NCBI GenBank assembly: GCA_030062745.1
Contig: CP099840.1
Location: 31,871,006-31,935,005, forward strand
Direction: 5' to 3'
DNA: 64,000 nucleotides
Source: Capitulum mitella
Taxonomy: Eukaryota; Arthropoda; Thecostraca; Pollicipedomorpha; Pollicipedidae
A program made the position numbers and the translations under genes. The notes beneath the pieces are model-generated. The model saw nothing but the letters and a program-made list of their open reading frames with translations, did not search any database and was not told where the DNA came from. Positions 1-64,000 of the stretch are shown here, in pieces. Position 1 is the stretch's first letter. Each line of letters begins with the position of its first letter.

Positions 1-3000
1 TAGACCCGAGTTCTTGATGTTTTTTCTTCATTCTCTTTAGACGTAGTGTTTTGACAAGGTGAGTGAACATTCACTGGTGTCCAGTTCGTTGAGCGTAGGC
101 ATAAAACAAAAGCCATTCTGCAGAAATCCGGCCCATCAGTTTGTCAGAACAGCTGAAGGTACTGGACGGTCATTTCACCTCTTTCACAAGAGAAACTCGA
201 CCCGCTAGCTGCCATTAAAATGCCTGTGTTTGGCGCATCTTTTTCCGTATGAACCGATCATGACCGGCACAATGCACGGCTTTTATTGGCACGCGATGTT
301 TCAGATTGCCTCGTTTGAACGATATAATCGCCGGTCGTGTGACCTCAGGGTATCCATGGCCAGCGTGCACGCGGTGCACTCTGATCACGGGCCGACGGTT
401 TTTGTGGCCGCGCTCGACCTTTTGCACAGCTCCGCTTCGCACGATAACCGTCAACACGAAGACCTTCAGCAGCGCCCGAGGACAACCTCTGGAACACTTC
501 CTTCCGTTCTCGGTACCGCACGACGTGCTCAAGATCGCGCCGACCGCTAAACTACCGGCAAACAACGGTTGTAAGGGGCCGGCTGGAGGCAGCCCCGCCC
601 TCCGGCCGCCGCTGTGGCAGTGGGGGCGGCGGCGGCCGGCCGGCGGCGGGTACCGGCCCGGCGCCTCGTACGCTCGGGCCGCGGCGCGCGCCGGAGAAAG
701 GCCACGCCGGACTAGAAAGCCGCGCCGGCCGGGTGTCGCACCGTTCCGGCGCGGAGCGGCGCGGTGAAACCGGTCCGGTCGTTGACGCCGCCCGCCGGTT
801 TCACTTTTTACGCGGCGCCGACGGCGGCGGCCGCGCGAGCGCGACACGGCCGACGACCCGGCCGTCGACCGGCGCACTTTCTCGGCGGCGAACGCGGCGC
901 GGACGCGGCGCCGGCGAAATTCGGCGTTGCGCGAAGTGGGAAAGCGTTTGCGGGTCTTTTGTTGACGCGGGAGGAATGTGTTGAGGATGGCCCCTCGCTG
1001 GTAAGAGACTTCTTGGACAGTTTTATTTATAGGCGTCCTTGAGACCAAGGTCAGAGTTACGGCCTAGATGCAACGGGCGATGCCGAGCGTCTGTGGAAAA
1101 TGCATCGTTAGCATTGCGAAAGTCGTAATTTATGGGACGCGTCTTGACGCCGGTAATTTCCGCGAGAGTCGTTTCCATCTAACACCTGGTGGCATTCATA
1201 CTAAGTTGGCTTCCGTGTGAGTTTGAGATGGGCTGCCGTTTCTGCTGTAGTGTCTTTCGATCACTAGGTAATGCAGTCAAATCAATTTAGGATTTCTCCA
1301 CGGGTCCCGGAGTTGAAACACCGTATTGTTGGTGGGTGGCCTGTTTGGTAACTGATCTTGGCTATGATCTTCGAAATCGTGAAGTCTGTCGTCTTGGTTA
1401 AGATCAGTCAATTTTATATCACCCTCTCACAGCTAAATCATTAACAGCTGCAGTCTTCTTGTACCGTGACATTTTAACAGCACTTTCATAAACTGGACGT
1501 CTACATGAAAAATATAAGTGCCGTGTGTAAAGCCGATAAACGTGTGTGTGCGCACTTATTTCCTTCTTTCTTGTACCGATACGCCGTTTCGACTGTTGCG
1601 CTAGTCACTCCTGATTAGGTTTCAGGAGTGGTAAATTCCCCAGATCGTCTGACATTAAAAGAAGCGCCCGACCGACACGTTCTGAGCAGGGGTTGTTCTA
1701 CTGTTTGTATGGCTCGTGGCTGGGACTTCCCGTTGAAGTCTGCAGGTGTCGCGCGTGCGAACCGTCCTGGCGGAACTCCTTCCCGTCCAAGGAGCCCGGC
1801 TCCGTTACTGACAGCCCCGCTGGAAATTTGAGCCGCGCGGCTCGGGTGGGTCCGTGAACAGTCGACCGCCTGTGGTGTCGGCGCCATGACAATAAAAACG
1901 CGAGCTGCCGCCGCGCCTACTACCTCCGCCGGCGCTGAAGGAACACGCCCCGAAATGTCACGCGGCCTCCCGTTCCCGGAGCCGTCAGCAGGCGTATATG
2001 TCTGTAACGGTGCGTCACGCGACCTTCACTTTTGGCCACGTCAACTCGTGTCTGATTCAGCCGCGGCCTTTACTATTCACATCCGGTGCGTCAAAGGGAA
2101 ACGGAGTATTTCACCTGCTCAGGCCGGGCCGGTCCCAGCTCTCACACTCGGCACTGTTTCCGTCGAGATTGAATGTGGCGGAATCTGTGTTCTGCTACAC
2201 TGTAGAATAATGAGAAAATTAACACACCCGATGAAAAACACTGTATTACTATGGCCGACCAGCTGAGTCGCGTTCATGTACTGCCCGTGAGTAGCTCGAT
2301 TTTTTCCGCGCTGACCTACCTCCTGCCATCCCATCGGCTCATCTCCACCGTTCACCCTGCTGTTCCCCATTCCGGGTGTGACTGAGGGACTGGTGCCAGG
2401 GAGGGTCAGATCAGTACCCTCCCCCAGCGGCGGCGGCGGTGCACCACGTGGGCCGGACGACTTTTTACGACGGCGCCGCGGCCGCCGCCGCTCCGGCTCG
2501 GTGGCCCAGTTCGGCCGAAATAGGTTAACTGTAGCCGGCTGGAGCGGGCGTCGGCCGCCGCGTCGCTGGCCGGAAGACGACGGCCGGGAGTCGCCGACCC
2601 GTCCGAGCGCGCTTTGTCCGGCACTCCGGCCGCGCGGACCCAGGAAAAACTCGCCCCGAGACTACTTTCACCGCCGCCAATTTTACTCCTCCTCGCCCGG
2701 TGAAAGCCCGACCCCGATCGAGGTCGGGGTTCAACGTTTTACTGTCCCTGACATAGCTTTCCTTTCGAGGTAAGGCTGGCCCCAACCCTGAATTTCCACG
2801 CGCCGCGGGCGGCGCCGGTGAAACCGCCGCTCGGACCGGGCCGGCACCGCAGGACGGCTCCTGGCCGCACCACGTGGCCGCCGCGCCATGCCTGGCCGCG
2901 AACGGCGCCCGCGCATTGTGCAACGGCCGGCCAGGGCCAGCGCGGTTATGGTGCATTGCACGTCCGTCGCGCTTCCGGGGGTCTCCGGCGCCGTGTTGCC

Positions 3001-4114
3001 GGGCGGCCAGGCTGTGTTGAGCTCGCGCACGCGAAATTACTCGTTCGACTTGACAAACCTTTGGACTGTGGCACAATGCGGAAATATGCCATATGGATGC
3101 ACGGGCGAGCCGTTTATGACGATCTGTTATGCCAAAGCGAAAGGCCATGCAGGACTTGGTGTCCGTGCAGAGCCATTGTTTGGACGGATGTGTTTGAAAT
3201 GAAAAGAACGTACATCAGGCATACCATGTTTGGATGTTTTTCATCGGAGGGCATTGGCCTAAATAAAAGAAGCGACTCGAAACTCGGTCCAGCGCCAGTA
3301 ATTTCCAGAAATCTTCGCCCGTGTCGTGCCATGATGTCTTGTCACCAAGGAGTGTGAACCCCTCACTCCCGATATGGCAGGGTGTCGCCTCCGTCGTATG
3401 CACGCGGCACGGCGGGGTCAATGGACCCGACTCCGGTCAGGCCGCTGACTGGCGGCTGCTCGATCTCCCCGATCCATTTCTTACGGCGGTGTACAGGGCG
3501 CTGATCGGATTCACGCGCGGCGCCGCGCTGACCTCAGCGGCGGCGTGCAGCCGTACAGGGCGACCCGCTGTCGCAGTCGCTTGCATCCGGTCAACGACCG
3601 CTGCAGGTGTGCCGGCGCCCCTGTGGGTCAGCCGGCGCCCCTGCAGGTCTGCCGGCGCCGCCTCTGCCGACATCGTCGCCGCGTCGAGACCGACGCGGGC
3701 CCGGGCCGGCCGGGTCAACGACTGGTCCGGCGGCCGCGCTCGCGAGCCGCCGCTGCCGGCGCCAAGAGGAGCCGCCCCTCGCGCCGCTTCCGCGAGCGAC
3801 CGCGCCGCCTGTTTACTTCCGCCGCGCGGCACCCCTTGTTTTCGCCGCGCCAGCCGGGCACGCGGAAGCGCGTGTGTCACTGACCCTGAGAGGAAGAGCT
3901 ACGCCGGCCGCCGCGCTGACGTCACCGTGACGCGGCCGCTGCGTCACGCTGGCGGGCGGCCAGCGGCGCGGCCGTCGCCGCCTGGGAACACGCCGAACCG
4001 GCGGCCGGCCGGGGTTCTCGAGTCCGCCGCCGGGACGCCGGACGCGGTCAATATTCGGACCGGGCGGCGGTCGGCCGGCGCCCGCCGACCCGCGCCGCTG
4101 CCGCCGCCGCCGCC

Positions 4115-4158
<44 letters not shown>

Positions 4159-5204
4159 TCTCCGGCCGCCGCCGCCCGCGCGCGCGCCGTTCGATCCGCG
4201 CCGACCGCCGCCGGGGTCAACGACCCGGCGGCGCGCGGCCACCACTCTGGGCTAACAGTGTGTATAACGGTACCGGGCGGCCGGCCGGAGCGGTGAACTT
4301 GACCTTTACGGCGGGCCGGCGGGCGGCGGCGCTGCCGGCGCCGGCCGGCCGGGGCTCGATAGCGGCTCCGGCCCGCCTGGTAACACCTCGGCGACACTGT
4401 ATCTGGCGGCCGGCGGCCCGCCCACGGTCGCCGCGTGCGGGCCAACAGGGCCTGTTACTGTCGCCGCCCGGGGCGGGCGCCGCGTTCGGAGGTCTGTGAA
4501 CCCCGCTGGGGCACGGACGGCGAGGGCAGCACACGTGGTGCAGGCAGCTGAACCGGGGAGGCACCGAGCGGGGCGCCAGCAACGCTGCGTTACGTGGAAG
4601 ACGCGTGCTGGCGGTAAATGGGGGAAACGCGAGCCATCGGGAGACATGGCTGATAGGAGACTGCGGACATGGCTGACAGGAGAGGAGGACGCTCCGTTTG
4701 AATCAGAAGAGATGGATGGTGCAGAAAATGACCAGAGGTGCATGACACGCAAGATGTAACAAAAAGCGCGTGCTCAGAGCAGCAGCCATGAGCAGTTGAG
4801 TGCAGTGTGTTGGCGATGGATGCGGAAAAGTGTCCGGGAAGAACACGGTGTGGAATTTTTGCTATGACTACCTGATGCCGGCCTCCTTCTGAATTCGCCA
4901 TTTGGCATTGTTTGCGATAACATGATTGAGTCGTTTCATGATATTACAATCGGCACAACGAAGCCAGGCATTTTTTCATTAATCTCATTTTTCCACGGGA
5001 TTCAAAAGATGACAAAAAAGCTTCGCTGTCATTCCATTATTTAGAGCCGGGTGGGGAATGGGCTTGTACCCGCCGGGCTCTCTACACGTATCTTCGTCTG
5101 TACAGACTTGTCATCATTGGCAACATTCTCACCGAAGCCCCTTGTTCAGCAAGCGGTTGGAAGGGACAAACCGCTTATGCACGCCGTTTGTGTCCTCTTG
5201 CATC
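1..5204. other. No recognisable gene; GC-rich patches
   Basis: I see no exon of a known family here. Very GC-rich, CpG-rich patches lie at about 555-960, 2400-2960 and 3440-4500, separated by ordinary sequence. The long open frames in the patches occur on both strands and in several frames, as expected from stop-poor GC-rich DNA, and their translations are low-complexity Arg/Pro/Ala/Gly. Upstream non-coding exons or enhancers of HR4 could lie here but nothing shows it. Confidence 0.5.
4100..4158. repeat. (CCG)n trinucleotide repeat
   Basis: Almost uninterrupted CCG/GCC triplets for about 58 bases inside a GC-rich patch. Whichever frame is read it gives poly-Pro, poly-Arg or poly-Ala/Gly; there is no sign that it is translated. 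Confidence 0.85.
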
Positions 5205-5345
5205 GACGTCTTAACCATGTCGGTTAAACTTCCACTCAGGATGTGGGCGTCGTGTTTGTGATTTGACATAGTTTATGTTCGATCTAAAGAAGAATATCAT
5301 GAGATTTTATTACCAAAACGTCAGAAGCATTAACAGCGTTATTAA
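5205..5345 (+). mobile_element. LINE (non-LTR) fragment, copy A
   Basis: This stretch is clearly homologous to 7550-7680, about three quarters identical by eye, including the shared stretch GGGCGTCGTGTTTGTGAT. From 5287 it reads MRFYYQNVRSI. YYQNVRGL-like peptides are the usual start of the apurinic endonuclease domain of Jockey/CR1-type LINEs. Only the start is present, with no reverse transcriptase nearby, so this is a short relic. Confidence 0.4.
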
Positions 5346-5639
5346 TGCTATTAAAGTCCTAGTGCTCCACAAGTTGCTCAACAGTATGGTGCCTCACATT
5401 TTCCACACAGTCGGCTGGCAGGTGAAAATAGATGTCTCGAGTACGCGGGGTGTCATGAGGCCGTCGAAGAGACCGGTTGGTCGTGTAACACCGCAGTACT
5501 GTGGGAATTTTCGATCTCGCCATTTGGAATCCCTGCTTTGGCCCGGTCATTGGCTCAGCCCGACGTAATGGCCTCCAGTACTAAATAAAACTTTGCAATC
5601 GCCGGCCGGGCTCCGGAGCGAGAAGGCTATAGTTAGCGA

Positions 5640-7549
5640 GCCGTGTTCGGCAGTATTTCCAGCCCCGGATATGGCTATTTTAAGGCTGGGCGGTTTCGGA
5701 TTTATTCGTTGACGCGGTGGTACATGTTTTGCATGCCTGTGGTTACGTGGGGCCTTGCCATTTGTGGCATTTCATCATCTTGGAAAGAGAGTGAGAAAAA
5801 GTTGTGCGTCGTCCCGAATTTTCGGCGTTACGTCGTGTTGCGTAAGGCCGGTATTAGTTTTTTTTTTGTTGTCATCAGCGTTTTCCGCGTTTCATTTCGT
5901 TACATTTCATTAGCAATGAAAATGGCGCAATATTTCGCCATGGGACATTTTGGGCCGACTTTATCGCTCATTGCACACTTACGAAGAGTTCACGTGAGCG
6001 AATCGGTGCCGTAATGTGTGCTGGTACTAATGCGGATTGTCGGGAACTTTATAGTCCTCCCTCAGCCAACTACGGAGAAGGGTATTCTTGTTGAATCTTG
6101 TCTGCGGGAAAAAGCTCACGCTAGGGTCGGTATCTTCTGGTTTGTCCGTGGGAAGAACCGAAATCTAAAGACGTGGCTGCATATGACAGAATGTGGCCTT
6201 GTTCAGAAGAGTCGTCGAGGCTTGCGGGAAATCTCGATTGAATCTGCGGCTCGTCACCGTGCGGGTGCTGCCGGCGACGCTCCGACTGAACGTGACGCTG
6301 TTGAGGACAGCACTGAGGACTGCCGTGGCGGGCACGTCGCTGGCGGTGGCCGACGAGCCCACGGAGTCCTCGGGCCGGAGCCGCCGGTCCCCTGTCCGTG
6401 ACGTGCATGTGAGAGGCGCCGCTGGCCGCCAGGCGCCGGGGCCGGGGCCGGGGCCGGTCTGCCACTGCGCGCAGGTGGGCTGGTCTGGTCTGGTCTGGGG
6501 TGGCGGCCCGGGCCGTGCGCCAGCGGCCAGACCGGCCGGGCGCCGCGGCCGGCCATGTCAGCAGCGTGTCAGGTGTCACGAGCGGCGGCCACTGACCCGC
6601 CCCGCTCGGCTGCCGACGCCGCCGGCGCTCGCTCAGTCTGTCCGCTCGCCGGGACGGCCGTGCACGGGCACGTGGTGACGGTGCGCGCTGCTGGCGGACG
6701 CACTGGCGATCGGAGGTCGGCGCCGTGGTGGGAGCTGCGCTGGAGGTGCGGCAGGAGGCTCGCTCGCGTTCGTGGTAGCGTGAGGTTCGAAGAATTTAGG
6801 GTCGGTCGTCTGAAGTTTTCTGAACGGTTTTCAGTGTGCCCCAGCGACTTGTGGGAACCATCAGCAAGTTTTAAGTTGCGTCATCGAAGCGTTCACGTCT
6901 TGATGAATTAATTACTTCCTGTTTCTTCGAAAATCAGGAAGTTTGGACATAAGACCACGCTAAATCTGTCACTGCTTTCTTGAGCTCATCGCATTTTGAA
7001 GCCACCACAGTCCCGAGCTATTTCTGCAGGTCTAAAGGGCCGAGGTTAAGCAACAGGCTCGTTTTTTGTGTCCTGTTCGGGTTGCAATCCAAGAACATAT
7101 AAACTTTTCATCAGAAGCTAACCATAGATGGACCTGGTTGGATTGTCCACATACATACTGTCCGTAGATTGGGGAAAGTTTGTGGGTGTCTTGGTTAATC
7201 GTGTTAGTGTGATTTGCGGTAACTTTAGTGTGATTTGCGGTAACTGATGATTTTGGATTATGGGGTGGTACATTCCATAGAAGCTGTGTGTCGTATTTTT
7301 TTTTGTAGGCAGTGGTGTGGACCTTCAAACTGTAATATCCGAAAGCCACGGGAGCGAGTGGTTCTACGATTTCATCTTCACACGGTATTGCTTCGTCCAT
7401 CAGTGCGTACGACATCATGAGCCAATGGACTTTTGCGAAACCAAAATTAAAATTGCACCCAGGAATTATGAAATGACTTCGTTACCAACTGCGCGATAGG
7501 CTGCCGAGAGTCACGACGCACAGCATCGAACTGCCAAATTATTGTGAAC
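5640..7549. other. No recognisable gene
   Basis: No known family is recognised. Open frames at 5643-6014 (+) and 7032-7418 (-) match nothing I know. A GC-rich patch lies at about 6250-6740. A 21-bp unit is tandemly duplicated at 7204-7245. Confidence 0.4.
7204..7245. repeat. 21-bp tandem duplication
   Basis: Two adjacent identical copies of a 21-bp unit starting TTAGTGTGATTTGC, at 7204-7224 and 7225-7245. Confidence 0.85.
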
Positions 7550-7680
7550 CATGCTGGTCAAACTTCCATCCAGGGTTCGGGCGTCGTGTTTGTGATCTGA
7601 CGTAGCTGCTGCAAGATTGGAACATGAATATCACGCGTTTTTATTACAGGAACGTCAGAGGCATTAGAAGTGCTGTTATG
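7550..7680 (+). mobile_element. LINE (non-LTR) fragment, copy B
   Basis: Homologous to 5205-5345. From 7624 it reads MNITRFYYRNVRGIRSAV, again like the start of a LINE endonuclease domain. The copy stops where the MITE at 7685 is inserted, and no continuation is visible beyond the MITE. Confidence 0.4.
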
Positions 7681-7684
7681 TATG

Positions 7685-7951
7685 GGCAGGGACGTAGCCA
7701 AGGGGGGCCATGGGGGCCATGCCCCCCCCCCCTGAGCCAAGCGGTCTACACTAGAAACATGGCGATTCCGCATGAATACGGAATAGTGATCATATATATC
7801 TTGCAAAAGCAAACATTATATGTTTTCCTGTGCATTAAATATGAGATAAATTGCCTAAAATTGCTGCCTTTTTTTGTAAATTTCGTCATATGCCTGTGAG
7901 ATATGACAAAATTTGGCATTTCCCCCCCGAGGAAAATCCTGGCAACGTGCC
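7685..7951. mobile_element. Small TIR element (hAT-like MITE)
   Basis: The ends are imperfect inverted repeats: GGCAGGGACGTAGCCAAGG on the left and, on the complement of the right, GGCACGTTGCCAGGA. Flanks are TATGTATG (7677-7684) and TATGCATG (7952-7959), an 8-bp target duplication with one mismatch, which suits hAT. A G-run/C-run hairpin follows the left end (about 7700-7733) and a C-run precedes the right end. It has no coding capacity and sits in LINE fragment B. Confidence 0.65.
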
Positions 7952-7959
7952 TATGCATG

Positions 7960-9829
7960 GGAGGATGTCTTCTAAAGCCCCCTTCCGGTTTTTTTGATTG
8001 CCATTCCCAGGATTTTTGGAACAGCTTCAAAGTAACCTGGTGACTTATCTCTGCCTTCCACGTGGAATGCCAAATTTTCATGGTTTTGTTTTACTTAGGG
8101 GCGGGGACAGACCAAGTTCTTTGGAGACACCTCAGACTTTTTTGGCACTGTTAACTGCTTTTTCGTTTGTTACTTTTGGGCCCTAGCCCAGATGTTTAAT
8201 TTTCAGCATGAACACGCATTTCTGCAAAGATGAAGAGGCGTAATGCCTCGTGCCTTAAATCAACCAGACGACAAATGTGGACTCTGTGTACGAAAAAGCC
8301 GTTGTGGCACTTAAGATCCAAAGTTCCTGAATACGTCGGTGAATTGCCTTTTTCTTTAGCCTAAAAAGCCGCATTTACATTTCGTTCACGTTCTTACCAG
8401 GTTCTTTCAGCAGACTGGCAGACTGGAAAAGCGTTGAGGCCAAGGGAATAATCTTCTTCGATTAGCTGATCTTTGTTCTGGGATCGTTTGGAACGGACAG
8501 CCACAGGTCATTGACCTGTCCGTTGAAACCATGAGCCCTTACCTCGCTGTTGCTGTTTGACAGGCGGTGAGAACGTTAGTTCTGTGGTCAAGCACGCCTT
8601 TTTTTGTTATGTGTGCAAGATGGGATGGTTTTAGTGTTGCAGATTGTAATCCTTTGCAACAACGTGTTCTGCACCTTCTGAATGGATAGAATGATATGAG
8701 TCCGCGTTGTTTTTTCTTCTGGGATATATGGAGAACACAAGCGTCCTCTTCATGTTCTAAAATCAGTGCACAGTCCGTAAAGTATCACATTTTCAGCCAC
8801 GCTGCAGCCGGTCAGGCTGCAAGTCAGCAGAAATACGGGAAACTGCAACGTAGTATTTGACGGCTACCGGTCATGTTCTTTTTTTTGTTTAGGGCATGAT
8901 TTCCACGTCATCACTCACATTTTTAAGTTTGTATGATCTTTGGTGTAACAAAGGTCAAAGATGTTCACCCCGCCCTCGCGCCAAGCACTCCGGCGTCAGG
9001 GCCATGAACCGCACGTGCTGCTCGGTGCATACTGCTGCCACCTATAGGCCAAAGAAGTAACCTCTGCTTGCTCCGAAGGCCGACGATATTGAGCCATCGG
9101 CTTTTCTGCGCGGGGAAAGATCGGGGAGCATTCGCGAAGGAACTGCAGTAGGCACGCCTCCTAGACCTTGCTTCGGTAGTTTTGGAATAGATCCATGGCG
9201 GTGCATAATCTGCGTTAGAATGTGGCACTGACGCACAGCGCTTTTGCAGGTTTCCACATAACAAAGCGTAACCGGCTTTTTAGGTAAATTATCTACCAAC
9301 AGAAACAGTGACGAAAAATCAAATGAAATAAATCCATAGCAAAAGGTCAAGAAAAGATTGACGCGTTTTGCAATGAACAGGTGATGGTACCAACTTTCTT
9401 TGGCCGCTCGCTTGCTGCTGACCTACTGGCATTTGACAGCCAGTAGTTCTGGGAAGATTTTGCAATCATTAGTTTGGGGAGGGGCCACGAGCAAAATGGC
9501 GCATTTACCACGAAACATGCAGCTGTTGATAAATGTTAGGCTTATTGTTCTGTGAAGAGAGCACCGATGAGTTTTTCAAGAGATGGCCATGACCAAAGTT
9601 GACCTTTCGCGTGCAAAACGCCCTCTTCCTACGGTGTGCATGGTCCCGGACGATGAAATCAGAAGCCGGGAAATCATTTTTACAGCACGCGAGTCCCCCT
9701 GGCTCTTTCTAATCTATGTAATAGTTGTACGATAGGAAAGTGCCCAGTGACTGTCGAATTACAACAATGAACATTCTAGAAGGCGAATCAGCTCCTCTCG
9801 TGCCAGAACCTTAAATCCGCCTATGAGAG
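7960..9829. other. No recognisable gene
   Basis: Moderate GC, stops in all frames, no family recognised on either strand. Confidence 0.5.
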
Positions 9830-10695
9830 AAAAGGCCGTAACGAGGAAACCGAGGGAGACCGCGAATGGGCCGGGGCCGCTGAAACTTTTCCGCCGGCCC
9901 ACAACACGGCTGGCCTTCAGCGGCCGGACGGGGCCCGCAGGGAGGGGGCGCCGTCCGCGGTCCGTTACTCGGACCAGCTGACTGCGCGGCGCCGGCGGCC
10001 GCGCCGCGCCACCGGCGGCGGCGAGCGCGGCGCGGCGCGGCGCGGCGCGTGACGCGGAGGACCTTGCAGGCCGGGTAGCGCACGGCCGCCGGCGCCGCTA
10101 TCCAGGTCAGGGCTGGCCGGGGTCTTTGGCCGCAGCCGCCGGTCAACAGCCCGGCCAAAAGAGAAAGTGGCGGCAGCGGCGGCGGCAGCGGCCGTGGCGG
10201 CGGCGGCGCGAGTGTTTTACCGCGGCCGGCCACGCTGGGAGCGGCGCTGACGACTGGCGGGGTGAACGGACGCCGCCCAGCCGCGTGCGGGGAATGCCAA
10301 GGCCCGCGGCCGCTGGCCGGGATGCCGGCGGCCGTGGCCCGCCGTTCGATGCGGAGTAGGAGCCGGCCGCACGCCGGCCGGTGGGAAGGCGCGGGTCTCG
10401 TGGCTTGTCGTAGTACGCCGCCGGAGGTGGCTGCAAACGGTGCGATCAGCAGGCGCGCGAATTCGCCGGCCGCTCTTCCGGCCCCGGAAGAGCGCGCTGA
10501 TTATTTTCATTTGACCTAATGGACGCGCGATCCGCCTCCAGAAGCCACCCGGTCACCAGCCGAGCCGCAGACGCGCTCCGCACCGTTGCCTGGCAACGGC
10601 CGGCCGGCAGTCTGCACGGCGAAACTGGCCCGGATCTGTGGGACGGGCCCGGTGCAGACGCGCGCCGCTGACGTCGCTCCCTCTCGGTTCCAGGC
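9830..10695. promoter_or_regulatory. CpG-rich region just upstream of HR4 start codon
   Basis: Strongly GC- and CpG-rich sequence leads up to the HR4 start codon at 10696. No TATA box is seen. A possible 3' splice site, CTCTCGGTTCCAG, ends at 10693, two bases before the ATG, so the first coding exon may follow an unseen upstream non-coding exon. The region is a candidate promoter or 5' UTR by position only. Confidence 0.3.
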
Positions 10696-10784
10696 ATGGT
10701 GACCGTGCCGGTGCTTCCGTACGACGCCGGCCGAATGAGCCTCTTCCAAGATCTCAAGCTCAAGCGCAGAAAAGTGGACTCAAG
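10696..10784 (+). CDS. Hr4: HR4 exon 1: conserved N-terminus
   Basis: Reads [13 protein letters not shown] followed by [16 protein letters not shown], then donor AG|GTAAGC in phase 2. The second part is the highly conserved start of arthropod HR4, with a basic KLKRRK stretch that could act in nuclear import. An internal Met (10735) would begin the conserved block itself, so translation could start at either. Confidence 0.9.
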
Positions 10785-13700
10785 GTAAGCCGGCGGTCGA
10801 CGCGACCTCGTCCGCCGCGGGGCCCCGGACGCCGCTGCGCAGTTCGCACCCCCCCCCCCCTCCCCTTCCCCCGCCGGCTGGGAGCGGCCGGCTCCTCGCC
10901 CGACCCCATTGGCCCGGCGCCGCGCACACGCACACGCACAGGCCATGCAGAGGCTTGCATCATCTCGCGAATCGAGGTCGGGTCGATAGAGAGCAGGCGC
11001 AGCCGGGCAGCGGACGGCCCGGCCGGCCGCTGCCAACGGCCGCAAGTTCAATGACACCGCGCGCCGGGCTGACCCAGAATCGCGGGGCGCCCGCACAACG
11101 CCGTTATGTTTATCTTGGGCGTGCGTGTGCGCGGCGCACGCGCGCGCGCGCGCCGGCGGCGACACTTCCGCGTGCGTGGTCCGACCCGGGCCGAGGGAGG
11201 GGGGGACGAACGGGGCCCTAGGGCGGAATTCGGCGCCCCCGCCGGCGGCGACGCCGCCGCCGCTGTTGCGTGACCTCTAAGCCCCCCTGGTGGCGGCCGG
11301 GCGAAGCTTGGCCGTGGCCGGCTGCACCGCTGCAGAGCGGCTGCAGATGGCCGCCGCCACTTTCATGCAGCGCCGTGACGCAACACGGGCCAATTTCACT
11401 TTTACCTTCGCCATTTTCATGATCAGTTTCGTAGCGTTCGGATTAGTGCACGCGGTCGGCGGCGGACGGCAGCGCGCGCGAGCCAGGCGGCGCGGCACCG
11501 GCGGCCGAGATGTTCATGTGAGTGACGAGTGATGCCAGTGCTCCAGTTCTGGGGGTCGGTGGCCGGGCTATCTGCGCGCGCGCGCCCGGCGCGGCTGCGT
11601 GCGGTCCGCGGACACGCAGGCGGCCGGCCGGCGGCGGGCCGTGCCAAACGGCGGCGGCGGCGCCGCGGCGTTCGGGAGTGAGCCGGCCGACACCGCGCAG
11701 AACGCCGCTCCTGTCTGGCCGAGCGTCCCGGCCGTGTCAGGCTGCCCGAGCGGGCCGGGACGGCGGACGAGGACCGTCGGAGCGTGCCCTCTTCCGGTGT
11801 GGCGGCGCCGTCTGTGAAGGTGCCGGTGGTGCGGTGTGTTGGTGAGACGATGTGGCTGCTCTTTGCTCCGCCCGGTGTCCGACGTCTGAGCGGTCTCGAG
11901 TCTTCGGTGGCCGCGCCGGGGTTCCCATCAGAGCGGGGGTGCCAGTGAGATTCCCTCCGTGTGGGTGCGTTTTGCAGTGGCAGCAGTGCTCCAGGTAACA
12001 GACGAGGTGTCCCGGAGCTGCCTGTGATGGGGAGAGGTGCACCTGGGCGTGTCTCACGCATTTGCGCAGCAATAGTCGACAGCTGGGGTTCATTGAATTG
12101 ACATTTGCCCAAACGCGCTGCGGAAACCATGCCTTCAGTGCTGTGCGGGGCTCCTGCGTACTGGTATATTACTTGGCTAGGTGTTCGTTGGTACGTCCTG
12201 ATTCCGTGTTCTTTGTCGTGCCAAGGTAGGTGGGCTGCAAGCAGTGCATAGTATGTATGACTCTTGGACATGCGGTCAGTTGAACATAAGTGCCCGTATT
12301 TTGGATGTATAGGAGGTTTTTCGTTTAATTCTTACCGAAGTGCCCTCTGTTTGGCTGAGCTGTAACGAAATATGCGTGAACGTACTGTTGGCGCCAGTGT
12401 TTGTGTGTAACGTTAGGACATGCCTTATGTTTGCGTTACGTGGCTGTTGCCTAACATCCATCTGTGGCCAGTGTTCAGTGATATGCTGGCCTTTTTACGA
12501 ATCTAGTCTTCACTATATGCAGGTGACCTCTACATTTTGTGATTGGCCCAAGCGGTTCAGACATGTTAAAAAATGCGTCATTCGTCGTTTTATTTGTTAG
12601 GGGTCATGGCTTACATGCGAATTCAACGGCTTCTGACGGCAGAGCTCTCGTGTCCCCGGCCTTGTTCAATGATTTCTTCGTACTCAGCCGTTCCTTTCTC
12701 TTCGTTGCCAAACCCTTCTCCGAACCAGGCCGGGCAGGCGCATGTGCAGTTCCTCTCACTCTGTACCGGCCAGAGACAGTCCGCCGACATATCCGGGTAT
12801 TCATATCCAGGAGACCACCCTCTGACGCCTTCAAATCGTTCCAGCAGGAATTGCAGTGGAAGGTCTTGGAGTTGGGGGAGAGAGGGGGGGGGCAAAGTAC
12901 ACCATTAAGCCGTTTCTTTCCATGCCGGCTATATAGCTAGTTCTAAATTCCGAAAATTGTGCGGGACAACTGGTGAACAGGCGCCTCCCATTTGCTAGCA
13001 ACAACTAGGGTGGGAACGAGGAAAATATGCATTTCGAACGCAGCCTGTAAAAGTTGAGTTACCGCTGCCCGGCCGGCGACTGATGCCATCGCTAATGCCG
13101 TTTGGTGCGGGGAAAATGTGTACCGTCTTTTGAAGGGCTACTCGTCAACCTCGACGTACAAAAAGTTGCAGCGGTACGCTGCATGCGTCGCAGTAATGGC
13201 GACGTAACCTGTTTACGGACTTACCTCCCCATCTCGTAATTCCTCGCGCAGTTTTGCCGAAAACCGTGGGAATTTTATCCCGAGTTTCTTGGGAGTCAGA
13301 GATGAGCAGTGACATGATGTGTCAGATGGGCGCTTAATGGTGTAGATTCTGTTCTGATCTGACGGTGACGCTGGAGCCCATGGAGCAAAGTAACGCACCC
13401 TTTCTCCGGCTGCAGGCGACGCCTTTGTCGCGAGATGGCCGTGTTGAAATGTCGATCGTTCGCTGTCTGTTCGCTGCGCAGTGCCGCTGTGATACGACTT
13501 CCCGCTGTGAGGCGGCGGGTAGTCGTGTTCTGGCGACGTGTTCTGGCGCGGCGTCCTGGTGGACCTGCTGAAGCGGTCGCTGTAGCCGGTGCTGGTCCGC
13601 CCTCAGGTGCAGCAGTGACGGCGAGAGTCTGGCGGACACGTCCACCAGCTCGCCGGACAGCGGCGGCTCGGCAGGCGGCGGCGCCTCGTCGCCGCACCTG

Positions 13701-16700
13701 CACGCAGACGCGCCGCACTCCCCGGCCAAGGACAGGTCGGCACGCCTCTCCGGCCCCGCAGCGGCTTCTGCCCTCGCACCTGAACGAGAGCAGCGGCTCG
13801 GTCGAGACGCGACCCAGGCGATCATGGACGATGTTGTTGAAACCCGACCCGTGCCCAGAAAACACCTCGAGATGTTTTCTGGGCACGGGTCTGTGTCTTC
13901 CGTCTGAGAAGGTCGCGCAGTGCTCGCAGGAAGCTTGGCTCGGCCTCCGTTATGCTGACGGCGCCGCTGTTCCGTTTTTCAGGGAGACGCCAGAGCTGGC
14001 GGTGCGCGTGCCGCCGGCCACCTCCCTGGTCGCGGCGCCGGCGGACCAGACCGAGCTTTCGTCGATGCCGACGCAGTCGGAGCCCTGTGACGAGCCGCAG
14101 GCCAAGCCGGCCAACGGCAACGGCGTGTTCGACGGCGGTGGCGGTGGCGGCGGTGGCGGCGATGGCGGCGGCGGCGGCGGTGGCGGCAGCGGCGGTGGCG
14201 GCGGCGGCGGCGCCGGCGGTGGCGGCGGCGGCAGTGGCGGCGGCGGCGGCGGTGGCAGCGGCGGTGCCAGCGGCGGCGGCGGCGGCCGGCCCGGTGGCGA
14301 GGAGCGGCCGGGCTCTCGCGGCGGCGCCTCAGGCTCGCCGTCGCCGGCGCTGCAGCACGGCAGCCCTCGGCTGCAGCCCGCCAGCAGCCCGCGGCTTCAG
14401 CCCGCCGGCAGCCCTCGGCTGCAGTCCTCCGGCAGCCCGAGGCTCCAGCCCGCCAGCAGTCCGCGGCTGCAGCCCGCCGACAGCCCGCGGCTCCAGACGG
14501 CCATGCGCTTCCCGGAGCCGACTCGGCCGAACGGCTCGTCGCCGTCGCCGACCGAGGTGCCCGTGTCGGCCGCCTACTGGAGCAGGATGGCGTACCGGCT
14601 GAACGGGCTGCGGCCGGCGCTGGCGAACGGCGCGCCGCAGCTGGCGCCGCTGGCGCCGCTGCCGCCGCCGCCGACGGCCACGGCCAGCGACGGCCAGCCG
14701 CGGCTGCGCACGCCGCAGGTGATAATGGGCGAGCACGGCGGCGTGCGGACAATGGTGTGGACGTGCCCTGAGCCGAGCACGCCGCCGGCGCTGGCCGGCC
14801 AGCTCTACAGCGAGGAGCAGATGGTCCGGCTCTCGGTGGACAGCCTGCTCAGTCTGGGTCAGGAGCGGCGCCTGTCGTCGACGTCGTCGGCGCACACGCC
14901 GCCGCACCTGTCGCCCACCAGCTCGGTGACGCTGTCGCCGTCGCCGCGATCTCCGTACCACCCGTCCGTCATCACGTCCACGCCGTCGGCGGGCGTGCAC
15001 GACCTGTCGCCGTCGGCGGCCGGGCCGCGCGCCGCGCCGGCCGCCGGCGAGCCCCAGCCGGCGCTCGGCGCGCTCGACATGACCAAGTTCTGGGGGCAGA
15101 CGCAGGTGAGCCCCGTCAGGCGCCGGACGGCCGCCACTGGCCGTCGACGACTTTCCGCGCTTCTCTTGCAGCAAGCTCGTAGACGGCTTGTCGTCCATGA
15201 GACTGGTTTTGGCTGTTCCTGCTCTGCTGCCCTTCTCTCCGGCGGTCATGACTGCCGCGTGACGTCACCGTCAGCGATCTGCGTCGTCAGGCGCGGTTGG
15301 ACCGGCTCGCGGCCGCTTCCTCCTGTATCGCCGACACGTGAACTTTCACCGAAGTTTCTCTTCGAGGGCGTGCAGGCGGCCGCTCGCGCCCGTTGCCCGC
15401 GCGCCCCGGCTACTTTCATTTTCCCATGCATCGCCCCGGCCGTCGGCGGACGCGGAAGCGATTCGCGCCTCCTCTCGCCGCTCCGCGCCGCGTTTCTCCC
15501 GCCCGAGTCGTGCGCCAGCTTGTGCTCCGTCGAAATCGGGTCGCCGACCACTTGCAGAGGCGGGGCGCCGCGACCGGCCCTGCATTGCCGAACCCCGGCT
15601 CAGCTCCTGCAGCTGGTCGGCGGTGTGGTCTTCTGAGCGCTCGCAGATGATATCACCAAATTGCATCCGCTGCGGTTCGTCAAAAGTCGCCCGCCAAGGC
15701 TCGCCCGGTGTCAATGACCCCGTTAGCCACCTGTCTCTGACCCGTCGCAGCAAAGCCAGTCGTTTGTTTCGGTGCAACAGCGGACCCGCCTGACCGCATC
15801 ACTGCACCAGAAGGCCACTCAGTGCACGAGAAATCCGGGAAAGTCTCCTTCACGCCGGCGCTGAACCCCGCCAGCCTCGGCTCGAGCTTCATCCCCGACA
15901 GCTGGCCGCGCGGCGGGCCAGCTGTGCGCCCCTCCCTCCCTGCAGCGGCGCGGTCGAGACGCCCGCGCGCCGCCCGCTGCACGATGACCCGGCAGGGACC
16001 CACTTTCCCCTGCCTTGCGCCGGCTTCCGGATGGGGGTGGGCGGGGGCGGCGGCCGGCCGGCCCGCCTGTTATTCCTGGCCGGTGCAAAGGTCGATGACC
16101 GCCGTGGCGCCGCCGGCCTGACCCCTTTACGGCGGACGGCCCGGGCGGCGGCTGCGCTCCGCCACGGCTGCCGCCGCCGCCGCCGCCGCCGTCGTGTTGC
16201 AACGGTCGGGCCGGCCACGGCCGCCGGCCGGGCCGGGTCGGACCGGCCGGCGTTGGGTAACGGCCGGACGGTTCCCGACCGACGGCGGCGGCGGCGCGGC
16301 GCGGACCACGGGGCCGGCCGCCGTTGGGAAACGTCTCCGAGACCTTGGTGCCGCCACACGGCGCGGGCAGCGCTCGGCGTCGTCGCCGCCGTCGAGTAAT
16401 CGGCTCGGCGTCGGCTCGGCTCGCGCGGCCGGGCCGGCCGAGCGTGAGCGGCGCGTTCGCTGCCGGCCGCAGACGGCCGGAACGGTAGCCGTCCCGTGCC
16501 GGCCCGCTGCGACGGCCCGACACGTGGGGCCTCGGCTGAGCGGACGCCTGGGAGTGCTTAGCCGCCCGCATGGCCGGCTGTGGCGCTCGGCCACCGGAGA
16601 TGCGGAGCCGCGACTGAGCGTCGCTCCGATGCACGGCGCGACGTAAGGGTGTGACGTGTGTTGGAGGACGCTGCGCGATGGAGACCGGTGAGTAAACGCC

Positions 16701-19700
16701 TGGCCGCCGGTCCCCAGGCGCTGAACCTCACCACCAGCTGGTCCCAGCGGACGGGGCCGGAGCCATCGACATCGACGCAACACTACGACGACAACGACGA
16801 GCACCCAATGATCTGCATGATCTGCGACGACAAGGCAACCGGCCTGCACTACGGCATCATCACGTGCGAGGGGTGAGCGTCTCAGCCCGGAGGACCGCTG
16901 GAGATCGTTGCCGGGCCGTCTTTGTCCGCAGGCTCCCAATCTGAATTGAAGGCTGCCTGTTACTACGTACCGCGGGATGGCAAGTCACGGAATATGGCGC
17001 GGCGACGTGCAGCGGCATGTTCGAGGAAAGCCGGCGAAACCAGACAAGCTCATCTGAAATCCTATTTCAGTGCATTCGGCTTTTTTAGATCAGTTTGTAT
17101 GCTGGGCTGATAAGAGGATTAGCATTGGTGTTCCGTGAACGATAATATAGCAAGGTGTGTATCATACACCGCGTTGGTATAACGGACATCTGGTAACCAC
17201 CAAACCCACGCACGGATTTTTGTCGCGGTCTGTCGTCAGCGTGTCTCGACTTTTCCAGATGCAAGGGTTTCTTCAAGCGAACCGTCCAAAACAAGCGTGT
17301 CTACACGTGCGTGGCCGACGGCAACTGCGAAATCACCAAGGCCCAGCGCAACCGCTGCCAGTTCTGCCGGTTCCAGAAGTGTCTGAAGATGGGCATGGTG
17401 CTGGCAGGTACGTCCGCGGTCATGGATTTAGAACCTGTTGGGAGGCTAGCAGCGTCTGAACCCCTTCCCCTACACACTTCGGAGATTCTGTCATTAGGCT
17501 TATGGCAGTAACTGGAAAGAAACGGTCCGAAATCCTGTCTAGACCCATCCCTGGTTCTCGTGAATCTCCGGCCATGTGCCCGCTCCCCGCCGTGACGTCA
17601 GGCGCCGACCGGCGGCGGCGGAGCGGCCGGAGTCCAGCCGGGCCTGCGGTGCCGGCGCGGAGAGCGCGCCGACCGCCCGGTAGCTGATCGGACTGACGAG
17701 GCGGACGGCGCGGCGCCGCACAAAGGCGGCCGGACGCCCAAGTCCGGGAGGCGCCGCGCCCGCTCGCGCGGCCGCCGGCCGCACGCGAGATCGGTCGATA
17801 ACCTTGACTTTGACTTTTGCGGGTTCCGTTTCGCCGGCCGGCTGCGAAATTGGCGTCGGCGTCCGCTGACAGCGCGCGGTCGCGGACGCGCCGTGCCCGG
17901 TGCTGCCCGAATTTTCCTCGTGCGATTTTTCGGCGCGGCCGGCCGGCCGGTGACGCGGCGGGGCCGGCCTTGTGGTGGCCGAACTGGCCCTCCCGCGCGC
18001 CCTGCCGCGCCGCCGTCCCGCCTGGAATGCCATTGTCAATGTCACACGGCTGACCTCGTCCGAGGCGGCGGTCAGCCGACTTACCACGGTCTGAGCCGAC
18101 TTGCAAGGGCCCGACCGAGGAGTCGGGGTGGGGGAGCGGCCGTCGCGCGGAAGACCTAACGCCCCCCCCCCCGCCCCCGGCGGTTCCGGTGCGAGTCGGA
18201 GTTCGTTATCGGCGCGTTTTCGACAAACAGGCTGCGCAACGCCGCGGCGTCCGGGTCTGTTCGCGCGAGCTGGGTGATCGGCACCCGAGTGGGGCTGAGC
18301 GCCGCTCTGTTCTGTTTCCACAGCCGTGCGAGAAGACAGAATGCCGGGCGGCAGAAACTCGGGCGCGGTCTACAACTTATACAAGGTGAGCCGAAATCTG
18401 CTTGTCACTTGATGTGCGTTTCGGTGCCGAGGGTTCTAATCCGGAATGTTTCAAAGTCTTGGTCTGCCTTTGTGGTGTCCGCTCAAGCTGGCGGAAGAAA
18501 TCGTGCATGAATGATTTAACCACTCGTGAAAGATTACCGGGCTACTCTGTCTTTACTGTCAATCACTCGATTTCGCCGTGTTCTACAGGTCAAGTACAAG
18601 AAGCACAAAAAGAAACAGCTGAACGGTGCCATGAAGGCCGACTGCAAGCCCAAGGCTTTGGACCTTCAGCCAGTGGTACCTCCCGGCTTGTTTGCAGCAG
18701 GGAATATCCTGAAGACGGCCCTCACCAACCCGACCGAGGTCAGTGTACCGGCAGGCTGATGCGCTTGTGCAGAACCATGAGAAGTTCAGTGGTTTTAATC
18801 ATGTTCACTTACAGGTCGTGCCCGCAGTCATGATTCGTAAACATCACCAAAAGACCAGGTTGATCAGTGTCAGCAAACGGCATTCGTGAAGCGCTGCATC
18901 AATAAGACAGCAACGCCAGGTGGCCGATTGTAAAGCTGGCGTACAAACACAGCTGACATGTGGCCGCAGGTGGACCACCTTCGGCACCGGATGGAGAACG
19001 CCGTCAGCTCGTCTCGCTCGCTGCCGTACGAGGCGACGACCGCCCTCATCCGCACGCTCATCGACTGTGATAACTTCGAGGACATCGCCACGGTACAGGT
19101 ACTGTAAGCCCAGCCGCCAGTGGTGCGTACTCAGGGGTTAGCGGGCCGCCGTCGCGCGCCGTGCGCCGGCCAAAATGGCCGCCGTGCTGACGCTGACGCT
19201 CGGCGATGGTGATGGCTTGGGCGCTTTGGTGGCGGCTGAGTTCTGACGGCTTCGTTCTCTGTGTTGCGGTTCGAGTTACGGCTTGGTTCCTCTCTGATTG
19301 GTCGGGTTCGCTTTAGTTTGGTTGGAATACACGGCGGCTTTTGCATCGTTGAGGGATGTGCATTCCCTTATTTATCCTGATGTTATGCAGGACTGCACAG
19401 AACTGGTAAAATATCGTTTCTTACTAATTTTGTTTACTTTCTATCTTTATTTTTTGTAATAAGACTGGTTGCCCTGTACAAAGAACAAAGAAACTGCATT
19501 TTTGATCCACCAAATTTCTCAGATTTTCCTTGTTGTAGCCATTTGTAGCCATCAGGCCGAGACATAAGATTTTAGCATAAACGGCACGCCTACTAACCAC
19601 TGAGTATCACTTGGCATGTGGGTTTACAGTGTAATGTTGGTGAAGGTGACCTTGTGGATGGGATTGTAACTTTTTACAAGTTCATCTACAGCCATCAGTC

Positions 19701-22700
19701 CCAGCACTTGGTGTGGTTAAATTGTCAAAGTACCTCGCTTGAACCTCCAGCCTAGCACGTGGTCCTCTCCGTTGTATCCCAATGGGTGCGGCGTCATGGG
19801 CTGGTGGTGTAGTCGTGTATGTGTCGGTTGGCTGCATGGGGCTCCGAGCACTCCAGACGTGGCCAGCTCTGGCCATGCTGCATCAGCTCTGCAGATGGAG
19901 TGCCGCGCTCGTCCGGTGCCGTGCCGCCGTCCGGTTCCCTCTGATTGTGTGTTGTGATGAAGCGCCGCGCCGCGATGAAAGGCTGTCGGCCGGCCGGCGG
20001 CTGGGCGTGCCGATTTTTCTGCAGCCGGCGGCCCACGCCATGCCCTTGAGCTTGAAGTCGTATTCAAATTCCGCCCGGCAACGGTAAGCCGGCGGCGCGC
20101 GGGTCCGGCCGGCGGCCCTGACGCCGCTGGCGGGTTACCACGCCGTGGCCGCGCTCATGGCGTGGCGTGCCGCCGTCGGCCACCGGGCGGCGCCGAAATC
20201 CGATCATCGCGGCCACGGCGAGCCGGAGCCGACGGCCCGCCAGCCCGCCCGCCGCGGAAGCTGATGTCACTGCCGGCGCCCGGCTCTGGCCAGTGACGTC
20301 ATTGGGCCAAAGCCCGCCCGGCCGGCCCGCGGTGGGATGTTTACACGCAGGCGGGGGCGGGGGCGGGGGCGGGGGCGGGGGCGGAGGCCAGTGGCTTGCT
20401 TCTTCTGGGTGTCACGGGGCCGGTGCCCGGGGTCGTGGGCCATGGTGAGGCGGTGTTCATGCTGCTAGGTCGCGCGTGCTTCTTGCGGTTGGCTCACGGT
20501 GTGCTTCTTCCTCAGAACCTGAACGAGATCTTCGACAACAAGTCGGACATCTCTCAGAAGCTCTGCCACATCGGTGACTCCATAGTCTACAAGCTGGTGC
20601 AGTGGACAAAACAGTTGCCTTTCTACTCCGAAATTCCCGTCCAGGTGCGTCGTTCGTGACAAGCACGCGTAGTGTAACCAAGGAAATTGTGGGATGGACT
20701 TGGAACACCTGCAAACGCTGGGTTAAACTGCGCTGACAATTGCTAGATTAGGTTCCGAAACGGGAGGACGTCTTTAGACCTGTTGACCATCTAGTCCTTA
20801 TCACTGCAACTCAAAGCACACTCATGTGATGACCACCAACCGTAAAGCAAAGCTGACCACATACTTTGGTGGGTTTTGAGTCGATATGTGGATTGGCCTC
20901 TGACTGGTGGCTTTGTGGGTTTCTGGTGTGTTTATCAGCAACATAAATAACCATAGCAGTTTGCTTAAAACGATATTAGGGCCACTGGACAACATTGCCG
21001 AACCGAGCAAGTTTTGAACGGCTGAGCCGGACACATGCGTAACAATACACTCACTAGCCGCCGCTTCACCAATGTCTGTGGAGATTCAGAGCTGCTCCGA
21101 CAGTGGCATCTGGCGACGAAATCGCCCACTAGACCAGCTGTGACGAACGGTCGACCTGTCCGCAGGTCCACACGCAGCTGCTGACGAGCAAGTGGCACGA
21201 GCTGCTGGTGCTGACCACGTGCTCGTACCAGGCGATCAGGGGCGTGCGACCCACGCTGACCATCACGGCGGACGGCACGCAGACCGAGTTTCAGCAGGAG
21301 GTGCGTCGCCGACACGCCAGTGGGACGACGGCTGGTCTCTGGCGCGGAAAAGCCCGTGACTTTCCGCCTTCCACGATGTGTACTATCTGTGGAGCTTCGA
21401 TACGCTGCGTGTTTAGCGCTGTTCGAGGTCTTATCGGCTGCAGTCCCAGACGCTATTTGTTTTTGTTGCCGTTCCGGCCTGCTCATCATCTGGACAGGCA
21501 GACAACTCACAAGTCGACCTCGACTTGTTATGTCACCGCGGCACTCTTGTATCGATCACCACGCTGAACTCGCCCAGCAGTGCCCGTTCTTCACTGAACG
21601 CCGCGGTCCCGTGTACCCGTCAGGTGTGGAACAGCTTAAGCACGCTGCAGACATGCCTGTCCAACATGATGAACCAAGCGATCTCGATGGAGCAGCTGCG
21701 CCGGGAGGTGGGGGTCATGATTGAGAAGATCACACTGGTGACGGTGATGCTGCGCGGCTTGGGCATACGGATGCAAGAGTACGTCTGCCTGAAGGTCATC
21801 GCCCTCCTCAACGACTGTAAGTACTTGCTGTGCCGGCCATGTTCTCAGATATTTCGCCATGAGCTGTGATGAATCACGCCGTTGCGTAAATCCCCACGTG
21901 TAAGACGAGGAGGCTTCGATCCCTCGGTTGCAAGCAAGAACTATGAGATTAAACCTCAGTGGCCCTGTAAAGGAACATTAAACCATCGCTTCATCTTTAC
22001 TCCGACCATTGCTGCCGTCCCAGATCTGAAGGGCGCCACTGGCTGATCCCGGCGGGATTTTATAAATACACCTGTTGCACTGCGGGCTCTTCCTCGACCT
22101 CGCGTCGCCGCCTGTCGCCGTGACGACCCGCCGCTGAGACCCCCCTCCCTCTGCGTGCCGCAGCGTCGTCGCTGTACGCCAACTCGGAGCACATCGAGGA
22201 CCGGTACCGCAACTGCCTGCGCTCCTACGTGATGCACGAGTACCCGGAACAGCCGACGCGCTTCCAGCAGCTGCTGGCCCGGCTGCCCGAGGTGAGCGGG
22301 ACGGCCGCCGAGGACCGCCCGGTGGTGGGAGCGTGTCGGAGTGCGCCAGTTGGCTGCTGCGGTGTTCTGACGGCACTGCCTGGCCTCCAGTGGCGAGTCT
22401 GTGAACACTTGTTAGTCGATGCTTACAGGGGACTGTCTGCCGGTTTGATGCCGTTTGGAAGATTTGTTTTCACGACCCACAGCTTTATCATTCAACCCTG
22501 CGCTTCTAAAAGCCACAGTTCGCATTCGGAGCGCTGTAAGTCATGTTACTCGGCTGCAGTCGCGTTACTGCGCTGTCTTGGAGCCATCTTCCATCAACTG
22601 CGTGATCTGTGGTGAACTCCAGCTCGACACCAGCAGCACCTCATCGTTCTCTTTGTTGGCAGGTTCGCGAGGCGGCGGCGCTGTTGCTGGAAAGCAAGAT

Positions 22701-22743
22701 GTTCTACGTGCCGTTCCTGCTGAACTCGACCATCCAGCGGTAG
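10696..22743 (+). CDS. Hr4: Nuclear receptor HR4 (NR6 family), 13 coding exons
   Basis: Exons: 10696-10784, 13607-13735, 13983-15105, 16718-16872, 17259-17407, 18324-18385, 18589-18738, 18970-19098, 20516-20644, 21166-21300, 21624-21816, 22164-22291, 22663-22743. All junctions are GT-AG and in phase, total 2652 nt or about 883 residues. Order: conserved N-terminus with [20 protein letters not shown], poly-Gly (about 121-175), SPRLQP-type repeats (about 198-245), two-finger DNA-binding domain from C480 ([15 protein letters not shown]-box CEGCK), linker with [18 protein letters not shown], and ligand-binding domain (about 620-883). These are hallmarks of insect HR4, orthologous to vertebrate NR6A1/GCNF. 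In Drosophila, HR4 is an ecdysone-induced nuclear transcription factor that limits ecdysteroid synthesis; NR6 proteins bind direct repeats of AGGTCA with no spacer. The start is chosen because it opens the exon carrying the conserved N-terminus. The least certain junction is the donor of exon 2. Confidence 0.93.
13607..13735 (+). CDS. Hr4: HR4 exon 2: [17 protein letters not shown] block
   Basis: The acceptor CCGCCCTCAG and phase 2 continue [19 protein letters not shown], a block shared with insect HR4. The donor chosen, GACAG|GTCGGC at 13736, is weak but in phase. A second weak donor, CACGG|GTCTGT at 13889, is also in phase and would add 51 residues; the frame stays open between them. The end is therefore less certain than the start. 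Confidence 0.75.
13846..13891. repeat. Perfect inverted repeat (hairpin) in HR4 intron 2
   Basis: Two perfectly complementary 19-bp arms, 13846-13864 and 13873-13891, flank the 8-base loop CCTCGAGA. It lies in intron 2 by the chosen model and overlaps the alternative donor at 13889. Confidence 0.95.
13983..15105 (+). CDS. Hr4: HR4 exon 3: low-complexity A/B domain
   Basis: A 1.1-kb exon with acceptor TTTTTCAG and donor CGCAG|GTGAGC. After [11 protein letters not shown] and a stretch ending QAKPANGNG it encodes a long poly-Gly run, then six SPRLQP-type octapeptides, a Pro/Ala-rich segment, and [13 protein letters not shown]-like sequence just before the splice ([12 protein letters not shown]). 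This is the variable transactivation region. Reading frames on the minus strand here are also long but are shadows of the GC-rich codons. Confidence 0.85.
14128..14290 (+). repeat. Poly-glycine-coding GGC/GGT repeat in HR4
   Basis: GGC/GGT triplets with rare interruptions (Asp, Ser, Ala) encode about 50 mostly Gly residues. Such runs are prone to length change by slippage. Confidence 0.9.
14362..14499 (+). repeat. 24-bp coding repeat (SPRLQ octapeptides) in HR4
   Basis: Six units with a strict 24-bp period start at 14362, 14386, 14410, 14434, 14458 and 14482. Each encodes SPRLQ plus three variable residues (PAS, PAG, SSG, PAD). The unit length keeps the reading frame. Confidence 0.92.
16718..16872 (+). 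CDS. Hr4: HR4 exon 4: first zinc finger
   Basis: Begins [10 protein letters not shown] after TCCCCAG and runs through [20 protein letters not shown], the first C4 zinc finger of a nuclear-receptor DNA-binding domain. It ends in the P-box at GG|GTGAGC (phase 2). The sequence matches insect HR4 almost residue for residue. Confidence 0.95.
17259..17407 (+). CDS. Hr4: HR4 exon 5: second zinc finger
   Basis: Completes the P-box ([17 protein letters not shown]) and holds the second zinc finger, with [19 protein letters not shown]. Acceptor TTTTCCAG, donor GCAG|GTACGT, phase 1. All expected Cys residues are present. Confidence 0.95.
18324..18738 (+). CDS. Hr4: HR4 exons 6-7: C-terminal extension and hinge
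   Basis: Exon 6 (18324-18385) encodes [21 protein letters not shown], the DNA-binding C-terminal extension typical of HR4. Exon 7 (18589-18738) begins [10 protein letters not shown], a lysine-rich continuation, and ends in the hinge ([10 protein letters not shown]). Both are bounded by GT-AG sites and join in phase 0. Confidence 0.92.
18970..20644 (+). CDS. Hr4: HR4 exons 8-9: start of ligand-binding domain
   Basis: Exon 8 (18970-19098) reads [12 protein letters not shown] and ends [13 protein letters not shown]. Exon 9 (20516-20644) reads [16 protein letters not shown] and [16 protein letters not shown], the signature region of helices 3-5 of the ligand-binding domain. Both are 129 nt and phase 0. 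A slightly shorter end of exon 8 at ACG|GTACAG is possible but would drop two residues that match other HR4 proteins. Confidence 0.92.
20351..20393 (+). repeat. (GGGGGC)n run in HR4 intron 8
   Basis: Six tandem GGGGGC-type units, a pattern able to form a G-quadruplex in the transcribed strand. It lies about 120 bases upstream of the exon 9 acceptor. Confidence 0.85.
21166..22743 (+). CDS. Hr4: HR4 exons 10-13: rest of ligand-binding domain
   Basis: Exon 10 (21166-21300) begins [22 protein letters not shown] after its acceptor. Exon 11 (21624-21816) ends [12 protein letters not shown]. Exon 12 (22164-22291) reads [20 protein letters not shown]. Exon 13 (22663-22743) ends [13 protein letters not shown] and stop TAG at 22741. 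Phases 0, 1 and 0 match at each junction. The order follows helices 5-12 of a nuclear-receptor fold. Confidence 0.93.
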
Positions 22744-24652
22744 TTGGCGCCGCCCCGAACACGCACACACTCACGCGGAGCGAAAGCGAGGAGAGCGAGC
22801 GAGAGAGAGCGAGAGCGGGCGGAACGGGAGGAAGACGGTCTCCATACGGACGGGCGGCGGCCAGAGGGACGGATGGTACACTCCAGCGGCGCGGCGCGGC
22901 GCGGCCGGCGGCAGCAATACAGGGCGCGTCGCACCAAATCAAAACGGCCGGCAGCCCGCGCGCCGCGCCGTGTGGGACGCACGCCGGACTAGTCAATTGT
23001 AAAGTGAATGCCCTCGTAAGTTACCGTACCACGGTGGTCTCCTGCCATGTTTTATACTAGTCGGTTCAGCGGCCGCGGCGGCGTGGCGACGGAAATTCAT
23101 GTTGGGTTGTCCCACGGGGACGCGTTACCAGCCCTTCTGGTGCTTCCTTGACGTTTCGCGCGCGAATTGCGGAAATTCGGACGGGAAATTCGCTGCTCGA
23201 TTCAGCTGCCTTTCTGGTTGGTTTGCGTTTTGTCGGTGGCACGGTCTGGAGTGTACATAGAACGCTGGCGTAGCTGAAATATCGAGTATTTATCACGAGT
23301 GTTCTGTCTAGATGAGCGAGCGGGGGCGCCGGCGCCTCGCCGGCGCCTCCAGGGCCTGTACAGCGTGTGACTAGGCTTGGCTAAGTGCCGTGTGTGTTTG
23401 GGGGCAGACGGTGCCAGCGGAAGGGCGGTGGCTCACCACCCTTTATTTTTATTCTTTATTCTTATTCAAGTACAACGGTCGTCGCGGTGGTTTTGGCTGC
23501 GTTTCGGCTTGCGCGGCGTGAATGGGGATGAACAGCGAGCAAATTTAGTTACCAGTGTGACGAGACCAAAGTTTGAGTTACCACAATCTGAGGCAGGCAG
23601 CCTGCTCGCCACGCAGGTCATCCGGCGCGGAGAAAATGTTTTCTACGAGTACCCGATCATTTCTTTCTAATTTTGTACCCATTCACTGTGGTGATTGTAA
23701 CTTTTTATTGTTACGTGGACGCAGACACAATTTTGTACAGCATCGTGAATGTGTATGTTTATATTCAGTGATTGTGTGCATTTATGTATGTTCCTACGCA
23801 AAAGAGGAAATATACCATTAAAAAAGAACTAATAAATGTTGTGAGCAAGAACATCGGTACGGTCCGTAATGAAATGCAGAATTCAATGGAATATGACACG
23901 GACATGGAACGCAGCAATGTTCGATGTTTTACTAGTGATTTAATTTTTCTTTTCAAGAGGGATTGTCGATTGCTTCCGAATCCGCACTTCAGGGGGCCCA
24001 CAAACTGCTGGTACCTGTCATTTGCCCCATGTGACACGTATTGAAATAATATATAGGTCTGAGTTTTGCCGCAGTCGTTAACTGGGGGAGATATCGTGGT
24101 TACTCCGTGCAGCTAATACAGCTGACTACTTCTGCAACGAACATCTTCGATCAACGGCAGTACTGGTGCCACAGTGATACGAACAAAGCTGTGCAGTATC
24201 CGTGATCCGATACACGTTGGACGGACCGGTCCTCCGGGCGTCATCGGCTGGGTCGGGCGCCGCCGGCCGAGTGCCCTTCACCCTAGTGTTGGCAAGTCCC
24301 GAGGCGATGCGCGATGTTGGAGGTAGTGTCGTGCGGTGTGAGCCCTAACCGTTGGTTGAAACAGCAGTACAGAGAGATAAAACGATGGGGGGGGGAGAGG
24401 GAGAGAGGGAAACGAAGCTGAATGGGAAAGAGTGGACGGGAGCACGATGGCATTACTAGCTGTTGGCTATTGCAGCGTCTGCCCGGCCGTCACATCAACG
24501 CAGGGCGTTGCGAGACCCGCCTGTGCTGTGGCATTATAGCTAGCCATGCACTTTGTGGCATCATACCAGGTTGGGAAAACTGTGGCTAGGCCAATAATAT
24601 TTCAAACCACTCAATAACTGGGCACGCTAGGGCTTAACCCGGCACCGCCTGG
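22744..24652. other. HR4 3' flank; no further gene seen
   Basis: Directly after the HR4 stop comes a GC-rich stretch (to about 22990), then more AT-rich sequence. A perfect GC hairpin (GGCGCCGG / CCGGCGCC) lies at about 23326-23347. Part of this is presumably the 3' UTR. A (G)n(GA)n run lies at about 24388-24412. No other gene is recognised. Confidence 0.45.
23831..23836 (+). terminator. Candidate poly(A) signal for HR4
   Basis: AATAAA, preceded by ATTAAA about 15 bases upstream, in an AT-rich stretch 1.1 kb after the HR4 stop codon. It is a candidate by position only. Confidence 0.3.
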
Positions 24653-26062
24653 GATATTGCCATAGGTGGGCATCGTTACTAAAAAATGTAACTTCGTTAC
24701 TCGTTACTCCGTTACTCAAAAAAGCCAGTCCGTTACTCGTTACTCCGTTACTCTGCCTTAAAAAGTAACGGAAGTTACCGTTACTCCGTTATTCCGTTAC
24801 TTTTTTAAATGCAGTGAAAACCAAGCGAACGCGGGTTTTAAGTCTTTTATGCTGCTTTGTGGTTGTAAAACGCATTCCATATACAAAGGGGAGAAACAAA
24901 AAGCGCTTACCCAAAACACTCCGCTAGCTGCCCACTGCCCTCACCAGCCGTTGTAGAGTCGGCGGCGCCGGGACAACAGCCACGGCGGGTATTCTACCAC
25001 TGTGTTAGCCACAATGTTCAAACCAACGAATTCCTGTTCATTGCCCGCGGCGCCGACGGAGCGGGAACAACCGGCGCTGGAGCGGACGCATGCAAAATGC
25101 GACAAACAGCGGACATCTATCGACTGGGTTTGATCAACAATGCCTCTCGAAGTATCCGCCCTGAACATAATGGTCTCCGTTCAGAGCTCGTTTCGGTCTC
25201 GCGAACTTCTTGTTTTGTTTTGAAATTATGAGTGTGTATTAGTTTGTGTACGAGCGCATGCGTGGAGGTAAGATTCCTGATTTACCTGACGTTTTTTTAA
25301 TACCAAACGACGAAGGACTAAAAAAAAACATGACTGATATGGATTTTATTATTGTGAAATAAAAGACTAAAAAAAGGTGCTTTAGTACCTCTTCAGCACC
25401 CTTGAAAAGACAAATTAGCTATAAAAACATGGTCATAAGTAAGATGCAACGGAGGATGTTAGCCGTTCACAAGTGGAACATTTTGGAACGATGACGTGAC
25501 CTGACCTGACCCCTGTGAAAGGCCAAAATTGATATCAATGAACTCGCTATTGTCTTACGGTTCAGTATATGTCGCTTAACCCTATTCCCGGAGGGCTAGA
25601 CGGTATGGCCGATTTCCGGCAGGGGGGGCGGATTCGGCCCCCCCCCCCTGAGATCTCGAGAACTACTTATCCGATTTCATCGCAACAAACGGCAATCGAT
25701 TTGCCGTGACGTGAACTACATTTTTATAAAAAGAAATTTTCAAAATTTTGAAATTTGTGGATACAGGGGGGCAAAAATGTCAAAATGGGGGGTACTTTTG
25801 GACTTCTTATAACTCCGTTGTTTATGGACCGATTTCGATGAAACTGGCATCAATCGAGAGATTATGGATAGGGCTTTTACCATGGGTATGCAAATTTGAA
25901 ATTTTGAGAAAATTCATGGGCGTTCACAGGGTTTCAAAAATAGGGGGATTAGTTTTCTAATAACGGAATGAACAAAAGAGGCCAAAACACTTGTTTAGCT
26001 TCTGCTAGTCATGTTATGCTAAAGAAGTACAAATCGCATTACAATGTTTGTATAATGTTAGC

Positions 26063-26638
26063 ATAGGCGGTGCCAGGGACATAAAAAGGGGGAACTGTCA
26101 TGGTCACACGTTCTTCAGATCAACTTGTGACCTTTGACCTTAAATGACCTCCAGTGACCTTGGGGTCACCTGGAATGATGTCGTGTGCATTCAATATTAT
26201 CTGTAAACGTTTTTAATCGATTAAATTCACTCTATTCCAAAAAATTCATTTTTTGGCTTTTGCGATATAGGGTACGTGCACTGACATTTTAGGTCATAGC
26301 TCCGTGACCCGACCTGATATCAAGCTGAAACTTGGTACACAAGTAGAGGGCATCTTTCTACGTCATATATATTCCGGGTTTGGCATTTGAAAAAACGGTG
26401 CCGAAATTATTGCGAAAAAACAAATTTTGACTTTTGACCTTGACCTGACCTTGTAAAGTGACCTCAGATAAACAAAATTACATATGCACATTGCCCAACT
26501 ATTTAGCTATATATTCATATAAAGTTTTAAGTTCTATCTTAAAAACTCTGTTTTTGGCAGACATTTTCCTTTTACCCTCAACATGGCCAAAAATGACCTG
26601 AGGTGCCTCCCAAAAACGTTGCCTGGCTCCGCCCCTGA
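26063..26638. mobile_element. TIR element nested in the MITE
   Basis: The left end CATAGGCGGTGCCAGGGA faces the right-end complement GCTCAGGGGCGGAGCCAGG. No clear target duplication is seen, so exact ends are uncertain. It holds the densest TGACCT cluster (26128-26160) and the DR0-type pair at 26435-26446. Confidence 0.45.
26435..26446 (-). promoter_or_regulatory. Perfect DR0 nuclear-receptor half-site pair
   Basis: TGACCTTGACCT, which on the minus strand is AGGTCA repeated with no spacer. NR6 receptors (GCNF, the HR4 orthologue) are known to prefer this arrangement. It lies inside a transposon-derived stretch 3.7 kb downstream of HR4. Any function is inference. Confidence 0.35.
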
Positions 26639-26969
26639 GCAAAATAGAATTTCGAAATTTTGTCACGGCGCGTAGAAGGAATAGCTAGGAAAAGTCACCA
26701 AGTTTCGTGAAGCTGCGTTAAAAAGCCTGGAATTGGCAAGCAAAAAACCCGAGGGGGGGCGGATTCCGCCCCCCCTGCCGGGAATAGGGTTAAGTTCAGC
26801 TTTTCAGGGACAAGGTATTGTGTCTATTTACCTAATTCCAAGGACGTGTTTTGACCTTTCATGGCGTCTGGTGGCCTCAAAATTGACCTGAGGTCAAAAC
26901 TCTTGAATGTTTCCGTCTCGGTTTGACAAAACCTTTTCGCCGGTGTTTTCCTTTTTTCCGCGCGATATA

Positions 26970-27058
26970 TGGGAGCCGAGATCCTGGGAGGTGCGGAAAT
27001 CCGCGCTCCCCCTCCGGCCGGGCAAAGGGCATTCTGAGCCCGGCCGGAGATGGGTTAA
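26970..27058. mobile_element. Fragment of a TTAA-type MITE end
   Basis: A GC-rich end, with CGGAAATCCGCGCTCCCCC and GGCCGGAGATGGG, runs into TTAA. It resembles the inverted left end of the MITE at 25580, so it looks like a truncated relative. Confidence 0.35.
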
Positions 27059-27072
27059 AACACTTCATTTAA

Positions 27073-28445
27073 CCCTATTCCCTGTGGGGGGGGGCAGATT
27101 CTGCTACCCGTGTCTTTTTGCTTGTCGCTCCCACACGGTTTGCCGCAGCGCCACAAGATTTTCTGGCATTTCATGGAATTGATACACACGTGTTTTGTCA
27201 ACATTTAAAAAAAATCGGTCCCGCAGAGTCGGTTCCAAGCCCCCGTTTTCGGCGGTAATGTGCTGTGCGTGAAGCTGCAAAGTTGTGCGGTTCACTATCG
27301 TGACATTCTGAGTAGAAATAAAGATCACTGACTCATTTATATAGTCATACACATCCTAAATAATGCGCATGCACACACATTTTCAGGCGAACGCACACCC
27401 AGGTACTGAAAAAATGGGGGAGCACACTACTGTGCTTATGGTGCGCTCCGAATTTTGTTTACCTGGATCCACCTCTGCGCTACATATAAACTTAAACTGG
27501 CTTGCTAGTTGTACATCTGATGTTTATATCACCCAAAACAAACAAAAACAAAGGAAATTTCTTATTTCAAAAATCACCCTTCTTGCCCTCCCTGGAACTG
27601 CCTATGGTTTTCTGTTTTAAATTTCAGCTTTCGGTATATAAAAGACTTGGACATTCCAAGCTGAACCGTGTTATTCCCATGAAAATTGGTTGGTAAATAC
27701 GGCCGCAGTGACCTTTCAGAAATCCCGAAATTTTGGAGTTTGTTTGCCCCCACGCCCTATTTTCGCAATTTTTGAATTTTTGGGGTCCGGAGTTGGAGAT
27801 CTCGTTGAAGCATATTAAATGGCATTCATCCCATCAACATTGGACGAATGCATCTCGAGATCTCTGGAAGGGCGGGGAGGGGAGGGGTCAGAATTGGTAA
27901 CCTTCACCTTTCGGTCAATGCATATTTTTCGAAGGTGCAAAAGTGGCAACGGCTCATATCATGTTTGAGTTTGGGTCCTCACTTCTGCCTCTACAAAAAA
28001 TAATGTGTCAGCCGAAAGGTGTTTTGGCCAGTTGATATTTTTTTTCGGGAACGCAGGAGTGGTAACTCGAATCGCATGGACAATGTAGCCTGTCCTCCAA
28101 GTTAAAAATGATTTAACTTAACCTAACCTAAAACCTACTGTATGGTTGCAGGGATTGCCCTAAATGGGCATGTAAAACTAATTTTTTGTTAGGTTCAATT
28201 TGCCTGTTTTTTGGTTTGGTTAGCTCGTATCGGCTGAAGGCAAACATGTGTCAACTGAATCAAAATTCAAGAGTTACCTAACCAAGTCAGTTTACACATC
28301 CAGTAGGGGCCAGTGCTTAGAAAAATACCTGAATGGGCTAAATTGTTCACCCAACTTGTGTTGCCACTTCCGCGTCTCTAAAAATTACACGTAAGCGTCG
28401 GCCGAAAGGTAGATTACCGCAGATCTGCCCCCCCCCCCCCCCAGG
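27073..28445. mobile_element. Second TTAA-flanked piggyBac-like MITE nested in hAT
   Basis: Flanked by TTAA at 27069-27072 and 28446-28449. The left end begins CCCTATTCCCTGTGGGG, then a G-run and CAGATTCTGC. The right-end complement begins CCTGGGG, then a G-run and CAGATCTGCGG. There is no coding capacity. Confidence 0.55.
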
Positions 28446-28541
28446 TTAATGTGAATCTCACTGCCTGCAGAAAATATCGTTAAGGCAAATAGTCCAAGCA
28501 ATAGTCGACAAGCTTCAGAATTATGCTTCACTACTGACAAC

Positions 28542-28841
28542 TTATTGTGCACATTCTGTTCTCACCTGGAAATACCGTAAATAATGCTTCCTCTTGATAT
28601 GTGCCTTTAGGTTTGAAAGGCTACTCTTGTGACCCTTGATTATAACCTCTTTCGGTCGGCACAGGACATACGTAAAAATGACGTTTTTCCCCTCCTCCTT
28701 AAACTCAAAGTACGTTTCTAGATGTGGCCATGGGTGACCCAGACCGGGCTCGTCCTCTGCCTCCGAAGCTGAGGCACCGTCGGACTCGGAGTCAAGGTTT
28801 TCGACCTCCAGTGGCGGCGTAAAGACGCCTTGATGGGACAT
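28542..28841 (-). pseudogene. BED-finger remnant of hAT transposase
   Basis: A 99-residue frame starts MSHQGVFTPPLEVENLDSE, has an acidic stretch, then HPWPHLETYFEF and KSSLSNLKAHIKRKH. The last part fits the SxNLxxHIxxxH half of a BED zinc finger. The first half reads FTYVLC, so only one Cys of the usual C-x2-C pair is visible (a Tyr stands where the first is expected). No transposase catalytic domain follows, so the copy cannot encode a complete enzyme. Confidence 0.55.
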
Positions 28842-29584
28842 TTTAGTGTCAAGTAGTTAAAATTTCAGGCCAGTCAAGAATCAATCACCCCATAGACATC
28901 ACAGATCCAAGGCCATGGCGGCAGTAATCATGTGCTCAACAGCCTTGAGTGATCTTGGCGGGGAACCGTGTGGCGGTGGTAAGCAATCCGTGACTAACTT
29001 GAGACAACATTGAAAACTGCCGTCAGTTGGCTGTTCCAGTATAAATGACAATAACTTTGATATCTTTTAGCCTGAAAAATGACGACTGGGTAATTTATAA
29101 TTTTAAGTCATATCAAACTTACGCATAATTCAATACTTTTGTCCCAAAAGAGACCAAAGTCAGCTGGCCTTTATACTGAACCATTGCCGCCAGCTTGCCG
29201 TCAACGTTTATCAGCTGGCGAATATTGTCAACAAGTCTACTCCGCGATTGTCAGCTGAGTGCGCGCCCAGCCGCGCTTGTATCGCCGCACGCTATTGGGT
29301 GTTGGCTATTCAAGTAGCCAATGGCGTGTGCCGATGCAAATAAAGCCGGGCGGTGTCTGTAAGGAGTTTAAAAAGTAACGGAGTAACGGAGTAACGGAGT
29401 AACGGACCAAAAAGTAACGGGGTAACGGAAAAATAACACAAATGTAACACAAAAGTAACTTCCGTTACTCAGTCCGTTACAGTAAAATAAAAGTAACGGG
29501 CCCGTTACTCCGTTACTCAAAAAAGTAACTTCGTTAGTAACGGAGTAACGGAGTAACGGACCAGTGCCCACCTATGGATATTGC

Positions 29585-32254
29585 ACTACCGAAGTCTGCT
29601 TGAGGAACTAAATTCCATCCCCTCCTTTCTCAAACGGTTACAGCTCACTCTAAACGACTGTAACGATAGTCGATAAAATATGTCTTTCCCATCTCATGAC
29701 TTGAAACTTTACCTCTCATATTGACTTATGCCGTCACATGTCAAGCAAATGTCAGATTTTATAGTTGAAAAAATATGCGACGGTGTTAATAAGATTTAAA
29801 AATGGTGTTAGTTAAACCACACCTTTGAAATTAATATCAAACGAAAAGACACAATTTGGCGCATCATGCACGACGAAATAAATGCCTACATGGAAAGCTA
29901 TCCTGCCGCAGTCTGCGATAATTTTACAATTTCCGGATGAGAAGTTATAGCCATCTGCGTAGCAATCATGGCCAGGCGATAACAATGTGACCGTATTCCA
30001 GAATGCTTTTTGCTGCTACTCAGATTTGGCTCTCTGTGGCCCTGGTTCTTTTCGGTTATGGGCACATGCAGATCTCGCGACGCGATGCTTACATCTCGTA
30101 TTGCTGAGAACCAGCTCGGCGAACAGTAACAGCGTTCGGCTGGCGTCACCCGCCGGCGCCGGCAGCAGCCGACCCAGCTGACGACGCCCGATGGGCCGAT
30201 CCATAAAATAAACATCGGGTCATAGGCACAGAAGTTTTGGTGGGATTACTGTGGCCTTTGGTAACACTAGATGTATAACTCTTCGATTATTTTACGGCTG
30301 CAAAATACTCATATCCGAAAATCTGTTGAAGCTCCGGTAATCTGTTCAAGTTGAGAGATAAACCTTGTGACATATTGAGGCCATCTAGCAATCAACAGAG
30401 GATCGCTAAATCTGGTCATAGAAACGACCAGATATTCCAACCATTTGACTGCCTGTTCAGTATTCGACAAGGCAATGTACAGTTTTCCTTCCAGACATGG
30501 CTACATTATGGGATAAAAACCCACCGCGCGAGGCGCAAATCGCCTAACATGCTATCTTTATCCAGAATCGAAGGCGCTGAAAGACTGCTTTGCACGTTAC
30601 TAGCGAGTGAGATTTCATACATGGCGGTCGCTCGGAAAAGTTTGAATTGAGGTGTTAGTCAGTCAATCAGCCATTGTTTCCAAGTCTCCGAGCGCCCAAA
30701 GGCGCCAGCCGACGGCCACCCAAGTGGTACCATCGGGTGAACCGACCCGACGGAGAGAGGGTGGTGCAGGTTCCGAAGCGATTCGCGGCTTGTGACATGT
30801 CCCGCGTGGCGCGAGCCGGAGATCTGCAGAATTCGGTTAATCACAGGTACAGGTCAAACGGCGGGTGCTGCTGACTTAAGACTGTGATAACATGGAGCCC
30901 ACTTGCGGGTACTCGCTTTTTTGGTCGGCACCCACGTGCCATCCACGTGGCGATCCACAGGTGCGTATTTTGATTTGGACTCGGGGACTTCCGAGTGCCG
31001 TCAAAAATGGCCTAGGCGGCTGAAATTTGATGGGTAGTTAGACCAGCACTAGGACTATCTAACGATACACCAAATGATGGGCATGGTACAATGAGTCACG
31101 TGCAGCTCACGTGCGACACTTTTACACCCTTGTGTTACTTGTGGGCCAATTGCCGGGATGCAAACGGCGCATTTTTGTGCGATGATGGCTTGAAAAGGAG
31201 GACGGGCAGCTGGATGATCAATTCCGATGGATTCAGGTCGAAACGTGGGTGCAGTTTGGACGTAAAGCGTGGGATGCCCAAGAATATCATCCCTCCATCA
31301 TTGCCGCAAGAGTATTACCGCTGGCATGCTGAAGATTGGCGGTCAGGAAGACGTGTTACGTGGCAGTCGATATATGTGGCTGTTTTGCATGGCAGTAGCT
31401 TCAGCCTGGCGTATACGAGACGCACGTGCTGAGGTGTACCCTTTTGACACTGAGGCCTTTGGTTTGGGATCTTTGGTTTGGTTTGGCCACTTGTGCTGGA
31501 GGCGCCAAATTTTGTGGTGGGCTGCAAAGCCACAAACGCCATACAAGACAGCTAAGATTTATGAAGTCAGTGGCCAGATGCCATCTATGTGAGAGTGCAT
31601 CTTGTTGGACTTGGATCCTCCGTTGGCGGGAAGTTTGTGATAGCTACCTTCTCACTACCTCCATTTAGATAAAGGCAATAAGCGCGAGCACAGGTTTGCG
31701 TGTGATACAAAGCTTCGATTTTGACCCAAAATCAATCACGTAACACGTTGGATTGCCTCTGGTTCTTAAGATCATTTGTTTAAATAATGGAATAATTTCA
31801 GATAGCTGTATAGTTAGCTATGTAATAGTTATAGCTATATGATAGTTATAATATAAAGGAAAATGACAGAATCAAAAAGCCACAAAATATTTGGGGATGC
31901 TGTAGACAGTCTTGTAGACATTCAGCCTTGCAGATAGGGGAGGATCCAGGATTTAGCCAGGGGGGAGGCGAATGGTCAGCGTGGAACATCTGCCGGCTGG
32001 CCCTCGTCATTTTTTGCTCTTCAGATATGAAAAAAACGTTGATCCGTGCGGGTCCAGGAGGAAAAATTTGATAAAGTTTTGCATTTGTACCACACAACCG
32101 AAAAAAAATTCAAGTGCGTCATCTTATTTGAGAAAATTTAACGTTTTGTTCCCGCACAAAGTGGACGAAATGTGATAAAAAAAGTCGGGATTTTAGGCGG
32201 GGCGTACCTCCATTTCGAATGTCTTTTCTGCATCTGGTTCATGAGGCCCTCCGC
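29585..32254. other. No recognisable gene; intergenic
   Basis: Only short open frames without family resemblance. A fragment at 31936-31972 (GGATCCAGGATTTAGCCAGG) resembles one end of a TIR element, but no partner end is clear. Confidence 0.45.
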
Positions 32255-32490
32255 CACCTTGGAGTTTCTGGAGACTTGCCAGCTTAGGTCGGCTTCCATC
32301 TTGCAGTTACAGGGGCACTTTTGGTGGTCTCGGGCTGTTTGCTGTGTCAGCGCCCTCTGGTGGTCTCAGGTTCCTTTTGCAGTTTCTCGTGTCCCTCGGG
32401 ACGTCCCAGGTTTTCCTTTGGCAGTTTCAGGGCACCTCAGACAGTTTCAGGGACCCATCTCGCAGTTTCAGGGATGCTTAACACTCTCCA
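32255..32490 (+). repeat. Degenerate minisatellite, part 1
   Basis: Loose units of roughly 25-35 bases carry the core GGCAGTTTCAGGG(N)CCC, with much drift. The same core recurs at 34690-35165, 35250-35330 and 38733-39170, so these are parts of one old array. Confidence 0.55.
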
Positions 32491-34690
32491 TGGTGAACTG
32501 GGAAAGGGCCGGGCCGAGGCGACACGATTAAACCTCATCAGGCACTTGACAGTACTGACCATGGTGAGGTCTTTGGACTTCTCATCAAACTCCAGCCGTT
32601 TGAAACAACATGGCATGTCCAGCGTCGTACATTTGTCGCCGTCGGCAAGCGTGGCGAACACACTCTGCAGATTTGGAAGGAAGTACTGATCCACCTCGAG
32701 CTCAGGGTTCACTGTCGATTTAAAACGCCCGCACAATCGAACCGTGCCGTCTTCCTTTGGTACGCACACACCTGGTGTGTGGTGGTGAGTCCTAACCACT
32801 ATAGGTACTTAACGGTCTCTAAAACTCCGGATTCCTGCAGCTTGTCCAGAGCGACCTCAGCCTTTGGGTACGGACATACAATGGGCGCTTGGGAACAACG
32901 TTTTCCTTGAGGTCTAAAGAACATTGATCCCTCTTATGCAGCCCAAATCACTCCCAAATTCCTGATTCTTTCCAAGCACTTCTCCTAGGTTCTTCGGAGA
33001 CGACAACTCATGGAGTTGAAAGATCTCCTTGCGGTCCAGCCATATTCCTCACGGGCCCAGTCAGCTCCGGCTTATAAATGTCGGCCCACAGCCCTCCAGC
33101 ACCGTCAGGGTGTGCGTCCCGACTCGGCCCTGATACAGGACTTCAACATCCACGGTTCCTAGCACCAGCAAGCAGTCTCCAGTCTACGTCTCGAGCTGTT
33201 TGCCACACGGTTTGAGCTCAGCCGTGATCCCCAACCTTTTCCACTGTCCTCACTGGCAACCGAGGCACTTGCAACAGTGTCGTGCTATGCGGACCTCTAT
33301 GTGGACCATCTTTCCCGCAATCTTCACAGCCGCGCAGAGGCGGCTTCTTCCCGTCCTGGCCACTTACCAGATCTACGCTATGTACATCCTGTCTGGCCCC
33401 CTCGCCTGAATTTTGCATCGGAACAGCCCCATACAGACACCGGACGTCACCGAGACGAGCCTCGCCTGAACCGCCAGCGCACGCCTCGGCCACGAAATTA
33501 CACGGACAGGCTCGACACATGCGACGGATTTGCCCATGCTTGTGGCAGACAAAACAAACGGCGGTACAGACTCGCCGTCCTGAGGACAATGCTCGCCGTC
33601 GCAACGCCAGCACTGGCCCCGGCGAGCCTGCCCGAACGCAGCTACCCGATGACCACGATCAGCTGATCTGCCGAACCCAGCTCGGCTCGCTACGTCTGGG
33701 CCCACAGCTGCCTGAGGACGGCCATCGCCTGATTCGACGAACCCAGGTCGGTTCTTTGCGCGTAGACCACCATGGCCAGGCCGCGAATGACCGAACGGCT
33801 CACGGCGGAAGATTCTCCCCCAGGCGACAGCTGCGATTGTCTGAAGGGGTGCTGATACGAGATCACCGCCATGGTTGACAACGCCGACACGGTGACTGGG
33901 TTCGGTGCGCCCCTACAGCGCCCGACTTTCCGTGGACGCCGTGTCAGCCGCCAAAGCCAGTAAATGAGCGTTTTCCCATGTTAGGCCATCGCCATCGCGG
34001 AGCAGTCGGCGCTGGATACGACTGCTGGCCAGGCCACAGACGAGACGGTCGCGGAGCTGCTCGTGCAAAACTTTAAACTTGCACAGTCGGGAGAGTCTTT
34101 GTAGCTCAGCAATGTACTCACGGATTGTCTGGCCGCCCTTTTGCGTACATGAATGGAAACGGATCCGAGCAACGATCACCAATGTGCGCGGCGCGAAATG
34201 ACCTTGAGCGAGGGAAGCTATGTCGGCCAACACCTTATCGCCCGGCTCCCAGCTTGTCCAGCCTTCAGCCTTCAGAATTATCTTGAAGGTCACGGCACGC
34301 GCCTCACTCAGGAACGTGCAGGTTTCTAAGCCATCGCTGATGCTCCTCGCTTGTGCAAAATGTTCAGACAGTTCCACATACTCTTGGACATCGTCCTCCT
34401 CTGGGTAAAATGCTCCGAGGCTCGCCTTACCCGCCATCTGGGCTCACGATAGGCAATCTCCGTTCAGTCTCATCACCGGGCCAAATCGGGCCCCTGTTCG
34501 GGCGCCACAATATTGTGTCGCCGGCCTCGCTGCGCACCAAAACGCCTGCTCTCAACGAAAGTGTATTCTTAAATAACGCAACGATCACACACAAGTATGT
34601 CAAGGGCTGTACGGCGGCGTACAAGCTGACTGAAGTTGTACGCCGTACGCAATTGCAATACACAGTCGACCCCTGCTGTCCTAGGTGACC
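32490..34690 (-). mobile_element. Ty3/gypsy LTR retrotransposon fossil, partial
   Basis: Read on the minus strand from 34690 down, the parts are: a piece of the 5' LTR (about 34510-34690), a tRNA-Lys-type primer binding site (about 34495-34510), gag (33913-34437), a zinc-knuckle region (about 33480-33560), and the first part of reverse transcriptase (32500-32799). The rest of pol and the 3' LTR are absent. It is broken, with several breaks, and looks moderately old. It interrupts the degenerate minisatellite. Confidence 0.8.
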
Positions 34691-35165
34691 CTCTGGTCGT
34701 CTTTGGGACACATTTCTAGGGGCTCTCTTGCAGTTCCAAAAGAGCTTTTGGCGATTTCAGGGTAGTGTGCAGTGTCATGGGCCCTCTGAACGTTTCCTGT
34801 GGTCTCCATGACTGTATCATGGGTCTTCCTCTCGTACATGGGAGTCTGTCTGGCAGCCTCAGGGCCCCTGTAGCCATATTAGCCTTTGTTGGCGTTTCAG
34901 AGGCCTCACTGGCAGTCTCAGGCGGTCCTTCTCCATGCCAGGAGCCCGCCTAACACATCTGGGGGCCCTCTGGCCGTCCAGGGCCCCATACTGCTTAGAA
35001 GCCCTCTTATCGTCTTTGCCTCGCAGGGCCCCTCCGACCTTTTTGGCGGTCTCAGGGGCCATCTGCCGCGTAGGAGCCAGCTTGCCGTCTCAGGACCCAT
35101 GAGACCTTCCCGGGACCCCCTGACTGCATCAAGAACCCCTCAGGTACTTAAAGAGACCGTAGATT
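34690..35165 (+). repeat. Degenerate minisatellite, part 2
   Basis: The CTGGCAGTCTCAGGGGCCC-type core repeats with drift for about 475 bases. The end (CCCCCTGACTGCATCAAGAA, 35123 on) has close relatives at 38744 and 39005, which shows a longer-period order as well. Confidence 0.6.
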
Positions 35166-35249
35166 CTTTGTCGTGAAATAAAAGAAAAACATACATGATA
35201 AATAAAAAATATATATGTTGTGAGATAAAAAATGAGAGGAAATAAAAAC

Positions 35250-35330
35250 TCTTGCGGTCCCGGGGGCCTTTAGAAAGTTTCATGGGTCCTTCTATCCATC
35301 TTAGGGTCCGTCTTTTGGTTGTGAAACAAA
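35250..35330 (+). repeat. Degenerate minisatellite, part 3
   Basis: Two to three more units (GGGGGCCTTTAGAAAGTTTC, then TCTTAGGGTCC) lie after an AT-rich interruption at 35165-35245. Confidence 0.4.
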
Positions 35331-35800
35331 TTGGGCCTCTCGATATCGGCCCACTCGGCGGAGAAAGACGAGGTCAACGTTTTTCGACAGACGGTCGCCT
35401 AGCAAACTCGACTCGCGCAGATCGCGGCAGATGCCGCGTGTGCGATCTCATCGGGCCGGCGACCCGCTGTACATTCCACCATATGTGGCGTGCTACTCCG
35501 TCGGCCGGACCGAGGCCGCTATTGCCGGCGACGTACTGTGCATTTCCTCTCTGATGAGGGGCGGGCTCGCCGCTGCCGCGGTATAAAACCGTCAGACAAT
35601 GACGTGCCGTCAGAGATGAGTAGCGTTTTTCTTCTTCCGAGTCCTCGCCGCGGCGTCGCCTTGAGTCTTCCGCATGATTTGACAGCTTCTCCACCGCACA
35701 TCTAACGATACAACAGCAGCATTCCGTCCTGGGGTGGGCAGGACCAAATGCGGCTGTCCGCCACCTTGCAGCATTGTTAATTCTCTGCACTTTGGGTCTG
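35331..35800 (+). promoter_or_regulatory. TATA-containing GC-rich segment, possible LTR or promoter
   Basis: A GC-rich block interrupts the minisatellite. It has TATAAAA at 35582-35588, then CAG motifs about 25-30 bases later (GCCGTCAGAG), an arthropod TATA/initiator spacing. No gene follows. A solitary LTR of an old element, or a lost promoter, would both fit. Confidence 0.25.
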
Positions 35801-36028
35801 TTCTGTTTTGACTCTGGACAGAGTGAGTGCTGCTTTTGGGACAGAAGCTCCGTCCTGCTCCGGATGAACTCGTAGCAACATCACCACATGTAAGGGTCCC
35901 TGTAGCATTTCATCCTGGCTTTGGCCACGATGGAAAAAGATTGCCGGCCTGACAGTCTTATTATTCTTCTCCGTAACTATGTCAATCGTTCTTTGCTGGT
36001 GTGTTTATGTTTACGTTGATTTTTTTAA

Positions 36029-37258
36029 TCCGCCCGCACGGGGGGGGGGGGGCAGTTGACCGCCCCCCTGAGGTTTTTCTGGGATTGTGAGAGAACGAAC
36101 AAGCACAGAGCCACGAAACTTTGTGTACCTTTTGCTTGATCATTTTTACACCTTGTGTCAAAGTTTTGACGTCAGGTCAGCTCAGGTACCTGACCTAGGT
36201 CAGGTAAAACGGACCGATGTCCAAAAAAGTTTAGCCACCCTGTAACTTTTTTCGGAAAACAAGGTATCACAATAATACTTTCAGGGATTAGTGATCTTAA
36301 TAGATGCAACAAATCTGCCATCTCACATTTTTTGGCATTTTCCGGATTATTGACCTAAAGTCAAGCCCATTTTTAAAACATGTCGTCGTTTTTTCGGAAA
36401 TTGACGGAATATTTCATAACATTTTTAGTGTTCAGTGAAACAGACATCTAGTTACCGTCATTAACCAAAGTATCAATGACCTCCAGCCATTGACCTGAGG
36501 TCAGGTCACGAATAACTGTAATGAGCCAAAATATACCACCGTCAAAATCAGCGATGAATTACTCAGAATGGGTAGAAAATGGGCTTGCACAGACGTAAGT
36601 AATACCATAAACCTCAAAAAGTTTTTTAAAAATTGCATATTTTCGAAACGAACTGGCTTTCGAGAATAAAGCTCCGCCAGTTATGTAGAGGGGTAACGAA
36701 TGATTTTTTTCCAAAATTTAGGCATGAAAAACCATCACAAGAACCACTAAGATCAATAAGATTTACATGGATAGGTTTTTCGCGGAAATAAAGCAATGCT
36801 AAAATTAGTTCCCCGTTAATTTCTTACTGCGTACGGCTGCGGCGCACGCTGACAGCCGGCGCGAAAATTGCCGTGTCTTTAATTCAACGTTTGGGCGTAT
36901 ATCTATCGACATCTGAGGACCGGTGCCTGCCGGTGGCCGGCCGGTGTATCCGCATCTGCGGACCTTTACTTGTGCGTTGGTGCCTTTACCTATACGTTAT
37001 TAGTCACAGTCCTTGAGATTCAGGCTATTTCTCGGTCTCATGCAGTCGGCTATGAGAAAACATATATAGGACGTAAATTGCTTACATATTATCTAAACCT
37101 AAAAATGAGACCAGTTTCGAGCTCTACTCGTCACAAGCTTTCCAACGGTGTGCTTATTTTTATTATGCGACCAACCGTTCGCGAGTTAGAAGGGGGGCGG
37201 CCAACTGCCCCCCCCCCCAGTCGGGCATGATCGTAACCGAGCGACGGTCGTGCGCGGG
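36029..37258. mobile_element. 1.2-kb TTAA-flanked MITE, copy 1
   Basis: Flanked by TTAA (36025-36028 and 37259-37262). Its ends are CCGCCCGCACGGGG and, on the complement, CCCGCGCACGACCGTCG. Each end has a long G-run/C-run hairpin (36041-36067; 37190-37220). It has no reading frame of note. It shares its whole length with copies at 37512 and 45458. TTAA target sites suggest a piggyBac-mobilised, non-autonomous family. Confidence 0.75.
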
Positions 37259-37495
37259 TTAATACTGACAGTGACTGTTGAAATTTCCTGGGCGTGACGC
37301 TTTAAATACCAAGTGTTGCAGGTACGCTATTTTTTAATGAGAATAGCGTCAGTTACATAAAATACAAGATTCTTCTGTACATAAAATACCTTATTGCGTC
37401 GACGGGCTGGGGCTAGGAAACCCTCCATAAAGTTAAGCGGAAGGCTGAGGAATGAGGTAAAGCGCATAGGGACAGAGAAAACAGTCCATCATCGC
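37259..37495. repeat. Spacer shared with 46678-46913
   Basis: About 235 bases between MITE copies 1 and 2 recur with only a couple of differences after copy 3 (46678-46913). It is not part of the MITE, since copy 2 is not followed by it. This shows that MITE end and flank were duplicated together. Confidence 0.85.
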
Positions 37496-37511
37496 CTCAG
37501 GGTATCATTAA

Positions 37512-38727
37512 CCCGCCCCCGGCTGGGGGGAGGTTGACCGTTCCCCCGTGAGGTTTTTCTAGGACTGCGAGAGAACGAACAAATACAGCGCCATGAAACT
37601 TCGTGTACCATTTGCTTGATCATTTTGACACCTTGTGTCAAAGTTTTGATCTCAGGTCAAGCCAGGTGCCTGACCTAGGTGAGGTCGAACGGACCTGTGT
37701 CCAAAAAAAGTTAAGCGCCCTGTAACTTTTTCGGAAAACAAGACATTACAATAATACTTTCAGGGATTAGTGATCTTGATAGATGCAACAAATCTGCCAT
37801 CTCACATTTTTCGGAATTTTCTGGGTCATTGACCTAAGGGCAAGCCCATTTTTAAGACATGTCGACGTTTTCTTCGGAAATTGGCGGAATTTTCATAACA
37901 TTTTTAGTCTGGAGTGAAGCAGACATCTAGTTATCGTCATTGGACAAAGTATCAATGACTTCCAGCCATTGACCTGAGGTTAGGCCACGAATAACTGTTA
38001 TGAGCCAAAATGTACCACCGACAAAATCAGCGATGAATTGCTCAGAAGCGGTAGAAAATGGCAGAACTGGCTTGCGCAGACGTAAGTAATACCAGGAAAC
38101 TCTTAAAGTTTTTAAAAATTGCGTATTTTCGAAATAAACAAGCTATCGCGAATAAAGCTCCGCCAATTGTGTTGACTGCTAGCCAATGAATTTTTCAGAA
38201 ATTTAAACATGAGAAACCATGACAAGAACCACTAAGACCAATAAAATGCACATGGATAGGCTTGTGTCGCAAAAATAAAGGAACGCTAAAATTAGTTCCC
38301 GTTAATTTCTTACCTGCGTACGGCTGCCGCGCCCGCCGACAACCGGCGTGAAAATTGCCGTGTTTTTAACTCAACGTTTCGGCGTACATGTTGAACAAAT
38401 CTGAGAAATGAAACTTGTATCGGCGTCTGCGGACCTTTACTTGTGCGTTGGTGCCTTTACCTATACGTTATTAGTCACAGTCCTTGAGATTCAGGCCGTT
38501 TTTCGGTCTCATGCAGTCGGCTATGAGGAAAACATATATAGGACGTAAATTATTTACATATTATCTGAAACCAAAAATGAGACCAGTTTCCAGCTCTAAT
38601 CGTCACAAGCTTTCCAACGATGTGCTTATTTTTACCGTGTGACCAACCGTTCGTGAGTTAGAGGGGGCGGCCAACCGCTCCCCCCCCAGTCGGGCGTGAT
38701 CATCGCCAACCGACGGTCGTGCGCGGG
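37512..38727. mobile_element. 1.2-kb TTAA-flanked MITE, copy 2
   Basis: Flanked by TTAA at 37508-37511 and 38728-38731, with ends CCCGCCCCCGGC and, on the complement, CCCGCGCACGACCG. It is homologous to copy 1 over its full length. The degenerate minisatellite resumes right after it. Confidence 0.75.
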
Positions 38728-38732
38728 TTAAC

Positions 38733-39170
38733 CTTCCCGGAGACCCCTGACTGCATCAGGAACGTTCAGCTTTTAGCACAGGCCCGTGAAACCCATTCGG
38801 AGCCCCACGACATTCTAAACGCCCTATGCCGTCCTGGGGACTCAGTCCTCATTTTCGCCGCCCTCTCAGGGACACGATGACCCTTTGAGTGGTCTCAGTG
38901 GTACTCTGCCTTCTTGGGGACCTGTTGTGGTCTCAGGAGCCCTTTTGGGAGTTTCGCGGGCCCTTCTATGCGTCTTAGGGGTTATTTAACCCTCCCAGAG
39001 TTTGCCCTCGCTGCATTAACAACCCGTCAGGCTTTCACCGAGATACCGTTAAGTCCATATGGAGCCCCTTCGGGATTCCTTTTGAGAATGAGAGGGGCTC
39101 CTTCGAGGCCCCTCTCAGACCCTTGGAGAGTCGGTTCCATCCCCCTTGAATCTGCATCTGCTTGTAGATA
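38733..39170 (+). repeat. Degenerate minisatellite, part 4
   Basis: Continues the GGTCTCAGGGGCCC-like units after MITE copy 2, including CCTGACTGCATCAGGAAC and CTCGCTGCATTAACAACCC, counterparts of the unit ending part 2. Confidence 0.55.
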
Positions 39171-39187
39171 TCCGGGTGTCAACTACA

Positions 39188-39343
39188 CAGGGGCGTTGGA
39201 ACCGGAGGGGGGCAGGGTGGGCAGCTCCCCCTTATTTTGGGCAACATTTAACATTAACCCTATGTCGCTGCATGGAAAGAAACGAGGTAAAAATCGCGCT
39301 TGCCCTCCCCCCATCTCCACACAGGTTCCAACGCTCCTATAAA
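39188..39343. mobile_element. Short TIR element (about 155 bp)
   Basis: The left end AGGGGCGTTGGAACCGG faces the right-end complement AGGAGCGTTGGAACCTG, with G-runs just inside each. No certain target duplication is seen. It is a small MITE-like element. Confidence 0.5.
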
Positions 39344-39344
39344 T

Positions 39345-42300
39345 ACGCCTAAGGCGTCTTATCAGCCCACGAGCGAATCGGTGATCTGTCGCGCCACCAG
39401 AAACGCATTGGCCGTGCAACTTTGCTCCGCCTACCACACAGTAGTTGCAACCCAGTTTGGATATGGTTGTGCGCATGGATGTGGTTTTTTTGGAAAATGA
39501 TTGTGGGTGACCAAAAGACATATGGGGACATCCATACATTGCGTATCGGGGAGGGGGTGGGGCAGAGGGTCGTGGCAAGCGTTTATGCCTAATTGCAGAA
39601 GGATGTGTTACGTAAATCATGGATGACTGGTGGCGACATCCTTAAAAGGCATATATCTGTTTTTTCTGTTACCCCAAAACACACTCCGGGAATAATTAAG
39701 ATTGGTTATGAATTAGCATGTGAATGAAAAGTGCAGTTTGGTCATCTTAGACCATTATTTCACGCATTTTGATTAATGCATTTATCTACAACGTCATCGG
39801 TTCGCGAAATGCAATAACACAACATAAGAGAAAGGAACCAATCACCGAGCAGAAAGAACATAAGTAGGTAAACCTTGGACACATCCGATGCTTACCCAGC
39901 ACTCTGCCTTGCTGTGCCAGACGCAGTTATAAACGGCAGCGGCGATTATTTTGACAAACAACACCAACGTATTTTGACCTATTCACGTAAGGCATATCTG
40001 CGGGGGAAATTCGTAGAACTGCAGCGGCAGTTGCCTGAATACACGATGGCCGCCTTCATAATTTTGATGTTCGTCAACTGCTGTCAGATTCGACATCGCT
40101 GAGACTAACGATACGCAACGCGTTTTATCGGTGATTTCAGTAGCAAAGGAAATGGGATAAATAGATAAAACTTTGGCTGGCAGTCAGCATACTTATCCCA
40201 GCAAAACAGAGGCTAACGAGAACGAGTTGGCAAGAATGAAGGGTACCTACGGTTCGATTCATAAGTGTTCTCTTCAGTCGCACGTGTACAGTTAAAAATC
40301 ACGATCTGTGTAGATCCACTCCCTGTAATGGAGGACCTTGCTCCAGGACCCAGCTTGGCACAGCTTTACTTGGAAGATGGCGGGGAAAAGCAACTGGTGT
40401 GTGGCAATGAAGTAAATCTTGGCTCCGATTAATGCTGATAACTGATTTTAGGTGGTTAACGTCATGGGCCTGAGAATATAACTATTTGAATATTTGAACA
40501 TACTTTAAGTTGTGGGTGCCCAGGTCGAATTGTGGGTGCTCATTTCCACTTTACGGGTGACTGAGCACCCACAAAGAGATAGGAAACCACACCCCTGGTT
40601 GTGCGTTCACCGTAAAGCAATTCCGACATCTCACACGAAGGAGGGAAATATCATTTACTCTTTCACTCAGTTGTACCGAAATTACCACACTGCATTAACT
40701 GTTGTATAGTTTGTCCAACCCAGTTGACAGTTCGGCTGTCGTACGAATGGACAACAATGTAAAATACAAACGTACCGAAAATAAAGGCTCAGCGCGACGG
40801 CACACACAAGGAAACTCGCACGGACACAAGAAGATCACACCTTATAAACGGCCGATCCCGTTTTGCCCTTCCCGGGTGATGCTACGGTACGGGGAGTCCC
40901 GATTTTTGGGCTCGAGCCATCGACGTGACGCCCATCTCAGCGCACGCATGCGCGGGAGCCGCTGTTAGGCTGCGAGCACCTGTTGCTGGCGGTCTCGGAG
41001 GCCACGCCTCTCGCTGACGCGCTCGCTGTCGGTTCCGCGCCCCTGCGCCGCATGACGTCTGACGTTGATCAATATACTCCGCACCTTTTATATCCAACAC
41101 CGATTCTCAGACAGTTAGATGAGTTGATGAGCAGAGTACTGTTACGTGCTCCGTTGTTGCGGACACCAGACAAGGTTCCAGACTAAACGCTGACGTCTTT
41201 GCGAATGCTGTCGATTTTTAAAGTCGGAGTAACGCAATGAAATGGCAGAACATTTCACCTCGCAGAACAACGGAAACAGCTTTTGAAGAAATGCACAAAG
41301 TTTGTGTTACCAGATTGCTATCCAATGTCGTGTGAGCGCCATGAATGTAACGTTTAGCTTTACATGCATAAAGCGTACAATAACCATAATTTGTCGCGAA
41401 CAGACAACTGACCCGACGAGATACAGGACTAGACATTTGAACCCAAGAGGTTGTGGGTCCTAACCCACGACAAACAATTTCATATTGTCGTGAAGAGAAG
41501 TCTGATATTCAGTCGCTTGAGAAGTCTGTGGCAAGTTTTTCGGAGTTGGTGTGTCCCCGTGAGTCATGAAGACCATGGAATGAATGCATGATGTGTTTGG
41601 TGTCGGCGGAAGTTTGGAGCCCATTACCCTAGTTTTCAAAACAGTGCAGTGTATTTCTCTCGTGGGAGGGTCGGAGGGGTCAGCTGACAACCTCCCTGTA
41701 AGGTCATGGGGCCCCAAAAATGGGCAGCATCGAGTAATTTTTTTTTTTAAAGACATTGAATTAATATTGAAGAATTAATACTGAAATGGTGACATGCTTT
41801 TTATTTTTCAAATCCCCAGGTTTACTATGGCCACTGTCCATGCTTGTAATAAAATGGTATGAGAAGTGTTTTGCCTTTGTATTTTAGCCTTGATCTCACT
41901 TGCAAAAATCCAAGCTATGCTGATGGGGTTGGGGTGCATAACATTGTTGGAAACCTGGTTTTTCTTCCTGGTGTCAGAGTAGGAATTCCGTTTTGGAGTA
42001 TAAAATGCCATGCATTTATGTGAGAAACATGGACTAACTAGGTGCTTTGCAAGCATACATGGCCAGCAGGGGAAGACCTAGTGGCTCCTTTTGGGGGGCA
42101 AACCAGTTTCTGGGGTCTGCATGGTAGGTCAGTGGAGTCATTGACTGGGGTGTGGAAGGTGGCTAGCCATGGCCATGACTTTGGGCATCCTTCAGCAGTC
42201 AAATGTGGATGGTAAACCATCATCCAGAGGGGGAGGATGCAACTGTATTCCTGAGTTAACTGTAAGTTTGGTGCAGCTTTGGTGGCAGATCTTCCTCCTA

Positions 42301-43537
42301 TAAGAAGAAGGGTCTGGGCAGTGCCAGTTATTGCTAAATGATTTGTTTCAACATTAGAGACAATATGTTAGAAACATTAGATGTTGATTGGCTGATTGGC
42401 TGCCTTGTTATCTTTATAGAGATAGAGATTGCACATTAGCATTTATTGTGTTGATTTTGTTCATCATTTCTTTAGAATTACTGCTTCTTCTTGTTTTATG
42501 CTTACATTAGAAACAATGATGTCAGAAACATAGGATGTTGATTGACAAATCAGCTGTCATATTATCTCAGCAGAGATAGAGATTGTATTATGTGTGTTGT
42601 ACATATGCATGCATTCAATGTACATACAGGTATACATTAACATGTGTTGTATTGATTAACATTTTGCTCATCATTTTTTTTAGAATTACTGATTCTTGCT
42701 TTTAATTTTTCATTTGTATTTATTTCCCATATTTATTGAATATTTCTTTTTTATGGTTTTTGTTGATTTTTCTTCATATGATATATTTCACATTTGCTGT
42801 TTCCAGTAATGTTTTTTTTATCAAACCATTTCTTTTTAGGTGTATGCAATGTTTTTTAACAAAGTACTATTTTTTCACTTTATTTTAGTGATCTTTCTGC
42901 TCTTACTATTTTTACATTCTCTGTAGGATCTAATCTTACCATTTTATTATCATTTCATCCATCTCTTACTCATGTTGTTTACATGAAAGGTTTCCTTTTT
43001 GTTTATTAGTTTTGTTGAATGAACAGTGATTAGATATGGTGACCCATCTCTACCTTCATTGGGATAGTTACAATAATGGAGTCTTATAGAATGGTAGTAA
43101 TGCTGCACAACATGTTACTGAAATGCTCTTTGCATGGAAGTTACCATTCTTGGATGTCTGATAGGAATTGCTGTCTGAAATGGCTGTTTTTCATATGCAG
43201 CCAACATATGCTGCATTGCAGTGACTTGTTCTTCCTACATTATCACAATCTTTATTCATGTGATTCCAAATGGACCAGGGGCCACAGCATGGTACTGGTA
43301 TGGTACTGGGATGCTGCTAAATTCATAAAAGTTATACTTATTGTAATGTTTTCTGTGCTGTTAGGCTGTGAAGCCATGAAATGAATTTCCCATTTTGTTC
43401 CTAGCCAGGGGCATGACTCAGCTGAGGTTGGCAACTTAGCTGGTGTTAAAAGTGATTTTTATCAGGCTTGCCCAAGTTTTGTGCTCTTTCCTCCCTGAAG
43501 TGCGTGATTGCTGGCATTCAGACAGGTTAATCTGAAG
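39345..43537. other. No recognisable gene; AT-rich towards LRSAM1
   Basis: No family recognised on either strand. GC-richer sequence at about 40880-41060 gives way to strongly AT-rich DNA from 41750. Near 40510-40580 the phrase GTGGGTGC recurs in both orientations. The LRSAM1 promoter and any 5' UTR exons should lie in the later part but show no clear signal. Confidence 0.4.
42345..42710. repeat. Diverged tandem duplication of about 160 bp
   Basis: Copy A (42345-42502) and copy B (42503-42710) share ACATTAGAAACA, GATGTTGATTG, GAGATAGAGATTG and TTTAGAATTACTG in the same order. Copy B carries about 50 extra bases rich in ACATATGCATGCAT. Confidence 0.6.
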
Positions 43538-43624
43538 ATGGGAAGCAATGTTTCAAAGAAGAGGAGGAAGTCATCATTAACCGATTCTGAAGCACGGTCA
43601 AAGACACAGATGAAAATTCTCATG
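43538..43624 (+). CDS. LRSAM1: LRSAM1 exon 1: N-terminus
   Basis: Reads MGSNVSKKRRKSSL then TDSEARSK, donor ATG|GTAAGT. Human LRSAM1 has a comparable basic start (RKRKPSEEARK). Met-Gly at the start with Ser at position 6 and a following KKRRK run fits an N-myristoylation site plus polybasic stretch. Confidence 0.85.
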
Positions 43625-46600
43625 GTAAGTCAATTTCTTTTGAATGAATTTGTGAACATAATGAATTGGCTGTTTTTGTTATTTTAGGTTCAGGAATTAC
43701 AGTATATTCCTGTGTTTTTTTCTACCAAATGATTCAATGGAGAAATATTGGTTTGAGCTTGTGGGCAAAACATGATTTCTCCTTCATCGAAACTTTTGAA
43801 TCATTCTTTCAGCTGCAGGGAAAACAAATTTCATACACTTCCTTTGATTCTCAGGCTGAAGAGACACCAGAGCCCATCTACGACCTTTCGGAATGTTTGT
43901 TGCGACATGTGCCTTGTGGAACATATGCGAAATGCAAGGTCATGAGAAAGTTGCAGCTCCTGCTACAGGCAAGTGTTATATCTGGGCTTCCAAAGCATTT
44001 ATAGTTTTCAGCTCTGCAACTGTTCTTACAAAAGTCGGAAAATACCTTCATGTATTATGAGGCCAAAGTATTACCTAATCTAACAGTTCTCTTGTGTGTT
44101 GTACAGAAGTATCTTGAACTTATGATTTTTTAATGGAACACTGATGTTCTGTTTGCCATTTTTGCTATCTTGTCATTTTCCTGAAGAGGTTTGCAATAAA
44201 TCTTGTTCTTGAATCAATGGAATGGCATTGGAATGCTGAGTGTCCCCCAAAAACATGTTTGACAAAGGTACATGCGTAAACCCATTACTCGGCTTTGTAA
44301 CTTGTAAGCATGCTGTTTAAGTGATTAGAATGACATATACATAACTTTGCCACTTGACTTTGTACTGCAAGCTTTTATTGAAAAGTGATGTTGCCCAAAA
44401 TAAGTATATGATTGTTTTTTAATTGGTTCAGGTGGCTTGATAAGGTCGTGTTAGGATCGGATCCCATGCCAAGCAGAGCTTGTTGCATAAATTCCGACCC
44501 TGCAGTCGATCACGCAATGTCTGGCAATGGCCGAGTTTGTGGAGAAAGCTTAGTGTGCTACTAAGAGTGCGACACAATCACATCAGTTTGTCAGCCTGGC
44601 TCTGTGTTGGCCAGTTGCTGGCTGACCTGCAGGCCAGATATAGAGTATTGGGGCAATTCGAGCCCACTTTTTCAGGACAAGACCAGTGCTCTCCCAACTG
44701 GGCTACCGATTATGGTAGCCCAGTTGGTTACCTCATGGCTCAGCATATGAGGCAACTAGTCCCACAATGGAAAACAAGATTAAACAAATGCATGGTTAAT
44801 GTCGGAAAACTACATTGGAGCATCACTTGTTGTTTGGGATTAGTTAATGCAGTTTGGTTGTGATTTTACAATAATCCCTTTCATGGATGGCATATGTAAT
44901 TGCACAGTTTGTACATCACATTGCATTGTTGTCACTTTTGCAACCTTTTGTTGCAGGCTGTTCTATGGCTTTCATACTTATTTCTGTAGATATTTAGTTG
45001 GTTTAATTACTACCAGTGTAATAGCTTTGTATACTGGTAAAGTTAGATATGTCTTTGATTGAGCTTCTTTTGCCATTTATCAGAAGTTGTCAGATAGAAA
45101 AAATGCTGAAATACTGAAATGCTACTATGCTCAGTAGTCATTAGAAAATTGCCCTGTTTTTGTTTATTTTTTAAGTATGTAATATTTGTTATTTACAGGA
45201 ATGGATTGCAAGGTTGGTGTTTCTGCTGTGATAATGCTAGTGGAATGAAATATTTGTCTTATGGGAGATAGTCACGTCAACTATTGCATCAGTTTAGTTG
45301 GAGTATTATTTTGTTTTCGTTATATATGTATTACGTCACCTTGCATGTTTGGTATAGTGGTGTAGCTGTTTATGCCATCACCCCAGAACCTGACAACTTT
45401 TAATGGGGTTAATACTTGGTATGCTGTATTGTTAGGTACTGTTGTTAAACTCGTTAGCCCGCCCCGACTGAGGGTACGGTTGACCGGCCCCCCCCCCTCT
45501 GAGGTTTTTCTAGGACTGCGAGAGAACGAACAAACGCAGCTCCACGGAACGTCGCGTACCTTTTACTTGATCATTTTTACACATTGTTTCAAAGTTTTGA
45601 CCTCAGGTCAAGTCAAGTGTCTGCCCTAGGTCAGGTCGAAGGGACCAAGGCCCAAAAATGTTTAACATCCTGTAACTTTTTTTGGAAAACAAGATATCAC
45701 TATAAAACTTTCAGGGATTGGAGATCTTCATAGACGCAACAAATCTGCTACTTCAGATTGTTCGGAATTTTCTTGGTCATGGACCTAATGTGAAGTTCAT
45801 TTTTAAGACATGTCGTATTTTTTTCGGAGATTGGCGGAATTTTCCGTAGCATTTTTAGTGTGGAGTGATGCAGACACCTAGTTACCGTCATTGGGCAAAA
45901 TATCAATGACTTCCAGCCATTGGCTTGAGGTCAGGTCACGAATAACTGTAGAGAGCCGAAATGTACCACCGTCAAAATCGGCGATGAATTACTCAGAATG
46001 GGTAGAATATGGCAGAACCGGCTTGCACAGACGCATGAATACCAGAAACCTCGAAAAGTTCAAAAAATTGCTTATTTTGGAACTAAACAGGCTCTCGCGA
46101 ATAAAGCTCCGCCAGTTGTGTAGTTTGGTGACTTATGAATTTTTCCATGATTTAAGCATGAGAAACCATCACAAGAACCACTAAGATCAATAAAATTTAC
46201 ATGGACCCGCTTATGTTGCGAAAGTAAAGGAACGCTAAAATTAGTTCCCGTTAATTTCTTAATGCGTACTGCTGCGCCGCCCGCCGACAACCGACGTGAA
46301 TTTTGCCGTGTCTATCTCAACGTTTTGGCATATATATATTAAACAAATCTGAAAACGTAGACGTGTATCCGCATCTGCGGACCTTTACCTGTGCGTTGGT
46401 GCCCTTACCTATACGTTATTAGTCACAGCCTTTGAGATTCAGGCCGTTTCTCGGTCTCATGCAGTCGGCTATGAGAAAACATATATAGGACGTAAATTGC
46501 TTACATATTATCTAAACCTAAAAATGAGACCAGTTTCGAACTCTACTCGTCACAAGCTTTCCAACGGTGTGCTTATTTTTATTGTGCGACCAACCGTTCG

Positions 46601-49600
46601 CGAGTTAGAAGGGGGGCGGCCAACTGCCCCCCCCCCCAGTCGGGCATGATCGTAACCGAGCGACGGTCGTGCGCGGGTTAATACTGACAGTGACTGTTGA
46701 AATTTCCTGGGCGTGACGCTTTAAATACCAAGTGTTGCAGGTACGCTATTTTTTAATGAGAACAGCGTCAGTTACATAAAATACAAGATTCTTCTGTACA
46801 TAAAATACCTTATTGCGTCGACGGGCTGGGGCTAGGAAACCCTCCATAAAGTAAGCGGAAGGCTGAGGAATGAGGTAAAGCGCATAGGGACAGAGAAAAC
46901 AGTCCATCATCGTAGGGCGTAAATGGCTTGCATATTATCCAAAACCCAAAATGTGACCAGTTTCGAGCTCTGCTTCTCAAGAGCTTTCCAACTGTGTGCG
47001 TTTTTCATTGTGCGACCAACCGCTCGTGAGTTAGAGGGGGCGGTCAGCGCCTCCCCCCGCCCATTCGGGCGTGATCGCAGTCTACCCACTGTCGGGCGCG
47101 GGTTAAATATGCATGTGTTTTAGGATATCTGTTATCTAGATAACTGCTATGCGGAGTTTGTCACAAAATCATCATGGCCCATATTTTTTTGTTGGAAAGT
47201 GCACCTACTGGAAATTGAATAAATTTTCATATGTCAGATATTAATATTTCCGAAAAATACATACAGCTTGTAATCATGTGTTTATTCTGTGCTGTAATGC
47301 CACCAGCTGCCATTGATTGTACATTGTTGTTGCATGCAGGACAACCTTCTCACTTCTCTGGAGGAAGGTGGCCAGATGTCCGATCTTCACCTGCTCCAGG
47401 TGCTCAGGCTGGACTTCAACTGCTTCAGCCACATTCCATCCAGTATCTCCGCCCTCACCAGCTTACAGGTGTGCAGGAATGTGAACAGTCAGATTCTGCA
47501 GTCTCTGGCACTGGTGTGCGCTTGTTTTTCGCTTGCCATCATCTGGCTGTTCTCTTGTCGGAGTCCGACGGTTGCACGTTGCGTTCGCCGCAGGTACTCA
47601 ACATATCCAACAACACGATAAAGCACCTGCCCGAGTCTGTCGGCGAGCTACGACAGCTGCGACAGCTCCTCTGCCGCTGCAACGGTCTGCGCGCGCTGCC
47701 GAGCTCGGTGGGCTGCCTGCCGAGGCTCAGGACGCTGGACGTGCGGAACAACCAGCTGACCGAGCTGCCGCCTCTGGAGAATATCAGGTGGTGACTCCCC
47801 CCCCCCCGACTGGGCCCAGTTAGTCGCTGTTGTCATAGAAATGCACCCATGTGTTAGATATTTGGAAATTGTTCCTTGTTGTCGGTCAGTTACTGTGTAC
47901 TGTCTGCTGAGACTGCGAGCTGGTGTCTACACAGCGGGTAAGGTTAGGTTGAGTGCCACTAAATTGCATGCAGTGATGTTTTTTTTTTAATCCGGCACTT
48001 GCGGGGATGTGTCGCAGACATGTGCCGGGATCCAGATGGAATGCAGGTTATCCTCGTTTTGCGTCGGATTCTAAACTGAACAGGGCAAGTATTGCGTCAC
48101 CTCGGCACGGTTTCCTCCTGATGAGCACGACCTTCCCGAGATGACGCAGTGACCTGCCCAGGTCAACGACAGGTTGCGTACAACACGGGGACAACCTGCA
48201 TTCCATCGGGATCTAGGCTGCTGTTTGGTGCGTCACCACCTTACTGCCATGCAGTAAATCCTCAACCAGTGGACTGATTTGGCTGACTAAAACGGTAATC
48301 GACCTTCTCCATGTCCTGTTGTGACGTCGGGACGTCTCATTTTTGCGTTTGAAATTGTATGTCGGGTCACAGATGAAGTTCAAGGTTAATGCCGTTATTC
48401 GACTGATTCGGAGGACACCGAGGTTGGAAAAGATGGTGTTTTTTGTGTTGAAGAACACCAGAAAACGTGCTCCAAAAACATTTTACCCTCAAAAGAATGA
48501 TCTTGGGCCTCCATCAGAAAGCTACACTATAATAATCCTGGCAAATTTCTAACTGGAAGCAAATGACTGTCTCCATTCATTAGGACGCAGGTATGATGTT
48601 ATAACTGACTTACACCAGGAATGACAACATGAACCAGTATAACTGTTTGCAAAATTTTGCACTCCAAAACAGAAATTACACTCTGACACCAAGAACAGAA
48701 ACCCAATTTCCAGCCCTGAAGGACTCTGTTGTTGTAACGTGCAATTCGGAAATTAGATACATTATGATGTTGAAATACGTTTCAAGCTTTGAATAATAAA
48801 CCAATTAGTACAAATCTGTTGGGGGAAAATGATTCACTGGTAAGGTTCGAGACATGGGATACTAAAAGTCAAGTATACATTAGATTTAAATGCGCCTAGT
48901 ATGTTGCATAAAATTCGGGGGACCCTGTAAATCTGCTTAAAAGGCCTATAAGTACCGTCTTTGGAATGAAGAATCCGCAGGAGGTCGTCACAACGGATTT
49001 TATGACGTAAATCGATGTATGTGAGAAATAACGGCTGCTTGAATTTGACCTCTGATGACCTTGTGTAGGGTTGTATGTGGTCTTCATTGGCCTGTGATGA
49101 CAGTGTAACTCATCGTGTAGCTGGTCGGCCATTTCATAGCACCATTTTGTCTGTGGAAGTTACGTAAACGAGAAAGGGAAAAATTGTAAACACCGTGACC
49201 GTTGAGACATTATTCTGACGTGACCTTGGATGAATTTGACAGTTTTCATTAAAATGTGCACGAATGATCAATCGAATTTTCCATAAACTTTGGCGACACT
49301 GCGCTGTTTGATAGCAGAGTTATCCGGTAAACAATATAAGTGGGGCATCTAACACCTCTCCCCCCTCAGCAAGTCGCGGATTAAACACTGCGTGTAGCCA
49401 TGTATGGAATGAGACGAAATTGCCTGTATGCTGCCCGGCTGTGCAAAAACCGATAATGGTTTCAGGTTGCTTGTAATAGTAATATATTGTGTTTATGATG
49501 TATGATAATGTTTGATAGTGGTTTTGATTGTCACTGTTCGAGTTGTAATAATTCATGTGTCGTAGGATTTTTACGATAATTTTTCACGTTCCCTCGGAGT

Positions 49601-52600
49601 ACCTTCTCATGCTGCTCACCTGAGCAGGGTCGTCATATATGGTCATCACCAGTGTTTTTCCGTCGCTGTGTGGAGACGCGGTGCTGGGACTGAGAGCGGT
49701 TGGTGACGGACCCTGTCGGCCGACAGCCGTCTGGAGACGCTCAGGCTGGAGGAGAACGAGCCGCTGACGGCGCCGCCTGCCGACGTCATCGGCCAGGGCT
49801 CGGACGCCGTCATCGCCTACCTCTGCCAGGGTGAGCCCGCTCGCTGGCGGGGTGTACCGCAGGCCGCGCCGGTCGTCAGGCAGGCGCAGTGACGACCCCC
49901 CGGCCCGCCGATCGCTGTCCCGGACTGGGGACGGGGCCTACTTGGCGTCGTCTGTAGCGTCAGGAAAACAGCAACGGCTGCAGTAAGACGGAATTACGAT
50001 GCTTCCTTTTTCTACTGATTTTGAAAACATTGCGAGTGTTTGCCGACGACGGTGATGATGGGGCCCACACGTTGTATGTGGTGGCTGCACGCTTGCCCGA
50101 AACGCATCCATAAACCTGGGGAGATCAGACATTGTGCCCTGACGCTCTGCTGCTGCTGCGCGCAGAGGCCGGCGCGAAGTACACGGGACCGTCTGATGGT
50201 GACGACACGGACGCTGCGGTTCCGGCGACGACGATGTCCGTCCCCGACGAGCTGGACAACGTTCAGGTGAGACCAGACGGCCTCGGCTCGCCGGCCGGAC
50301 TCGTCAGCCTGAGCTTGAGAACGGCAGGGAACAGGCAGCGCTGGCTGGCCCTGGGACGTGCGCGGAGCTGTGGACGCTCAGTTCGATATCGTCGAGTGGG
50401 ATTAAAAATACGGGCTTGATGCATGGATTGCAACAGCTCTTTGAACTACGTTTGGAACTACTGGCTTGACATTGAACAACAACAACAAAATCTAATGATG
50501 CGTGTCTCAAAAAGCTTGCTTTTTTAAAGTGTAGCTGTTTTTTTTTTTGTTCTAGGTTGAAAACCATGGTTGGCATTGTTTCGAAACACTTACCATTTCG
50601 TTCTTCCGTGTAGGTTCTGAAGTGAGTGGATACCTGTGGTGTCGTGCAACTTTTGATTTTTTCTTTGTTGTTGGGGTTTCGTGATGACGAGAAGAGCAAT
50701 CGTTCCTGCTGCTTCGTCCATGTCTTCATTGGGCGGAAGACGCCATCGCTTTTTTGCCGTCGTATAACTCAACGGAACGGCAAAGTGTCGTAAAATTTCA
50801 TTGCCCTGAGGTTCACCAGTTCTGCACATTTTAGATAAAGAAGGTCGTCGGGGTGTCCAGGGTCGTTCCAAGTGGCGTATTTAAGACGATATTGTATAGG
50901 TTTGTTGTTTTCGAAGTGTGCTTTGTGTTCATCGATGCACTGAACTTTCGAAATAGCCGATAGTTAACAGTATCTGTGGTAGGGGTCACGAAAGATCAGT
51001 GTAGACCACACGTAATCTGACACGGTAGTTTTTTCGTTTTTCATATATACGAATATTGCCGATTTGCAATAGAAAACATATAGCAATCGTTTGAAGACAT
51101 CGATGATGGGGTGGATACATGAGTAGAGTTTTGTATTCTTATTTTTTGGAAATTTAGCCCTAACGTGTTGAAGTTGATGGCATTGGGATCAGAGCCAAGT
51201 TAAGCCGAGCTTGTTGCTGGGCCCTGGCCCCGCTACTTAAGTGCTACCAAATATGGAGCAATTTCGCACCAGGCGCCGAGACAGTGGCGCTGGAGGATCT
51301 CTGTCGTGCCGTGCTACTCCACGACACGGCCGCCCCGTGCCTGATTGACCCTTTTGGTCTCGGACCAAATGCAGTCGCCCGTTCTGGGTCTCGAACCCAG
51401 TGCCTGCCACGCACTGGACTCTGTTGTCCGGCTCCTTATCCATCAGGCCACGGCGACGACTTCTAAGGACGAGGTCTAATGAGTCCATGGCGTTTATTGA
51501 GTTTTACACGTCACATGTTGCATACTTCAACGCGAAAACTAGCACGTATCTGACCTCTAAGAATCGCATGTACTAGCGTGAATCGTGTCACCATTTCTCT
51601 CAGATAGACGTATGTTGATATCTCATACGTGCCCTCAGACATATTTGGGCTTTAGGATAACTGTAATTTCCAGCTTGCAGGCAAAAACGGCATTGCGAAA
51701 TAGCCCAAATGGAGACTTTTGCTGTGGCTTGCGATGTAATCGTGAGGTCTAGGAATGTGGTGTGCCCTGCATCATGTCGTTGAGGGCAGCCGATTATCGT
51801 TCGCTTCAGCCGAATCGGCCCCTGTCTTGCGACGTTATTGTGTGGGAGGACATGAAGCCCCTTCCGCGGTCAGTCAGAGGTAGCGGCATACCCCAGAAGG
51901 TGGTGAAATTGCGTCGAAAATTCGCCGAGATGCACAATTCAGCGCACAATTACAAATCTTTGCTTTTCTTGCAGGAAAAGATTCAACGATATGACATGCT
52001 GAAGGTGAGGAAAATACTTCGAACACCAAACAACAAACTGCGTGCAAAATTGCGAGTAATTCAAGTCACCTGGCGTCGGTCTCAAACTGTGATGCAAAAT
52101 GGTCTCAACCGTGATTATGACTTTCTTCTTCTAAACAGTTTCAGCTTTTTAAAGCTCCGCACGCTGTAATGGGTTTGACGCGCGTACTGTGAGTGTTGCG
52201 GCATGTCGACGTGCTGCATGATGCGCTGCTGTTTGTTTGGCATGGCCTGGGCCGCCTCCCGCGCCCCGCTGCCAGCCGTTCTCTAACCACTAACATGTGG
52301 CACGTGCCGACCGGTCGCAGGAGAGCCGGCGGCTGGAGTTGCTGGAGCTGGAGAGGAGGATGACTGAGGCCAAGTCGCAGGAGGGTCTCGAGGTCAGCAA
52401 GCAGGAGGAATTCAGGAAGCAGGTGGGTGAGGAAGCTCGGTCCCGGCGGGCAGTTCAGGAGTCAGGTGGGTGGGGCCGCTCGGTCCCGGCGGACAGTTCA
52501 GGAGTCAGGTGGGTGGGGCCGCTCGGTCTCGGCGGACAGTTCAGGAGTCAGGTGAGTGGGGCCGCTCGGTCCCGGCGGGTGGCCACGTGGTGCCGGTGGA

Positions 52601-55600
52601 GGCTGATGGTCGGCGGCCGAGCTGAGGGGAAGTGCGGATCACCGATCATCGCCGGAACACGGCATACCATTAAAACGCTCCTGTTAAATAGAAACTCACG
52701 GAAAACATGTAGACATTTGAATAATCAAACACCTACCCTATTGAACTTTTGACTTATGCATGTGGATTCCTATATCTGCAGTGCTATGGTCATTGGGCTG
52801 AACTTGATAAAACAAGGCGTTCTGCCTGGTTACATTGCTGACGGCCATTACCCGAAAAGACTGTCATTACCCGACCAGACGACAGCTCAGATTTTGATCT
52901 CGGGCGCGCCTAGCGGGACTGGGTTCAGGTTTCAGGCACGACTCCGATTCCATGCGCTAATCCCTGTTTCCAAGTACCCGGTGCAGGCGTCACGTGACGC
53001 GATTTTTGTGTGTTACCGGACGTGCTAGTGAGAGTGTGCAGCGAGGAGGGGGGGGGGGGGGCAGCAGTCTGTACTAGAGTCCGATTTCACGGACGTTACT
53101 ACGGTCTTCTGAATGAATACTGCTTGCCGCCGGGAACTGAACGGCTGTGTGCGTATTAATCGAAGCCGATTGCGTGGGAATGAAGCATGACAGAAGTGCA
53201 GACGGGGTAAACTTTGTTTGCGCCACGTGTTCACGTGTATGTCGTCGAAGTCGGTGCGCCCCTAAACCCCAATAATCAGTCAGTGATTATGTGAAGTTAA
53301 CAGTGAGATACCGTTTTTACTGTGGGTGGCCGTGCATGTTTCTGAGTAACCGTGCTGTTACGCCTCGTGATCTCCGCTTATCTTCGCTGGCTGCACCCAT
53401 CTCTCACGAAGTTCGAAACCTCCTCTTCCAGCAGACCGACTCACCGGGCCGTCTGCACTCACGCCGTCTCAGGGCCACCCAGGACGGCCGTAGTCCCGTT
53501 AGCATTGCTGTTCACGAGTCCGCTCGTAACCGTGCGTTATCCGTGCGACCGCCGGCGACCATTGTCCACCGTCCGCCGCGCGAGTCGGTCCACACAGCTG
53601 TGGAGCGAGCTGGCCCACCACTCCTGGCGTACTGTGGGCGCATGCGTAGCCGTATGCAGTCAGTGGACGCAGACTGTGCGTGGTCGTGCGGTCCCAGCAT
53701 GGTGCCTGCCTGTCCCTGTTCTCGCCCGTTACCCCGTCAGCTGGCTGTGCTGTGTCCTTTCGGTTCCAGCTGTGGCTGGGCCTCTCCGTCCCCCCCCCCA
53801 CACACCAGACCTGATCTCCGTCGACCGCTGGACGAGCTGGCCGAGTGTCAGGCGCGGCTGGACCCTCCTGACCTGTCCTGATCTCCGCCAGCTGCTGGAC
53901 GAGCTGGCCGAGTGTCAGGCGCGGCTGGACCCTCCTGACCTGTCCTGATCTCCGCCAGCTGCTGGACGAGCTGGCTGAGGGTCAGGCGCGGCTGGATGCG
54001 GACGTGGCGCGGGTGGCCGAGCAGCGCGAGCGCGACCACCGCCGGCTGCTGGACTCCGTGGCGCGGCTGGAGCAGGAGGCGGACGAGGCGGCAGCCCAGG
54101 TGGCCGCCGCCGCCGCCCGTCTCCGGGACCCGGCCGCCGTGCTGGCGCGGCTGCAGCTGGACCGGCGCGAGCTGGAGCAGCTGGTGGTGGTCCGCCAGGA
54201 GGAGTGCGACGCGCTCCGGCAGCACGAGGTAAGTCTGCGGCCGGCCGGACGGCCCGCTCAGTGGCGCTCTGGTGGGCAGGGGTTTTATGACAGCTGATCT
54301 GGAGATGGCTGGCGTCAGGTAATAGGTAGTTTAGGCATTGCGGCTTTTAGACATGGTGAAGGGATATGAGATTGCCACTGGATAGTTAGACCCTGTTTAT
54401 GTGTTGGCTCGTGCACGAATAAGAAACGTCAATGAAATGCAAGGCTGATGCACGCAGGGACCAACATACACGATGGCTTGTCCATTGTGCATGGTGTGAT
54501 ATAGCGGTCGGTCGTGTTGATCTGATCAGTTCTGTATCTGAGTGGTACTGATGTGGGTGGATTCCACACGATTTGTGACAGGTCCGACTGTGTGACGGCG
54601 CCGTGATGTCCGTTGGCTGGTTGTCTGCAGGTGATGGAGTCGATGAAGCAGCTGATGAAGGAGTCGTGCGCCATGGAGAGTCAGCTGATGGAGTACCAGC
54701 GGGGCCGGGACCGCGCCCTGCAGGAAGCTCTCTCGCAGTGAGTTGCCGTCAGAACGCTGGACGGCAGGCTGGCTAACGTGAAGGCTATTCATTTTCGGTG
54801 CCACGAAGTGCGATAAACAGTCATAGTGCGCCCAGTGGTTCTGTTTGTGTACGTTTGTCTACATGGCACTGTTTGTGTGGCGTTCCTTTTATGCATTGTG
54901 GACGTGTTGACCTGATTTGTGTTTCGCCACCATTTTCGTGCTTTCAGGGATCAGCAGATGGACGCCCAGCTGAAGCAGCTGTTGGAAATGAAGGGATCCG
55001 AGCAGGAAGCGCGCATTCAGCAGCTCATCAAGGACGAGGCGTTCCAGCGGCAGGCATTCTTCAACCTCTACCTGCAGCAGGTCTGTTGCCTCGACGCTCT
55101 GGCGTTGTCATCGGCTGCTACGAAGCGCAAGATGAACGAAATTGCACCCTATTTGTTGGTAACGAACAGCTTACTTACCCAAGGAGATTGCAGTGTACCG
55201 TTGGCCGTGACCGTTTGGTCTGGTCCGCCGTCCGTGTGGCGTGGTCTGCCCTGTGGAGCGGCGAGACGGAGTCCATGAGGCTGGTGATGGTCGGCTGACG
55301 CGACCGGTCCGGCCGCCAGGACGCCAGTCGGCTGCAGATCCTGCACCAGATCTCGGAGGCCGAGGAAGCCCTGATGCGGCTGACGATGGTGGAGGCCGAA
55401 CACAGGGAGGACAGCAAGGACTCGGAGATGGTCAGTCGGATGCTGGAGTGCCGCGTCAGGGCGGGGGGATTGTTCGGCGTGATAGGTGAAAAGCCCGGCT
55501 GCTGGCTGTGGCGGTCAGCAGTGGGCCGCCCCTGGTTTTGTTTCCGATAGCATAACTGGACTCGGCCAGTCATTTGTTACTGCCTCATCCCATTCTACCC

Positions 55601-58600
55601 CGTTTGTTGATGAAGTAGGCCAGTTAACTTGGCGGCTGTGTCCCATCGGCTCTTTGTCGTGATTTCTGTATTTTTGAAGGCTTGTTTTTCCAAATCTGAG
55701 GTTATGTGGGTATCCTCTGTGAGTTCATAGTAGAACCATCCGTGATGCTGAGTCCACGGTAGTTTTATTCTTGTTACCGTATTCGGTGGTATCTCGGCCT
55801 CTCTTGTGACACCCATGGTCCCGGATAAAGACCTCATTGTCCGCATGTAGGACATGTGCTGTTGTGTCACGTGTTCGCTGTCTCAGCCTGTGACCGTTCC
55901 CCACTGTGTATCGGCCTCTGACCGTTCCCCACTGTGTATCGGCCTGTGACCGTTCCCCACTGTGTATCGGCCTCTGACCGTTCCCCACTGTGTATCGGCC
56001 TCTGACCGTTCCCCACTGTGTATCGGCCTGTGACCGTTCCCCACTGTGTATCGGCCTGTGACCGTTCCCCGCTGTGTATCGGCCTGTGACCGTTCCCCAC
56101 TGTGTATCGGCCTGTGACCGTTCCCCACTGTGTATCGGCCTGTGACCGTTCCCCATTGTGTATCGGCCTGTGACCGTTCCCCACTGTGCATCGGCCTCTG
56201 ACCGTTCCCCACTGTGTGTCGGCCTGTGACCGTTCCCCACTGTGTATCGGCCTGTGACCGTTCCCCACTGTGTATCGGCCTCTGACCGTTCCTCACTGTG
56301 TATCGGCCTGTGACCGTTCCCCACTGTGTATCGGCCTGTGACCGTTCCCCACTGTGTATCGGCCTGTGGCCGTTCCCCACTGTGTATCGGCCTCTGACCG
56401 TTCCCGGCCGCGTTTGGGCGGCAGGCCCGTCTGTCGGAGAAGCGGCGCCACCTGACGGCGCTGCTGGTGCAGCTGATGGAGCAGCAGGCGGCCAGGGAGC
56501 GGGAGCTGCAGCGCCGGCTGGTCGAGATGGACGAGCAGCGCCGCGGCGAGGTTCAGCACTACTGGCTGGTCCAGGTACGGCCCGAGCTGTCGGACGGCCG
56601 CTGTCGGCCGCCGCGGCCTGGCTCCGGCCGGTGTCGGACGGCCGCCGTCTGCCTGTCGGCGGCCTGTAGGGAGGCTATGGACCGTTGCCGTCCCAGTGTC
56701 GGACGGCCACCAGTGATGACGTCCCGGGGCCGCTCCGGCTCCAGCGTCGGGCCGACACTGGCAAAGTCCTGCAGGGCTTTGTATTAGCTACGTGTTGACT
56801 GCTCGAGATCTGGTCCTGGAATTGTCGGAACGTTCCGTTTTTGGCAACAGTCTGCGAGCTTCCATTCGGCATGCAAGAATGTCTTGTAATCGGTGTTTGG
56901 TAGCCTTTTTGAAACGCCTATATGTCAGTAAGAAATCCTTTAAAACTGCGAAAAAATGACAGATGTAAAGATCTACAACACGTAACCATATGCCGGGATG
57001 TGAAGTGCAAATGAACTGCAATAGGACGTTACTGCGCAACTGGCGTCAGGTTGTGTGGCTTAGTTCACAACAGTGTTGACCTTTTTAGACGCATGTGTTT
57101 GGTGAGCTGTCTACTGGCCTTAGCATTTGGCACCTGTGTTCTCATCCTGTTTGCCGCTTAATCTGCTGTTCTCTTTCTGTCTCTCCCTTCCCCGCTAGTC
57201 AGGGAAGCAGGACGTGCGATACTATTGGTTGATCCAGGTAGGCTGTGTGTCTTCCTTCGCCCCTTCGCGAAGAGGGGCCACTGCCGCCAACAGACGTGCT
57301 TTCACTGAATCATTGTCCTGGTATCCACGGCACTTAGTTGCTTGACTTGATACCTGAGTCAAGGTCTGGCATGGCCTGACGGGCTGTAGGGACTTTAGAT
57401 TAATGTGTACGGTCGCTGGAAATCTTACCTAGACCGTTTTTCATACATGCAGCATGGTTCTCACTCATTCCAGTGTAGCGTGGCATGATGCTGCATTTAG
57501 GTGGTACAGTAGACGTTGCATGCATTGTTATTATGCTGAAATTCAAGAATTGAATTGGAGGAGAAACATTATTTGCCTCGGGGCATTCGTAATGATCATG
57601 TTGCCTTTATTTTCCAGTATCAGCGACTGCTGGACAGCAAGCCAGAACGGGTGAGGTAAGTTGTAGAGATCATCTGTGTCTATCTTTCTCTCGGTCGTAT
57701 CGCGTAGAACGTTGTAATGCTACGTCCCGGATTCGCTGCATTCGGAGATCTGTATCAGTTGGAGTGTTTCTTGGGATCAGTCTTCGCACCGTCGGGCTCA
57801 CTCCATCGGAGTCGTGATGAGTTTCTTCACTTAGGCATTGTTCATTTCATTGCTGCGACCGGTGTGGCGCTATCATGATCATTTTTATCGCAGACATGTG
57901 CTGACTTAATTATCTTCCAAAGAGATCCAACAGACAGCTGATGTGTTTACTAGGATTTACTTACTATTATTACTAGGACGAGTAACTGAAGCCTGACAAG
58001 GCGCAAGATCCCAGACGCCTTAGCCCAAGAGCCTGTGCGTCCAAATTCACAAAAAAGCAAGAAAATGAACGATGCTTCTTTTTCCCTCTAAAGACAATCC
58101 GTCGATTGTGGGCAATGTCTGGCAGTCGCTTCAACAATCTTGGGAATACCGCGGATACCGAGGGGCGGGTCTGATTGCAGACGTCAATAAGGGCGGTTTC
58201 GTGATTCGATGAGCTGCTGTTCCGCCGGGTGGCTGTTGGCTCAGCTGCCGCGGGTCCGCAGGGAGCTGGAGGAGACGCTGGACGCCAGGGTGAAGACGCT
58301 GCTTCAGAGCTCCGGCGCCGAGGACTACCTGACCCTGTTCGCAGCCGGCAACGTCCAGTACAAGACGCTGCTCTATATGAACGACGCCGATCTGCTGGAG
58401 GTGCTTCTTGACGGACGGGGAAGGGGTGCTGCGTATTGGGGTCTGCACCTGACACGGAGGAGAGGGGCACGACTGGCGACTGACGGGGGGGGGGGCGCGG
58501 CTGGCGACTAACTAGAGGGGGGACATGACAGGCAACTGACCATGGAGGGGCACGTCTGATGACTGACCGTGGAGGGGGTGCGGCTGACGACTGAAGGTGG

Positions 58601-60312
58601 AGGGGGGGGGGAGGCACGGTTTGTGACTGACCGGGTGGTTTGGCAGTCGCGGACGACATTGGTCGACCAAACTGGAACCACAATGGGTTAAAGTGCTGAC
58701 ATTCATTGGATTCCAGGACGCACTAGGTTTTACCATGACGCATGTTTATTGTTCTGAATTGTTTGTTGCAAGTCCGCGATTAAAAATATTGTAATTTCTT
58801 GTATGATGTTTATTTATTTATTTATTTATTTATTTATTCACTGGAGCTCAGGCGACGGTTCCAGTTGGCCTCTTGGTTTGTCTCGGGCTTCTCTGAAGGT
58901 TTGCAGCGACTGTTATAACCCCAGTGTTTCGTCTTTTCCGCTCTTGAAGTGCCCCTTATACTTAGACTTTATGGGGCGAAATTTCCGATGTATGAATCCA
59001 GACGCGCCAGGGCTGCCGTCTCTCGGCGCTGAGCCGTGCCGCTGCCTCCTCAGCTGGGGGTGAGCGACCTCTCCAGCCGGGCGGCGATCCTGCGTCAGAC
59101 GGCGTTCGTGCGGGACCAGGACGAGGACAGCCTGAAGCCGCGCCGGCCGTCGGCGCCGCCGGCCTCCGACCCGGCCGCGCCGCCGTCCGCGCCGCCCGCC
59201 GCCGACATGCCCGCCGACCTCGAGGTATGGCCTCTGGACAGGCAGATTTGTGGAGAGCGCGCCCGGTTAGAGGTCTCCTGAGTGCAGCTTCTGCAACTTC
59301 CTCTTCGCGGGCTGCGGCTTGCGCCTACGCGTCCTTGGCTGATGTATCCTGTGGAGCTAAATGAATGGAGCCTCCCATAGTTGACGCGTCATGCAGCCAT
59401 TTGCTGAACACCGGCGTGATGCTGATGGGCGGACGCGTTTGGTCTGGCTGGCTGGTGGTGGGTAGGGGACAGGTCTATATGATGGATGGAAGCGATGCCC
59501 AGAATGTCTCGTTTTCTCTGCAGGTCCTGTCTTTGTGGGCAGAGTCTGTAGTTTGTTTTGTATCCGCCTATCGTTTGAGTGTGGCTGGTGTGGCGTTGCC
59601 GCATTTTGAGATGACTGTCTGAATGAATGCCTCCTCCAGCTCGCGGTTCCTGGTTGGGTTGTTCCTCGGTTCCTCGGCTGGGTGGTGGGTGGTTTGTGGA
59701 TGAATGCTGTTTATGGAAGTGGCTCCCTGGCCATCATGTGTCTCCCTCGGGACGTGGTGTTTCCTGTTGGTAGTGTACAGCTGGTATCCGGCGGTCCGAT
59801 GTGATGCTGCTGTGTGTGTGTCAGTGGTGGCTAACCGTGACTCGTCTGCTCCAGGGTGCGGCCGCAGCGCCGGCCGAGACTGGCCAGTACCGGACCACGC
59901 ACACCGAACTGGAGTGTGTCGTCTGCATGGACCACAAGGTACGCCAGACACTCGTGGGCCGGCCGGTGGGCCTCGACGATTTGGAAACTTTTTTGGCGTT
60001 TTTGTGGAGCGTTTGTCATCAGATAACAGCAGGAGCTGTCAGAATCCATTGCATTTCTTGCTGACCCTTGACTGGCCGCTCTGTGTCACCCTGCTGACCT
60101 GTGACCGGCTCCCGTGAGCCACCCTGCTGACCTATGACCTGACTGCTACGCTGCCGCGTCTGACGGTCGGCTGTGGTCCGTTTCAGACGGAGGTGATCTT
60201 CCTGAACTGCGGCCACCTGTGCGTGTGTCGGCAGTGCTCGGGCCCACTCAGCCAGTGCCCGATGTGTCGCCAGTCCGTGCTGCAGAAGCTGATCATCACC
60301 TCCGTGCTCTGA
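43538..60312 (+). CDS. LRSAM1: E3 ubiquitin-protein ligase LRSAM1, 19 coding exons
   Basis: Exons: 43538-43624, 43855-43968, 47340-47468, 47594-47787, 49727-49830, 50166-50266, 51975-52004, 52321-52422, 53959-54228, 54631-54737, 54948-55080, 55320-55430, 56425-56574, 57199-57237, 57618-57655, 58262-58400, 59054-59224, 59855-59938, 60187-60312. All join in phase: 2229 nt, about 742 residues (human LRSAM1 is 723). Order: N-terminal KKRRK segment, leucine-rich repeats (about 60-205), long coiled coil (about 245-545), SAM (about 570-630), two PSAP motifs (about 648 and 660), RING (C695-C728). LRSAM1 is a cytosolic ligase that ubiquitylates TSG101 through PSAP/PTAP motifs and labels intracellular bacteria for autophagy. 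Intron 2 carries a MITE; several other introns carry minisatellites abutting the splice sites. Confidence 0.93.
43855..43968 (+). CDS. LRSAM1: LRSAM1 exon 2: start of LRR region
   Basis: Reads AEETPEPIYDLSECLL and then CGTYAKCKVMRK, matching human DILDISKCELSEIP and FATCKVLQKK. The donor is CAG|GCAAGT, a GC-AG intron. The match continues directly to DNLLTSL in exon 3 across a 3.4-kb intron. Confidence 0.88.
44455..44740 (-). mobile_element. tRNA-derived SINE in LRSAM1 intron 2
   Basis: On the minus strand, TAGCCCAGTTGGGAGAGC is a good polymerase III A box and GGGCTCGAATTGC a B-box relative, followed by an unrelated body. The 3' tail (GCAACAAGCTCTGCTT, 44472-44488) is shared with the SINE-like element at 51181. 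A perfect 14-bp inverted repeat of the A-box region lies at 44694-44727. Confidence 0.55.
45458..46677. mobile_element. 1.2-kb TTAA-flanked MITE, copy 3, in LRSAM1 intron 2
   Basis: Homologous to copies 1 and 2. The right flank is TTAA (46678-46681); the left site reads TTAG (45454-45457). The last 310 bases and the following spacer are nearly identical to copy 1, while the first part is more diverged. The host intron is much longer than its neighbours because of this and other insertions. Confidence 0.75.
46914..47102. mobile_element. 1.2-kb MITE, copy 4, right end only
   Basis: About 190 bases homologous to the right end of the family (TTGTGCGACCAACCG, then CCCATTCGGGCGTGATCG and GGCGCGGG), ending at TTAA (47103-47106). 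The rest of the element is missing. Confidence 0.65.
47340..47787 (+). CDS. LRSAM1: LRSAM1 exons 3-4: leucine-rich repeats
   Basis: Exon 3 (47340-47468) begins DNLLTSLEEGG and has LLQVLRLDFNCFSHIPSSI. Exon 4 (47594-47787) has VLNISNNTIKHLPESVGEL, LLCRCNGLRALPSSVGCL and LRTLDVRNNQLTELPPL. These follow the LxxLxLxxNxLxxLPxx pattern, aligning with the human LRRs. Junctions are GT-AG, phases 0 and 2. Confidence 0.93.
48027..48213. mobile_element. Inverted-repeat element in LRSAM1 intron 4
   Basis: Arms of about 38 bases, 48027-48067 and 48175-48213, share GATGGAATGCAGGTT in opposite orientation. The unit could fold into a long hairpin. It is probably a small MITE; no target duplication is clear. 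Confidence 0.5.
49727..50266 (+). CDS. LRSAM1: LRSAM1 exons 5-6: last LRR and linker
   Basis: Exon 5 (49727-49830) reads RLETLRLEENEP and then VIGQGSDAVIAYLCQ, comparable to human AAILQFLCKE after the LRRs. Exon 6 (50166-50266) encodes a variable acidic linker (SDGDDTDAAVPATT, ending PDELDNVQ). Splice sites CGACAG/GTGAGC and GCGCAG/GTGAGA, phases 1 and 0. Confidence 0.85.
51181..51464 (-). mobile_element. tRNA-derived SINE-like element in LRSAM1 intron 6
   Basis: On the minus strand from 51464 there is an 84-base class II tRNA-like head with A box TGGCCTGATGG, B box GGTTCGAGACC and a perfect 5-bp T stem. The anticodon stem is imperfect and one acceptor pair is lost. About 190 bases of unrelated body follow, ending in GCAACAAGCTCGGCTT, the tail shared with 44455-44740. 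Confidence 0.55.
51975..52422 (+). CDS. LRSAM1: LRSAM1 exons 7-8: start of coiled coil
   Basis: Exon 7 (51975-52004) is a 30-nt microexon reading EKIQRYDMLK, between TTCTTGCAG and GTGAGG. Exon 8 (52321-52422) reads ESRRLELLELERRMTEAK and then QEEFRKQ, a charged heptad-rich coiled coil as in human LRSAM1 (EKRKEQKMLEKLEFERR). The exon 8 donor CAG|GTGGGT is the first of four tandem copies. Confidence 0.82.
52423..52594 (+). repeat. 43-bp tandem repeat at LRSAM1 exon 8 donor
   Basis: Four units start at 52423, 52466, 52509 and 52552. Each begins with a splice-donor sequence right after CAG: GTGGGTGAGG, GTGGGTGGGG, GTGGGTGGGG, GTGAGTGGGG. The last is the best match to a consensus donor. The frame from exon 8 stays open through the array, and 52552 is back in phase 0. 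Confidence 0.9.
53810..54008 (+). repeat. 67-bp tandem triplication at LRSAM1 exon 9 acceptor
   Basis: Units start at 53810, 53877 and 53944. Each holds branch-like CTGAC, a pyrimidine tract, CTGATCTCCGCCAG (mutated in unit 1) and the exon start CTGCTGGACGAGCTGGC. Only unit 3's acceptor (exon start 53959) gives an open frame from phase 0. Confidence 0.9.
53959..54228 (+). CDS. LRSAM1: LRSAM1 exon 9: coiled coil
   Basis: 90 codons reading LLDELAEGQARLDADVARV to EECDALRQHE, ending at donor GAG|GTAAGT. Heptad-patterned Leu/Ala with many Arg/Glu fits the coiled coil of human LRSAM1. It is strongly biased to GC-rich codons. The start is chosen as the only duplicate acceptor that reads through in phase 0. 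Confidence 0.85.
54631..55430 (+). CDS. LRSAM1: LRSAM1 exons 10-12: coiled coil
   Basis: Exon 10 (54631-54737) reads VMESMKQLMKESCAMESQL. Exon 11 (54948-55080) reads QMDAQLKQLLEMKGSEQEAR and ends FFNLYLQQ. Exon 12 (55320-55430) reads DASRLQILHQISEAEEALMR and ends REDSKDSEM. They align with human AMQQMLTESCKNRL, QMDQNKAISQILQE and the following helix. Phases 2, 0, 0. Confidence 0.88.
55889..56405. repeat. 28-bp minisatellite in LRSAM1 intron 12
   Basis: About 18 tandem copies of a 28-bp unit starting TGTGACCGTTCCCC and ending TATCGGCC, varying mainly at TGTG/TCTG. It ends 20 bases before exon 13. The minus strand is open in all three frames only because the unit lacks stops and 28 is not a multiple of three. 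Confidence 0.95.
56425..56574 (+). CDS. LRSAM1: LRSAM1 exon 13: end of coiled coil
   Basis: 50 codons: ARLSEKRRHLTALLVQLMEQ, a basic/acidic helix, and the final EVQHYWLVQ before donor CAG|GTACGG. Human LRSAM1 has ALSSLLQQLLKEK and then QENYWLIQ at the same place. Confidence 0.9.
57199..57237 (+). CDS. LRSAM1: LRSAM1 exon 14: 39-nt cassette-like exon
   Basis: Reads SGKQDVRYYWLIQ between CCCCGCTAG and GTAGGC, phase 0 at both ends, so it can be kept or skipped without frame change. Its last five residues repeat the YWLVQ that ends exon 13, as if it were a duplicated version of that exon end. Human LRSAM1 has this motif once. Whether it is constitutive, alternative or silent cannot be told here. 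Confidence 0.6.
57618..58400 (+). CDS. LRSAM1: LRSAM1 exons 15-16: SAM domain
   Basis: Exon 15 (57618-57655) reads YQRLLDSKPERV, equal to human YQRLLNQKP. Exon 16 (58262-58400) reads ELEETLDARVKTLLQ and then EDYLTLFAAGNV, LLYMNDADLLE, a SAM domain. The junction could also be GAACGG|GTGAGG with acceptor at 58245 (adds LPRVR in place of V); I chose the pair with the stronger donor GTGAG|GTAAGT. Confidence 0.82.
58401..58640 (+). repeat. Degenerate G-rich repeat after LRSAM1 exon 16
   Basis: About five loose units of roughly 30-40 bases with GGAGGGGG, GGCACG and GACTGAC motifs start just after the exon 16 donor. They vary in length and sequence. Confidence 0.5.
58802..58841. repeat. (TTTA)n microsatellite
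   Basis: Eight or so TTTA units in LRSAM1 intron 16. Confidence 0.9.
59054..59224 (+). CDS. LRSAM1: LRSAM1 exon 17: end of SAM and PSAP motifs
   Basis: Begins LGVSDLSSRAAILRQT, completing the SAM domain (human KVGVSEAGLQHEIL). A Pro-rich tail has two PSAP motifs (RRPSAPPAS and APPSAPPAA). P(S/T)AP binds the UEV domain of TSG101; human LRSAM1 also has a PTAP and a PSAP here. Acceptor CCTCAG, donor GAG|GTATGG, phase 0. Confidence 0.9.
59855..60312 (+). CDS. LRSAM1: LRSAM1 exons 18-19: RING finger and stop
   Basis: Exon 18 (59855-59938) ends ELECVVCMDHK. Exon 19 (60187-60312) reads TEVIFLNCGHLCVC, QCSGPLSQCPMCRQ and ends KLIITSVL with TGA at 60310. The full C3HC4 set is present (C695, C698, C709, H711, C715, C718, C725, C728). 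This RING recruits the ubiquitin-conjugating enzyme and is the catalytic module. Confidence 0.95.
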
Positions 60313-61384
60313 CACGGCTCGGCCGGCCGCCGGGCCGGGCTGGCGGCTGGCCGGCCGCCGGCCGCCGCCCCCCAGGCCGGGGCGGGGTAGCCTTGCCCGG
60401 GTTCGGGGGAAGGGTGCGCCGTATTGAGGCCTTACGACGGAGCCGGGGCATCCAGGGGCGGGTCTGCGGGGTCCATACTGCCTACATTTAGTTGGCAAGG
60501 CGTCAGAAGGAAGACGTGTTCTCATCTGCAGGGCATTTTGGATCGGAACCGGTCTTTGGAGTAGTTTAGGGCGTAATTTTTATTTTGTTGTCCAAATACA
60601 GCTTAACAGCAGACGGGCTGGACGGCGGAAAATGCCACCGTTGTTGCTGTCAGTAATTCGTCGTCGGCGATGTGCAAATTTCGATCGGGCTGTTGCTTCG
60701 TTGAGATTGGAGCTCGCACGTCGTTGTGGTCCAGGTCGTTGATTGTTTGAAGGGTACAGGAGCGAGTGCCATGGAATGACGAACGGTCGCAAGGTTCTCA
60801 TCGTTGTGATACATTTTTCCCGTACTTTAGTGAAAGATGTGACACTGCAGTTTGTATCGAGGAGAAAATCGTGAAGGAATAGTTCTAAGGGTGGCTAAGC
60901 TCACCGCGTAAGGGATAAATGATGTATCTACCGTTCGTATTATCCTGTTCATCTTTAGCCGTAGTATTCGTCTGTGCGCAACTTCATAGACAGCGTTATA
61001 GCACATCGATTATATGTAAGGCTTTTTGCGGTCGTCGCTTTTCTCTGTGATTCCCTTATGAGCATTTTTCGAGCCCGATCGTTATTTTAAGAATGCGATC
61101 CAGTGATTCACATGGGATTGCGAGAACTACTCAGTAAGCATAATGGGAAACGTGATCAGTTTGGTAGTCAGTATGGGACGTCAGGATTTAATTTCCTGCG
61201 TCTGTAGAGCATCATGGGTATCCTGTGAATATCGTACTCAGTTTGGGTGTCGTATACGTAGTTAGCGAAACGCCACAGTGTGTTAGTCGGAATTGGTGGC
61301 CTGGTGTAGTCCCGGTGCCTGGTCGCTGGAAATGTGTGACCACGTGGCCTGGGTTCGGCCCGGTCGTCTTCGGTGAGGACGTGA
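60313..61384. other. LRSAM1 3' flank; no gene seen
   Basis: Starts with GC-rich sequence after the stop codon and then becomes ordinary. No canonical AATAAA is seen within the first kilobase. No family is recognised. Confidence 0.4.
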
Positions 61385-61733
61385 CCGCCGCTGGGCCTGT
61401 CTCGGGGTACGGCAGTCCGCCGCTGGGCCTGTCTCGGGGTACGGCAGCCCGCCGCTGGGCCTGTCTCGGGGTACGGCAGCCCGCCGCTGGGCCTGTCTCG
61501 GGGTACGGCAGTCCGCCGCTGGGCCTGTCTCGGGGTACGGCAGTCCGCCGCTGGGCCTGTCTCGGGGTACGGCAGCCCGCCGCTGGGCCTGTCTCGGGGT
61601 ACGGCAGCCCGCCGCTGGGCCTGTCTCGGGGTACGGCAGTCCGCCGCTGGGCCTGTCTCGGGGCACGGCAGCCCGCCGCTGGGCCTGTCTCGGGGTACGG
61701 CAGTCCGCCGCTGGGACTGTCTCGGGGTGGGCG
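61385..61733. repeat. 32-bp minisatellite
   Basis: Eleven copies of a 32-bp unit (core GCTGGGCCTGTCTCGGGG) with the only common variation GCAGTCC/GCAGCCC. Both strands are open through it, explaining a 340-codon frame at 61225-62247 that matches no family. Confidence 0.95.
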
Positions 61734-63545
61734 GCAGAGCCGTTCTCGGGCGTGGTCAGGGAGTGCCTACGTTTTGTACGGCCGTAGCGTAGCCAGGTCC
61801 GGCCGAGGGCCGCTGTCTGCGGTCAGTTATGTCGGTCCCGCACCTGCCCGCTGGAGCCTGTCATCGCGGGCAAGAGTCGGAAGGCGCCCGCGTGCCGTGA
61901 TTTCGGTGGAGGACGTTGTCCACCTGGATTGTCTGACATCGACTGCGGGACTGCGTGGTCATGACACCGTCAGGGAGGGTTTGTTGCTGTCCCTGCGATT
62001 GAAAGGGAACCTTCCTCCCTTCGTCAGGCTCAGAACCGATGCGGGTTTTCCCACCAGAGCGAGTTCCCGTGGGGCGGGATCACGGTGGTTTTACTCCCGG
62101 CCCGGTTCTGTAGCGGGCGTCTGTTTCCGGCCAGTCTTCACAGGGGACGCGCCGTGCGCCCGGCGTCGTGCCGCCGCGGCGCTGATCCCATCCTGCCGTC
62201 CCACGGAGAACCCGGGAAGATCCAGGCCGCTTCAGGCCGGATCTTAATGCTGGGTCCGCAAGGGGTTCCACCCATGTTCTCACGTTAACCCCATCGCGTC
62301 CACGCATCAAGTCATGCTTTATTTGATGTGCAATAGTGAGTGATTGATCTTCGGGTGTAAAGTTTGCCCTAGGTGTTATATCGGTTGTTTTGGTGTGCAC
62401 TTATCACTAACTTCACAGGCCCTGGTTTGGTTGAATGTCACCATTTGACCACGTTTGTCCAATACCGTGCCTCATTCAGTCAGTCTGATATCCTCAGTTG
62501 GTCGTATTTTTACACGGCATTGAGTGCGATGCCGTGTGTGCGTACGAACGCGGCCATTCGCAGCGTTTTGCGTGTTCGAAGTGCGTGAACCTTACTTTGT
62601 GCATTCTGGAAGTACGCTGTCTTGATCGATAGTACAGACCGCAGTTCATTGGTGTTTGGCCGTCGTTACAAATGAGAAATGAACCCCGGACGCCTACCGA
62701 AGGCTGGGTCTCCGCGCTTTTGACGCGCGCAACAAATGTTTAAGGGAATGGACCCTGCGTAATGCTTACTAATGGCCGATTACGGATAGACGCGCTTCGT
62801 ACGCGGCTGTGCGGGCTTGTGTGGGGAGCGGAATCGTGTCCAGCAGATGTAAGCGCTGACAAAATGGTGAAGCAGGGCTCGGCAGCCATGATTTTGTAGC
62901 ATAGTTTGGAAGCATCTTTTTTTTGTATCTGCTCGATGAAAAAACATGCTCAATTCGCACATTCGTGGGACAGCTGAGGACAGAATCAAGTTATTGTTGA
63001 GACTTGCTAAATGCATAACTGAGTTAGCATTCTGAGGACATACGTATGCTATGCGTCGGCGATTTGGGACACGGAATGTTTGAAAAGCGGCTGCTAGTTA
63101 GGGGCGCACCGACTGAGAAAGGCAACCCCTGCGAACAGGTTCTCCCATAGTGTTCGACGTGTAAGTGAACGCCTTACATTACGGCCATTCCGCGGGAAGC
63201 GAATATCAGATCAGTCTGGACCGGTGCGATAGCCTGCAGCGGTCGCAGTGCAGGCGTACGATGTGTAAGAATCCCGGTGAAAATTGAAACATCGTTCTCG
63301 CTGTCAGATGCTGCACAATAAAACGGCCAGTCTGCCAAACGCATCTGAATATCGTGGCATCCAGAAGCTCACCGACGAATCGCGTCTCGCCTGCCCTCGT
63401 CGCCCATCGTTCTCGCATCTGCAAATCCGGTCGTTTTCCCTGTTGTCTGCCTCTTTTCCTCCGTATGGCTTGCTTGTTCGTTTCTTTTGGGCGGGCCCGC
63501 TGGCCTGTGGGCTGCTCCAGTCTGGGCCCCGTGCTAGCCCGGCTT
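61734..63545. other. No recognisable gene
   Basis: Open frames are short or GC-biased, and no family is recognised on either strand. AATAAA occurs at 63317-63322 without a gene attached. Confidence 0.4.
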
Positions 63546-64000
63546 GTCCACACCCGACCCTTCCACATCTGGCCTTTCCACACCCGACTTTTCCACGTCC
63601 GGCCTGTCCACGCCGAATCTGTCCACGCCTGACCTTTCCACACATGACATTTCCGCGTCCGACCTGTCCACACCCGACCTTTCCACGCCCGACCTTCCCA
63701 CACCCAATCATTCACCCCCGATCTTTCCACGTGCGACATATCCATTTCCCACCTATTCGCACTCGACCTGGCTATCCCGACCTCCCCACGGTCGACCTGC
63801 TCACGTCCGACCTGTCCACGTCCGACCTGTCCACACTTGACTCTTCCACGTGGACATGTCCGCATCCGACCTATCCACAACCGACCTACCCACCCCCGAC
63901 CTGCCTAAACCCGATCTGCCCACCCCGACCCGTCCATACCCGGCCAGTCCACACTTGACCTCTCCACACTTGGCCTGTCCACACCCGACCTGTCCACACC
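63546..64000. repeat. 15-bp minisatellite running off the window
   Basis: About 30 units of a 15-bp repeat, CCACACCCGACCTGT with drift. As 15 is a multiple of three both strands stay open (STPDL repeats on the plus strand). It continues past the window end. Confidence 0.9.

What the first reader, a model, noticed from the sequence alone, without database searches (positions are those of the whole stretch)
52321..52594. Splice donor of LRSAM1 exon 8 is amplified in a 43-bp tandem repeat that encodes an in-frame 43-residue extension
Four 43-bp units begin at 52423, 52466, 52509 and 52552, each with CAG|GTGGGT or CAG|GTGAGT. The true donor by homology is the first. The fourth is the closest to consensus, and 3 x 43 = 129 nt = 43 codons, open throughout (VGEEARSRRAV ... 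GGQFRSQ). So the cell could make a protein with a 43-residue insert in the coiled coil by choosing the last donor. A minisatellite that copies a splice site and restores frame every third unit is an unusual route to isoform change.
Basis: partly seen in the sequence, partly recalled or inferred. Interest (0 to 1): 0.75.

Follow-up and report, generated by a model that had tools for sequence, protein, structure and literature searches.

The report
Barnacle intron with copied splice sites
In a barnacle gene for the ubiquitin ligase LRSAM1, short tandem repeats have copied the splice signals at both ends of one intron, which could yield longer proteins or dead-end RNAs; no RNA evidence was available to show that it does.

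Summary
The repeat is real. A 43-bp, 3.9-copy array (52411-52578) straddles the exon 8/intron 8 boundary of a 19-exon barnacle LRSAM1 gene, giving four CAG|GT donors. Donor 1 is the orthologous junction: the three barnacle proteins retrieved (two species) lack an insert there. Donor 4 is closer to consensus and in frame (+43 codons). The open frame is weak evidence: 79% of shuffles are open, and it stays open 66 codons past donor 4.

Acceptor copies 2 and 3 are identical over 82 nt, each with an upstream CTGAC branch-point-like motif; copy 1 has lost its AG. Of 8 donor-acceptor pairings, 3 give a full-length protein (742, 785, 793 aa) and 5 truncate it.

Controls are sober: duplicated splice sites (2 of 36) are no commoner than for random positions in the gene (6.1%). 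Most likely these are minisatellite passengers: the outermost pair makes the normal protein and inner pairs minor or unproductive isoforms. Splicing itself is untested; six requests to the own-genome tool were unanswered.

The parts
43538..60312 (+). LRSAM1 gene, start codon to stop codon, 19-exon model (742 aa including exon 14)
   Evidence: exon 2 start corrected from 43813 to 43855.
52321..52422 (+). Exon 8 (34 codons, phase 0) ending at donor 1
   Evidence: junction conserved in P0001, P0002 and P0039.
52411..52578 (+). 43-bp array, 3.9 copies, straddling the exon 8 donor
52423..52551 (+). In-frame 43-codon extension if donor 4 is used
   Evidence: use not shown.
52423..52428 (+). Donor 1 GTGGGT, the ancestral site
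52466..52471 (+). Donor 2 GTGGGT
52509..52514 (+). Donor 3 GTGGGT
52552..52557 (+). Donor 4 GTGAGT, strongest of the four
53810..53996 (+). 67-bp array, 2.8 copies, straddling the exon 9 acceptor
53820..53826 (+). Acceptor copy 1, AG lost by four transitions within 6 nt
53868..53891 (+). Acceptor copy 2: CTGAC to CAG, intact
53935..53958 (+). Acceptor copy 3: CTGAC to CAG, the conserved exon 9 acceptor
53959..54228 (+). Exon 9 (90 codons, phase 0)

Best explanation
Intron 8 of a barnacle LRSAM1 gene is flanked by two separate short tandem duplications. One (43 bp) repeated the exon 8 tail with its 5' splice site three more times downstream. The other (67 bp) repeated the 3' splice site (pyrimidine tract, AG and exon 9 start, with a branch-point-like CTGAC before copies 2 and 3) upstream. 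The outermost pair (donor 1, acceptor copy 3) is the ancestral one and makes the conserved protein, presumably because only these sites abut the full exons (exon definition). The inner copies lie inside the intron and are tolerated as passengers that cause some splicing noise: +43 aa (donor 4, acceptor 3), +51 aa (donor 3, acceptor 2), and truncated, probably nonsense-decayed products from the other five pairings. SHOWN: arrays, copies, frames, conserved junction. INFERRED: independent origin by slippage or unequal exchange, dominance of the outer pair, low output of inner pairs.
For: Arrays and unit borders; the two units share no sequence family in the repeat listing. Unit 1 keeps the lysine codon of the conserved junction (FRKQ here, FKKQ in the other barnacle proteins) while units 2-4 share a derived AGT. 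3 of 3 barnacle proteins retrieved, from two species, lack an insert. 3 of 8 pairings give full length. The insert is unlike the helical stretch it would interrupt: 9 Gly and 2 Pro in 43 residues, mean helix penalty 0.64 against 0.36 (exon 8) and 0.35 (exon 9), on a scale recalled from memory. Passenger status fits the controls: 2 of 36 splice sites lie in duplicated sequence (at least 28 of 40 nt) against 6.1% of 3000 random positions in the gene; at least 2 of 5 arrays straddle a junction in 46% of random placements.
Against: Local sequence does not favour the outer pair: donors 2 and 3 equal donor 1, donor 4 scores higher, and acceptors 2 and 3 are identical over 82 nt. In classical competition experiments (recalled) the sites nearest the intron centre often win, which would favour donor 4 with acceptor 2, a pairing that truncates the protein at 348 aa. 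Random placement gives an intron with its two ends in two different arrays in only 4% (post hoc). Four transitions within 6 nt on copy 1's AG (about 6e-5 under uniform placement, post hoc) could mean that selection acted on the array.
Confidence: 0.6

Rival explanations
1. One reading: donor 4 is used to a substantial extent with acceptor 3, so the animal makes a 785-aa LRSAM1 with a 43-residue insert, alongside or instead of the 742-aa form.
For: Donor 4 is the strongest donor in the intron by U1 pairing and by the gene's own matrix, lies nearest the intron centre, and is in frame.
Against: No RNA; no insert in the 3 barnacle proteins retrieved, none from this species. The insert is glycine-rich and helix-unfriendly. 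The open frame is close to expected by chance. It also needs acceptor 3 over the identical acceptor 2.
Confidence: 0.18
2. Poison splicing: inner pairings, above all those with acceptor copy 2, are used often; 5 of 8 pairings truncate the protein, so the arrays lower or regulate LRSAM1 output through nonsense-mediated decay.
For: Acceptor 2 is identical to acceptor 3 over 82 nt and lies upstream; donor 1/acceptor 2 stops at 53946, far upstream of the last exon.
Against: No RNA; loss of much LRSAM1 output would be expected to be selected against, yet the frame of all 19 exons is intact. Copy 1's AG is gone, which could mean that such acceptors are harmful.
Confidence: 0.12
3. Assembly artefact: one or both arrays are misassembled, expanded or a mix of haplotypes.
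For: No reads could be inspected, and the own-genome tool did not complete. Short arrays are a known source of assembly error (recalled).
Against: Units differ by substitutions in patterns particular to each unit (34-42 of 43 and 4 or 13 differences in 67), and both arrays are under 190 bp, short enough for single reads to cross.
Confidence: 0.06
4. Dual-specific or recursive use: the CAG|GT sites of the 43-bp units act as 3' as well as 5' sites, so the array is removed in steps.
For: AG|GT once per unit, as in the tandem-repeat genes of PMC10809524.
Against: Pyrimidine fraction before these AGs is 0.2-0.4 against 0.5-0.9 for the gene's 18 acceptors; steps of 43 nt are probably too short for an intron (recalled).
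Confidence: 0.04

Closest known systems
Potato RdRp gene: intron gain by tandem duplication across an intron-exon boundary (PMC4974935; abstract and section 5 read)
   Same: A tandem copy carries the branch site, pyrimidine tract, AG and the start of the next exon, much as the 67-bp copies do; copies differ by substitutions.
   Different: In potato a new intron is spliced (106 RNA-seq reads in the paper) from a recruited exonic GT. Here the donor side is duplicated too, no extra intron is evident, and there is no RNA evidence.
Dual-specific splice sites in tandem-repeat genes such as human UBC (PMC10809524; abstract and sections 7 and 9 read)
   Same: AG|GT repeated head-to-tail at fixed spacing within a gene.
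   Different: UBC units are 228 nt, in frame, coding, and used as 5' and 3' sites. These are 43 nt, frame-shifting, intronic beyond unit 1's exon tail if donor 1 is used, and poor as 3' sites.
Drosophila novel intron positions by tandem duplication of proto-splice sites (PMC2891723; abstract and passages read)
   Same: Small regional duplications that contain splice sites change intron boundaries, with NMD proposed as a backup.
   Different: There duplicated exonic sequence becomes an intron; here splice sites at both ends of an existing intron are multiplied.
LRSAM1 (E3 ubiquitin ligase with LRR, coiled coil, SAM and RING; the coiled coil is recalled, not tested)
   Same: LRR and RING matches and 65% identity to an A. 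amphitrite LRSAM1-like protein over the full query.
   Different: Splice-site arrays at intron 8, and an extra 39-nt exon 14 that is absent from the two A. amphitrite proteins.

Membership tests
LRSAM1 orthologue | Leucine-rich repeats near the N-terminus | tested here: met
   LRR_4, E 4e-10, 40 bits against cut-off 27, on the exon 4 stretch.
LRSAM1 orthologue | SAM domain | tested here: inconclusive
   SAM_1 19.5 bits against cut-off 23 on the exon 16 stretch alone; the region aligns without a gap to P0001, which carries PF00536.
LRSAM1 orthologue | C-terminal RING | tested here: met
   zf-C3HC4_3, 40.9 bits against cut-off 27.
LRSAM1 orthologue | Full-length similarity to named LRSAM1 proteins | tested here: met
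   65% identity, 100% of the query, E 4.4e-292 to P0001.
Tandem duplication across an exon-intron boundary (potato RdRp type) | Head-to-tail copies that include exonic and intronic sequence with the splice site | tested here: met
   Both ends of intron 8.
Tandem duplication across an exon-intron boundary (potato RdRp type) | The duplication alters the spliced product | not testable with these tools
   Needs RNA of this species; none is held.
Dual-specific splice-site arrays (UBC type) | AG|GT once per unit | tested here: met
   Four CAG|GT, one per 43-bp unit.
Dual-specific splice-site arrays (UBC type) | Sites competent as 3' splice sites as well | tested here: not met
   Pyrimidine fraction 0.2-0.4 against 0.5-0.9 for the gene's 18 acceptors; a crude proxy only.
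Dual-specific splice-site arrays (UBC type) | Unit length a multiple of three | tested here: not met
   43 nt.

The most novel reading that the evidence does not exclude
Intron 8 is a two-ended, frame-gated splice-site array. Donors add 0, 1, 2, 0 and acceptors 1 or 0 (modulo 3), so 3 of 8 pairings give full-length proteins (742, 785, 793 aa) and 5 are truncated. Fast changes of repeat number at either end would then tune both the set of isoforms and the amount of LRSAM1, and the loss of copy 1's AG would be a trace of selection on that array.
Probability: 0.12. Interest if true: 0.75.

Novelty: new member of a known kind. Interest (0 to 1): 0.4.

Why it matters
Acceptors 2 and 3 are identical over 82 nt and donors 1 to 3 are identical over their 9-nt consensus, yet one pairing alone makes the conserved protein. 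The intron is thus a natural test of whether exon context rather than site strength decides splice-site choice, and of how minisatellites move intron boundaries or add residues to a protein.

Tried and rejected
Openness of the 129-nt extension as evidence of coding: rejected (0.79 of 5000 dinucleotide shuffles open; frame open 66 codons beyond donor 4).

RNA folding of the donor array as a regulator: 52380-52620 folds worse than most of its shuffles (z +1.81; 195 of 200 shuffles fold at least as well), so no structural signal was seen.

A donor-amplifying repeat elsewhere: the 20-bp array at 3601-3659 looked donor-like in its consensus, but its three copies differ at that point, and I made no gene model there; dropped.

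Enrichment of arrays at splice sites: no excess. The one figure that leans the other way is the 4% for one intron with its ends in two different arrays (post hoc).

Own-genome search for further copies or a second haplotype: not answered. Protein search with words from the region around the insert: 3 hits among 7996 candidates scored, none with the insert. Paper searches: 7 answered. Apart from three opened papers I saw listings only; no listed title or abstract start described both ends of one intron in tandem arrays, which is no proof of absence.

The first gene model began exon 2 at 43813; the alignment with A. amphitrite moved it to 43855, used. The queries and the alignment still had the 14 extra residues; the query did not.

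Full report
What was checked. Tandem Repeats Finder reports a 43-bp array at 52411-52578 (3.9 copies, 92% matches, 0% indels, score 280). The sequence and a script confirm four CAG|GT sites 43 nt apart, with GT at 52423, 52466, 52509 and 52552; the first three read CAG|GTGGGT and the fourth CAG|GTGAGT. The coordinates of the finding are right.

The gene. Joining exons by eye, with GT-AG borders (one GC-AG) and homology as guides, gave a 19-exon model (exon 2 start corrected). Pfam finds LRR and RING above the curated cut-off and SAM below it on single-exon stretches. A protein search puts two Amphibalanus amphitrite LRSAM1 proteins first, P0001 at 65% identity over the whole query. A second search, with an alignment, added a partial Pollicipes pollicipes LRSAM1-like protein, P0039. 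By local alignment the model is 65% and 62% identical to the A. amphitrite proteins and 55% to P0039. I infer a barnacle that is neither species. The own-genome tool gave six busy replies.

Which donor is ancestral. The exon 8-9 junction reads EEFRKQ|LLDELAEGQARLD here, EEFKKQ|LLGELVEEQARLD in both A. amphitrite proteins and EEFKKQ|LLDELVEEQARLD in Pollicipes: 3 of 3 barnacle proteins, from two species, have no insert. A third search, with words drawn from residues 240-430 of the donor-4 isoform, returned these same three. Unit 1 keeps the lysine codon of the conserved junction; units 2-4 share a derived AGT there.

The acceptor of the same intron lies in a 67-bp array, 53810-53996. Each copy has the end of the intron and 38 nt of exon 9; the tails of copies 1 and 2 hold a CTGAC branch-point-like motif, so acceptors 2 and 3 each have one 24 nt upstream, while copy 1 does not. 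Acceptors 2 and 3 are identical for 65 nt upstream and 17 nt downstream of the junction. Copy 1 differs from copy 2 at four positions, all transitions within 6 nt, and the AG is gone. Under uniform placement four changes fall within 6 nt with probability 0.0007 and also touch the AG with about 6e-5. Both figures are post hoc, and one multinucleotide event would explain the cluster.

Frames. With four donors and two live acceptors, 3 of 8 pairings keep the normal C-terminus: donor 1/acceptor 3 (742 aa), donor 4/acceptor 3 (785 aa), donor 3/acceptor 2 (793 aa). The other 5 end at 305-406 aa. Donor 1/acceptor 2 meets its stop at 53946. These lengths include exon 14.

Strength. By U1 pairing donors 1-3 score -10.9 and donor 4 -11.7 kcal/mol; by a matrix from the gene's other 17 donors, 9.49 and 11.77; no other GT between 52300 and 53957 reaches donor 1's score. 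Acceptors 2 and 3 cannot be told apart by local sequence. So local sequence does not single out the conserved pair, and what does (exon definition, in my reading) is inferred.

Controls. Of 18 donors and 18 acceptors, one and one have a tandem match of at least 28 of 40 nt within 400 nt, against 6.1% of 3000 random positions in the gene, that is about 2 expected of 36. An array of 168 nt contains a junction in 27-30% of placements. The five arrays of the gene with period of at least 20 and score of at least 80 straddle two or more junctions in 46% of random placements; one intron has its donor and acceptor in two different arrays in 4% (post hoc). The open frame is unremarkable (0.79 of shuffles; 386 of 1143 GC-rich intronic windows; open 66 codons past donor 4). 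The insert is glycine-rich and helix-unfriendly on a recalled scale. RNA of the donor array does not fold better than shuffles.

Verdict. The most economical reading is two minisatellite-like duplications that are tolerated because the new sites lie inside the intron. It is a clean natural test of choice between identical splice sites, yet a member of a known kind: boundary-crossing tandem duplication in potato RdRp, AG|GT arrays in UBC, proto-splice-site duplication in Drosophila. Use of donor 4, and of the other inner sites, remains possible and untested.

Noticed in passing
57199-57237: A 39-nt exon (exon 14, SGKQDVRYYWLIQ) with good splice sites resembles the end of exon 13 (QRRGEVQHYWLVQ; 20 of 39 nt, the best of 88 CAG|GT-ended 39-mers on the + strand) and is absent from both A. 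amphitrite proteins; possibly a partial exon duplication.
   Followed up: partly
55879-56424: A 28-bp, 18.8-copy array in intron 12 ends 19 nt before exon 13; its last unit holds the nearest CTGAC branch-point-like motif (56394), so this 3' splice site may borrow its branch point from a minisatellite.
   Followed up: partly
43969-43970: Intron 2 of the model starts with GC (CAG|GCAAGT), a GC-AG intron.
   Followed up: no
33913-34443 (- strand): An ORF with a weak match to Retrotrans_gag (E 0.00034, 21.2 bits, below the cut-off of 24.1); perhaps a retrotransposon remnant.
   Followed up: partly
61385-61728: A 32-bp, 10.8-copy array (97% matches) downstream of the gene that is open in all three forward frames.
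   Followed up: no
P0039 (Pollicipes pollicipes, database protein): The deposited LRSAM1-like protein has GRTWRASPNS after QARLD, which looks like exon 9 read in another frame, and then lacks most of that exon; perhaps a gene-model or assembly error.
   Followed up: no
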